A stretch of 64,000 nt of DNA from Rhodamnia argentea (lineage: Eukaryota; Streptophyta; Magnoliopsida; Myrtales; Myrtaceae). A program made the translations under genes and the position numbers. Under the pieces are notes generated by a model. The model made no database searches. It saw only the letters and a program-made list of their open reading frames with translations, and was not told the origin of the DNA. Positions 1 to 64,000 of this stretch are shown here, piece after piece. Location: positions 21,748,283-21,812,282 of the forward strand of contig NC_063156.1 in NCBI RefSeq assembly GCF_020921035.1. Direction: 5' to 3'. Within the stretch, counting starts at the first letter, position 1; the number at the start of each line of letters is the position of its first letter.

Positions 1-2180
1 GATACAGATAAAGTGATATCTCAACTCTTGCCATAGCTTGTTTCCTGCAGGCCAAGTTTAATCTTTTCCGGATCTAATCAAAGGCCGCTCGTTCATACTC
101 CAAGCTCCTTGAGGGACAACCAACTTCAATTTTAGTTGGTGTAAACGTGCGGCGGTGGTGGTGGCAGCATCACGAATTCGCAAGCATCGATTGGGGTGAG
201 TGGAGGTGGGGTTAGATGGATGGAGGAGCAGCAGTTGGGGCCGGGGGTACGATGGTCAAAAGGTTGTGAGGTACGGCACTTTGAAAGAACAAAAGAAAAG
301 AAAAAGTAATGAAGGAGGACAGTTAAGGTTGTCCCAAGTTGTCCCAACATGCATCACCCGAACTAAGACAATCGTGGTGGTTCTCCAACATAAATGCACT
401 CTGTTTTACAGCAGAGAGGAGGAACAGAAAAGAGGAGAAAGGAAAAAGGATGCAGAGAAATTGATTTCAGGGAGCGGTCATGCTCGAGTAAGCATCCTCA
501 GAAGCGGCCCTTGGGTTTCAGTGAAGAAAGATTCAGGTGTACTTTTCAACAACAAGGAAAAAAAAAAAAAAACCTTTTCTTTTTCCCAGATGACGAAAAA
601 GTATGATTCTGCTTTCTCTCTGGCAAACGACCAACACAACTGACGATGTTGCTCTTTGAGGAGGATGTCAAATTCACGCCCGCGGGATATGACCCTTTTG
701 TCCAAAAGTCGAGCCAATGGAGATTTCCAATGTGGGTAGTGGTGAGATGGGATGGGACGGGATGGGATGGGACGGGGTTAAATCACGCACGTTAACATCA
801 TCACCTCCTGTGTGGGTGATTTGCTGCGACGGGGAATTATTGAGACGTTGACACACTTGAGTGTTTTTAATGAGAGTGTCTCCATCTCTACCTATCATTC
901 TTCTTTCACCGCAAAACGGAACTGGGAAAACTTTTTCTCTCGCAACAACGCTTCCGGTTAGAATGACTTGCAAGGTTGAGCTCCATTTGATGAGGAATCA
1001 AATTTTCCTTGTGCTGCACGAGTCTGGAGTTTCAAGACGGGCTTCTAATTCGATAACGACTTGATGAGACTTGAGTAGCTGCGCGGTGAACCAACTGAAA
1101 TGCGAGTTGGAAAATGAAAACTGCGGTCACTTTCAGTCCTCAGACATCATCCCCTGCCCAGAACCCAACTTCAAGTCTTCAATTAAAACTCCTGCAGATC
1201 GCAAACGGACCGAGCATCATAAAGACAATATCGTCTTGCATTCACCAGCCCCCGAGGCAATAAAAAAGAGCCCCTGACCGGAATAACCAGATGAATAGGT
1301 TTATAGAAAAGGAAAAAACCAAAGCAACTGTTTTAAGGACGTGGAATAAAACAGTATGGGTGTGTGTGGAATAACCAGATCTCACTATGAACTCTTAAAG
1401 GGCATAAGCTGTCAGCTGTTCACCAGTAACCAGCTCCAACCTACTTCAACTTCCATCCATCACATTGATTTTATGCAGAGCATCACCAATTGACCATTGT
1501 GACAATAGATCAAAGTTTGAACTATGAATACAAGCACTCGAGTATAAATCATCCTAAAGAAGTCATTGGGTTTGTAGTTGCTCTTCAAAAAGTAATGTCC
1601 TGGTGCAACATATCTACATCTTCAGTTGAGTTCTGAAAATTGGTTCAGCAAAAAAATGTTCTCAAAGGTGAGGAAACAAAAAATTCTCTAGGCAATGATT
1701 TGCCAGCAAGATATAGGAATATAAAGAAGCTGCCATAAAGCATATCAGTGAATTTTGAGTCAAAAACTAGACGAAAATGGGAGCCCAACAAGGTGGAATG
1801 GAATGATACCGTTTGGCTCTTTTCGTTGTTTCCAAATCCAGTTCAATTGGATAAGCACCTCAAAGAATGGAACTCTTGAATTAACTAAGTGATTTGACGC
1901 GCTGTCTCCCAAGAGCACTTCTGGAGCTGGAAATCTATTGGTTATGTTTGTGTAGGAAGTTGCACATCAGATTAAAAGATCGATTCGATCAGCAGTCACT
2001 TACTCAAAAGTTCAAGCAAACATAAGCTGGCGTTGCTGAGTCGTCCGAATGATTGTCTCCTCGAGAAGAACATGGCACTAAAATATGAAGATTGTGCCAT
2101 GACTCAGGTTCAGCCAACCTGCTTTCCCACCTCCTCCGAAGCCACATCCAGCAAAAGAAGCGGTTTTCAGTTTCATTGGT
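1..2180. other. Intergenic, no gene recognised
   Basis: No open frame here looks like a known protein. The longest (200-643, +) is low-complexity, rich in Lys, Arg and Glu, and runs through an A-tract, so I treat it as chance. Visible structure: a GC-rich stretch near 140-250, an A-run at 559-572, and a G-run cluster at 749-777 listed separately. From about 1300 on, the texture resembles untranslated or intronic plant sequence. Confidence 0.6.
749..777 (+). other. G-quadruplex-capable G-run cluster
   Basis: Six runs of three or four G are separated by only two bases each (GGG AT GGG AC GGG, then again), on the + strand. Loops this short are the classical composition for a very stable intramolecular G-quadruplex. 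It is also a minisatellite of a 5-bp unit (GATGG/GACGG). No gene was recognised next to it, so a regulatory role is unproven. Confidence 0.7.
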
Positions 2181-3300
2181 AAGAGCAGATTCCCTGTAAA
2201 ATTAAGTTACAGGAATCATCCATGAGTCAATTCCAGACAAAGGTCGAACTAGAACGGATCCTACCTTATAGGGCTCGATCTACAGTGAAAACGACATTCA
2301 CAGGTTCTCACTTGTGTGCAAGCTGTGAATATCTAGACATCACAATGAGTGGAAACATACAAGCTACTGCATCTGCTTAACCAACATATCTGATCAGAGC
2401 TCCCAACAGAACAAACAACTCATCTACTGCAAGTTTATAGGAGAAGCTCCAACGAAAAGCATATGTGGCAGAATTTTTCTTTGAAAAAAGAAATGAGCAG
2501 CACAGGGACATCCTACGAGTCCAAACGGTCATTGTCCTGCCGGGTCGAGTAGCTATGGTATAAACCCGACATTCCCCGAAACTTCCATGATAACACTGAT
2601 AAATAAGTCTGCTACACAGGTTGGCACTTCCTAACATTTTCTTAACCATAAAAAAGCAACTGTCATCTTAATACAACCATGAGTCAGAGTCCGGACTAGA
2701 GAGCCCGACAATCTTTAATTCTACAACCGCTGATAACTTGAATGTTGGTTAAAGGACCGCTCGAATAGTTGGGAATTTTATGTATCTACGTAGGTAAAAA
2801 ATACAACTTTTCGTCGTACAAGCATCGATTTCTTCAGCTAAATACACCTTTCCGGCATCCATCAAAACCTAGCGACACAAGGAAACGTGGCGACGGAGAG
2901 AGATGATCCCGGGAATTCCCAGATATAAGCGGCGACAAACATCGCTGAGCGAGGTCTTGGAAAAATTAGCAAAAGAAGGCATCGAATGGCTTCAACACGC
3001 AAAGCAAAGTAGAAGAGAGGATCGCAACGTACAGAATCGAGATCGCGGCATGGACGGTGTTGAAGTCCGCGATTGGCTCGAGCACGATCGGATCGAAGCG
3101 GTTTCTTTGCGTTAAGCGGGGTACGCAATCGATTCGAGCTTCGCTCTGCAAGTTCGCGATCCATCGGTGATCAACAGAAAAAGGAGTGAAGAAGACGAAG
3201 GGGAATTAAGAGAAGGATGCGATTGATCCGAAGTCGCAGCGTGAACAAGGAAGAAATCGAATGGGAGTCGGAACTCTTGCCAGGCTTTTTCGACATTTTC
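2181..3300 (-). other. Possible spliced non-coding or UTR transcript region
   Basis: On the minus strand, 3300 to 3165 reads like a pyrimidine-rich 5' leader and is followed by an ATG at 3162-3164 in a plausible context. The frame that follows (100 codons, 2862-3164) resembles nothing I know, and an overlapping 70-codon + frame (2903-3115) is equally open, so coding is doubtful. Further down, a minus-strand GT...AG pair (about 2268 to 2196) has an AT-rich interior and a pyrimidine run before TTACAG, as in a real intron. A non-coding RNA, or the 5' end of a gene continuing left of the window, are both possible. Confidence 0.25.
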
Positions 3301-3844
3301 CCTTCTTTTTTTTTTTTTTGTCCACACGAAAAGTACAATTACTTTTTTTTTTTTTAAGGAAGATCATATACCATAATAACACTTAATAGTTATTACTTTT
3401 CAATCTAGCTAATTCTAAACAACTGCTAAACAAAATAAAAGCTAAATAAAAAATAATAAATCATTGTCTACAACTAGAAGCACGCTCTCATCTCTCTAGA
3501 GTAAATCTATTATCATGAAACTTTGGCTACCAATCACTAGAATCGGTAATAAGCACACATCAAGATCCATCACTCTATTTGCAGTGCGTCTAAATTCAAT
3601 TCCCTCATCACCATTACTTTGCATAGATACCAATATTAATATGTCAAGAAAGCACAAATCAAATACATTTGGAAAACTCTCAAATATATATCTAAATCTA
3701 GTATGGGAGAGTAAAACCCTCAAATCTTGACTTAAACCTAAATCGGGAGAGGAGAGCGGCCTAATCTTGGAGAGGTTTTGGAGCCACGCCACGAATATCT
3801 TCCTTAGTGGCTGCATTCAATTGAAAAGAAAAACGACAATCATA

Positions 3845-4182
3845 TAATGATTTGTGGCCTCACGATCCTAAAATTAAACTTAATGTGCAATATCGATCCT
3901 AAATTTTTAATTTGTTCGGGTTTTTGAATTTTTGGTACATGTTCAAACTGATCCATAAATTATATGAAAATATTTAATAATGTCGTTGAACTAAAATTAT
4001 TGTAAGGATAATATTGAAAAATCTCATAAATTTAGGGACTAGTTTGAACCACTTTCAAAAAAATTAAAAATTTAGGGATAACATTGCACATTGATCTAAA
4101 ACTCGGGGACAATATTGAGTAAATTAAAAATTTCGTGTGCATATTAGGCTAAAGTATGAGAACCACTTGTGTCATTATCTCA
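3845..4182. repeat. Foldback repeat, family J copy 1
   Basis: An AT-rich stretch whose two halves are imperfect inverted copies: the left end carries 'cctaaaattaaacttaatgt' and the right end ends with the complementary type of sequence ('gcatattaggctaaagta'). A sister copy lies at about 60815-61215. No coding capacity. No clear target duplication was found. Confidence 0.5.
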
Positions 4183-4306
4183 AAAGAAAATGCTAACTTA
4201 TTGGGTAGCAACTCATGTCTAGATCGTGTCCATGTCGCGTTAATGTAGAAATATGTCAATTTGAAAATGATTCGTCTATTAAATTGTATAAAAAAAGACA
4301 ATCCGA

Positions 4307-5517
4307 ACGCCTCTCAAATGAACCCATTCAACTCTATTAGAGATGACGTGACATTTTGAATAGTTTTGTTAAGTAATAGTTAGACTAGGGAAAAGTGTCC
4401 AAAAAGTTCCACACTTTTTGCATTTGTATCAATTCGGCCTTAAATCGTTTGATTGTATCAATTTAGTCCTAAACTTTTTGCATTTATGTCAATTCAGTCC
4501 TAAACCTTTCAATTGTGTCAATTCAGTCCTAAACCTTTTGCATTTGTGCCAATTCAATCATAAACCTTTCAATTATGCTAATTTAATCATAAAATTTTTG
4601 CATTAATGTCAATTCAATCATAAACCTTTCATTTGTAACAATTTAGTTCCGCACCTTTTGTGTTTGTGTCAATTGAGTCCATCCGGCCAATTTTAATCGA
4701 AAATCGCTAATATGGACGTCGATTGTCCTATATGGTAAGGTCGGCGTTAATGTGGAAATTTTTAAATATAATTTTTTTATTTTTAATAAAATTTTTGGTT
4801 TTTTTTATTTTCTTTTGTTTTGGGATATAGGGGCGGTGACCATCGCCAGACCTGGGCAACCCCTCATGACCCTCGCCCAATGTTGGCGAGGTCACCGGCC
4901 CTCCGTCCAAAAACAAAACAAAGTAAAAACATAGAAAAAAACCAAAAAAATTACTAAAAAATAAAAAAAAAATTGATATTTAAGAAATTTTAAAAAATTG
5001 TCCATGTCGGTGTTGACCTTGCCACGTAAGACAATCGGCATTCACATCGGCGATTTCCAACCAAAATTGGTTAAATAGACTCAATTGACACAAATGCAAA
5101 ATGTTTAAGACTAAATTGTCACAATTAAAAGATTTAAAACTAAATTGGCACAAATGCAAAAAGGTTTAGGACTAAATTGGTGTTATTGAAAAGTTTATGA
5201 CTGAATTGACACCAATACACAACGTTCATGACTAAATTGGGATAATTGAAAGGTTTATGACTAAATTGGCACTAATGCAAAAGGTTCGGGACAAAATTGA
5301 CACGATTGAAAGGTTTAAGACTGAATTGGCATCAATGCAAAACTTTTAGGACTAAATTGACATAATTGAAAATTTTGGGACTAAATTAGCGTGAATCCAA
5401 AATGTCGACACGGACGCCTCTCAAATGAACTCATTCAATTTACACTTGTCGAATTTGGTCACTCTCTTAGAGATGACGTGACGATTTGAATAATTTTGTT
5501 AAGCAATAGTTATGGAC
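4307..5517. repeat. Long direct repeats bracketing family A copy 1
   Basis: The segment 4307-4387 (starting ACGCCTCTCAAATGAAC) recurs in the same orientation at 5414-5517, immediately outside the two ends of the foldback element. Both copies contain 'ttagagatgacgtgac' and end in a 'caatagtta'-like sequence. The right copy holds an extra block of about 22 bp. The repeats are about 80-100 bp, far beyond a normal target-site duplication. Confidence 0.75.
4388..5413. mobile_element. Foldback element, family A copy 1 (Mutator-like MITE)
   Basis: The left arm (about 4388-4690) and right arm (about 5040-5400) are arrays of roughly 30-40 bp units of the type 'caattcagtcctaaacc', oppositely oriented in the two arms. 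The element can therefore fold into one long hairpin. The centre (about 4830-4905) is GC-rich and itself palindromic around CGAGGTCACCGGC-like sequence. The left terminus is GGGAAAAGTGTCC; the right terminus has lost the matching end. It has no transposase. The family is Mutator-like by analogy with copy 2, which has a perfect 9-bp target duplication. Confidence 0.7.
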
Positions 5518-6464
5518 CAGCGAGGGCTAGCAGTAGCAAGTGAACTTAACTTTTAATGGATTTTTACTTTCCGTTCTTTGCTTGATCGGAATACAGTGGC
5601 GAACGCACTGGACCATTTCTTAAATTGTATATGCATGAAGCGTTCACATTATACAAATGTTGAAGCATAGATTTACTTGCATATTGTTCATAACACTTTT
5701 AGAAATTTGGATAAGATTTTAAAATTTGATAGGAATGCAAAAAGAAATCTAACTTATAACCTATCCTAAACAAACAAGCAAATCTTTTTTATGAAATTGA
5801 TGTGTCTAGTAGGATACAATCATTATTATTATTTTTGGTCAAAAGGATATAATTAATTCACACAAGCAAAATATTCAAAGAAAGAATCATCTAAATCATG
5901 AATGTCTTTTTGAGTTTTGCTTAAAAATTTATAATTTTGACTTTCTCAACATTACTAGTAAAGAAATATAGAAAAACAAAGCTAATTTAAATTAGAGAGG
6001 TCAATATATATTTGGCCACCGATAAAGTTTACGTGACCTGTTTACTCAAACGGGTCAAATTTGGGTTACACGGGCTGAACTTGAACATGTCATGTTTGTT
6101 ACAACACGAGCGTGATTAATGTAAATTTCGACCCATTAACTCTATATCGTGTTTGAGTCGTATTATCATGTTGCACGGTCACATGACGAGGGCATACCAT
6201 TGTAAAAGTTAACTACATGTCCATTGAATGGAGGATCAAAAGGGCTCGCAGTGGTTATTGTCTCTCCTAGCCACTATATTTTCGATGTTAAATTAATATT
6301 ATATTTTTGCATACAATATCCATTCATCTTGTCTATAAGTGACATTTTGTTAAAGTAATTAGCTAGCGGTATTCAAATTAAAGCTCGGCGTCCGCCACTT
6401 TGTCCCATTCACTAGTTTTTGACAAAGCACTTGTTGAATATCCGTAAAAGTATTAATAGTACCC
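5518..6464. other. AT-rich spacer, nothing recognised
   Basis: No coding frame, RNA gene or clear repeat structure was seen. Composition is AT-rich and similar to neighbouring decayed transposon sequence. Confidence 0.5.
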
Positions 6465-6730
6465 GGGCATGCATGGCAACACTTCTGCTCTATAAATCAA
6501 CTTCTAGTCAGAAGTTGGTTTTTTTGCTTCTGAGGGGAAGTTAATTTGTTTACTTCTGGAGAAAAGTAATTTTTTTTTATTCCTTTAAGTGGCTCCAAAA
6601 TTATTTTTGGGGGAAAAAAAAAAGCTCTAGAAATAGAAAAATGAGATTGCATAATCAAACGAATTTCTCGCTCCGAAGTTGCGTTACCGAATGGAGTTTT
6701 GCTCGAGAAGTGTTGTCAGGCGGCCTTAAT
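6465..6730. mobile_element. MITE-like repeat, family F copy 1
   Basis: Starts GGGCATGCATGGCAACACTT and ends with the inverted counterpart (AGTGTTGTCAGGCGGCC). The interior is non-coding with several 'acttctg/agaagt' inverted motifs. A sister copy lies at 7854-8146. Termini of the 'GGCAACACTT' kind resemble hAT or PIF-type MITEs, but the target duplication could not be resolved. Confidence 0.55.
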
Positions 6731-7269
6731 TTGTCTGGTGATTGTGAAATTCATATTTAATGACCTTAATGGAAAAAAAAAATTACTCGATCAAAATAAG
6801 GGGAGAGATCTGACCAATAATAATAATAATAAGGGGAGAGAAAGGGAGGATGATACCAACTGGGCTTTAATTGGGCCTTCTGACTGAGCTGGTTACTTAA
6901 AGCCCATGGGAATATTAACAAGGATCCATTCATTTGTTTCAGGTTCTGAAAGAATATATATATATATATATTTTAGTATTTCCCTTAAAGTACGAAAAGG
7001 TTATCTTAATATTTTATAGAAAATTTTGAAAATATCCCGCTTCAAATAACTTTGAAAATCTTGCTTATATTTCTCGGTATTAATTTAAATCTTAAATTAT
7101 GAAATTATAAACTATTCTAGATTCACTTGATTTCTTGTATTACCATGATAGCGATGACATGATAGAAAAATGAACCATGTGATTTTCGCATCTATTTGGC
7201 TACATCATTATTTTTATTGTTATAATAATAGCAAATTATATGTTTTTTTTTATCAATTTTTGGTACATC

Positions 7270-7271
<2 letters not shown>

Positions 7272-7300
<29 letters not shown>

Positions 7301-7338
7301 TGTATGTATGTATGTATGTATGTATGTATGTATGTATG
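7272..7338. repeat. (TATG)n microsatellite
   Basis: About 16 perfect copies of a 4-bp ATGT/TATG unit. Apparent peptides made of repeating Tyr-Val-Cys-Met are artefacts of this tract. Likely polymorphic in length. Confidence 0.95.
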
Positions 7339-7853
7339 GTGCGTGTCAATACGACAAGTAGGTTTGACAATTATGGAAGCGATTGCTTTTGAATTTTTTT
7401 TAACTTTTGGCTTCATTTGTTTCGCAGAAAATGAATTATTTAAAAATAATTTTTTCCGGAAATGATTGCTTACAAAAACAAATGAGCGAAATTTTTTTTA
7501 TGGTCTATGAAAATATTAAACATACATTGTTGTTGGTAACAAGAGTACTTTTCATTTGGTAACTAATTTGAGGGATGCCATCAATCATTTTTAGAAAAAT
7601 ATTTTTTAGATCATTTATTTTTTGCTTGACTTTTGGATTTTGAGATATGTTTGAGGCCCTATCAGTAAGCCTCGTAGAGTTTAGAATAAGTTTGAAAAGT
7701 TAATTCCATGAGTACCCTAGAACCCAAACCCGAACCCGATTAACCATATTATTTTTACATCATATGCTAAATTACATATGGATATTTGTGTCGGGACTAG
7801 TCCGGATTTATAATGGGTATCGGGTCGGTTTCATAGTTTTCTTATGTCCAAGG

Positions 7854-8146
7854 GCATGCATGGCAACACTTTCACTCTATAAATCAATTTCTAGCTAGAA
7901 ATTGATTTATTTTACTTCTGCTTTTAAGCATAAGTTTTTTCTACTTTTGAGTAGAAGTTGATTTTTTATACTTCTTCAAGTAGCTCCAAAACTACTTTCG
8001 GAGGAAAAAAATACTCAAGAAGTAAAAAAATGAAGTTGCATGGCTAAACGGATTTTTACTCTAGAAGTTGCGTTATTAAACTGATTTTTGTTCTAAAGCA
8101 TTTTTGGAGGAGAAATTCTACTTTAGAAATATTGTCATACACACCA
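7854..8146. mobile_element. MITE-like repeat, family F copy 2
   Basis: The left end shares GGGCATGCATGGCAACACTT with copy 1 at 6465, and the right end (ATATTGTCATACACACC) is its imperfect inverse. Internal motifs match copy 1 in order (GTAGCTCCAAAA, then GAAGTTGCAT, then GAAGTTGCGTTA). Non-coding. Confidence 0.6.
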
Positions 8147-8526
8147 ACGTTTACAGAAGTGATTTCAAGTTTGAGTTGAGGCTAGATTTTGATGCATATA
8201 TGTAAGTATGTATGATGATATTTACTAATAATATTTAGTGATTTTTATATCATATAAACATAATATCGGAGGTGGAGAAAAATTGGATCTTCAGTTGATT
8301 GTGAAAGCGAAACGATGTCCCCGTCGCATGAAATGGTGCGGCGAACCATTTTGTCCCAAAAGGTACAACGCCCGGAAATTTACTCGTGAATTTTCTGGGG
8401 AGATGCGACATTTGAATTTTATTTAAAGAATTTCGGCTCTTCAAATTTAACACACTCGTTTGCGGGAAAAGGCATTTGAAAAGTCATAAACATTTTATAT
8501 TTGTGTCAATTCCATCATAAACCTTT

Positions 8527-9572
8527 GGGAAAATTTCGTTTAAGGGCCCAAAGTGTCCTCAATTTTTCAGATAAGGACTCGAAGTGGACGTCGTTTCGGA
8601 TAAAGGCCTAAAATGCCCTTTTTATTTTAAAGAAGGGCCTGAGCAAGGGTATTTTAGTCATTTCATTTTTTTGAACTTTTTTCCTTTTTATTTCTGCCCT
8701 AGCTCACCAGTGGCCACCCACCGGCGAGGGCAGCAGCGGCCTCGCCGGTGGGTGGTGACTAGTGCCCTCACCAGATCTGGCCGACAAGCGTTAGCTAGAA
8801 GAGCGCCCTGACGTCGGAGCCGTCGTTGGCCAAGGTGATAAAGGCCGACACATACATCTTGCTGTCCTCTGGGTTCTTGCTGTCGGGGAAGAAGTAGATG
8901 GCCTAGTCATAGCCCCTGATCTTGAAGACATCGCTAGAGATGAACTTCCCAGCCCCTATCCCCTTGGCCAACGAGTAGCCGCTCATCGTGAACTCGTGCG
9001 AGCCGTTCATCGTCTGGCTGATCGACGTCGAGCCGCACTCGCCGTCGTTGTAGGGCATGATCGGAGCACTCATCGCTTGCCTTGCTCCCGGTGGCATGAG
9101 ATCGCGACGAGGTATGCGGCAGGGGTTTTGGAATGGCGAGTGGGGGGACAATCTATCGGGGTGGAGAGGGGTTAGAGTTAATTATCGGAGACGTACGGCG
9201 GAGGTCGACGGCGGGAGGATTCACTAATCTGCTGCGATTTTGAGATTTCGCAAGTAAATCATTAAATTTCCGTCGGTATCTTCCCCATGGGAGGGCGAAG
9301 AGAGTAACAAATCTGTATTCGAAATGACTTTTTTTTTTTCTTTTTTTAAAATTTTTAAAAGTCAGAAAAAAGGAAAAAATGGAGAAAAAAATTAAAATGT
9401 AAAATAACGAAAAAGTCCTTCGAGCCGGACCGTTTTTTGAAACACTATGGCCACTTCAGGCCCTTAATTGAAATATAATATATCATTTTGGACCCTCATT
9501 TGAAACAAAGTTTACTTGAGACCTTTATTTGAGAAAATAAGAGGACTTCGGGCCCTTTTTTGGATTTTTTCC
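8527..9572. mobile_element. Pack-MULE-like element carrying a gene fragment
   Basis: Inner element of the nest, flanked by a perfect 9-bp duplication TAAACCTTT (8518-8526 and 9573-9581). The terminal inverted repeats are long and imperfect: the left begins GGGAAAATTTCGTTTAAGGG and the right end reads as its inverse (GGGCCCTTTTTTGGATTTTT). The repeats extend more than 100 bp inward, with repeated 'aaggcctgaag'-type motifs. The core is GC-rich and holds a minus-strand fragment of a MATH-BTB gene (8771-9073). Long inverted termini, 9-bp duplication and captured host gene sequence together define a Pack-MULE. A relative lies at 30274-31837. Confidence 0.85.
8771..9073 (-). pseudogene. Captured MATH-BTB (BPM-type) gene fragment, two nonsense codons
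   Basis: Read from the ATG at 9071-9073, the minus strand encodes [16 protein letters not shown], then [40 protein letters not shown]. This matches the start of the MATH domain of plant BPM proteins, substrate adaptors of CUL3 E3 ligases. The invariant Trp expected after GGYD is now TAG (8903-8905). The frame continues as [13 protein letters not shown], then [19 protein letters not shown], followed by a second stop (8795-8797) where family members have Glu, then LTLVGQ before similarity ends. Only about 100 of roughly 400 residues are present and the BTB domain is absent. Non-functional as protein; it could feed antisense or small RNA. Confidence 0.85.
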
Positions 9573-10350
9573 TAAACCTTTCAATTGTGCCAATTTAGTC
9601 TAAATCTTTTGGATTTGTGTTAGTCGAGTCTATTCGGCCAACTTTGATAGGAAATTGCTGATGTGGATATTTTTAAATATTATTTTTTTATTTTTAATAT
9701 ATATATTTTTTGGACAGAGGGCCGGTGACCCTCGCCCGGCCCAAATCTCGGTGAGGGCGTCGCAACCCTCACTTTGGCCGCCGACCCTTGCCGACTCTCT
9801 GTCCAAAATCAAAACAAAGTAAAAAAAACAAAAAATTACTAAAAAATATTTAAAATATCCACATTAGTATTGCCATGCCATATAGAACGACCGATGTCCA
9901 CGTCAACAATTTCCGATCAAAATTGATCAGATTGACTCAATTGGCATAAATGCAAGATGTTTATGATTAAATCAGCACAATTGAAATGTTTAGGAATGAA
10001 TTGACACAAATGCAAAATGTTTAGGTTTCTTGGGCAACTATTCCCTCGTTTGCTTTGTTGGGTCTTAAAAAGATCAAATTAAGGCTTAAAATAATACTAA
10101 CAAATTCATGTCTATAACTCTCTTCTTCTTCTCTATCATACTATAAGATTGACTCTTTGAGTTCATGATTAAAGAACACTTTGAAATGCATGAATATTGT
10201 GTTCTTATAGAGGCAATGTACCATACGGTTCGTATGTCCGTAAGTGTCGCTTATACCGAGAAAGCTTTCGGGAGGTGCCTTCCTCCAATCTATATTTCTT
10301 TATTTTCTTCTTTCGATTTGATTTTTTCCATTTCCTATTTTAATTTTTTG

Positions 10351-11378
10351 TAGGGGTGAGCATGGTTCCAGGGTAGAACCGAGAACCGGAGAATCGAATC
10401 AGCGATTCCGATTTGGTTCCAGGTTCCGGTAAACTAGGATCCGGTTCCCGATTCCACATTTTTAGGAACCGCAAGTTCCGATTCTTGATGGAACCAAACC
10501 GGAACTGGACCCGGAACCGGAACCCGAGTGTCTAAAGTTCTAAACCCTAGTTTCAGTTTTCTAGTTTCTATTTTCATCTATCGTCGTATCTTAGTTCACT
10601 TTTTCCTCTCAACTCAGCATGTTTGGTTTTCAAATCTCAAACTCTTGCTTCCTTGGCTATCATCGTCTCCCAAGGCTCCTCTGTTTCTTAATTTCTTACT
10701 GACTATCATTGCGGCCGACCATGTGAAGGCACAAGTGATGAGCTCCTTTGCAACGATTTTGCTAAAGGATGGTTCAATAAAAAGAAAAAAAGAATAAACC
10801 ATCTCGATTTACTTCTGAAAATCGAAAGGCGAGCTCAAGGAATCTGCATAAATCTGCGACCATGACCAATTTCAAGCCCTTGCGGAAGGAGAAAACTTGC
10901 TAACCCTCTCCCTTTCTCGAGCCATCAAGGATTTGAACTTCGAAGGTACTCTAGAGAGTAACAAAAATGATATTTGATGTAATCTAATTATATTAATTTG
11001 TTGTTTCGTTTACTTTCGTGTCGTTAAATTTCGAGTCTCGTGCCATCAGAAGGGAGGCTCGAGATAAGTTATATGCATGTGGTTTTTCAATTGGCAATTT
11101 GTGTTTGTTTCATCACATCATGATTTGTGATTAGGATGATTGGCTTATTGTGAGAATGATGGAATTCGTGTTTATGGGTTAGAAAGATGTCAAGGTCGAG
11201 TTTGTGTTGAAGGAAATTGGCGGGTTCGCTGGCACCTTAGAACCTGTGAGAGGGTAGGTTTCAGGTTCCAGGGTATGCATGATAGGTTCTGAGTTCCGAA
11301 AATTAAGGAACCTGTATTAGTAGGTAGGTTCCAAGTTCCAAGTGGAACCTACCCGTAACCTGGAACCGCTCACCCCTA
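10351..11378. mobile_element. hAT-like non-autonomous element with GGTTCC arrays
   Basis: The termini are perfect inverted repeats: TAGGGGTGAGC at the left and GCTCACCCCTA at the right. The flanking 8 bp (ATTTTTTG and ATTTTCAG) agree at 6 of 8 positions, consistent with an old hAT-type 8-bp duplication. Both subterminal zones (10365-10535 and 11230-11368) are packed with GGTTCC/GGAACC motifs, typical transposase-binding arrays. The interior (10536-11220) is unremarkable and has no transposase; an 89-codon frame at 10528-10797 resembles nothing known. A short related element lies at 30574-30861. Confidence 0.8.
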
Positions 11379-11417
11379 ATTTTCAGTGTACATTTTGATT
11401 TTGTAATATTATTTCAT

Positions 11418-12332
11418 AAGTTTGAGGTGTGGCTAAGCCTTGTTGAAATAGGCCAGGGAAAATTTAAATAACTCACCGGTCCTCTCACCATTCCTCGTGA
11501 CAAATCTCGATCGACAAGTACTTTTACATAATGTTGTGATTTACTACCAATAAGGTCGTAAACTTATTGCATTGGTACCAATTCAGTTTATCCGATCAAA
11601 TTTGATTGGAAATTATCGACATAAATGTCAGTCATCTTATGTGGCACGACCGGTACTAACATGGACGTTTTTAATATAATTTTGTTTGTAATTTTTCCTA
11701 CTCGTTTTTCTTCCCTTTTCTTTTTGCTGGTGACAAGTGAGTGCAAGTGTCGACGAGGCCCCCGCCAACCTTCGCCCAGGCCGGAGCAACCTTGCTGGGC
11801 ATCGCTCGGGCAAGGCAAGGTTCAACATCGCGTCGCTGAACTTGCCTAGGCCGGGATGAGGCTCGTCGAGCCTCGCCCTCGCCCGGGCGCCGCCTAGCAA
11901 GGCCGCCTTGGCTTAGGCAAGGCTCGGCCTCGCCAGCCACCAACAAAAAGCAAAGAGGAAGAAAAAAAGGAAATAAAAATTATCAAAAAAATATTAACAA
12001 TGTCTATGTCAGGGCCGCTTATGTCACGTAGGACGACTAACATCAATGCAATAATTTTCGATCTAAATTGAACGGATGAACTAAATTGGTTGCAAAGTAA
12101 AAATGTTTAGGATTAAATTAGTCAAATTAAAAGGTTTATGACTGAATCGATACAAATACACTATGTTTAGGATTTTTTTTTTTTGGTTCTTTTCCCTAAG
12201 TTTTAGATGTGACTAAACCTTGTCGGGATAGGTTGGGGCAAATTCAAATAACTCGGCGGTCCTCCCGCCATTCCCGACGGCAAATCTAGGATGAAAAGTA
12301 CTTTGATAGGATGTTGTGGTTTATTATTGGTT
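11418..12332. repeat. Long direct repeats bracketing family A copy 3
   Basis: About 134 bp at 11418-11551 recurs in the same orientation at 12198-12332, directly abutting the two ends of the foldback element. Shared landmarks in order are CTAA(G/A)CCTTGT, AAATAACTC, CGGTCCTC, CGACAAATCT-like and AAGTACTTT, then ATGTTGTG. Identity by eye is about 70-75 percent, so the event is old. Confidence 0.7.
11552..12197. mobile_element. Foldback element, family A copy 3 (truncated left arm)
   Basis: The left arm is short (about 11552-11600). A GC-rich core (about 11740-11940) with repeated GCCTCGCC/GGCGAGG-type inverted motifs is followed by a right arm (about 12060-12197) with the family A unit 'aaaatgtttaggattaaatt'. 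The open frames across the GC-rich core on both strands are low-complexity Ala, Arg and Gly and are not genes. Confidence 0.65.
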
Positions 12333-12428
12333 CCTATACAGTCACAATATGAAAAACGAGGATTTTCTTTTCTATAAATCCGTTTCATCGTGGTTCGCAT
12401 TTCATGTTGAACCAATATGAAACAAACT

Positions 12429-13063
12429 CCCGATTGACATTTTTCTTAGGAATTGAGTTCTGAAGATTGAAGCGCGAGTGTCTCGGAAGAATCCGCTTGC
12501 TCTGGCTTTAGGGACTTGTACTAGATAGTTGAGCGCTCCACAAATCCTTGAGGTTCGTTTGCTGCTGTCTTTAGCGATCGATTTATCCGAAAGTGATTTC
12601 ATGATCAACTTCTATTTATTTTGTAGCCCTTCTTTCCTAATCTAGAGCTAGATCTGGATTTGGGTGTTCTTCTATCCCGATCTAGAGATATATCTGAAAT
12701 TTACAAAACGTTTTCCGTGTTCCTTCAACCTTTGGATGTTGTTATGGTTTCTATAAAATGATGGTGCTAGGGACGCTGAATCTAGATGCGCACCACCTTT
12801 TGGCAAAACCATAGTTATTGAAGGGAAATTTCTCGACGTTTGCTCATCATTGGTGATGATGCGAGATTTGGTGATTGGCCACCATATAAGTTTTGATGCT
12901 GTAACAGATTCGTCTCTGGGGAATGAGCCGGTCTTAGCAAGCAAATTGATTCACTTTTTAGATTTTCTTGTTTTACTTATTTTGTCGGATTCAGATATTT
13001 ATCTTGGAGTTATGTAATCCTTTTATCATATGAAATAAAGGTTTTCGTTCGGACAAAAAAAAA
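12429..13063 (+). mobile_element. Retroposed poly(A) segment (5'-truncated LINE or processed copy)
   Basis: The segment ends in an AATAAA-like signal (GAAATAAAGG, 13032-13041) followed shortly by a run of ten A, and is flanked by an exact 12-bp direct repeat ATGAAACAAACT at 12417-12428 and 13064-13075. A 3' A-tail plus a target duplication longer than 10 bp is the signature of target-primed reverse transcription. The body has no long frame, so it is either the 3' untranslated end of a truncated LINE or a retroposed transcript. Confidence 0.75.
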
Positions 13064-13274
13064 ATGAAACAAACTAAGTACATTTTAAGATTCATCGGTT
13101 CCGTGATGAACCTATCTATACAAAAAAAAAAAAAAATTATATCAAAATCGGACATTCCATTTTTTTCCTTGGTCTTGAAAATCATAGATTCCATGGAAAG
13201 ACCATACGTTTCTTTTAATATTCGATATTTTTGTACAAAAAAATTGCTCCAGAGGTCTAATACACATTGAAAAA

Positions 13275-15190
13275 AATTTAGTACCGCGAAAAATCCCAAA
13301 CTGGTACAAATATGATAAATTTACCATAAACTATTTTTTTATCATAAAAAATCTTAAATTGGTACAATGATGACAAATTTACCTTCCGTTAGTGTCTGTT
13401 AAATTGGGGTAATACTATGAATAACTACAAACCGGTACACTTGTGACAAACGGAGGTAAAAGAATACCCGGAGTATCAATATTTGTATATGGCGCTCACT
13501 TTAGTGTCAATATTTTTTTCTTGAATCACTTAAGTGCCAAATTGGAGAAAAGAATGATAACTTAAGCGCCAATTCCGGCAAAAAAATGATAACAAGCAAT
13601 TCCGGTGAAACAATACACTTGGCATTTTTACATAATTTTTTAATATTACGTGACAATTATTTTAAAAAAAATCAACCCACGTGGCATCCACTTGGAGTCC
13701 ATGTGCCATGTGGCGTCCACGTGGACTGTTCAACTTAAAAATAGTTAATTTATTTAAAAAATCAAAATCAAATAGAAAAATAACTTAATAAAAAACAAGA
13801 AGCAGAAGTTGCAGCGACGAGGGTTGCGAGCCCTCACAATCGCTACCGCGCTACTATCGCTGGCCATTGTTGGCTAGGGTGGGGAATGACCGAGGGGGTC
13901 GCTGGCCCCTAGTGCCCCCCCACAAAATGAGGCCTCGTCATGGCTGGGCATGGCCGGCCTTGCTAAGCGACGGCTCGGCAAGGCTTGGCGGTCGCTAGGC
14001 GAGATTGGCCTTGCCGTGGATTTGCGAGCCCGGCCACAACCAGGCCTCGCCGACCCCGGTGAGGCCTCGGCAACCCCCCTCGGCCATCCCCCATCACTCG
14101 TCGACCATTACCGGCGATGGTGGGGTGGCGGTGAGGGTTGTGAGCCTTTGTTGTTGCAACTACTGCCATTTTTTTTAGTTTAGTTTTAAGTTTTTTTTAA
14201 TATTATGTGGATTTTTAATTTATTTTTTTTGCTGACTTAGAAGCTCTAGTGAGTCACGTAGATGTCACGTCAGATTTTTTGGCGAAACTCACTAGAGTTG
14301 AGATCGAAATAACCATTTTAAAAAAATGATACTTAAGTGATCCAAAAAAAAATATTAGTACTAAAGTGAGCGCCGTACACAAATATTGGCACTTATAGTG
14401 TCCTTTTGCAGACAAATAGAGGATACAAATCTCAAATTGGTACACTCGTCAACCACTACGTGTCAACCAACACAGCAATTTGACAATCACGGAAAATCCA
14501 AAACTGGTACACCTACAATAAATTTACCCCAAACTAGTTTTTTTACCACAAAAAATCTCAAACCGTTACACCCGTGACAAATTTACCATAAACCGGTACA
14601 CCCGTGACAAATTTACCTTCCGTTAATTTTCATTAAATTTAACTGTTAAATTGTTGATTTGGTGACACATGACAATTGATGGATATACCAGTATAGGTTT
14701 TGACCCTCCGTTTGTCACACGTTTATTAATTTGCAATTTTTTGTGATATTAAATCAATTTAACGGGGGAAAATTTGTCACATGTGTACCGGTTTGGGATA
14801 TTTCGTGATCAAAAGAATTAGTTTACGGTAAATTTATCACAGATATACTAGTTTAAGATTTTTTGTGGTAAAAAAAAATAGTTTGGGGTAAATTTGTCAT
14901 AGGCGTACCAATTTGGGTTTTTTATAGTCAAAAAAATAGTTTGGGGGAAATTTATCACAGATATACCAGTTTAGGGTTTTTCATAGTATTAATCCTAAAA
15001 TTTAACACGGGGTAAATTTATCTTATATGTATCAATTTGAGATTTTTAGTGATCGAAAAATTAATTTGAGGTAAATTTGTTACATGTGTACCAATTTGAG
15101 ATTTTTAATGATATGGTCAAAAAATTACTTCGAAGTAAATTCATCATAGATATACTTAGTTTAAAGCTTTTCTTGGCATTAACTCTTAAA
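13275..15190. mobile_element. Foldback element, family D, with nested insertion
   Basis: Made of repeating units of about 70-75 bp such as 'ccaaactggtacacctacaa' followed by 'taaatttacc' and 'aaacta(t/g)tttttt'. The left half is in one orientation and the right half (from about 14690) is inverted, so the whole is a long palindrome. It is interrupted at about 13458-14405 by a different element (family E). Related copies lie at 17790-18060 (partial), 37757-38240 and 44784-45240. Non-coding. Confidence 0.65.
13458..14405. mobile_element. Foldback element, family E, nested in family D
   Basis: The ends are inverted copies of about 65 bp: the left contains ATATGGCGCTCACTTTAGTG and the right CTAAAGTGAGCGCCGTACAC. 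The core (13810-14160) is GC-rich and also palindromic, with GAGGGTTGCGAGCC near its left side and GGTGAGGGTTGTGAGCC near its right. Imperfect direct repeats of the 'gacaaa..gagg.ta' kind flank it, but family D units supply similar words, so the target duplication is uncertain. Confidence 0.65.
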
Positions 15191-16016
15191 AGAGAGAGGG
15201 TCTTTCAATTATAGAAAGAAAAATACTTCCACTTATAATGAAAATCCTCTAAAACAACTCTTGAATTTGTTTTGATTTCCTGTCAATAATGTCCGCAAAG
15301 ACGATGCAAAATGTTTACCATTGCGAAGCGTGTCTACTCCTAGCCGCGCCCTGGAGGTGCTAAGAGCGGCACTAGGTTCTGTCATTATTGGAAGCTGTTG
15401 AAGCAGGGGCTGATCATGTCCAATCTTCTACAAATTATTCAGTTCCTCCCATCTCCCCATAAACGGATTGAAGTTTTTTTTTTTTTTTTCAATTGTTAGG
15501 GTTGAAGTTGATTATCCATAAAATGGCCTTTTTCCCATTAAGTCTCAATTTTGTAATAAATGTAATTTTATCTAAAAAAAATCCTAACTTTAAGTCCAGT
15601 CCAAATCTATCTTGAATTTTTTTTTGTCTAAAAAAATTCCAACTTTAAGTTGGGGCCCAAATATGCCCTAAAATTTAAATTTAAATTTAATTTCAAATCT
15701 ACCCCCATTATCCCTTTATTCAGAAATAATCGTTTAATCCTTTCTAAATTCCCTGATTTTCGTATCGTAAAATGGTTTTATTTTGGAGTTAATTTTCTAC
15801 ATCACCTTGCTGATGTAGATTTTTTACCTACGTGAAATTACCACACCAAACCACTAATGGCGATTTTTAGACGGAGGGTTATTAGAGGTAATTTTGAGCC
15901 TAGATGAAAGTTGGTAATTCTTTTTTAAACAAAGAGTCTATGTTAAATTTAAGACTGGACATATTGTTAGAGACTTTTTTTTTAGACAAGGAAAAGTTCG
16001 GGGCCAAAATTGAGAC
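15191..16016. other. AT-rich spacer, nothing recognised
   Basis: No gene was seen. A T-run at 15476-15490 and short repeats of 'taaaaaaattccaactttaa' type (15555-15660) suggest decayed foldback sequence. Confidence 0.5.
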
Positions 16017-16019
16017 TAA

Positions 16020-17128
16020 GGCCCTATTTGATAACATTTCTATTCATTTGATTATGTTCCCCGGAATAAAAAAGAATAAAAAACATGTTTGATAACGCAA
16101 ATGGTTATGATTCTAATTTTGCTCCTGTGAACACTTTTGGACTAAAAATAAGAACAAAAAAAAAAAAAGTTGATCCTTAAAAAAAGAACATTTGTGAGAA
16201 TAAAAAAGGCAACAATAGCCTTATCTCACTTTGGTCAGCCCCCGTGAGGCAAGGGCTGGGTCAACTCGACCCGATCTGGATAACTTTTTTTTAATAAAAT
16301 TTTCAAAAAGTAATAAAAATAAAAAATAAAATGATTAAAAAATTCCAAAAATGGAAAATTCATAAAAATTATTTAAAAAATCAGAAAAAATTCCAAAAAA
16401 ATCTCAAAAATTAGGAGATGGGTCATTTCAACTGGCCAATCCTATTTTTGATAATTTTTCTTTCGATTTCTCCCAAATGATGATTTTTCCCCTAGTGGGC
16501 AGATCATTCCGAAAAATCTCTAAAATTACAAAAAAATCTTAAAAAGTAGGAAATGGGTCCATTTAATTGGCCAATTCTGTTTTTCATGATTTTGCCTTCC
16601 AATTTTTTCTAAGCCCTACTTGATTCGTTGCCGGAGTACCATACTGCATTAGTAACAATCCACATGGTGTCCAAGGGTAAAAATGAGCCACCTATGTGGC
16701 AAAGATGAAATTCTTAGCAATAAAAGATAATTAAAGTCACCTCTTTCATCCTCGGCATATGCAAAGCCTCAAGAAAAGCATGGAAAAATAATAATTTTGG
16801 CGTATTATTCTTTCAAGAAATAAATTTGAAGCATCCCTGTTTTGGCCAAAAAAATGTCATGGTGTAATAGGATCACAACTGTGGGATCTGAGTAAAGTCA
16901 TCAAATGTGATTATATAATTATTTGATTTAAATGACAAATTAGGAAGAGAAATTATTTTTCAGAACATAAATTTTGTGCGATTATCGAAGGCATTTCTAT
17001 TTGGGAACAGAAATTTTACGCAGCTACCAAACGCGTCCTGTTCCTCTAAAACTCATCTAGGAAATAGAAAAAAAGTCGATTCTAATAAGAATCGCTTTTT
17101 TTGAACAGAAACGTTACCAAACATACCC
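16020..17128. mobile_element. PIF/Harbinger-like non-autonomous element
   Basis: Begins GGCCCTATTTGATAAC and ends GTTACCAAACATACCC, an imperfect inverted pair extended by TTTCTATTC and GAACAGAAAC. It is flanked by TAA on both sides (16017-16019 and 17129-17131), the 3-bp TWA duplication expected for PIF/Harbinger and Tourist-type MITEs. The interior is AT-rich with inverted blocks around a short GC-rich core (16240-16280). No transposase frame. Confidence 0.7.
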
Positions 17129-17282
17129 TAAAACTAAAGTATGGGGTGCAAAAAAAAAAACTTTAGGATAGAGCTGATATTGGATCTAAAGTTCGGAGTT
17201 TATTAGGGCAAAAAAAAAAGAAAAAGTTGAATATCCTCCGAACCAAGAAAGGCAATAGATTCGACCAAAATAAACAAAAGAA

Positions 17283-17330
<48 letters not shown>

Positions 17331-18794
17331 TGTACTTTGCCAGCATGTGAGATCCCATCAGAGCATCAAAGAAGCGCCAAAAGAAAGGCTAGACAGAGAA
17401 TTTGGTGACTTTGTGCGGTCCTCCTACCGATGGAGGAGAGGAGAAGAGATTATTGACTCGAAGTCGCTGAGCGCCCAAAACGAAAGCGACAACTCCATTT
17501 CCTTTTCACCCCCCACCTCAACTGTCAATTCTCAATTTCTTGCCTTCTCACGCACCTTCATATGAAAACAAGACCAGACCACAATAATTTAAAGGTTAGG
17601 TGGGTAACTAGTCAAGGGAGCAAATCTTGTCGACGCCCCTTCACCGGTATGATCTTGACAGATGTCTTCAAGTTCAAGGGCATTGGAGAAATTGACAGGG
17701 AAAATTAAAAAAAAAAAAAAAAGAAAGAGAGAAAAAGTAATCCAGAATCGGACAAATTTTAGAGTTCCCCCTATTTACTCTTTCTGTTCCTAATAAAAAT
17801 TATGATTTTATGACAAATTTATATTCGGTTGATTTCTATTAAATTTGGGTAACATTATAAAAAAAAAAACCTCGGGATCAGTACACGTGTAACAAATAAA
17901 AGGTAAAAATCTAAATTGGTACACCCATCTAACTCAGCAAAACTAACGAAGGGCAAATATGTCAAAGATATACCAATCCGAGATAATTTAAAATAAATTT
18001 ATCATATGTATATTAATTTGTATTTTTTCATGGTATCAACTCTTTATATTATAACCAACGGAAACCTGATACTGTTGGCTAGTCAATAATGTCTGTGTTC
18101 ATTTATTGATTTGAGCTATCTGTACTATGTGTTTTTTTTTCTAACGAACTTCGTGGACTTATTATTCGTTGTTTTTATAATTTAGTTCTTGACTTTCTTG
18201 TTAAAATGAAAATTCATTTTTAACTTGGATGAAAAAAAGTTTCGGATGGTTTTGATATAAGAAAAGCGAGAAAGCTGTTTGACAGTCTAGCATGAAACTG
18301 TTCTTGAATAGTCGTCTTGGCTCCATGCTTCCTTCTTGCTCTGGTTTCTACCACCACCCATCTTCACGTTTCTCACACATTCAACGGTTCTTCAGGCGCA
18401 TTCACGTCTTCAGCTGCTCGGTTTCTCGAGTAAAGCTTTGAGCTTTAACGCTTCTTGATCTAGCTTCCCAATGGTGGGCGAGTGAAGGGAGCCGCTTTTG
18501 AGCTCTCCAGCTTTTTTTTAACTTGGAGCTTTTTCCGGCCAGTGATTCCCATCTTTTTGGTCCATGTTCCCGACCCTTTTAGAGATTCACCTTCGCTTTC
18601 GAACCTCTTATCCTCCTACACTCTCTTTATTCCTCCCTTTCACCCTCTTTTCTTGTTTTTTTTCAGACGGGTTGATCCTAGTGTTTCAGTCTTTTGTAAT
18701 AATCTTGGGGCTTGTCCATTTTCTATCGTGCATTGCCGTGTGCTACTTGATATCTGGGCTGGGTGTGTTCTTGGTTCTTTCAAGAACAGAGTCA

Positions 18795-18796
<2 letters not shown>
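17129..18796. other. Upstream spacer of the NAT gene
   Basis: Contains a (GA)n tract at 17287-17328, a decayed family D fragment (about 17790-18060) and, from about 18300, pyrimidine-rich leader-like sequence preceding the transporter gene. The 121-codon frame at 18482-18847 overlaps the transporter start codon out of frame and ends in a GA-repeat, so it is not a gene. Confidence 0.5.
17287..17328. repeat. (GA)n microsatellite
   Basis: A perfect GA dinucleotide run of about 21 units. The apparent Arg-Glu repeat peptide over it is an artefact. Confidence 0.95.

Positions 18797-18833
<37 letters not shown>
18797..18833 (+). repeat. (GA)n tract in the presumed 5' leader of the NAT gene
   Basis: About 18 GA units end 30 bp before the NAT start codon, so the tract is probably transcribed in the 5' UTR. 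GA/CT tracts of this kind are bound by plant BBR/BPC GAGA-binding factors; that role here is inferred. Confidence 0.8.
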
Positions 18834-18835
<2 letters not shown>

Positions 18836-18863
18836 GCAATAGGGTAGAGGAGGAGGAGAAGAA

Positions 18864-21800
18864 ATGGCTGCAAAACCTGATGAGCCACCACCACACCCGC
18901 CAAAGGATCAACTGCCCAATGTTTCATACTGCATCACAAGTCCTCCTCCATGGCGTGAGTAGCTCTTTCCTTCACTGATTATGCTATTGCTCTTCCATTT
19001 GTTCCTGGAGCTCATTTTCAAGCTCTCACTGCTCCTGGCCAGTTCTGCCAGTTTTCCTAAGTATGGTTCATGTGATTCCTTATAATGTGTTAGAAAGTCC
19101 AACCCAAAAGCTTAAGCTGATAGGTGGAAGGAGATTACATGAATATAAAGAGCACATAAGACCCATTCTTAAGCAATGTGGGACAACAACTTCAACATAA
19201 TGCATCAGAATAATTATGAACACGTCCACGAAGTTACGTGTTCATAATTATGTTGTGTTACTTTGCACACGATTTCCTGCTTCTACAAGCCCGTGAGATG
19301 ATATCACTTTCACGGGTGATGGTAATTTTTACAAATGTAATGATAATTTCACGTAACTGAATTCCATCACATGTTTATAGATTATGAGTTTCTCGAATTA
19401 TCTGGTCTATGTCCGCTTTTGCCAAGTGAGTCACTTTTATTGGAAAGAAGCCCCTGTTTCTCCAGTCATTTTTTTCATAATTAGGCGGGAAAACCGGTTT
19501 TTCTGTTGATTGACGAATTTGTGGTGGTATGGAAGTCTGATTTGCAGAAGTGCTGTCGTCGTACTTTGCTGTTATTTGTGTACTTCCATTCTCATCTGTT
19601 ATATTGGTATTTAATGTCTCTTCTTTTGTTAGTAGTTAGTACCAACTTTATATAACTTGAATTCTGTTCTAGAAGAGGCGCTGAATTAATTGTGTAAATT
19701 GTTTGGAATGTATGCAGCTGAAGCTATTCTCCTTGGCTTCCAACATTTTCTTGTTATGCTTGGTACAACTGTGCTCATACCGACTGCTCTTGTCCCGCAA
19801 ATGGGAGGTAGAAATGTAAGGAGTTGCAACATTTTGAGAGCATAACGGCTAAAATTTGCCACTTTGTCTCAAGATAATCCTCGAACATGTGGTTGATCTC
19901 ACTATTTAATAGGAGGAGAAGGCGGAGGTGATCCAGACATTACTTTTCGTGGCTGGTATAAACACATTGCAGCAATCTTTGTTTGGGACTCGATTGCCTG
20001 CAGTTATTGGAGGGTCTTATACCTTTGTTCCAACTACAATCTCCATTATCCTCGCTGGTCGATTCAGTGATGATTCAGACCCTGTTGATGTATTGCCATC
20101 TGAACATATCTTCTTTCGTTATGGTGCTTGTGCTTTAAGTTGCTTATCATTTCGGTGCACTGGTCAGCATTATCGTTCGATTTTTTTGATATGACAATGT
20201 GATCCTGTTAACGATGTATTCAGAGATTCAAGAGGATTATGAGGGCAATCCAGGGATCTCTTATTGTTGCTTCCATTCTTCAGATTGTCCTAGGATTCAG
20301 TGGCCTCTGGCGGAATGTTACAAGGTATGCTCTCTCCCTCTTTCTAAGCTACAAAATCTCATGCAGTTCTAGCACCATAATTCGAATGGAAGTAATCTCT
20401 GCTGTAGTCTATCTGAGCGAAGACGATTCCTGAAATGCATTCGCTGCTGCATTAGTTTGCACGATCAGGAGTAGTAATTGGAGGACCATGAGTACCTTCC
20501 CATTGTAGTCTAGAAAACAACGGTTGCTCTCTTCATTTTTCAGGTTCTTGACCCCACTTTCAACTGTCCCATTGGTGGCTCTAGTAGGATTTGGGCTATA
20601 TGAGTTGGGTTTTCCTGGGGTACGTATTCTTTCTTGCTATGTGCGAGTCGTGCATGCTTATAGACGGTATGTTCTTCACATGGTCATTCATGAGCTTTGT
20701 ATTTTCAGGTCGCCAAGTGCGTGGAGATTGGGCTTCCAGAGCTCATAGTTTTAGTATTCATTTCCCAGGTTTGTCCTTTGAAAGACATGTTCAAATGTTC
20801 GAGCCAAGATTTATACCTTCAATTTCCAATAGTTCCTTACAGTTTTTACGGTACATGGGTTGAGAGAGCGATCTTCACAGAGCTGAAGTAGTGTTGTAAA
20901 ATTTTGCTTTGCAGTATATGCCTCAGGTTATACACTCAGGAAAACATGTGTTCGACCGATTTTCTGTCATATTCTCGGTGGTAGTTGTGTGGATTTACGC
21001 TCATCTACTAACTGTTGGTGGGGCTTACAACCATGCTGCACCAAAGACGCAATTAAGCTGCCGCACAGATCGTTCTGGACTCATAGACGCTGCTCCATGG
21101 TCAGTTTCCTCTCGTCTTTTCATTTTATCGAGCCCACCGGATGTAACGCTAATGAAATTACTGACATTGACAAGTTGGAAGGACCTTGAGATGCTCTAAA
21201 CTATTTCGTTCCTACTTACTGATAATCATCCTGGTTCATCAATAAGAGATTTGTGAGGACTTCATCTGTTGCGGACATGCTATGGCATCAAGTTCAACTC
21301 ATAAAAATTATCTTCGATAGATAACGTGTATGATACATTAAGAAGTTGACTGACATTTTTTTTTTTGTGAAATATTCTTTTTTTTCTTTTGCCACTCACC
21401 TAAATATGGTCATTGCTACAGAAGTTTGAAAAGAAAATAGGACCTGATAAAAGATCATTATCTAGTTATATTTCAAGTTTACTATCCTGACTGAAATTTG
21501 GGCCGGTAGGATAAGAGTTCCGTATCCTTTTCAATGGGGAGCACCTTCCTTCGATGCTGGCGAAGCCTTCGCAATGATGATGGCTTCTTTTGTTGCTCTC
21601 GTGGAGGTACGTATTTGGACTGCTGGTTTCTCTTGAACTTAAACGTTTCAATTGTTGTGATAAGCAAATGAAATATATGCATGGCTCTGCACAGTCTACT
21701 GGCGCATTCATGGCAGTTTCAAGATATGCAAGTGCGACTCCTTTACCACCATCCGTTCTCAGTCGTGGTGTTGGCTGGCAGGTATGGAATTGCTGCATAA

Positions 21801-23280
21801 CATGGATTTGCAAATGCATAGTTTAGAATCTCTCAAGGACTGGAGACGATCCCTTTATTGCATTGTTGGCGTCCGATTTCCTTACTGTACTTTGAGCTCT
21901 TTTTGCATGTATTCATGTGAAATTCTACAGAATTTGATAATTTGGAATAGGGACATTTCAAGTTTCTGCATCTGATCTGGGAATAGGGACATGTTGCCTC
22001 AAAGGCTCATCTTTACCGCACAATGCTAGATTTTCAAGAGAATGGAGTCTCCAATCTTTTTGCCATTTGGGATCTGTACAACAACCCTGTGCAGATCCAA
22101 GACACAGACCTGAAAAAAAAAGAAAAAGAAATATGAAGACTACACCAAGCTTATATGACAATAAGAATTTCATTCTGCACAGGGGTGTTGTACAGATCAG
22201 ATTCTTTTGATGACTACTTTATTCTGGCATTATTACATGCTAATCGATTTTTCACATCCTTTCCAGGGTTTTGGCATCCTGTTATCTGGCGTGTTTGGGA
22301 CAGTAAATGGTTCCTCTGTATCGGTGTAAGAACTTCACTGTGATAAAAATTTCTCGATGGCATACAAACAAGACGAGGAAGAGAACATAACACAAAACTC
22401 TTCTGCTTAATGTAGAGAAAATGCCGGCCTCTTGGCTGTGACGCTTGTCGGCAGTAGAAGGGTTGTGCAGATAGCAGCCGGATTTATGATCTTCTTCTCT
22501 GTTCTGGGTATGTTACAAAGCAAAACAAAGCAAGTCTTTTCCTTTAATAGGAAGTTAGGAACTTATGCTGTTTAACAAACAACTACATTTCCATGTTTGT
22601 GCAGGTAAATTTGGAGCAGTTTTTGCTTCCATCCCCGCACCCATTGTTGCTGCTCTTTATTGTATTTTCTTTGCATACGTGGGTGAGTTTTTCAGTTCGA
22701 CGATATGACAAGCATGTAATCTCTTATGTTATTTGATTAGTCTTCTTTTTTTGTTTCGACCATCTGCTCTGAATGTGCAGGGTCTGTCGGCCTGAGCTTG
22801 CTTCAGTTCTGCAATCTAAATAGCTTTCGGACCAAGTTCATATTAGGTTCCTCTGTCTTCATCGGATTGTCCGTGCCGCAGTACTTCAACGAATACACTG
22901 CAATCAATGGTTATGGTCCAGTTCACACTGGAGCAAGATGGGTATGCACAAACTCCTTTTTTACATGTTTCTCTACGTTTTGTATAATCATGCATGCGGT
23001 TTTAAATCGTAGGATGACGACTCTTTTGACTAAAGTTCTGTTGTTTTCTCAACTTTACAAGTTCAATGACATGATCAATGTTCCTCTGTCTTCGGAACCA
23101 TTTATTGCGGGCTGTTTGGCGTATTTCCTGGATAATACATTGCATAAGAAGGATGATGCAATCAGAAAAGACAGGGGCAAGGAGTGGTGGGACAAGTTCA
23201 AGTCATTCGAAGGCGATACAAGAAGTGGAGAATTCTACTCACTGCCCTTCAACCTAAACAAGTATTTCCCATCCGTGTAA
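18864..23280 (+). CDS. NAT6-like: Nucleobase-ascorbate transporter, NAT6-type
   Basis: Membrane permease of the NAT/NCS2 family, predicted to move nucleobases (uracil, adenine, guanine class) by proton symport at the plasma membrane. Fourteen exons: 18864-18954, 19718-19815, 19913-20089, 20224-20324, 20544-20619, 20709-20768, 20915-21099, 21510-21606, 21695-21781, 22267-22325, 22416-22507, 22605-22682, 22781-22941, 23062-23280. They join in phase into 526 residues, about the length of Arabidopsis NAT6 (532). The start gives MAAKPDEPPPHPPKDQLPN, like NAT6. Visible landmarks: the TM1 Gln-His pair (Q39-H40), GTRLPAVIGGSYTFVP, the SSVSVENAGLL signature region (345-354), and the C-terminal EFYSLPFNLNKYFPSV. 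The usual Arg after the signature Thr is Leu (residue 354). All introns are GT-AG. A GA tract precedes the ATG. I see no frameshift or stop, so it is probably functional. Confidence 0.93.
19090..19190. repeat. Dispersed repeat R in NAT intron 1
   Basis: This stretch (GTTAGAAAGTCCAACCC, AAGCTTAAGCTGATAGGTGG, CATGAATATAAAGAGCA, AAGCAATGTGGGACAAC) recurs twice near 41629-41955. It looks like part of an LTR or TRIM-type element, but complete ends were not defined. Confidence 0.6.
19211..19250. repeat. Perfect hairpin in NAT intron 1
   Basis: Two 15-base arms, TAATTATGAACACGT and ACGTGTTCATAATTA, are exact inverted complements separated by 10 bases. It lies at the downstream end of the dispersed repeat R copy. 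Confidence 0.85.
22071..22198. repeat. 24-bp inverted repeat in NAT intron 9
   Basis: The arms at 22071-22094 (GATCTGTACAACAACCCTGT...) and 22175-22198 are inverted complements with one mismatch and an 80-base loop. It lies wholly within the intron between 21781 and 22267. It could be a MITE remnant or a stem that affects splicing. Confidence 0.8.
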
Positions 23281-24144
23281 CTCGCATCACTCTGGTTGAC
23301 CATATGCTGTATCATCGATCTGCACTTAGTCAACTGATTTCTAGTGTGTATTTAGCATGATGCAGGCCTATTTGCTTATAAGAAGTAAGAATAACTATCT
23401 CTCTCTTCTTTTAGTGTTATAGACCAAATGATGAATATTCAGCTGTGGAGGTCTACTGAAAAAGCAATAAAGCTATTCTCTTCTCTCCCATGAGTTGTGA
23501 TGTTCCACTATATTTCATTTTCTGCGTCTTTGTACGCAGAATTGCTTCTCATCGGCTCCATCACAAGTTTGACTTTATGCTGGACAAAACTGCTATGAAA
23601 CTGATGGAGAAGAGCTTGTTTCCAAGACATGAATATGCATAAGTAGACTAACCTGTGAACTAGTCTCATTTGATCGGAATCTATCACATAGAACTCTCTA
23701 CATTTTAATCAGATCAGATCATGTCCATTACTGCATGAAAACTGCAGAGTAACAAGCATGGAAAATGGAAAGCGAAAATAACAAACCGGATAAGTCTGTG
23801 TTGGCCTCAGGGAGTTGGTTTCGTACTGGGAGAAAGTGAAACTGCTTCACACTACAATAATACACAAACCTCAAACTTACAATATAAGAATCTCAATACT
23901 GTCTCCCTAATCATTGCCTTTTCCAAACCTCACTGACCTTGCCCAAATTCTCAAACCAAAAAATTAAGCCACAAACTGAAAAACCTGTGAGTAAACAAAT
24001 AATGACATTGTTCATGTTTTGGAGGAAACCATATGGCCATTCGTTGTCTCTTCTAGGACATCCTACTAATCATCCACACGTTGATTGAGACACACTATAC
24101 GATTTAGTCGCTCAGAGGAGCGTATTAAAGAATATAAATGGAGT

Positions 24145-26488
24145 TTACTCTGCAACTTCCGCAACTGGCAACTTAGGCACCTCTTCTATTTTTGCATGCT
24201 TGTCTAGCTGGCTAAAGTTCCCCTTAACCTTAAAAAGTTGGTTATGGTGGTGCTTACAGTAGAGGCGATTCAGATGAGTGATGTAGTTCGATGGGCTAAT
24301 AACACAACCTCCATGGCTGCACCTGAAACAAGCTTTATGATATGATGTCCCATCAACTGCCACCTGAAAGAATCAGTAGCCGACAGATAAATTTAAGAAG
24401 CTACAAGATGAATAAGAATGAACTCCCGAGATAAATTGTCCTCACACGTAAATTGCATTAAATCACAGAGAAAGAAGGATAGATAAGGTGAAATCATATG
24501 GAAAGAAAATACAAAAACTCAAGCTAAAATGACTGTCATTCACTGAATTTTTTCATTTCGTACTCTGTGCAATCACAATGTGAACGACATCAATTATGCT
24601 GCCAAGTTACTCACATTTACTCTGAATTTGGAGGATGATTGTGCTGTACTCATTCCAAATCGCTTAAACAATTTTCTAACATAAAACTGCATTAGAAAAA
24701 AGAAAACATGACAGAAGAGGCCGAGGAAGAAGCGCATGACTACACAGGCTTCTTATTTCAGTAAGGGAATGAGAATTTCATCTGGGCCACCAAGGGTAGA
24801 TCAATCATCAATTAACACAATGACAATCCTCAGTCACAAGCAGTTAATTTTTATTCAGGCGTAGTGTTTGGCTGATGCCAAAATATGACTCCAGAAAAAG
24901 CAGTAGCTTGCCAGCAAGTTTCTGATACTTACCTTCTCAATTGGATAAACAGTCTTTTTGCACGCAACACACTTCTCTTGGGTTCCAGAAAAGAACCTCG
25001 AGACTTTGCTGTTTGTTTGTACCTGTCCAAAATCGACTATTATAAGCATCTTAGCATGATCTTAAGAACTCATACGTCGCAGAAGCAACTGATTTTGCAT
25101 AATCTAGCTCTTATAGTGAAGCTAGTTGAATGGGGACTTGGCAACCAAGGGTTACCTGATCAGCAGATTTATTAACAGTTCTCGGAGTACCTACATAGAC
25201 ATGCAAAATGGAATGATCAGCAAGTGAATCATTGAGAGACTAGTGTCTATGTTAGTGACTTTCAATCACCTTCAAAACTTTTATCCAAGCTGCCTGTCAT
25301 CTTAAACAGTTGATCGAAGTGGGGCTTGCAATATAATACGCCTTCAAAGGAGGAGTAGTTACTCAGCTGCAGGAAATAAAGATTTGGAGAGGTAATAATC
25401 ACAGAAGCAAAAGACAAGATAAAGATGAGCAAAAAACTTGATCCAGCTAGACCAAATTCCATTACAAAGCAAGGGATAATGAGATCAACAAAATGTTTGC
25501 ATCGAATCTCAGCACGGACAATGGAAGAGATAAAAGACATTCGATGCAATCTTGAGAAATAGGCAATTGGATCACGAGGTGAAGAGCATTCAACCAAGTC
25601 AAGAAGCTCCTAGCAACACTCCAATGACTGAGACAACAGCTCCGAACAATCTCCTGCATTCTCTGATAACAACCTCATTTCTTGCTTACGAGGCAATGCC
25701 CCGGAGGTGAATATAATTCTGTTGATAGAAAGTTCCATTTGTTGATCGCTACCTACCTATCCTCGAATTCTACTTAGATCTTCCATGGGAAGCTCTAGTT
25801 CTAATTCACAGTACCTCAATCAAAGGGAAATCTCAATTGTTTTCACATTATCAAAAATGATAGCAACCTACACAACTTGATTTATATATAGAATTTTGTG
25901 TTAAAACTTCAGCTGTAAATGAAGGCATGATATTATGACACTTTAATGTGTAGGCTAGGATTTGACCTAAAAATGAAACACGGGTCTTGATTGTTGGGCG
26001 GCCTTTAAAGATTCAAACACGGGACCTTTCGATAGCAAGTAGAATTTCGTTCAATCATACCACTAACCCATCTAAAAGTCTTAAGCTTTCTGATGATAGC
26101 GCGATTCAATAATTAATTATTGTAAGAATCATCACACGCATCCCTAATCTCTCCCACCTCTGCAGATCCTGCGACCTTCACATGAATACCAAGCTACAAA
26201 AGTTTGTAAAGACAAATTCGATCCCTTCCATCCATCACCTCTCACATCGAAACTGAGATGAACCAGAGTTCAGAAAATCTGACGAAAGAGATTCACTGTG
26301 GATGTGATCAACCGAAAGAAAGCAAGAGAAGTTGAGATTGGTTCATATACCTTTAGAGTGCCCTTGCAGTGATGGCATCTGAAGCAAGTCCTGTGATAGA
26401 CCTTGTTGTCAGCTGTAAGCTGTTCAACAAAGTAGACAGTCTTCTCACATGCCTTGCACTTTTGTGTGGTCCCTGAAAACGTAGCCAT
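24145..26488 (-). CDS. WLIM1-like: Two-LIM-domain protein, WLIM1-type
   Basis: Plant CRP-type LIM protein; relatives bundle actin filaments and some (tobacco NtLIM1, Eucalyptus LIM1) are reported to bind PAL-box promoter elements of phenylpropanoid genes. Exons in transcript order: 26488-26351, 25366-25270, 25190-25156, 25022-24933, 24363-24145, giving 192 residues (Arabidopsis WLIM1 is about 190). LIM1 spans about residues 11-62 (KCKACEKTVY, YHRTCFRCHHCKGTLK, LYCKPHFDQLF). LIM2 spans about 108-160 (KCVACKKTVYPIEK, YHKACFRCSHGGC, LYCKHHHNQLFK). All eight zinc-ligand positions of each domain appear present. The inter-domain linker (about 80-107) carries FEGTPRTVNKSADQ. The WLIM1 assignment over PLIM2 or WLIM2 rests on FSGTTQKC, LTADN and GSLDKSFEG and on the short C-terminus. 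The exon 1 ATG follows a leader with a CT/GA tract. Intact. Confidence 0.93.
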
Positions 26489-26649
26489 CTATCTATCTAT
26501 CTCAAGATCTTTCGATCTTCAGGCACACCAACAACTAGAAAAAGCAGAAACCTCAATCCTCAAACTCAGACCCGGCAAACAGTTCAAGATTCAAGAACAC
26601 AAATCTTGAAGGGCTTTCTTGGTTCTTGATGATGAGACAGACCAATTCT

Positions 26650-26673
26650 CTCCCTCTCTCTCTCTCTCTCTCT
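26650..26673 (-). repeat. CT/GA tract in the presumed 5' leader of the LIM gene
   Basis: A run of CT on the + strand (GA on the coding strand) about 160 bp upstream of the LIM start codon, in the position expected of the 5' UTR or proximal promoter. Confidence 0.8.
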
Positions 26674-28172
26674 GTGACTGTGACAGAGCATTATTAGTAT
26701 GACATTTGAACCAGCTCAGACAGAGTCAAGACAGATTAAAGAAATGGTGGCCAATTGGCAAAGGGCCACTAAGTAGCAGAGTCTATTCTTTGTTTAAAAC
26801 TTTGTCAATTTCTTTACAAATGAAAACAAAAAGATAGTCGCGTACTCACGAGGGTCCTTTTGTAAATTCACTGGCAAAAGATGGCTGCCACAAAAATTCC
26901 TCCTCTGACCAGTACAGTTACAATGCACAGAACACAGAATTCTGAGCCCTAACGTGGGCAGTTCCCTGCTTTCTTTATGCTTTTCTTTTCTGAAATTTCC
27001 TTCTCTGTGTTCAATTTCTTGACACCCATCATTCTCAAAGAAGCACGTGGGAGTAATTTTACGGGTCACGAAAGAAGGTGACCCGGCATCTTGGACTCTG
27101 TCCTGTCGCATGAACATGGCTCGAACCCGATATGAATCATTCTTCGACAAGAATCGAAATTTCTGCATCTGAGTGATTTCAATAATGATGCATACTCGTT
27201 ATAAACATGATGGTACTACAAACCCACTCGATTAAAGAACATGCAAACTAGCTGTAAAAAGAGGTAATCTCTGATGTTTGCAGTCACCGAAAAAGATTGA
27301 TGCAGATGTTTGTACCCTGTTTGTGTTCCATTCTTCTGGTAAATATCTATACATATTCATCACAACCAATTCCTTAGCCGGAAAATGTTATTAGGTTGAA
27401 ATCCACCGGTTTACCAGGTGAAATTAAGGAATCTTTCGCGTGCGAATATAAAACATTATCTAATTGTTAACTTCAGAGTGCAAGATGACATCGACACACA
27501 TGCTCTGTATTTTCCCTCTAACCGGTCTCGTGCATGACAGTGACAAAAGTTTTCGTTTTTCTGAAGAACTAGTGTCGGGTCGATTTGAAATTCAAGAATT
27601 AACAGTGACTTTCTGGGCAGCCTGGACCGAAAGTGAGCCTCCAAAGATGGCCCACATTTGCTACATATCTATACCTAAAATGATGCATGAAAACACAGAT
27701 AGAACAAGCCATCATGGTCGCCCAAGTCACATTCACATTTATTGGCAGTTTGAAGAAAAATTTATAAATCCAAACTTCTCGAATTAACTTCTTCTCAATA
27801 CTATATTGGATAAATCTCCATATCATATGGCAGAGTAACTTAGTATTATAAATAGGAGCTAATCAGGGAGCCCACTTGACTAGAGAACGATCTTACACCG
27901 CCAAAAGTAATCCAAGAGCAAAAAATTCCACAAACTCAATCGCTAAAAACTTCTTTTTTTGCTTACGGGTGGGTCGCCAAGGGAGCTGTCGACTTTACCC
28001 CAGTTGCTTTACAAGTCATAAAACATTCGCCACTGTGGGTTGGCTTTACCGTAAACATGAACTATTATGGATAGCAAACGATTAGAAAAATACTTTACCA
28101 TAGAAGGCAGTTTATCTTGGTTTATGGCATAGCAAATGCACTTATTGGTAGATACAAGTGAGTTAAACACCC
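26674..28172. other. Intergenic, LIM promoter and UGT downstream region
   Basis: No supported gene. The 124-codon minus frame at 26794-27168 has no recognisable domain and lies in the LIM promoter. The 107-codon + frame at 27464-27787 also looks random. The region 27880-28170 probably includes the 3' UTR of the glucosyltransferase. Confidence 0.5.
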
Positions 28173-29994
28173 TCAGATCATGGTTTCTCGAGGCATCTTC
28201 CCCCCTCCTTCCCTTATCTTCGCCACAAACTCGCCGAGATTCTTGTCCGAGCTCCCGCCTTTGCTCACAGCTCTCTTAGCTCTGTCTTTCCAATTCAAAG
28301 CATTCTTCTTGAACTCTTCACTTCTCTCTCCCTCCACAACTTCCCTCACGCACATCTCTACTTCTTCCCTGGTCACCGTCCCTTGCTCGCCCTTTCTGGC
28401 TCTCAGCCCGACTCGCCACTTTTCCTCCAGAAACTTGGCATTGGTCGCCTGGTCACTCCACAGTGGGACCCCCACCATGGGCATGCCTAGGCTCAATCCC
28501 TCCAGGGTCGAGTTCCATCCGCAGTGTGTCACGAAGCAGCCCACGGCACGATGAGCTAGCACCTCTAATTGGTCGCACCATTCCACAACTAGCCCTCTAT
28601 TCTGGATTGAGTCAAGGAACTGGATGGGTGACTTCAGCTTATGCTCGAAATCCTTCAATACCCAAATGAAGTGCTTGTTGGTTGCTTTCAGGCCAAATGC
28701 TATTTCTTCAACTTGGTCCGAAGAAATGTTTCCCATGCTCCCGAACGATACATAAATCACCGAACCCAGCGGTCTTTTGTCAAGCCATCTCGAGCACTGG
28801 TCACTGGTGGGGTTCCAGAGACTGCCTCCATATGATGTGTCCCCGTCGATCTGCCGGTCGACATAGGCTGATGGTACCAATGGGCCAACCATCGCCAACG
28901 GCCAAATTCCAAACAAGGCCTTCACAAGCTGATACATGAAACAAAGTAACAAAATTAACCGACGAAAAGGGGCCTGCAAAAGCAATCATTAATTTGCACC
29001 TCCAATCTAGATAAACAGGACCACCAAAATACTTTGTCCAAGCGCATGATTGGATTTCAGACAATCCTAATCTCAGACCTGAAAAGGGTGTGGTGAATGT
29101 CTAAGCAATTTCAAAGAACATCGCAATCAGGATCTGTTGCTCTAATTCTTCTCTATCATCTCTCTTCCTGCCTGATTATCTCGACACTATTGATGATGGA
29201 GCACGCAAATAGCGTATATCATTTTGATCGAGTAATGCCCTTACAGAATCACTGAAGTATCATTTCCATGTGATCAGTGTCAGACAACGAGGTAACTTAA
29301 AAGGAATTACTTCTCAAAATCTTAAAAAGCTCCATGGACAAGAAAGGCATATGCTCACCTCAGCCTCCAACTCTTCAAAGGAATTGCAGAATACCCAGTC
29401 ATTTTCTTCCAGGCGAGCAAATTTCTCCATAATCAAAGCCAAATAAGCCGACTGACTCTCAGGATACGCAAGAAAGCTAGGTAAGTCAGAGAATTCAAGC
29501 AGAGGAAGCCCGGGCAGCACGATGGGCAGCGCATCGGGGCACAGTGGAGAAGTCAGCCTACCCTGGTGAATATACCAGAACAAGGAGCAGACAGAAGCTG
29601 AGTTGGTTAATAAAACAGCTGCATAAATCCCAAAGGTTTTCGCCACATCAAGAGCCCATGGAAGCAATGAATCATACACAATACAGTTCACAGGGTGTTC
29701 CGTTTCATAGGACTTGGATATGAGCTCAGATAGTGTTTTCGAGCCCACTCTCCTGAACGACTCTACGTATGCTTGTGTGCTTGGAGCTTGCTTGTACCCA
29801 CCCTCATCAAAGCCATCAGAAATCGGCTCAACATGCACCCTCTCTGCTTTAATGGAGCCAATGGTGTAATGGGTGGTGGCTAGAGTGGCCCTGAGGCCTT
29901 TGGAGGCCAAGCGCTTGGCGAACTGGAGAAGTGGGTTGATGTGGCCCTGAGCGGGATATGGGAGCACGAGGACATGACCTTTCTGATTCTCCAT
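28173..29994 (-). CDS. UDP-glucosyltransferase, UGT74 family
   Basis: Family 1 glycosyltransferase that transfers glucose from UDP-glucose to small acceptors in the cytosol. UGT74 members act on salicylate, auxin-type acids, thiohydroximates and other carboxylates; the acceptor here cannot be told. Two exons, 29994-29359 and 28928-28173, join in phase after FEELEAE at the intron position usual for the group, giving 463 residues. Catalytic His18 lies in PYPAQGHINP and the partner Asp108 in NCIVYDSLLPWA. The PSPG sugar-donor box runs about 329-372 (starts WCDQLEVLAH, contains THCGWNSTLEGLSLGMPM, ends SDQ); the final Gln fits UDP-glucose. UGT74 assignment rests on GPLVPSAYVDRQIDGD and the WNPTSDQC motif. 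No damage seen. The antisense frame at 28180-28554 is a shadow. Confidence 0.95.
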
Positions 29995-30273
29995 GTCTGC
30001 CTCTCTGTTGTTGCGAGTGTTTTACCTTACCAGCTGCAGGGATGGGCTTTGCTGGTTTTAAAGGTAACTTGATTGTAGAAACAAGAATTCTCTTCTTATA
30101 CTAGTCTGACCGTGATCAGCAAGAATCTACAGCCCTAACTGACAAGTCAAAAGTCAACCATAATGTTCAAGACCCGCATCCTGAAAAAGGAGATATGCAC
30201 AACTATATATGTTCTGCTTATGATCTGTATTTTTCCCTAGCAAAATTAAAAACAGAAAACGACTTTGCATTTC

Positions 30274-31837
30274 GGGAAAAATCCAAAAAAGGACCTGAAG
30301 TCCTCTTATTTTCTTAAATAAGAGCTCTAAATGATCTCTATTTCAAATAAAGGCACGAAGTACCCTCATTTCTCAAAAAAATAAAATGAAATGAATATTA
30401 TTTCAAATAAGGGCCTGAAGTAACCATAAAAACTCAAAAAATGACTTGATTTCAAAGGTATTTTTGTCTTTTTACTTATTTGGTTTTTTTCTTTTTTTTT
30501 TAACTTTTTTGTGTCCGTTTTACATTTTTTTCCCTCCACTCTCCCTCTTTCCCGATGCGACCAAACCCTTACCTAGAGATGGCCAAAATAAATCGTGGGC
30601 CCGAAACCGACCCGGAACCGGCCCGTTAACCGGGCCCACGGTTCCATAATTTTTGGAACCGCCTAGAACCACCGGTTCCGGGCCGGTTTTTTAAAAAAAA
30701 AAAAAAAAAAGGAGGCTCGGAAAAAAATAACCATTGGGCCTAGGAACCGGCGATTCCGAACCGGAACCAGAATTGGTCGTTCCAAACCCGGAACAGGAAC
30801 CAACCCTTTAAGGGCCGGTTCCGATTCCACCTTTTTCAAGAACCGGAACCGGCCACCTCTACCCGCCTTACCCACACTCTCTTTTCTTTCTTCTCCTTCG
30901 TCTTCGTCTTCTCCTTCTTTTTCCTTCCGTTGCTCACGACCACCCCCTCCATCTTCGGATGCCGGCCATGCGTCCACCTCAACCCACCTGCAGCCGCGCC
31001 GCTCGACCGTCGGTCCGACCCTCTCACCGCCGCCACCTGCGTTCCGAGCCCCCGCACCCGACGCCGAGAGACCCACGAACCCATGAGCTCGATGAGGTCC
31101 GACCCTTATCTCCTTCTCTGCTCACCGTCGCCAACCACCCACTCAACCACCGACTCCACCTCGCGCCACAAGCCATTTGTTCGATCGCCGGCCCGCCCTC
31201 CTGTCGCCGCCAGATCCAAGCCCGAGAAGCTCGGATCTGCACCCGACCCGGTGCCTTGAGCCGTCGTGCCACCAGAGGACCGCCACTGCCTTCTACGAGA
31301 CTCGACACCACCCTTAGCCTTCTTAGTCGCGACCCACCGCCGCCCCGAGGCCGTGCTCTTGCTCGAGCGACCCCTGCCTTGATCCGGGCGACGACCCGCG
31401 GCCCCCGATCCGGGCGTGGGCCGCCGATCCCACACAGATCCGGGAGAGGGCCCGACCTTCTCTCAATGACCCTCACTTTTGGCTAGTGACCCGCCGGCCT
31501 TCGTCGCTCTCGCCGAGCCCACATCAACGATGGGTAGGCGGCCACACTGGCGGGAGGGGCGGCCCTCCCGTTTGTGTGGCTTTTTTTTTTCCTTTTTTTT
31601 TTTAATTTACAAATAAAAAGAAGGAAAAAAAAGATGAAAATGAACAAAAAAAAAATAAAATGTGAAAGGACGAAAACACCCTTCAGGCCGGACTCTTTTT
31701 TGAAATGTTATGGCGACTTCTGACTCTTAATTGAAACACATTTTGTCATTTTGAATCCTTATTTGAAATAGAATTCACTTTGAGCTTTTATTTGAAAAAA
31801 TAATAGGATTTCAGGCCCTTTTTTAGATTTTTTTCAC
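30274..31837. mobile_element. Mutator-like element, family B copy 2, GC-rich core
   Basis: Ends are long imperfect inverted repeats related to the Pack-MULE at 8527: left GGGAAAAATCCAAAAAAGGA, right the inverse of GTGAAAAAAATCTAAAAAAG. The flanks TTGCATTTC (30265-30273) and TCACATTTC (31838-31846) agree at 7 of 9, a decayed 9-bp duplication. The core (30870-31560) is very GC-rich and gives long overlapping frames on both strands (175, 150 and 137 codons). All are Pro/Arg/Ser low-complexity and resemble no family, so I call them compositional artefacts. The core might be a captured host fragment too diverged to recognise. A hAT-like MITE is nested at 30574-30861. Confidence 0.75.
30574..30861. 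mobile_element. Small hAT-like MITE nested in the Mutator-like element
   Basis: The inverted termini TAGAGATGGCC and GGCCACCTCTA enclose 288 bp dense in GGTTCC/GGAACC and GGCCGGTT motifs, the same subterminal vocabulary as the element at 10351-11378. A clean 8-bp target duplication was not found. An A-run of about 19 lies inside (30693-30711). Confidence 0.65.
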
Positions 31838-32348
31838 TCACATTTCGTGCAAAGACAAATCAATTAATTTGCTAAATCGGTTTACAATACACGTGACCGA
31901 ATTGCAGAAGCAAACCAGGTAAGTGATGCTTCTTTAGGGCATCCAAAGTTGATTTCTTTTGATTGTAAAACAGTCAGTTCCAACTGATTCTTTGCCCTAA
32001 AAGAATTGTTGCGAAAATGGAAGTCCAAAATATGAAGAAACTTGTCATTTACGGGATCAAACCACTGCAAGCAAAATTGCATAAGTCTTCTATGATAATA
32101 CCTACATACTTGTACAATATAACCAGATATAAGACGCAGTCTTGATTCAAGAAAAATAGAAGCTATCCACTCGGCCATTAGCTGTACAGCTAATCAACAG
32201 ACCTAACTTCCCACTACCTAAAAATGCGCACAAAAATTGATTTGAAACTCCAACATTTAGGGAAAAAAAATGCGAACAAAAATTTAGCGGGGCAACACTA
32301 GTGCCGCAACATCTTGAAACATGACCAATCCTCCCTTCACTAAGACTT

Positions 32349-35300
32349 TTAACATCTCTGAATTTCACGTTGACGAGTTCTTCTCATGATGACAATCTTT
32401 CTAACCCAGAACCACTTCAACACGCTAAATAATTTCTTCCATCTCTTCTGAGCATTGGCTATGGCAACAGCTGACGGCTTCAGCAGAAACCCATTCACAG
32501 CGCATTGCAGATCAGCTTGTGATTCGAAATTCGTGCTCTGAGATGGAAGGGGACAATCAGAGTCGAAGAATTGCAGATGATCCTCATCAAAGAAATCTTG
32601 GCTCATCGACCTCGCATCACAAATCATGGAGGTGGCAACTTGACTGGGGAAACTCAGGGTTTGATTGTATCTAAGACCCATGTCGTCTATACCGTGCAAT
32701 GTATAGTCGTCTAAGCCACTAACATCTCCCGTGGAGTAGATGGATGACATAATATCTGGGGAAGATGCATTTGGCGGGGCATAGTCAAATCCACTTATCC
32801 TTTCACAAGACAAGAACCTGCAAGCGTTCAAACCCTCGGTCTTTGGTGAGCTCGAGTTGCATGGAGCGCTTGATACATTTGAAGAGCCAGCGATGAGACA
32901 TGCTTCTTCGTCAAAAGAAACTACCTCTTCCCAGTGCTGGAAGGCAGAAATAACCAAGTTGTGGGCATCCACCTGGAAAAAAAAATACACTTCCATTAAC
33001 TCAGAAAAGCAGTTGAAAAAAGGATAACAGGTATGATGAACAAACAGATCCAAGGTGAAAAGTAGGGGGGTTTACCATCTCAGTTTCAGAGAGCTTTTCA
33101 ATAGGAACATACTGACAATCTGAAAGTAATCCCATCACTTGTCCCACAAGATTGAAGACGACACCAGTTTTTAGCTGTGAGGTAGGAGGGCAGTATAGAT
33201 ACACCCTTTTATCAATCACACAAGTATGCGCATGCTCCACGGTAACTTCCCACATCTTGGCTGACATACCAGTGCCAAGAATCTGGACATACATGATCAA
33301 AACCAATAAGAAGTTTCCAGAGAGGAAAGGTGATGCTTGCTTAACTATAATTATTGTACCCATGTATGTCAATATATGTGCACTAAAGCTTAAATCATCA
33401 CATTTGCAAACTAGAGAACATCATGCATGTTTTGAAGATGAATTTTGATCGAAAGAATTCCAAGTCAAAACTTAAATCAGGAGAGATCAATTAATTACGT
33501 GTCGGAGCCTTGAAGGGTCAATGTGCAGCAGTGTCAGAAAATCCTTCACAGTGTGGATGTTTTCCCGACTGAGGCGTTTGTGGAAAGCTCCATCTTTCCC
33601 AATCTTTTCCAATCTCCATACTTCATCAAGCAAGGAGGGAGGGTGGTGCTTCTTGTACACTGCAAGCAGAACCAGACACAGAAAGATTTCCATTGATCTC
33701 TTCGCTTTGATAATTCGGTATCAAAAATTGCATGACATAAAACCAAAAGAAAACATGCATAGAAGCGATTACTTTCTAATCCACAGAAATGGTGTATTAG
33801 GATATTCTGTGATTTGGTACTCTACAAATCATACAAATATGTCATACTATATGCACTTACGTTCTCCACGGTGATCCCTGACAATGAAGGATTCTGTCTT
33901 TGCTTCCTTTATTCTAATCCCATCAAAGTTATCTATAACTCGTGCCCCTATTCGGAATCTACGGCTCCTAGTCCAGCTTGAATTATCAGTGAAAGCAATC
34001 TCAACCAAATAACAGACACCATCTTTAAGATTGAGAATTGCTTCTCCTGTAAGAAGAGGCTTCTTTCCTTCCCTTTCTCTGACAATATTGTTCTTGAATT
34101 CTTCAACAGTCCAATTATCGGTCTCATCGCTGTCAAAGTCGCCCTCCAGAACTACAATTTCAACCTTGGCTGATGACTCAGGCCCAGAATCAACGATCTG
34201 TCCACTAAGAGCATCAACTAGAGCTATTTTAACAGCAGAACATTCTTCCCCCTCAATTCTGGCTCCAGTAAAGACAGGTAGAGAGAGACCGCTCATAAAC
34301 TGCAATTGTAAGCTTCTTGTTTCGGAATGAGGTACATCTTTCTCAAAACTCCTGGACAGAAATCGAAAGGTGATTAAACTGATGAATAATGGCCTGGAAA
34401 AGCAGTTGTTTTAACCCCAGGTGAGACAACTCCTGGATTAAATGGATTCGATTATGCTTACCTTTTCATGGAGTTCATGTACTTTTTCAAGGCAATATCG
34501 ACTTCCTCTTTAACCTGAATTCAACAAAGTCAACTCTAATTGATGTTAATTACCCAAACAACCACATTATTTGTGTACGAAGAACTTGAAGCATCATGCA
34601 TTGTTCTAGGTTAACAGGATGGAAAGTTTCCTTCGAGTACAAAAGCATTTAAAAGAACCACAATCACCAAAACTAGAATCAATAGCTTTTCATGTAGGTA
34701 CTAACCATCGTTTCAAAAGACCCATGATACTGAAGCTTAAAACTCGTATTGATAAGAAAAACAATACCGAAGCAACTAAACACCTCCTAAAGCAAAATGG
34801 ACAGATGCTTAACATGGTTAGATAAAGATCCCACTAAAGAACACAAGTAAAGTTAAGCATGAACTGTTGTAGTTGGAAAAACAAATTAAGAGTTATCAGC
34901 ATGTTCCATCATCATTAAGTTGAAGCAAGGTCAAATGCCAATTAAATCAGACAATTACCTCGAAATGACTAACAAATGCTGTTGGTTACTTTCCAAAAAA
35001 ATGAACTTACCACTTTTCGAATTAAAGGCTCTAGAATTGGCTCCAGCAGATGCTGAACAGGTTGCATCTTCATCACTTCAAGTACCACACTAGACAAAGC
35101 AAATATATATGTTAATTCCCAAGACAAGTAAGAATAGAGTACCATCCAGCAAGCCTCAGAAAACAATATTTAATCCTTCCACAACATATAAGGACAAAAG
35201 GTGGACAAAAACTACATCCTGTAAACATTAGAGGAAGAGAAGAATTCATTGGCTCCTCCATTTTTCTGACTCCTCAAAAGGAGTAACATATTTGAAGATT

Positions 35301-36007
35301 ATCAAAATAGCAAAGAAAAAGTTCAACACTTGTAAGTTGAAAAAGCCGGGATGGGAAAATTGCCCAAGTAGCAGCTAATCATAATTCATAAATGGGGAAG
35401 CAACAAATTAGCTTTTGCTTGGTCAGCCAAATATTTCTCGCTCAAGAACATGCTGAGCTAAAATAATGGCGTGTTTGCACCCAAATGTCTCTCATCCACA
35501 GATAGGCGCTATAGACAAAGAGCATGTCCCGCATGACACATTTCGAACTACACATGTTCTTCTTTCCCAACTCGTTCAAATTCAAGACATAGAAACCTGT
35601 CTAGAAAGCCAAACTATACAAAACTCGACGCGCTTATGAATACCCCGCAGTGAAACATAATTTCATACTCAGCATAGCCATGGACAATTCAGGCCTGCGA
35701 TTTCCAGTTCAAACAAAAGTGATTCCTTACGTTCCTCTATGGAACTCCCACCATCAAATGTCACTCGGATAGGAAATTAAAGAACTACCAACGACACGCA
35801 AGCAAATATTTCATCATCAAGACTGACACTTTAGACATAAAAAAGGCCTAAAAACACAGTCAACAGCCAAAAAAAAAAAAAGAACTTTCCAATAAATCTC
35901 AAATATTCCACTCACTTCTTCAAGGTGGGTATTCGTCTTCGCTTATCATCGGGAAAATTCCCATCCGATCGAGCCTTGCCATCCTCTTGCTGCCTCTTCT
36001 GCGACAT
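32349..36007 (-). CDS. CBP60-like: Calmodulin-binding protein of the CBP60 family
   Basis: Plant-specific nuclear protein. Family members CBP60g and SARD1 activate salicylate biosynthesis genes, CBP60a represses immunity and CBP60b is a broader activator. Exons in order: 36007-35916, 35089-35011, 34514-34462, 34351-33861, 33659-33499, 33282-33076, 32972-32349, joined in phase to 568 residues. The N-terminus is [20 protein letters not shown], then a basic KRRR. The conserved CBP60 core covers about residues 55-370: [75 protein letters not shown] and [18 protein letters not shown]. The variable Ser-rich tail ends in a basic, Trp-containing segment ([17 protein letters not shown]), a plausible calmodulin-binding helix. 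A TATA box lies about 140 bp upstream. The core looks closest to the CBP60a-like group, which I hold loosely. Confidence 0.92.
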
Positions 36008-36146
36008 GATCGAGAAACCCCAGTTCGAGAAACTCGCGGTGGATCACAAACTCGACTACAGAAATCATCTAAAGAGCCCAACATGCGTCGCAAGCGCGCA
36101 GATAAAGAGCAAATAATAGGAAAAAAAGATGGGAGTCTTTGAGGCC

Positions 36147-36154
36147 TATATATA
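36147..36154 (-). promoter_or_regulatory. TATA box of the CBP60 gene
   Basis: TATATATA in a CTGTATATATAGGCC context on the minus strand, about 140 bp upstream of the CBP60 start codon at 36007. Position and sequence fit a core promoter with a leader of roughly 100 bp. Confidence 0.6.
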
Positions 36155-36159
36155 CAGAA

Positions 36160-37756
36160 AATCAATAAATGGCAATGAATGGCAAGGCTCCAAAAAAACA
36201 GAAAACAACGGGCCCGTGTCTCCTTCTTCCTCCTCTACTACCAGCCGTAATCTGAGTTTGGCCGGGTGCGGGATGCTTCGTAACGGAAGAAAAAGAGGCC
36301 TCTCTATCATCACTCCCGAGACAGGCACCGAGTTGGCACGGTGACTCTCTCGAGCCACGTATCGGATTGTTACAGAGAAAAGATGTTGGGGGTGGGAAGT
36401 GGGGACCTCGAGAAGAACCGGGTGGGGAGAACAAGGTGACGAAGAAGAGGAAATGCCATTTCGGTTTCGTCGCTTGGCGCATTACGCGACCGTGTCCTGT
36501 CCTTGGAGATTCGTACTGCGTCCGGAATCCCGCATACGTCAAACTTCATTTGTAGGTCTCCTCGAAGATTTTCAACTGAAAGGACGTTTTAACGCGCCCA
36601 TTAAACATAAATAACATGTGATTATGTTTTTCGAAACCCTTGTTGAGTACAGTTATTAAAAAAAAATTAATTCGATTTTTTCAAGATAATGACTGCTATA
36701 TAACATAAAAGCAATCATCGCATGAAAAGCTGCATAACTTCTTAATTTTATGGTGTGTTTGTCCCGACGAAAGTGTTTTTCAGGAATTAATTTTTCGTAC
36801 TTTCACATGATTGGTTCGCCGAAAATGACTCAGTCGGTGGAATCGTGTTTGGTAAGTGTCAAATAATTTTACATGTTTCGAGTGATTATGTTTCCGACTT
36901 TTTTGTTTTTTTTTGCAAATTTTATGCACTACGCGCTTTGGCGCAAAGCTCGTGAAATCATTTCGAACACTTTAAAATACATCCTAAGTTGAGTGTTGGG
37001 CTAATCTCAAGACCGTGTAAACCGGAAACTTTTGTTGTTCAATTTGAACGTATAAATACTCTCTCTCTCTCTCTTTTTGTTTATCGGCTTTTAAGTAGAA
37101 AGTTATTTCACCGAAATTCGTTTTCGTCTTTAGAGAATTTAATTTACGCTCGCAACTTCTACCGTTGATTAACATTCCCGTGAAATGTCGCTAATACAAA
37201 AGTGGAAGATTCTCTTTTATCAAATGAAGCCGGTATGCCAACCTTAATTTTGGTGTTATCTTATAATATAGGCGTTGGGTCAATTAGCGTGATCTAATCA
37301 CAGATTAATCAACGACAAAGCGAATTAAAAACATGACTGCTCTTTCCCGTAAGCTGTCAAGTTCGACTACGGCGCAGGCTTTATTTGCTAATCAGGACCA
37401 ACCTTTCTATGACTTCATATTTCTTGACCGCCCGCTGTTGATCTAATCGCCTAGATTAGGTAGGAAATCTCCGTTGATGGATTGGTTTAGAGAGGTATTA
37501 GTTCGTAACTGGCCCCACCTTTGTCTTTCTACGAAATATATTCTTATAGAAGGTGAACTAATGCCCCGTCGAGACCCAAAAATTAGCCATGTTTGAAGAT
37601 TGAAATTGCACATTCGTTTTATTTAAATCTCAAGAATCTACGGAAATAATTCTCGAAATTCACCGATCCGGACGTAAGCTAGTTATATTTTTCACCAAGC
37701 TTAGAAGGTAATAGATGGTACAGTTGGTGGTAGGAAAAATTACCATAAAAGTTTTA
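36160..37756. other. Intergenic upstream of CBP60
   Basis: No supported gene. Overlapping frames at 36129-36614 on both strands look random. From 36600 the sequence is AT-rich with a short CT tract at 37057-37073. Confidence 0.5.
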
Positions 37757-38240
37757 AGGGTTAATACTACGAAAAATCCTAAATTGGTATACTTATGACA
37801 AATTTACCCCAAACTATTTTTTTGGCAACAAAAAACTCAAAACCGATACACTTGTGACAAATTTACTCTCTATTAATTTTAGTTAAATCTAACCATCAAA
37901 TTCTTGAGTTGGATGACACGTGATAATTAATGGGTATACCAATTTAAGGTTTTTACCCTATGTTTGTCACGGGTGCATCAATTTGAGATTTTTCGTGGTA
38001 TTAAACCAATTTTGCGAAAATTAAATTTATCATAGACATACCGGTTTGGGGTTTTTCGTGGTTAAAAAAATTATTTTATGGTAAATTTGTCACATATATA
38101 ACAGTTTACAGTTTTTGTGGTCAAAAAATAGTTTGTGGTAAATTTATTACACATGTACCAATTTGAAATTTTTTGTGGTCAAAAAAATAATTTGAGGTAA
38201 ATTTGTCACAAATATTTACCAATTTAGGGTTTTATCACAA
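37757..38240. mobile_element. Foldback element, family D copy
   Basis: Starts 'ggttaatactacgaaaaat' and proceeds through 'tatacttatgacaaatttac' units to a midpoint near 37915 (GATGACACGTGATAATTAAT). It then continues with the inverted units 'taaatttgtcacatatata' to about 38240. Same design as 44784-45240. Non-coding. Confidence 0.65.
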
Positions 38241-41200
38241 TCGTAAGAGGTTGGTAACCCAACTTGCAAAAAAAAAAAAAAAGGCGTAAGACTGAATCAA
38301 CATAATTATAAAATTTGAGATTTTTTTTTTATAATTCTCCCTAATTTTTATGCACTTTCACAAGTTGAAAAGAATCTCATTATAGTCATATCAACATATT
38401 ATCATTAATTAATGTTGGTAGCTAGCAAGTTATTATTACAACCGGTACTTTTCGTGTCCGGTGTGGACATTTGAGCAGGAAAATTGCCAGCAGTTGTCTG
38501 AATTTGATGGTTGGCTACGGGCTCCATTAAAATCTACGTTTGCAAGGTCCATTAAAAGTCTGTACTTTTAGTGAGTACCGTCCAGCTCTTCGACAGGGAA
38601 ACACCACGATACGATATGGAAATTTTTGCACCGCTCACGTTCAGCCACACAGGACATTAGTGTCCGAGGATGTTTCATGAGGTAGGAGGAATCTTGAAAC
38701 CTTAGCATAGCCACACAAAATGCATGAACGTAGGTCACAAGGAGCAATGCCATGATATTATTAGAGCCACATGATCGTATTTTCGCATCAATCAATCCTT
38801 GACTAGACGAAACGACATTAAAGAACACAGACATTACTTTTTTTTTTTCCGAGTGATTTTCGCGCACTCGAGAGTTCTGGTGAAGGGTTTTCGAATGAGA
38901 CCCTAGTAGGTGCTCAACATCGTCGGTCCTACAATAATCGATGCAATTAGCAATTTCTCATCATTGAGGTAGGACCCCAGAAAAATCAATCACAGGGCAT
39001 TGTACATTTGTCACGAACAAATTGGTGAAAATTTGATAAGCCGCCATTGATTTAGACAAATGTTTATGTTGCCTAATTAATTAGTTGAAGATTGCAATTA
39101 GTCACTATCTAAAATTGGTAGGAAAGAGACGCATAAGGTCACATTCAGCAAGTGCACCCTCTTGCCACATTAGTTTCCGCGAATCTTCCTCTGTCGAACC
39201 GCCAAACCAAATCCACAGCCGAAGCTCGACTTACTAAAAGCCAAAAAAAAAACAAGTATACTTCCAAAGTAGTCCTACCCACCATCTGTTTTCTATGTTA
39301 TGATCTAAATCTGGGTTTCAACCTTAGATTCTTAGGCGTCATGAATGTACATTTCCGTCTAATTAATGGAATCACAATTCAAAGCACGGTATGAATCGGC
39401 AAAATATGAAAAAGGTTTAGAATTAAATCAACAAAAGTACAATAGATTTATGATTTTTTACAATTTTCCCGTCAGAACAACTATGACCATCAAATCAATA
39501 TTGCATACACCTTCCACCTTCTGAATGTTATCTTCGGGTGTGTTTGTTGCATGAAAAATTTCATGTGGAAGGAAATGATTTTACCTGAAATTCATTTTCA
39601 AGGAAGGCGATTGATTTCTTTGAGGGGAAAATGATTTCCCCTTTCATGGAGAGGGAATTCATTTTCCAAAGTCTTAGCATGCTAAACTTGACCAACGAAA
39701 AACACTTTCTATCGACCGATTCATGTTCTAATGAGCCATGTCGGCTCACATAATAATAAAAAATGAGTCCACGTTGGATTTCCACCTAGCCACATTAGTG
39801 CAGATCGGAATTGGCACTCAAGTAAGCATTAAAAAAAAAAAACAACAATTAAGTCATCGTTTTGAAAGTTTTAGCATTAAAATGAGCATCATACATAACT
39901 TATGACACTTCTAATGTACTTTACCCAAAAAAGATTATATTCCAAACAGGCGCACAACTTCAAATTTAAAAATCTCTCATTTACCTTGATTTAAGTTTAA
40001 TTTCTTCAAAGAAACTCAGAATTTCTTCTTTCGATTTTTCTTTTTCGCGAAGCAACCGTGTTAGTGACCACACAAGCATCCGTGATCCGACTGAAAGAAA
40101 CCGTACAAGCTGTGTGGTTCACGTTGATGATGCTTTGAGGACATAAAGAGGGAAGGGCAGAGATGTCAGCTCAATAGATTCGAAGGAATCTTTTATTGCT
40201 CGTTTCATGACCACATCTTTAACACTTTGCTTTAAAAAGTAGGCAACCTCCGACCGCGACCGCACATGATTGAAACCTCAGGCATTTCAAACCACAACAA
40301 TACCCGTTACCAAAGGTGTCCCTCATCACGTTACCTTAGAATTCAATCAATCTCCAAATGTCATGTAGCTTTTTTCGCATTCGTACAGAACATGGACCCC
40401 CTGTGTTTCCATTAACCGCATGGCGCGCTTCACGTTCTTTAAGCTCCGACAGTCCAGCACCATCATCACCCAGTCGGCGAAGTTCGTGTTGTGGCGCGGT
40501 CGTCAAGGTGCATGCATCGCAACCGCAAGTACACAAGTGCGAATTGCGACACGATTAAGGTCCACAAAACATGTTTAAGAGGAGCGTGCGTCGCCTGAGG
40601 AAAGAGAGAGATTTCACGCTGTTATGCAAGGGATTATCTGAATATTTTCCAAGCAGTCGCGAATGCATAAAGATCAAGACAACAGATCATTTATCAGTCG
40701 GTTTTGATAAATCACAGAGTTTAAAACAGGCAGAGTACCTTCTAGCATAAACCATGACATTGCATTGTAGCCTACTAGGAGGAAAACAAACCCTTCTTCT
40801 TTAGGGTAAAACAAGAGAAATGAACTTCAAGCTAGGTTCATGCTGTGATCACATCTATTCGTTTCACTGGTGACAAGGTAAGTTGAGATTGGAAATTCTC
40901 GAGGGCCGCGTGAAGTTCTCTAGTTAGCAAATGTGATAATTCTGTTGAAAGGTATTTTAAATTGGGATTTTCTTTTATTTAGTTTCTCAACATATGCTCT
41001 AACAACCCTCAAACGAAATCCATTTCCAGAAGTTCTTTAGTTCGCAAAGGAGATATGATTTTAACCCTTGCTTAGCTTTCTATGCAAGTTGATGATTTGC
41101 ACTGAATATAGAACATCGAACATGGCCCGGATCAATCCAAATCTATTGAGAAGCAATAAAAAAAGGATAATTCCCCACAGGGATGTGAATCAATTTAAGC

Positions 41201-42791
41201 TTTGAGATATTCTGAAGCACCCGAACAAAAATGTCAGGTGTGAATGACTAATTTCTCTCGGGAGTTTGTCAACAAAGTGATCTCGGGATATTTGTTAAGC
41301 AGTCCAAATAAGCTTTATATACGTTGTGATATTTACCGACTATGTAGAATGGTAGATATTAAACCAACAATCCTTTCCCAATTGAGTATTAGATGCAAGG
41401 GCTTCATTGCTAGAAACCAAACACTTCTCTCTCAGTAAAATAAATATCCGTTACAAAAACGATTAATCTATTTTTAAATTCTACATTCTCCAAAATTAAC
41501 TATGATCAACAACATGTAGTACACCTAGTGCTAAGATCTTTCTCCTAGAACGCACCAACACTTTTAGAATAGAATAGGGCTGCATGGACCCGTTCATGGA
41601 CAAGATCAGATCGGATTTGCCTTTGTTAGAAAGTGCAACCCAAAAACTTAAGCTAATAGATGGAGGGAGACTACATGAATATAAAGAGGATTTAATACTC
41701 GTTGTTAAGCAATGTGGAGCAACACTTCATCACCCCCTCTCACATGCAAGTCGGATTATGAGTGGCACGTGAAATTTTGGACTATGCACATTCACATGGA
41801 ATTTTACCATGCACATTCGTGAAAGGGTTAGCACCGACTACGATACCATATTAGAAAATCCAATCCAAAAGCTTAAGCTAATAGGTGGAGGGAGACTATA
41901 TCAATATAAAGAGCATTTAGGATCCCTTGTTAAGCAATGTGGGACAATACTTCAACAGCCTTTATAGGCCCATCCTTCAAAACGAGCCAAGGTCATAGTT
42001 GGCGCCTATATGCACAATGGTCCAAGTCTATGTTAGGATGCACGTGTGAAGAGAAGTTTCACATCGGATAATTGATGTGGTGTGAAGTGATTAATATATC
42101 TTAATCGGCACATTACTCGTTGACTTAAGCTTTTGAATGAAGGTGGGTCTAATTAGATATGTTAACGGGACTCGAACTTGGGCTTCCTCTTATTGATCTC
42201 TCCGGGCGAAAGTATTGGACTTCTGCCGTGCACTCCCAACAGTTTGGCCCCGTCGTAAAGCTAAGGAGGTGAGGTTATACCAAAAATTGACCCCGCAAAA
42301 TGTTGATGATTATCTACGACTCAATCCATAAATTTTGTGATGGGTGTAGGACCCTTGTAGTAAGGCCAGAGGGGTCTGCAGCATCAGTCACCACTCCACA
42401 TCCTTTTTCCTATAAAAAGAAAAAAAAAAGGTGACGGGTGTTTAGCTTAACCAATTTAAAGGGTCCAAAATCACAGCCACCCGATTAGCCAAGGTGTTTT
42501 TTTTCTTTCTTTCCACTCTCATCCACTAGTGGTATCTACTTCTCGGTGAAGTCTTCATCTAAAAAATCCTGGAGATTTGCAAAAGACGCATGCTTATGCT
42601 TGTGAAAATTAAGCAATCTTGAAAACTACCTAAACCAGGTAACAAACAGCACCAAGTTGCCCTAAAACATGCTTTGACAGAAAGAAGAACAAAGACGAAA
42701 CCAAAAGAGCCATTGCCAATGAAGAGGAACATATGAGGTATAGGGGTTGAAAGATTGAAAACCATGATTGCCATTTGCAAAGTGGCTTGTG
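38241..42791. other. Intergenic, repeat-derived, no confident gene
   Basis: A 99-codon minus frame (38568-38867) contains a hydrophobic MALLLVTYVHAFCVAML-like stretch but matches no family I know. A 66-codon minus frame (40336-40536) is likewise unrecognised. Two copies of repeat R lie at 41629-41729 and 41850-41955, followed by LTR-like sequence to about 42300. Nothing else could be assigned. Confidence 0.45.
41629..41955. repeat. Two direct copies of dispersed repeat R
   Basis: Copies at 41629-41729 and 41850-41955 share AACTTAAGCTAATAGATGGA / AGCTTAAGCTAATAGGTGGA, GGGAGACTA, AATATAAAGAG and AAGCAATGTGG with each other and with NAT intron 1. The following region (42040-42240) contains TTCACATCGGATAATTGATG and other words common in plant LTR/TRIM elements, but no primer-binding site was identified. 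Confidence 0.6.
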
Positions 42792-44603
42792 CTATGAATT
42801 CTTACAGTAGTTCAGTAGAGGACAATCTTTGCCCAGGGATTCCTTCCTTTGCTGGCTATCCTTCCCCTTGCCACATTGCTGGTTATCCTTTCTTTTGCCG
42901 CATCTGTGGCACATCTTACCATGAGTGAACAAAAGGCAATTCAAATCAAATTTAAGATCGCTTGGAATCCGTCGGTTGAGATGGAGATACGCTTTGTTTC
43001 TGTCGGCTGTAGCTGGGATCCATCCAATAGTCTTTGCAATCTCGAAAACCTGCACGTGTGTGCCTAGCATTGAAATTCGTAGTGATGCTAAAACAGCGAC
43101 TGCTTTGTAATGTAAAGGACTCACATGGGTATCGACTGGGAAATCATCTTGCTGAAGATGGAACATCAAGACACAAGCCACCTGTAATATAAATGGGATA
43201 ATGAGGACATTGAGAATTTCGAAAGCAATAAGCTGCAGGAAACTGAAATGGGTAATTTTTATTAATCAAATCAAGAACCCAACAACGACAGCTGTCATCC
43301 TCAAACTCTGATATCATTTCCAGCGAGAGCCAAGAGAAAGGACGAGCTACAACCACTTTTATTGGAATAGGATAGTTGAACAATTCACGACAGAGGAGAA
43401 ATAAAGATATCTTAAAACACCGAAAATGGCATATTCATGTCCTTGAAGTTTAATGTCTATGGCATCCTATGATGGGCCGACCAAAAAGTTTTCATGCTTA
43501 TGAGTTCAATGGCATTATCATGAGAAGCTAAAGAATGGACATTTACCGTCTTTGGACCAATTCCTTTGAAAAGGGATAGCTCGGCCTTAACTTCACCGAC
43601 CGAGAGATCCCGCAAGTATTCCAAGCATAGTTTGCCCCTTTTGTCAAGCAAGCAAGTCAAAATGTTCTTAATGCAAGCTGCTTTTGTTGGGGCTAGACCT
43701 CCGCATCTTATGGCATCCTCTATACATGTTGATTCAGCAGCAAGAACCTTGGAAAATACACAAGTAAATTCATGGGAAACTGATGGAATCATATGGAACA
43801 TTAGCGATTTTCTTCTTGAACGAATTGCCATGACTACCAAGTTCCAGAGAGAAACTAATCAATCCAAATACTCCGCATTCCTTAAAGAAAATGCTCGCTT
43901 TTCTGAAACATGACTCAGAAGCAATCTAAAAATGCATGTACTAAAATCAGGACAAATTGGCACCCTCGAACATGAATCTAGGTCACTGTCCAAATTCAAG
44001 CCCATTTAAAGCTCGTGCCCAAGAACACTTGAGTGAGCAGTCTGGTCGCTGGATCAAAACAATGACGGATCAAATCCTCCTAAATGTCGGAACTTTACAT
44101 GCACACGTGAAGCCAAAAACACCAATTAGACAACTCCAACACGAATTACTGCAAAGAAAGGTCCAAAGAAAACCAGAAGAGCTCACATCTTCCCAGGAGG
44201 GAAAAGCAGACTTGAGAGAAGCGAAAGCCCTCTGAGAGTTAACGTCGGTCGTGTTCTGCGACAGCACGGTCTTCACCAGACCATCCAAGACGCTCTCCTC
44301 CTCTTCCTCTTCCTCTTCATCGACAAGCACCGTCTTCACCTCTCTCTGTTCGTGACTATCGCCTTCTTCCTTAACGACGAGACCCAGTTTTTGTTGCCTC
44401 TGCTTTCGGTACTTGGCGAATTCTTCCGGGAAGCCATGAAGGGCTAAGAGATCGTCCCGAACCGCCCGGCATTCCTCGGGCGTGGGTCGATGGTGGGTTT
44501 GGTACGGATCGTCTTGGATAGATTTAGAGGATTGGAGTGGAGACTTGCTTGGGAGGGTTGAGTGTGGGCGGTCTCGGAGCTTTCTCTTTCGCTGTGTCTG
44601 CAT
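42792..44603 (-). CDS. HhH-GPD DNA glycosylase, endonuclease III-like (At3g47830 type)
   Basis: Predicted base-excision repair glycosylase of the HhH-GPD superfamily; the damaged base it removes is unknown. Exons 44603-44187, 43747-43547, 43181-43125, 43049-42792 join in phase to 310 residues. The N-terminus is basic (MQTQRKRKLRDRPH, a likely nuclear signal) and includes a Glu-run near residue 100 before LVKTVLSQNTTDVNSQRAF. The helix-hairpin-helix is SLFKGIGPKT (about 197-206), with Lys205 at the endonuclease III catalytic-lysine position. Catalytic Asp223 is in FPVDTH. The C-terminus has Cys at 263, 272, 275, 284, 301 and 307, suggesting a [4Fe-4S] site, but the spacing is stretched by a 27-bp in-frame tandem duplication. 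The start was chosen at 44603 because upstream codons in frame lack an ATG. Otherwise intact. Confidence 0.88.
42849..42902 (-). repeat. 27-bp in-frame tandem duplication in the glycosylase C-terminus
   Basis: Units 42849-42875 and 42876-42902 differ at 4-5 positions and encode the adjacent peptides KRKDNQQCG and KGKDSQQRK-like. The duplication keeps frame and inserts extra basic residues between the putative iron-sulfur cysteines. Confidence 0.85.
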
Positions 44604-44669
44604 TTTTTTTGCCGCGAAGCGCTGCAGGAGAACGATGCGCGACGGACCATCTCGCAAAACGCCCGACTT

Positions 44670-44745
44670 TGTTGTGGGCCTTGCGGGTCGGATTTATGGG
44701 CTTTTCCCAAATGGGCCGTAACAATGCCTACTACGGGCCTACACT
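44670..44745 (-). promoter_or_regulatory. Cluster of TGGGCC/T site II-type elements upstream of the glycosylase
   Basis: Within 140 bp upstream of the start codon, several TGGGCC, TGGGCT and GGGCC words occur (GTGGGCC, ATGGGCT, ATGGGCC, CGGGCC). Site II elements bound by TCP factors are typical of plant housekeeping and replication/repair gene promoters, which suits this gene. Confidence 0.55.
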
Positions 44746-44783
44746 TTTGGAATCATCCGCGAGTTTTTGTGACATAAAAACAA

Positions 44784-45240
44784 GAGTTAATACCATAGAA
44801 AACCCCAAACCGATACACATGTGACAAATTTATCCCGAACTATTTTTTTATCTCCAAAAACCCCAAACTGGTACACTGTGACAAATTTACCCCAAACCGG
44901 TACACTATGACAAATTTATCCTCCGTTAGTTTTCGTTAAATTTAACTGTCAAATTACTAAGTTGATGACACGTGGCGGTTGATGGGTATATTAATTTGGG
45001 GTTTTTACCATTTGTTTGTCACAGGTTTATCAAATTAGGATTTTTCTTGATATCAACTCAATTTAACAAAAGGTAAATTTGTCACAAATGTATCGGTTTA
45101 AGATTTTTTGTGGTCAAAAAAATGGTTTGGGGTAAATTTGTCATAGGTGTACTAATTTGGGATTTTTAGTGATCAAAAAAATAATTTGGGGTAAATTTAT
45201 CACAGATATACTAGTTTAGAGTTTTTTATGGTATTAAACC
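44784..45240. mobile_element. Foldback element, family D copy with target duplication
   Basis: A near-complete 457-bp palindromic element. The left end is GAGTTAATACCATAG and the right end reads inward as GGTTTAATACCATAA. The flanks TAAAAACAA (44775-44783) and TAAAAAAAA (45241-45249) match at 8 of 9. Internal units are 'gacaaatttaccccaaac' on the left and the inverse on the right, with the centre near 44960-45010. Non-coding. Confidence 0.75.
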
Positions 45241-45249
45241 TAAAAAAAA

Positions 45250-46784
45250 AACCACGCGATTTCAACACGATCTTACATTAACTTTTCAATGAAACGCTCT
45301 TTCGGTACCGCTTTTACGAAAAAAAAGACTTGAATTGGCTACTTAAGGTTCAAAAGGTGTAATTATCTTTTGGGTTTTTTTCTTTCGTTTAATGAATGCT
45401 ATTACATTATGAAAATGCAGCAAGAATGCGAATGACAATGCGAATTATTCTAAATGACATAATTATATCGCACACGTGAATATGCAAGACAGAGAATATA
45501 AAGTCATGAAATACTAACCTATATGCAAAATTAGCCACTAACAACCCTACCCCTTAAGTATACTCACTGTGACACTAATACTTTAAGAAAAGTTGGTGTT
45601 ACCGAAATACTCAAACTTATATCAGTGTGACAAAAAATTACCTTATGGTTAACTCTGCTCACCGTGACATCAATATCTCAAACTTATATCGATACGACAA
45701 AAAAAAAAAAAAAACTTTCTCCTACCAAAAAAAAAAAAAATCCTAAATTTTACCAACTTATAATAATACCTTGAAACTTTTTTCATGTTGCCAATATCCG
45801 AAGCTTGTACGAGTGACGAGAGGATTTTTTAGAGTTGAAGTTCAAGATTTTAGGTGGAAAAGAGAGGGTATTTTTTCACACTAATATGAGCCTAAGGTTT
45901 TAGGGACAGACAAAAAAAAAATCGGATATTAGCGCTACGGAGAGCACAATCTAGGGTTTTTCGAGACAAAAAAGGAAAATAAAATCGAGATATTAGTGTC
46001 ACGGCGATAATAATTTAAGACTTTTTTTTTATGGTATCCGCTCAAAAGAAAAAAAAGATAAAAACAAAATTTTATGATGATTTTAGATTTTAGATCCATC
46101 GAGGCAATGATTCATGTTGTCGTCAAGTGAGCGTTCGAATCGTGTCGAATTTGAATTATTTTTTTTTTCCCTCCCCGGAGGTTGTTTATCACGTTGGTGA
46201 TAAAAAGTGTCCAAAGTGGTGATCTTTTTTACCTCTCAAGACTCAATCATGATTCTGAATAAAATCGAAGACTTAGGCAAGAAGAAAGGAAGGAATAAAA
46301 AGGGTTAGAAGAATCCAAGAAGAAAAGGTTGGCACATGATTGGACAACTGACATTTTATCTCTCGTCCGTCCGTGCCTTTTGGCTTTGGTCAGCATGTTA
46401 AAAATCATATTGTGAAAAGTGAAAACTGCTGGTGATTTCACTTTTCCTTCCTCCCTCTCTCTCTCTCTCTCTCTCTCTGCTTTCTGAAAATTTCAGGGAT
46501 TTGTCAGGATAGCACGTAAAGTTCCATTTCTTTGGAAAAGCTGAAAAGTTGGGGATTTTTACCTTATTGAATCGAAAAAAGGAGAAACACAGCGCCCAAA
46601 AGCATTTTCATGAGCACCATCAGTAGGACGAACTAGAAGCCAATCTCCTCCTCTGTTCTGCCCTTTCTTTTTTTTCTAATGAAGGACGATTGGAGGTCGA
46701 GAGCTTTACGTACTAATAAAACGGCTTAGTCTGCTAAATTGCATTTGGGGTCAACATCAACGCCCACAGCCAATTGGAAAAAAA
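45250..46784. other. Intergenic, repeat-derived
   Basis: At 45540-46040 there are imperfect repeats of 'actcactgtgacactaata' type with A-runs, probably a further foldback family. A CT microsatellite lies at 46450-46478. No gene was seen. Confidence 0.5.
46450..46478. repeat. (CT)n microsatellite
   Basis: A CT run of about 14 units in intergenic sequence; no gene start was recognised beside it. Confidence 0.9.
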
Positions 46785-47370
46785 AAAAAAATTCGTCCAC
46801 AAAGTCTCAAAGTTATCGCACTTTTACCAACGCTGTCCTGAATCTTTTAATTTTGTCAATTCAGCTTTAAACTTTTTTACGTTTTGCCAATTGAGTCAAT
46901 TAAGCTAATTTCGGCCATGTGACACGGCCAGAGTAGATGTGAATAATTCTTAACAAAAATTTAATTTTTTTTATTTTTTTTTATTCATTTTTCATAATTT
47001 TCCTTTTTATTTTATACTTTATAACTTTTATTTTCCTTTTTCCCTTTGCTAGCCTTGCCTGGGTGGGCGTGGGCAGCCCTTGCTCAATCTTACGAAGGGC
47101 TTGCCATCCCCAGGGGCCGGCAAGGGCGAGTCTCGCCTGAGGCTAAGGGAAAAAAATAAAAACAAAAAAAAGTAATTCGAAAGAATATTAAAATGTTGTT
47201 AAAATTTGTTCACGTTAGCGCCGATTGTGCCACGCAAGACAGTTGGCATCATTATCAATTATTTCAAGTCAAAATTAGCCAAATAGGTTCAATTGATAAA
47301 ATGTGAAAAAATGTTTAGAACTGAATTGTCAAAAGTGCAATAACCTTAGGACTTTTTGGATAAATTTCCC
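46785..47370. mobile_element. Foldback element, family A copy 4
   Basis: The left part (TTCGTCCACAAAGTCTC, TTGTCAATTCAGCTTTAAAC) and right part (AGAACTGAATTGTCAAAAGT, GGACTTTTTGGATAAATTTC) are inverted versions of the family A arms. The core (47045-47150) is GC-rich with CTTGCC/GGCAAG palindromes. No target duplication was recognised and no long direct repeats flank this copy. Confidence 0.65.
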
Positions 47371-48413
47371 CACGACTATGCCACAAAAATGCCAAAAGCT
47401 TAACACAACATCTAGTCCAAGTTGAACAAACCAGGGCATATACCTAACTTGCTCGGCAGAAGCCAAGAAAAAAAAAAAAAGAATTGTCGGGAAATTGCAA
47501 TTGAAGCAAAGCTTTCAAGGCGCATCTGGATCAGGTCCGGGAAGTAGGTAGAGAGAGCAAAAGCGGGCAAGAATAGAGTCACACTCCATGCCAACATTAA
47601 TCACAGAAGGGCACCTGACTAAAATAATAGCTTTGCAGTTTTGAGTGTCCCACAACATTTAATGACAGTCCAACCCCATCATCATCCGTTCACGCCACCA
47701 TCTCCAGCTTGCAGGTCACAACCGAGTCTTGGGTCAACTAGGGACCATCAACAACTAAATCTGCGCTGGCATTTATAGAAGCAGCAAACCCATCATGCAA
47801 AACCTAAAACAGGGCCATGAAATGATAGAGTGACGAAAAGGTAAAGCTCAACAAGTTCTTCAAAATCACTCTTCCTTTCTATGTGCAACTACACAGACAC
47901 AACACCATACACACAACAATGTGAGCAGATTATACATGGACATGACAAATGTGCAGAATATCGTTATGCATTTGGCCACTTTTGATAATTATGCCTTTTT
48001 CGTGTTAAATTACAAAGGAATATGCACTGCATTCTTCTTTGCCGGGATGTCGATATGGTGACTTTCCTTGCCTCCGACTCTAATATGAACAATCATCAAA
48101 CTCACATTTTTTCCCTCAACCTACGAAGCTCGGCACTGGTTTCTCTCCGTCTGTAGCCCGAACCACCGATTGCACAAAGGAATGCCAGTTAAGATTGCCA
48201 TAATATGGAATACGATGCTCGCGATGGGTAAAAAGTTGGCATTGTCTATGCCGCAGATAGGCCTGCTCATCACCATCATACCTTAACCTCATAACTTCAA
48301 CATCGTTTTCTCAATCGCCACAGAATCTCCTCCCTCCTGCCTCCATTAACACCAGTCATTAGCATATCCACATCGCTAAAGCACAGAGATAACAAAGATC
48401 ATAAGATGAAAAG
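47371..48413. other. Spacer downstream of the PUB gene
   Basis: No coding frame is supported. The proximal part (about 47900-48413) probably includes the 3' UTR of the U-box gene. Confidence 0.5.
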
Positions 48414-50024
48414 TCAGAAATCTGATGACTTTGCACTGTAGACGTTCCTCCCACCAACACCGCCAGCTCTGCCGCTAGTCCCGCTAAGTTGAGCAGACTC
48501 CAGGAGCGCCTCCCAGTCCACATTCTCTTCCTCCCCATTTTCATCCCTCTCTCTCACCATCTCCAACAACCTCTTAGCCTTATCTCTCGCCCTCTCGCTT
48601 CCTCTCTTCTCAATCTCCCTCAGTACATCCTCTCCCCTCACTTCTTTCATCAACCCTCTAAACCTAAAATTCCCATGACTCAATGCATAAAGCGCGGCCA
48701 CACAATTTTCCTTATCCAACTTGGACTTTGCCTCGTTCCCTCTCAAAAGCCCAACCAAAACTGTAACCGCATTACCATCGAGCATAGCTGACCTTCCCTC
48801 AACACAAGCAGCCAAATTGCAGAGAATAAGCAATACCAGGCTCAACAAATTTCCTGCTTTCACCATTTCCAGCAGCCTCGGCACGGGATTAAGCTTCACT
48901 AACTTCATCCTATTACTATTAACCAGAGTCAAATTATACAAAGCGAGAGCAGAATCATGCCTAGTTCGCTCGCTATCCGATCTCAAAGCATTGAACAATG
49001 CCGGCAAAGCACCTAAAGCCCCAATAGCCATCCTGTTATCTTCCTCTATGGCCAAGCTAAATAGAGCACCAGCAGCATGATCTTGGGCTTCGCTAAACCC
49101 ACCGTTCAACACCTTAATCAAAAGAGGGACCACACCAGACCTCACAATTCTCACCTTGTTCGAATTCTCGAGCGATAAATTGACCAGTGTAGCAACAGCA
49201 TTCACCTGTACATGGCAGTACTTCGAAACAAGAAGCGGCTTTAGGGCAGAGATCACTCTTGGAGTACAAAGAGCAGACCTCCTATGTTCTTGCGTTCTAG
49301 TGATCTTTCTCAGCGAAATAACCGCCTGTTCTTGCTCGAAGATGTCACTGCTCTTCAGCTTCAACACCAGTTCCTCTTCTTCACAGCTTAAAATAGGGCC
49401 TAGGGCTCGTGTAGGGTTTTCGATTTCTTGAAATTCCGAGGAAGACGATGAGGAGGAGGAGGAATAGCAACAGGGGCGAGTCAGAGGGGTCTCTGGGCTC
49501 GCCCCAATGACCACCGACTCTTCCGACGAGCTCGAGTAGAACCGCTCAACCGGGTGAGCCAACTCGCTCACCGCGTGCTCGTACGTCACCGGCGGGTTCC
49601 CCGCCACGTTCTTCAGTAGCTCCCTCTCCGAAACCCTAATAAGCCCTCCACAATCTCCTTCCTCCCGTTGCCGAGACGCCATCCTCGTACGGACAACCTT
49701 CTCTACGGATGCGTACTCCAGAGCGAGCGGGTGCTCGACGCCCGATTTCTCGCACCAGCGAAGGATCGCCGACTTGATGGCTAAGTTGGGGAAGATTGTT
49801 TCGAAGTCGGGCTTCGACCCATCTTCAAGAATCGGCGCAAAGCTCAAGTCTTTGCACACCTGGACGGAGACGCGGTCAAAGGTCTGACCCGAGGACACGA
49901 CCACCGGGTCCGCCATCAGCGAGCCCGCGATCGAGCACAAGAACTCCTTCGGGGGTTCAGGCTTCGAAGGAGAAGCCGAGCGAGTGAACGAGAGCCGCCA
50001 CTTGTATTTGCCATTGCCACCCAT
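48414..50024 (-). CDS. U-box/ARM-repeat E3 ubiquitin ligase, PUB38/39/40-like
   Basis: Plant U-box (PUB) E3 ligase: the U-box recruits an E2 and the armadillo repeats bind substrate. Intronless, 536 residues, similar to Arabidopsis PUB38/39 (about 550). The start MGGNGKYKWRLSF matches the basic start of that group. The U-box spans about 26-100: PPKEFLCSIAGSLMADPVVV, SSGQTFDRVSVQVC, then PNLAIKSAILRWCEKSGV. The canonical CPI of the first loop reads C30-S31-I32. A Ser-rich linker (about 160-200) precedes ARM repeats at about 215-510, with VNAVATLVNLSLENSNK, AAGALFSLAIEEDNR and DSALALYNLTLVNSNR. The C-terminus has ALLESAQLSGTSGRAGGVGG. No stop or frameshift. The gene ends well clear of neighbours and has CT-rich upstream sequence. 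Confidence 0.93.
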   Translation of the reverse strand: MGGNGKYKWRLSFTRSASPSKPEPPKEFLCSIAGSLMADPVVVSSGQTFDRVSVQVCKDLSFAPILEDGSKPDFETIFPNLAIKSAILRWCEKSGVEHPLALEYASVEKVVRTRMASRQREEGDCGGLIRVSERELLKNVAGNPPVTYEHAVSELAHPVERFYSSSSEESVVIGASPETPLTRPCCYSSSSSSSSSEFQEIENPTRALGPILSCEEEELVLKLKSSDIFEQEQAVISLRKITRTQEHRRSALCTPRVISALKPLLVSKYCHVQVNAVATLVNLSLENSNKVRIVRSGVVPLLIKVLNGGFSEAQDHAAGALFSLAIEEDNRMAIGALGALPALFNALRSDSERTRHDSALALYNLTLVNSNRMKLVKLNPVPRLLEMVKAGNLLSLVLLILCNLAACVEGRSAMLDGNAVTVLVGLLRGNEAKSKLDKENCVAALYALSHGNFRFRGLMKEVRGEDVLREIEKRGSERARDKAKRLLEMVRERDENGEEENVDWEALLESAQLSGTSGRAGGVGGRNVYSAKSSDF

Positions 50025-50218
50025 TTTCCAAAGCTCGAGCTGTAATAGCTTTCAACAAAGTGGGGGGTGGTCAAGTGTTTCAGTGAAGGCCGAACATGGA
50101 TGGGGCTTTCAAAGGGTTTGGCGGATTGAGAGAGCCATCAACGTTGAAGACGCGAGAGGGAATGGCAGGTGCTGGGTTTTGGGTGGAGTTCAGTGGTTTT
50201 ACGAGAGGGGAGGAAATG

Positions 50219-50254
50219 AATGAAGAGAGAGAGACAGAGAGAGACAGAGAGACA
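50219..50254 (-). repeat. Purine (GAGA/GACA) tract upstream of the PUB gene
   Basis: A GAGAGA-type purine run with interspersed GACA on the + strand (CT on the coding strand), about 200 bp upstream of the PUB start codon, comparable to the GA/CT tracts of the NAT and LIM genes. Confidence 0.7.
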
Positions 50255-52596
50255 ATGGCGGCTTATCCATCGTTTACATTTGACATTGTCGTGAGGATAA
50301 AAGATAATTACGGATGTGAAGTGGTAGTTATTGTTGTTCTTCGTTAGTTAACGCTCTTTTATCTTTTTGGTTTCTTTCGGGGGGCAGGTTGGGTTGGGGG
50401 CCGTTCGTAATTACCAGTCGGTCCTTTCATTTTGCTGGGCTTGTAGCGTTGACCTAGTCAACGTGAAATAATCAATCAACAAATACATAAAACGACGTAA
50501 TTCACAAGATTCGAATATTTCAAAACAACCTGCCCCCTTTAGATAGAAGAAATAACAATTCATATGGCAAAGCGTATCTGATAAATCATAATGAGAGTCT
50601 AAGCATACTCTTTTAGCATTTTTATAAATAAGAGATCCGATCGATTAACGAAAGCCGAATAAAGGCGACGCTTTCTGCATCAATCATACAGAGGTTAACG
50701 AAAATCACACGACACACTCCGCAATTAGATAAGACGGAGGTGCAAGATAGCCCCCCTCCTTCAACCGCTTTCACAAGTGCCAATTTTCGTGATTTTGTAA
50801 GTAGTTTTCATGATTAGGATGTTAAACCAATGTCTCCTTGTCTTTTAACATTTGATGGGACACGACAAAGTCATCCTACGAAATAATGCAAGGACTGTTT
50901 TAGTGCTAAGACAAGGAATTAATTTGTCTTCCTCGCAACTATTGATTGATTCTATTTCCGTTCACATTCAACGACACTTACTCGTAATCGCCGGTCTTTC
51001 TCTACCAATAAGTATCATTATTCGTGGGAAACCGATACTGCCCATATTCAATTGCCGACAAAAGAAAAAAAATACCTTGTTACGTATATCTTTCCAACAA
51101 GGGCGTAAGGAACTTGTTTACACTCCTTTTTCTAGAATAATTTGACTCGTGCATGACACTTCTAAAATGATAACCTCCAGAAAAAAGATGATTGGAAAAT
51201 AGTATTGGTCCGCATGCTTATAGAACCGGCTTTTCCACTCAGAAGGGAAATAGTATGCATATTGCGCGCATGCTTTTGACGGCATTCCATGTAAAATCAA
51301 TCAATAGAAACGATTCATATCCCGGAATAAGATCTTAGGAAGGTCCGCGATGAAAGAATTGTCCTAAACTCAATTGGAGATAACACAACGACAATCCTCT
51401 CCACAAAGATCATCAGATCTTGTGGCTCCCATCCCATCATCCCAATGAACCAACCACGTTGATGATCTGTGGGACCAATAGCCAAAGCAACGTCCAGTGA
51501 GCAATGCCCCTTGCCCCTCCTCACGGCATCTTCCACAGCGTCAGTAAATCGATGTATATATTGACAAAGATCAAGCTCCAGTCCACAATTACCCACTTGT
51601 AAATTCAATTGGGTAGCACGAAATATCCTTTCCAACATAAATCGGAGACTCGCCCGGCTTGAGTAAACTACAAAAATCCACCATCGAGCCAATGAAGCTA
51701 AAGGCCTAAAGTCAACGTCTCTAATTAACCGCTTAGCATACAAAAATAACTATTTTTGAAAAAATATTATGCTAGTATCTAAGAGAAAGCATCTCCATCA
51801 CATTTCTCTAAATTGGCTGAAATAAATTAAGTGAAAATAAAGATGCACACATAGGGAGACGACGGATATTTTTATCCTATTTATAGGGCTTATATGGTAT
51901 TCTCACCAATGATGTAAATCCCTAAAAAAGGATGCCACCCTTTTTAGCTTCAAGGTCAAAAGCGATGGCACTTGCCATATTTTTCATGGTCCGCAAGCCC
52001 CACTCAGAGAGAGAGAGAGCCCAATAAGTGGAAGCGCTTTTTGTTGCTTCCACGACTCATCAGGCAGCCCTTACCTCGTGGCTTGGAAACAACCACCTCT
52101 CCATGTTTTCAAGGGATGAAGGGAAGTTGAAAGAAGACAATTCAAGGTAACACGATCATCATTTACACACCCAATTCAGCACAAGTGTCAATTCCATTAT
52201 CTGCTTCAAATAGAAAATTTGAAGAGAGTGTTCACAACATGACACCGAACTTAAAAGGTACAACATACACGGACCGTCCAGCCACAAAAAAAAGGCATTA
52301 GAATTCATCCCAGACAAGTGTTGGCAGATTTAGGGGGGAGCATTACATTGTTCACAGAGCCTAATAGCCAGATCTATGTCCAGCATACATACAAGCTTAT
52401 GGTACTTATTTTAATAGACAGAATTCGAATGGCATCCAAAAGATAACACAACAATGGATTACCTGCACCAACCATCACCTGGTCCTTCCTCTTCATGACA
52501 CTGTCTCCCTCTCTCTCCGCCAGATAAGAAGGAAACGCAGGGGAAGAAGAAAATTATAAACAAAAAGATACCAATATAAGTAAAAGCCTCAAATTT
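50255..52596. other. Intergenic, no confident gene
   Basis: A 142-codon minus frame at 51315-51743 and a 97-codon + frame at 50852-51145 are the longest. The first (with GWFIGMMGWEPQDLMIF) has fairly ordinary composition but no family I recognise and no visible splice partners. It could be a fragment of a decayed gene. The 3' UTR of the SAM-domain gene probably lies at about 52300-52596. Confidence 0.4.
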
Positions 52597-55500
52597 CTAT
52601 ACGCGTCTTGAACGAGACAAGAGAGCAAGAAGGATCTTTCTCCTCGGTCCCTGCAAGTAAAAACACAAATTATGAGAACTGGGAGCTTATTAAGATGCAG
52701 AAGTCCATATGCAGTTTAACTCCCCATGCTCGACACAGACACCTGCCATTCATTCTAGAAGCACCACAAGCAGAAGATAAATATAGTTTAACTATGCGTT
52801 TTTTTCCCTAATTAATATCTGGCAGTTAAAAAGCCATGTCCAACCAAGTTACAACAGGAACAACTGGTTTTCAGCTCACTTGACCACCAGGACACCCAGC
52901 ACCATGGCTTATATGCATGGATAATGCTGAGAAAAATATGACAACAGAGATGATTGTGAAACCTTCGCTTTTTAAACCCTTACTGTCGGCTTTTAGCCAC
53001 CACCAACATGAGATAATATCACGATAACTTGCATTGCTAGGCCTTGCATTCCTGGGTCTGTGGATCTAAAAAGTTACATAACTAAGTTTCACAGTCTTAA
53101 GTCAAACATACCATCGGTATGCCCATCTCTTTGAGGTCATGGTCCCTCATCTGCTTCAGTACATCCATATCAACCTGCCATTCAGAACCACTTCTAGGAT
53201 CAGGAGCGATCCAGCATAACAAGTACATCTCTCATTGTCCAGATTGCAAAATTTCAGCACAGGTTACAAAATTTCATTAGGTTGTGTGCCAATAGCATAT
53301 CCAGTTCAGCTAAGGTAAGTAGACTTCACAAGGCACAACCTCTGGAACCAATTACATGAAAAGCTTTGTCTGCTGCTGTATTGACATTGAAGAAGCATAA
53401 AAACAGGAATAGACATCTCTTAACAGGACAAAAGGGATAGTATGTATGTGAAATGGATTCGTCTATGAGTGTCTAGTGGTGATCAAACCTCATTAACCAG
53501 GAAAATTAAATGTGACTATAACATATGGCTAGTGCAAATGCCCACCGTAGATTCACGTTTTAGGCTACAACATGCAGCCACATAAGGCTTGATTAATAGC
53601 TATTTCTAACTGCAGGAAAGATCTAAATAAGGAAAAAGAAGCTACACATCACATGAGGCCCCACTAGCAACAGATCATTTTCTACTTTTATCAGAAAAGG
53701 GTCCAGTTGTTACAATAGCTCAGGAGAAACAGGAAAACTTCTTCCCTACGATATTTACAAAATCAACTGAAAAATTTGGCCTTCGTTTTTTTTCCTGAGC
53801 ATTAGGTTATTCAAGTCTGTAATAGCTTACACATCCACAATGGAAACATCTGTGCAACCAGCGGACCAGTGGAAAATGAATGGCATACTTGGACAAGTTT
53901 TCTTTAGTTTGTTGAACGCAAGATGCAAATTACTTACTTCCTCAGCCTGAAAATGAATGGCATACTTTCCCAAGCCAAGAGAATTTAAAAAAGCCCCAAC
54001 AGTTAGTTGTCCCTGTACCTGCATGAAGCCAACAGAACAAATGATAAGTAAATATTGCTGAAAGGCATGATGCACCAAAGCGGGGAAAAAGGACTAGTGT
54101 TGAAGGGCATACTCCGACACAAGATACTTATAAGTCATAGCAAACATACACAAACTTAAAAGGCAGGTAAATCTAAAGACTGTCTCAAAGAAATGATGTT
54201 GATCAAGGACTTAATCTCAGCTCCTCCACCAAAAAAAAAAAAAAATATTTATTAGATAGTCGGATTAAAACAACTAGCTTCTGACAAATGAATCGGGGCT
54301 TTCAAGATGGTGAGACTTTAAAATATATCCCATCATCAAAGTCTTATCGGCTGTAGCAATTTGATAATGTAGGAGGCTTTCTTCTAGAAGTTCGGGTAGA
54401 TTGCCACTTTTGGGTCTGGAAATTGTTTCAGTTCGACCATTGAGTTTGTAGTGGTTGTGTTTGTAATGCCTAGTTTGCAGATAGACATGTAGCTATATAA
54501 ACTCCAAAGTCACGACTAAATGATGAAACCAATCTCAGCTGCTCTGATTTGCACATGCATGTATGTGCTTCATTAAAGAATCCCATCTACCATAATGTCG
54601 TCTCAGGGCTATGATAATAAATGCCTGAACACACTGAAGCGGAATATCACAGCCCTATGATGCGGAACAGACAACTCAAGCACGGACAATTAACCGTACC
54701 GCATATACACTTCTATGTGAGATGGCGCCTTGTGTATGTAATCGCGGCAGAGACCTTGCAGAATCCAGAGGCAAAGGTGTTCTTGTCACAAAATGCGAAG
54801 AGGAGCGTGGCCCTGCAACCGCATGATCATAAACATCTCTTATAACCTGTGTAGGAACTCTTGGCGCATCAATCGGCCTATATGCGAGCAATTCTCGCTG
54901 GCCATTGATTGGCCTCGGTGGAGAAAAGCCCCCTGAAACCCTGAATATTCTATCTGGCGATTCATGTTGTAGCCCATCATGAGTCCAAGAAGAATAAGGT
55001 TTTCGCATTGAATTCAGCTCGAATAAATCTTCAGCACTTCTTGTTGGTGGAATTCGCCTCAAAGGGCTATCAAGTTTCGGCTCAAGCGTATGTGTATATG
55101 AGCTCATGGGAGAATGGACAGTCCTAGGAATATTAACATGGGGATTTATGTGATCTTGCCTCCCAACATTGCCACTAGCCTGCCTTGTCTTGTTCCTTTG
55201 CATGAGCTTGATGCGAAGGTCTCCAGCACCTTTGGTGATAGTAGAGCTATGACAGTCAGTGGAAGAGATATATCTTCTCTATGAGGGAAAGAAAAGGAAG
55301 ACAAATTCATAAAGTTAACCTTCCAATTATTTATCCAAATCAAGAATGAGCAATATTGAGGCCTACCATTCAAGCCCTTAATATCGCTCTCAGCCCTCCG
55401 TCTGCAACATATCAAAGACTTACTTCAGATTAATTCCCTGCTTAGCTTTCCCAAGGAAACTATATGTCCTAGTTCCAATTCACAATTTTCTGTGGGGATT

Positions 55501-57026
55501 GAGATCCTCTCCACAAAAATGACAATCATTGGTAGAGCAGATCTTTTCTCACATAAAAAAGTTTTTGACATGCAAACACGAAATGAAACTAGTTTCACCC
55601 AACTGGTAGGCAATACGCCTCAATAAAATAAAAAAGAGCAAAATGAAAGCAGCTTGTTTCATCACCCTCGCCTTTACTACTCATTTTTCCCTCATTGTTT
55701 TACCATTTAAGAAAGGGACAAGTGCACTAAAAGTCCTAAAACTTGTCATGTAAGTGCAAATGAGTCCTAAAACTTTCAAAAAGTTCAATCAAGTCCCAAA
55801 ACTTGTAATGAAAGTACATTTGAATCCTAAAAGTTTCAAAAAGTGCAATGAAGTGCTAAAATTAATCACAGACAGTGCAATCGACTCCTAAAATTTTCAA
55901 AAAGTGCAATCAATGAAAGGACTTGATTGAACTAATACGACAAGTTTTAGGACTTGATTGTATTTTTTGAAAGTTTTAGGACTCTAATGAACTTTCGTGA
56001 CAAGTTTTAGGATTTAATTGTACTTTTTAAAACTTTTAGGACTCGAATGCACTTTCTTGACAAGTTTTAAGACTTTCAATGCACTTTTCTCTTTAAGAAA
56101 ATAACCCCGTCATGGTAACGCTTCAGTGAAGTACATCGAGGAGCTCTCTATTGGTTCTTTAATTAATCAATAGATATAGCTCTCTATCGACAATGCAATC
56201 AAATAAGGCCTTAGAAAAGGAAAATTTAACAGCCCCAACATTATTGCCAAATTTCTTATTAGTGAACCTAAGCTTCGGAATTGACCCAAAAACAAAAAAC
56301 CTAAGCTTCGGAAAGCTAGGAAAGAGTTGATAGGTAGATAGAGAACTAACCTCTTGAAACTTCCATGCAAAAGATTATCAGCTTTCCCTCCAAGTCTCTC
56401 CTTTAAAGAGCGCTTACTACCAGATTTCGGAAGTGGAGGCGCCGCTCGAGAATCGTTCAATGAATTCCCAGCCCTCTTAACTACCTGACAAAAGGATCAC
56501 ACACATATATATTGGTTAGCCAATTGGCGCTAAACAATCCCTCAAGCTTCAAGTAACTACCAATTCAATGACCTGTCTTTGGAAAAAATGAAAACGTTGT
56601 CTATAGCCCAGTCATAGTTGGTTGAGAGCAAGTATTATCTCAATATCACTTCAGAAGAGGCACTTATGGCATGCTTAAAATGAAAAAATCAAGCTCAGCA
56701 ATCTAACGGTAGAGCCTCCCTCGGGGTTCAATTGATCACTGAATCAATCATATTACTCCAGAAAAGCACGTCATCCCTTACGCCCAATCATGATCAATCC
56801 AACAAAACCACATTACCACAGTCGATATAGGTCCAAACAATGAAATTCTTAAGCTACGCAGAATCCGCGAACCAATGAGTCAAGAAGTCCAGCTGAAACA
56901 AAAATCAATCGATCCAAAGATCTCTTATGAAGACGCCAAAGACAAAATGCATCATATGCACGGAGCTAAAGCGACCAATACCTGACCAGAACGACCGAGA
57001 GTGATCGTGACCTGAGGCCTCGACAT
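52597..57026 (-). CDS. SAM (sterile alpha motif) domain protein
   Basis: Plant protein with a C-terminal SAM domain, a protein-interaction module; relatives such as At5g23680 and At3g07760 are poorly characterised. Exons in order: 57026-56982, 56484-56351, 55401-55367, 55229-54700, 54018-53938, 53174-53112, 52650-52597, joined in phase to 313 residues. The N-terminus is MSRPQVTITLGRSGQ, typical of this plant group. A basic, disordered middle (about 16-248) includes RSLKERLGGKADNLLHGSFK and AGDLRIKLMQRNKTRQ. The SAM domain covers about 252-311: LTVGAFLNSLGLGKYAIHFQ, AEE, then VDMDVLKQMRDHDLKEMGIP, MGPRRKILLALL. The exon 4 acceptor was placed at CACCAAAG because earlier AGs break the frame. Intron 2 (55402-56350) contains a foldback MITE. 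The upstream region is rich in TGGGCC. No damage seen. Confidence 0.87.
55715..56091. mobile_element. Mutator-type foldback MITE inside a SAM-gene intron
   Basis: 377 bp, starting GGGACAAGTGCACTAAAAGT and ending in its inverse (GCACTTTTCTC), flanked by a perfect 9-bp duplication TTTAAGAAA (55706-55714 and 56092-56100). The arms are repeats of 'cctaaaactttcaaaaagt' that invert at about 55920. It lies wholly in the intron between exons 2 and 3, in an orientation-neutral form. Confidence 0.85.
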
Positions 57027-57339
57027 ATCTCACGCCCTCGAGCCCGGAGCTCAAATCATCGGAGACACGGAGCTGCAAACCAATCGGACTACGCTGGATT
57101 CACCGATCGAAACCCTAATTCACGCAGTGAGAATGATGATCGAAGATCGAAGAGCTCGGAATCGGAGGTTTGGATAGGAGGAGAGTGAGCTTTTTTGCGA
57201 GCGCTGCTTGCATTGACTCGGTGTCGACGACTCCGCACGGGGGACGACCTGCCAACCTAAACAAGGCAAATTTAGTTATTCTTTGAGCACTCGTGAAGCA
57301 ACGGTTCCATCACTGGCCGTGTTGATTGGGGCATTCACA

Positions 57340-57475
57340 GTCGAACCTGATGGGCCTTCGTTAAAGAGAACGTGGGCCTGAAAGCCCAAAAAAGATTATG
57401 TCGACTTTCATATGGGCCCATAAGCCCCCCGAGTTTTGCCATATTCAGTTCAGGCCCATAGCCTAATGCTCCCTC
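57340..57475 (-). promoter_or_regulatory. TGGGCC-rich promoter of the SAM-domain gene
   Basis: About 320-450 bp upstream of the SAM-gene ATG lie GATGGGCC, GTGGGCC, TATGGGCCCATA (palindromic) and CAGGCCCATA, a cluster of site II-type elements like that of the glycosylase gene. Confidence 0.5.
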
Positions 57476-58872
57476 AGCTTCTTAATGCCCTACGTATGGT
57501 ATAGCCGAAATACCGAAATATCAGCAACAACAATAATAACAGCAATTGAAAATGATGATTCCAATTTGAAGCACGGTGGAAAATCTCCCGCGTGACTACA
57601 AGATTCGAGGCATGAAGAATATGCGCGACGGGCACGCACCTGCTTTCGCGAACCGATTACGAGTTTTAGATTGAAAAGACATCCGTCTCTGACCCATTCA
57701 AGAGCAATTCCTAATTTCGTTGCCTACATCGAGAGCTATGATTGGTTGTCGTGAAGTCGAAATTCTATGTGCAGATCAAACAAGATGCAAATAATCGGTG
57801 GATTTATTTTATTTATTAATTAAAAAAAAATCCTCACATGGAAGCAAATGTATTGTGCCCGTAATTTTGGAAAACAACTTTTGAATTGCTTCGCGATATG
57901 TAAATGATGTATGATGCGAGACAACATATGCTCCAAAATAGTATGAATGTTGACTAGTTCATTTTAATTGGATGTAGATAATAATACTCGATCCTCGAAA
58001 CGGCCCTCGTGATGGATAAGTTTGTTCAATATCTAAACAAATTCGATCGGGTTTTGTCTACGTACACGATTAGTGCAAAAAACAACAAAATTTTTTTTTT
58101 TTCGCAAGTGAAGTGAAGACGAGAAAGCACAGAGATATAAGTAAGGTTATTGACAGAAACTCAGTTGGAAAAGGGCCGATCTTTTAAATGACGAAACCGA
58201 GTTGTAACCCGCTTAACTCGTCCCATATATTCGATGTGGCGACTTCGATTCACTTCAAATCATAGGTGTATCATATATTAAGGTGCCAATTCCGTTTCCT
58301 TAATTTCTAATTCGTGGTTCCATGTTATTTGTTATTTTTTTTTTTTTGTGGGTAAGGCGAGTCATCTCTTGATACACTTTAAACTAAACAAGATGTAAGA
58401 CTTTCAAAAATCACAAAAAAAAAAAAAATAATAATACTCAATTAAGATATGTTTTTTTTTTTGGGGGGGGGGTCGAAATTAAGGTATGTTACATGGCCCA
58501 AAATTAGATGAGAAGCATACGTTTGCTTTCCACAAAATGCAACTACCATCTAACCTAATCGATCTTTTCGAGTTTGCCATCTAACAAAAAAATTATTATG
58601 GGAGATGAAGTTGTGAAATATAAAGATAATCCTGTGCTCTGAGTTCTTAACTGTGGTGTAAGATTCCTAATTTTAGAAACTCCCTTTTGCTCAAGAAAGA
58701 GATTTTGATAATGATTATCGCACGATGATTGGTTTTGATGAGAGGTTAAATAATTTCGGAACCTAATATTTCACCAAGATTTCTTCTACTCAAATTTTTT
58801 TTTTTATTCTCGCAGCCCTTTTGGAAATCTATTAGCACAGGAATTTTTTTTTTTAGGGCTAACTAGTTCTCG
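57476..58872. other. Intergenic, nothing recognised
   Basis: AT-rich non-coding sequence with several A- and T-runs and a G-run at 58461-58472. No gene or defined repeat was seen. Confidence 0.5.
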
Positions 58873-59402
58873 AAGGGGGGAAATGGTGGGAACATAACTC
58901 AACGAAAATTGCTCTTCTAGTGATGAAACTGCTCGATATTAGGGCAAATTCTACCGAATAATCTCACAACCCCGTCCAGCGCCACTAGAAAAAAGGAAAA
59001 AAAACGCAATGTTCAGAAGCAAGTTTTTATTTTTATTTTTATTTTTATTTTTCTCGAAGTTCACAAGCAAGTTAGCATGTTGGGAAAACCACAAATCATG
59101 CATTTGCATATCTACAAATCCAACCGACTTGTCGGCGACGTACCCTTGGTTCACAGGCACTGCTCAAAGAGGGAAATGGTGGGAATATAACTCAACGGAA
59201 ATTGCTCTTTCAGTGATGAAACTGTTCGATATTAGGGCAAATTCTGCTGAACAATTTCACAACCCGTTCCAGCTCCACTAGAAAAAAGAAAAAAAAAACG
59301 CAATGTTCACAAGCAAGTTTCTTTTTTTTTGGGTCGAAGTTCACAAGCAAGTTAGCATGTTGGAAAAAACCACAAATTATGCATTTGCATATCTACAAAT
59401 CC
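58873..59402. repeat. Recent 293-bp tandem duplication
   Basis: The block from about 58873 (AAATGGTGGGAACATAACTC ... GCATTTGCATATCTACAAAT) is repeated in the same orientation starting about 59166, an offset of 293 bp. The copies are about 90 percent identical and differ mainly in T-run lengths, a (TTTTA)n expansion near 59025-59050 in the first copy, and an extra 45-50 bp (about 59117-59165) between them. No coding function seen. Confidence 0.85.
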
Positions 59403-60072
59403 TATACCACAATCTCTCAATAGATCAATGCTTGCACATGTCTTCTATACCTGTTAACGGTGGACGCAAATAAGAACTTGTCTTTTTCTGAAATCCCAGG
59501 GATTGATTGTGTCAAACGATGGGGACGCTCCCTGCACTTCTAGGAAAAATTACTTTTGACGTACACAACCGGAGTAAATCTCAATCCTCACTTTCCCATG
59601 GAATTGCAGGACTACGGTTTCGGACTCTTTCCGAGATAGTTCTTCATGTGTGTACAGATAAATCATTCTCATTACTTGTTTTCATAGGCATAGGCAGCTG
59701 CAGTCCAGTTATTCAAGAACATCTAAAGATCAGCAGCTAATATATCGTCCTCATGCTCTTTTGCGCATGCCAAGAGGAGCTACCGATCGCAGATCATCGG
59801 AAAATGAAGAATGGAACGCGATCATCATCGTCACATACTTGACTGCTTCATGCGGCCCAGAAATGTTAAAAAAGCTAACCCTAGTTCGATCTGTATCAAG
59901 ATGCATGTGGGCAACTCATGGAGACAAAAAGCTCAAACCCGTCAAAACATTGGAAGCATGTTCGGCTGAATCTGACCGCACGCACGCACCGACATACACA
60001 CACCAACACAGACAACGCAGATTCAACTGCTTACATGATCCACACAGTAGCCAAAAACCCAGAACAGAAAAA

Positions 60073-60104
60073 AGAAGAAGAAGAAGAAGAAGAAGAAGAA
60101 GAAG
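60073..60104 (+). repeat. (GAA)n microsatellite
   Basis: About 10 GAA units on the + strand. It reads as poly-Glu or poly-Arg in artefactual frames. A complementary CTT tract lies 255 bp downstream. Confidence 0.95.
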
Positions 60105-60327
60105 ATGGTTTCTCCAAGAATAATAGAAATGAAGCAAACTGTTTGGCGTATACCAGAAATGGCGAAGAAAAGCTTCTGGGAGATTTCTATGAACTCTTCT
60201 GCTTAAACTTAACGAAAACAATCGGACCGACACGCTTGATTCCCCGAGAACATACTACAAATCAGAGAGCAGCTTGCTCCTTGACGATGGATCATCCTCT
60301 GAAGCAACAGATCTTTGGCATCACTTT

Positions 60328-60534
60328 CTAGGGTTTTCCACCAGAACAGCTAGCATCATCTTCTTCTTCTTCTTCTTCCTCCTCCTCTTCTTCTTCTTCT
60401 TCTTCTTGCTTCGTCTGCTTGATCTCTCCTGATTTAAGTTGAGGGCTGTGCTTCGGGTTTGATGATTGAGAAGGAGGTTGATGGATGTAATGATGGTGGT
60501 GGTGGAGAGTCAGAGGCATGGACGAGCGAGGCAT
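60328..60534 (-). CDS. Uncertain short ORF with His and Glu homopolymers
   Basis: 68 codons from the ATG at 60532-60534 encode MPRSSMPLTL, a five-His run, a Pro/Ser/Lys stretch (PSQSSNPKHSPQLKSGEIKQ) and about 16 acidic residues, ending ASCSGGKP. A CT/GA tract at 60585-60603 sits upstream, in the 5'-leader position seen at real genes in this window. A GT at the C-terminal GG codons could be a splice donor leading to another exon. I recognise no family, and the acidic run is just the CTT microsatellite, so this may be no gene at all. Confidence 0.25.
   Translation of the reverse strand: MPRSSMPLTLHHHHHYIHQPPSQSSNPKHSPQLKSGEIKQTKQEEEEEEEEEEEEEEEDDASCSGGKP
60358..60408. repeat. (CTT/CCT)n microsatellite
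   Basis: About 17 trinucleotides of CTT with three CCT, on the + strand. It is the inverse of the GAA tract at 60073-60104, so the two can pair across a 250-base loop. Confidence 0.95.
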
Positions 60535-60814
60535 GATGATGATTGCTTTGTTGGGGGTATTGCTGCTGTTGGTGTTGGGTTTCTCCTCTCTCTCTCTCTC
60601 TCTGAAAGCTTTGAGCAATAATAATTCAAGGTATTGCGTGCCCTAGCGAGAGAGATTATTAAATCATCACGAAAACCATGGTGGGTGGTAGCTTTTCCAT
60701 GTGTTTTCAACTCTCTCTCTCTCTCTTCTTTAATAAACTTTTTTCTTGAGGACAAAAAGGAAGATGAACTCTCTTTTCTTGTTTCTACGAGACGGGAAAG
60801 GGATAATGATAGGA

Positions 60815-61215
60815 ATGGTCCATGAATTTCGATTCAATATGTAATGTGGTCTCTGAATCGATCCTCGAACTTTAGCTCAATTTACAATGTGGTCCTTAAA
60901 TTTTTAATTTAATCAATATAGTTTTTGAACTTTTGAAACATGTTCAACTTAGTCCCTATATTATAGGAAGATGTTTAATATATTCATTTTATTAATTCAA
61001 ATTCGGGGACGACTTTAAATATTTTCTATAGTTTAGGGACTAAGTTGAATATGTTCCAAAAGTTCGGAGAATACATTGAACAAATTAAAAGTTCGGAGAT
61101 CACATTGCATATTGGGCTAAATTTCATAGATCATATTGATCAAATTAAAAGTTTAGAGATCACATTATATGTTAGGCCATAGTGCAAGGACCACACGTGT
61201 CATTTTCCGAATGAG
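60815..61215. repeat. Foldback repeat, family J copy 2
   Basis: The left half has units like 'caatatgtaatgtggtctct' and the right half the inverted form ('cacattatatgttaggccat'). The turn is near 60985. Same family as 3845-4182. Non-coding. Confidence 0.6.
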
Positions 61216-62086
61216 AAAAGAAGGAAAAGCCGAAATGGAGATAGTAATAGTACTTGCACGCTTGCTTCAACCACTTTCCATTGCTTTTCTAGGGTTATGT
61301 TTACTGCGGGGGTCCACTTTTTTCCATGGTTAAAAAGTCTAGGGAAACATGCGCATCCTTTCCTATCCACGCACAAAAGGACAGACCAATTTATATGTGC
61401 AGTCTTGCCCCGTCTGAACAGAGGAGAACTTGTAGGACTTAAATTTGAACTTGGTACGAATAATCAGTTGACATCGGTCCATCATGACGCCCGACATGAT
61501 TATTCTGGACATCTAACATCATATCGGGTGTCCAATAATCATATCGGATGTCGCGATAAAGCGACATGAAAATTATTGCCATTTGAAAAAAAAGGAAAAC
61601 AAAAAACACTTAACTAGGCGGGTCATTATTCTCTTGCAATGCATAACATAAACGGATGCGGTCTTCATAGATGTGCGACGTGCATATTTAAACATCAGTC
61701 GTATACTTGGTTTCTTGTAAATGCTCTCGTCCGATTGCAAAGCGAGCAAGATTTTTGTTTTCTTTGTCGGAGAACTCATTTCAGTAGGAACCATTTTGTT
61801 CATTTAGTACAGTAAAAGGCAGTTTGTGGCTATACCCGGTGAAGGATGAATATTGTATATAAAGCTTTATTGGGTTCAGTTAAAGAAGGGAACTTTGGCA
61901 GACCAAGGACGAGGGCAAAGGATATCAACTGAGCAAGATTAATATACTAAAATAACATAGGGGAATCATAGAACTCAGGAATGACAGTTGTTCGAGAGAG
62001 AGATTCCTTGAGGGACAAGAACAGCTTTGTCTCTCCGTTCCTAAAAATAATACAATGACCAGATGCTTTTCTTGCTGATAGATTAG

Positions 62087-62125
<39 letters not shown>

Positions 62126-63132
62126 AAAAAAGGAATTAGGGTAAATCTTCCGGAATACACGGATCCTGAGCTGGTTCTTGATCATGTCTGTTGCGAAGAT
62201 CATCGTTATGCAGCTTGCATGCTATCACTTGCTCTTTCCACCTATGCATCAATGCCAAGAAGGATGTTTGTTTTTACAGCCATTTCGTCCTTCAAAACTG
62301 TTGCTGTCATTAGAAAAGGCTAAGAGTCTAGACCTTACCAAATGGTAAAAAAAAACATAGCTTGGTCGGGATTGTTGAGTAACTTGATGATGGATTCTTT
62401 CTTTTGTTAGCATGTTGTCAGATAAAAACTTAGGCGAGCATCAGGTGCCAACCTAATTTAATAAACGAGAACCTAAACAAGAAGCGCTCTTCGTCTTTCC
62501 CTCTTATTGACCGGCTTTCGTGCAGACAAACTAATATCGCCATGCACAAAAGGAGAGACCAAATACACTAAACATGAAAAACTATCTCTTATCATAACCT
62601 AGTTGTTCTCCATATGTAATCTCATTTATAACATCCTTGATGGGTTAATTTGCCTAAGCTACATATATTCTTTCTCTTCATTGCTCTTCACCGAGACACC
62701 AATTCATTCTCTTCTCTCTTTCTCTATACATATCTTTTTTTCCACTCTATAAATAGCTGTAAAACGAGGAATATACTGTGGATTTGTGACAAGATAATTG
62801 TCCTCTTTTGAGGCCAGAAAGGAATTAACCAAATGATCACGCATCAAGACCCCATTTGTCCAAGTGACTTTTAGGTTTGACCCTGATAAAAGCTGCATCA
62901 TATGCATCCGCAAGCGCCAGCCTTTCTCTCTCTTTTTTCTCCACTTTCTCTCCCCGTCCTTCCTCGGTGAAAAAACTTTTTGTGCGGGCAAAAGGGGGCA
63001 TGAAAAAAAGTGGGCGCCTCTTGACTTGCTAAAGAGAAAAAGGAGTTCAAATTTTCCGGAGATTCAAATCCTTTTTAGCACCAAAACATAGTTTCAACGC
63101 CAAATATCAAGAGTCTTTCTCACCATTCCTTT
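61216..63132. other. Intergenic, nothing recognised
   Basis: No supported gene. Contains a CT microsatellite at 62091-62121 and scattered short random frames. From 62690 to 63130 the sequence is pyrimidine-rich. Confidence 0.5.
62091..62121. repeat. (CT)n microsatellite
   Basis: A CT run of about 15 units in intergenic DNA. Frames crossing it give an artefactual Arg-Glu repeat. Confidence 0.95.
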
Positions 63133-63591
63133 TTGTCGCTTTTTTGCTTCCCCCTTTTGATCCTTATGGGTTCCTTGCATGCGTGTATATGTATGAACGC
63201 ATGCATCCGTTCTTCATTTCTCTCTCGGTTAATCATATTTATTAGGAAATTCACGGGTAGCGGATGTATTATATATGGAGATATTCACTTGAGATTAGAA
63301 AAAAAGGAAGCTGCTAGCTTGACAATCTTGTCACCGCCACCTTCTTGTCCGGATGAACCAAAACCGTCACTACCTCCATCACCGTCACCAAAGAAGTCAG
63401 TCACTTCTCCTTTCTACAAGCCAATCCAAAAATGGGTAAAGAAACATTCTTACCCTATTGAACTTCCTCAGCCATACACATGCGCTCCCAAACCAGAACC
63501 ACCTCCGATATTACCCAGCATCTGCATGTTCCAGCCTGAAGACTTCCCTCCACTACGGTCTTCAAGCCCTAAACCCAGCCCCAAGACTTAA
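63133..63591 (+). CDS. Uncharacterised proline-rich ORF
   Basis: 152 codons. The first 55 or so are hydrophobic and Cys/Ile-rich and may not be coding. The rest is Pro-rich (SPPPSCPDEPKPSLPPSPSP, KKSVTSPFYKPIQKWVKKHS, then PEPPPILPSICMFQPEDFPP) and ends SPKPSPKT. Codon texture in the second half is more protein-like than elsewhere nearby. It could be an exon of an unrecognised gene or a fragment of a retroelement polyprotein linker. There is no domain I can name. Confidence 0.25.
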   Translation: MSLFCFPLLILMGSLHACICMNACIRSSFLSRLIIFIRKFTGSGCIIYGDIHLRLEKKEAASLTILSPPPSCPDEPKPSLPPSPSPKKSVTSPFYKPIQKWVKKHSYPIELPQPYTCAPKPEPPPILPSICMFQPEDFPPLRSSSPKPSPKT

Positions 63592-64000
63592 CCCCGAGTA
63601 TACATTCATTCGTCCCTTGTGATGGTCACCGGATCTTTGACACTAAGCATCTTGCGGGAAACAAAAATGTTCCCACACGATTTTTCAGTCAATGAGTACT
63701 TTATGTAAAACACGCGATGATGGTATGTGGATTTACGGTTGAGATTGTACCGTCCCCGATAATAATATTGTCGGAAAAAAATTTCCTCATAAAAAATTCT
63801 ATCCGTCTACTTGGAATAATCGAAACCGCGTCTTTTATGAGTTTTGCAAATCATCTTTTGTCCATGCATGTCCCAATTAATTTAACGTGTATAATGCACT
63901 ATGTAGATTAAGATCCCAAAATGTCAAAAGTCTAAACAGTTCGAATGGGTGGTATTTTGGACCTTTGGCAAAGACTGCCGTGCTTTTGTTTTTAAATTCC
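63592..64000. other. Window end, nothing recognised
   Basis: AT-rich sequence with no supported gene, RNA or repeat structure. Confidence 0.5.

Follow-up and report, generated by a model that had tools for sequence, protein, structure and literature searches.

A Mutator-like element of Rhodamnia argentea that very probably captured the start of a BPM (MATH-BTB) gene

Pack-MULEs favour the 5' ends of genes and are moved by the MURA-type transposase of an autonomous relative, and the older work on them in rice is reportedly that of Jiang and Hanada. In rice, tomato and other plants, these elements have long terminal inverted repeats (TIRs), a 9-bp target-site duplication (TSD) and a fragment of a known gene taken from an unlinked parent, and the DNA taken is GC-rich (PMC3310237, PMC4858842 and PMC8277862). 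The first of these describes promoters within the TIRs and, for rice and maize, a bias towards GC-rich DNA (PMC3310237), the second describes 24-nt small RNAs and methylation over rice MULEs (PMC4858842), and the third describes gap filling and, in animals, microhomology for such elements (PMC8277862). BPM (MATH-BTB) proteins are presented as CUL3 adaptors in PMC6883508 and PMC3519589. A limited literature search yielded no earlier report of MATH-BTB carried by a Pack-MULE and nothing specific on Mutator-like elements in Myrtaceae or on a Pack-MULE in Eucalyptus.

The window analysed here is a stretch of 64,000 nucleotides of the R. argentea genome (G000:C7:21748283-21812282), and the genome searched comprised 346.7 Mb in 74 contigs. 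The original prediction, made from the letters of the window, was that a Pack-MULE within it had captured the start of a BPM gene. We have little doubt that the locus is a non-autonomous Mutator-like element of the Pack-MULE type whose core derives from the 5' part of a BPM gene lying on a different contig, and which was inserted into an older repeat and then probably methylated and left to decay nearly neutrally (Table 1). It shares the long TIRs, the 9-bp TSD and the GC-rich cargo from an unlinked parent with the Pack-MULEs of rice, tomato and other plants; unlike them, it was found as one copy, carries two stops in its cargo and belongs to a plant outside those models.

Table 1. Features of the element and of its insertion site, in window coordinates.
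Feature	Position	Strand	Basis
Whole element	8527-9572		1046 bp; Mutator-type, TIRs and exact 9-bp TSD
Left target-site duplication, TAAACCTTT	8518-8526	.	Exact 9-bp match to 9573-9581
Right target-site duplication, TAAACCTTT	9573-9581	.	
Left TIR, GGGAAAATTTCG...	8527-8695	+	Family sequence extends to about 8745; aligned with 6 subfamily copies
Junction zone, transposon/captured gene	8746-8775	.	Aligns to subfamily, but poorly
Captured BPM DNA	8776-9281	-	99 codons (8777-9073) and 5' UTR/upstream (9074-9281); 84% identity, 429/508 columns
BPM N-terminus, partial MATH domain	8777-9073	-	MATH_2 match and codon comparison; TAG at codons 57 and 93
Stretch missing from present parent	9282-9310	.	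AGAT-flanked; splits two pieces adjacent in donor
Outermost captured upstream piece	9311-9342	-	29/32 against donor; enters T-run common to donor and transposon
Right TIR (9371-9572) and subterminal region, GGAAAAAATCCAA... inward	9324-9572	-	Overlaps capture in shared T-run
TIR-family end sequence, GGGAAAAATCC			
Older repeat, insertion site	about 8484-8526 and 9582 to about 10033	.	Inverted repeats I2, I4; families D1, D3

As Pack-MULE criteria we applied TIRs of about 100-500 bp and a TSD of 9-11 bp. The two TIRs are diverged, with an aligned length of about 170-200 bp, and their local alignment scored 85, while none of 500 single-base shuffles scored above 37. Between them lies a non-transposon gene fragment with an identifiable parent and, judged by frame length, no working transposase, there being no closed reading frame of at least 150 aa within 8527-9572. 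The TIRs are common to independently transposed elements, the identity of the right end being 79-85% among the 38 best of the listed matches to it.

When the genome was searched with the element, 40 of 1305 first-look candidates were scored, which points to a family whose copy number is probably large. Twenty copies (L044-L063) were fetched from places with two listed ends, their boundaries being taken from the best-scoring end alignments. With the element of the window included, an exact 9-bp TSD without wobble was found in 17 of 21 copies (displaced-boundary controls, 0/10,500), in 19 of 21 when a 1-bp wobble was allowed (3/10,500) and in 20 of 21 when one mismatch was allowed in addition (30/10,500). 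Eighteen of the 20 fetched copies thus share with the element both the terminal sequence and an exact 9-bp TSD (1-bp wobble), the duplicated sequences differing between copies; L059 had no TSD even with wobble and one mismatch. What sets the element apart from its own family is the core: all 20 fetched copies carry other GC-rich sequence with no match to the BPM part. The six subfamily copies (L044-L049) have the left end to about 8745 in common with the element, some of them partly, and then a different, GC-rich core. Seven frames from L044 and L055 gave no Pfam match.

A second family member lies inside the window at 30274-31833, close to a gene for a UDP-glycosyltransferase. In its core it resembles L055, L056 and L052 (82-85%); three of its frames were without a Pfam match, and a search around its ends revealed no exact TSD of 8-10 bp. 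Among the eight frames of the window scanned against Pfam, three identified ordinary genes: UDPGT (28176-28985), Calmodulin_bind (33850-34410) and a U-box protein with Arm repeats (48417-50051). Elsewhere in the family, L046 (G000:C4:18707900-18710200) has a second partial right-type TIR just beyond its end and is possibly a tandem-TIR MULE.

The insertion site could also be recognised. When the flanks were joined without the element, two related repeats, one at 4587-4716 and one on the opposite strand at 5040-5173, could be aligned over the junction, which is an empty-site pattern, seen in diverged relatives and without a control. The older repeat is built of 60-bp units and is present, at 4395-5405 and 8484-10033, both as a large inverted array and as the insertion site of the element. 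Another repeat, adjoining the element, is present as two copies at 6465-6704 and 7852-8093 (D16, D17), 71-85% alike.

The cargo is read on the minus strand. As predicted, positions 8771-9073 begin with ATG and continue for about 100 codons, two of them TAG, antisense in the core of the element, and protein similarity was confirmed by a match to the Pfam family MATH_2 with X put at the stops (E 5.4e-9; 36.8 bits against a curated cut-off of 32). Codon-by-codon comparison with the donor identified the conserved Trp and the Glu said to have become stops as codon 57 (TGG, Trp57) and codon 93 (GAG, Glu93), both now TAG, and the 99 captured codons contain no frameshift. The span originally given needs trimming at one end: its final two residues (IW) are not BPM, the donor homology ending at 8776 and the BPM codons occupying 8777-9073. 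Eight matches in the PDB (best E 0.009) were to bacterial elastases, weak and without a single MATH protein, and were taken as chance.

The fragment resembles BPM (MATH-BTB) genes in its N-terminus and the first part of the MATH domain, which are 82% identical to the local parent, and differs from them in lacking the second half of MATH, BTB and BACK and in having two stops; no intact MATH/BTB/BACK set is present in the element. With hits accepted up to E 1, the BTB frame of the donor matched nothing in the window. At the same threshold, the remainder of the donor gene gave just 14 matches of 15-33 columns, with E 0.03 or worse, nearly all within a T-run of the donor. Since neither the BTB frame nor the rest of the donor gene has a real match in the window, we rejected the reading that the fragment belongs to a full BPM locus here; it lies between the inverted repeats, as had been proposed.

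The parent was sought by a six-frame search with the fragment as query, in which all 10 first-look candidates were scored and 10 matches, including the window, were listed. The best match besides the window was G000:C5:2873686-2873982, stop-free and 82% identical over residues 1-99; the other eight were 44-64% identical, and no second genomic copy of the captured BPM fragment was present among the 10. At the DNA level, the likely donor sequence (G000:C5:2873685-2874173) is on a separate contig from the element and is 84% identical to the captured DNA. Its locus has three open frames, corresponding to MATH_2, BTB and BACK_BPM_SPOP, and, judged from these, looks like an intact BPM gene. A match of TIR type beyond the donor gene (L009:8-97) was dismissed; it covers the A/T-rich inner part only, and the TIR end is absent in the fetched flank. 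Near the parent, within G000:C5:2873685-2888296, are three additional BPM-like loci, which are diverged and share 47-49% identity with the fragment.

In a tree of eight of the 10 matches, with two weak ones left out, the fragment and the donor are sisters with support of 92/99 (below the star of the tool), and their branch lengths are 0.19 and 0, respectively. It is unlikely, though the best placed of the alternatives, that the source was a lost paralogue of the C5 gene and not the C5 gene itself, which would leave the Pack-MULE reading unaffected. A divergence of 16% combined with a low pairwise Ka/Ks (0.27), upstream pieces in the fragment that are absent from the present parent, and the additional BPM-like loci close to the donor on C5 would all suit such a source. 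Against it, the amino-acid changes in the tree are confined to the fragment branch, and when 35 nucleotide differences were polarised against three paralogues, 24 fell on the fragment side and 6 on the parent side, with 5 undecided. The C5 gene itself is the donor assumed below.

The capture proved larger than predicted. The start of a BPM gene was correctly recognised, and the captured DNA in fact covers 8776-9342, including upstream and 5' UTR sequence; given this homology, the capture was not limited to codons. The two captured pieces are adjacent in the donor, where they overlap by four bases (AGAT), and the extra sequence of the window at this point amounts to 29-33 bp. The stretch 9282-9310 has perhaps been lost from the parent between AGAT repeats. 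The 5' UTR of the fragment also has about 18 bases more than the donor, at about 9096-9114. A dead fragment thus holds upstream (9282-9310) and 5' UTR (about 9096-9114) stretches that the present parent lacks, and may retain an earlier state of the DNA upstream of the parent gene. In the donor, the captured part has a GC content of 0.616; the corresponding values are 0.443 in the gene outside it and 0.397 in the window.

At the left junction (8776), microhomology was suspected and then dropped, no clear case being found on alignment to the family and the donor. The right end of the capture falls inside a T-run that the donor has in common with the subfamily copies that were aligned. Exact microhomology of at least 11 bases occurred with a frequency of about 1e-4 in random placement against one family copy (L044), in a test devised after the T-run had been noticed, and the switch point cannot be placed within the run.

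Taking the donor as the ancestor, the captured DNA has 58 substitutions, among them 33 GC-to-AT transitions (C-to-T or G-to-A) and 4 in the reverse direction. By context, GC-to-AT changes affected 15/102 CG, 11/63 CHG and 7/130 CHH sites (CG and CHG versus CHH, Fisher P=0.005), with 11/70, 7/40 and 4/79 in the coding part alone and 4/31, 4/23 and 3/51 in the upstream part alone. In a TIR control of 21 copies, the corresponding rates were 0.208, 0.137 and 0.102, CHG being little above CHH; in the window's own TIR, the counts were 3/8, 1/8 and 14/61, and the CHG excess was absent. Methylation at CG and CHG is the usual state of silenced plant transposons. From the excess of GC-to-AT changes at CG and CHG over CHH we infer a methylated copy, and the substitution pattern is probably the one expected of it.

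Counted by codon, the coding changes comprise 14 synonymous, 16 non-synonymous and 2 to stop. A context-matched neutral simulation, with the same classes of change placed at random, gave 9.5, 20.6 and 0.9, respectively, the probability being 0.10 for amino-acid changes this few, 0.06 for synonymous changes this many and 0.24 for the number of stops or more. The pairwise Ka/Ks with the donor (0.27) is below the simple expectation for a neutral copy, but because the simulation gave P=0.10 for amino-acid-changing codons, we do not claim constraint on the fragment. It is a broken copy that appears to be decaying and whose changes since insertion were probably nearly neutral.

Such a copy could still act on its parent through RNA, and small-RNA regulation of the parent is possible on the basis of the matches between them. 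Antisense transcripts from the left TIR would give rise to small RNAs, and these would reduce the mRNA level of the parent BPM gene or cause methylation at its 5' end; we consider a working regulator of this kind very improbable. Within 8776-9341, 46 of 546 21-mers and 37 of 543 24-mers match the parent exactly, the longest exact runs being 38, 37 and 31 nt, and no exact 21-mer was found in any of four further BPM loci, which were compared out of the eight remaining matches. The fragment is antisense to any transcript begun at the left TIR, and promoters in TIRs and small RNAs from Pack-MULEs are described in PMC3310237, PMC4858842 and PMC8277862. However, the six-frame genome search found a sole copy, its decay is consistent with neutrality, and the captured piece (plus strand) folds at chance level (-198.6 versus -199.9 kcal/mol, 30 shuffles).

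The whole element folds better than shuffled sequence (z -7.9 and -16.9, 20 shuffles per strand). The captured part forms no hairpin by itself, so regulation would depend on antisense transcription or on a polymerase that copies the transcript. When up to 4 mismatches are allowed, the number of fitting 21-mers is 404 for the parent and 28, 38, 41 and 80 for the four other loci; specificity would therefore be relative, the parent being favoured and the rest not excluded. There is accordingly only a slim chance that the fragment is a source of small RNAs tuning mainly one BPM gene, with its parent favoured over the four other loci compared. If it were, tuning of one BPM gene would mean that a set of CUL3 substrates is tuned too. 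The decay-type mutation pattern points to a decaying copy rather than to a regulator.

A retrocopied BPM pseudogene lying by chance between unrelated inverted repeats is scarcely credible: an A-run (T on the plus strand) does adjoin the fragment, but it precedes the coding start and matches genomic DNA upstream of the donor gene, which contradicts retrocopying, the copy ends within the donor's first MATH frame, and the TIRs, TSD and family copies identify a transposon. A retrocopy would begin with the transcript, lack introns and close with a poly-A tail.

For the Pack-MULE, the TIRs, the TSD, other members of its family and a likely donor were all found, which supports the predicted capture of the start of a BPM gene. 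As the sequence shows, the core of a member of the TIR family gave way to about 0.55 kb of DNA from the 5' part of such a gene. This most likely happened when a broken element underwent gap repair with template switching, and the right junction presumably fell in the T-run common to donor and element. The element was inserted into the older repeat, creating the 9-bp duplication, and, as the substitution pattern suggests, then probably underwent CG/CHG methylation and near-neutral decay. It is now most likely a silenced transposon without a protein product or any further function.

The process that the element exemplifies is well known; as an example it is clear but ordinary, and it leaves the understanding of Pack-MULEs unchanged. 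It adds one gene-carrying element, a single case in which the element, its insertion site, its family and its likely donor are all identified in one genome, in which the end points of the capture are placed, one of them within a shared T-run, and in which the captured coding DNA has a methylation-like mutation pattern.
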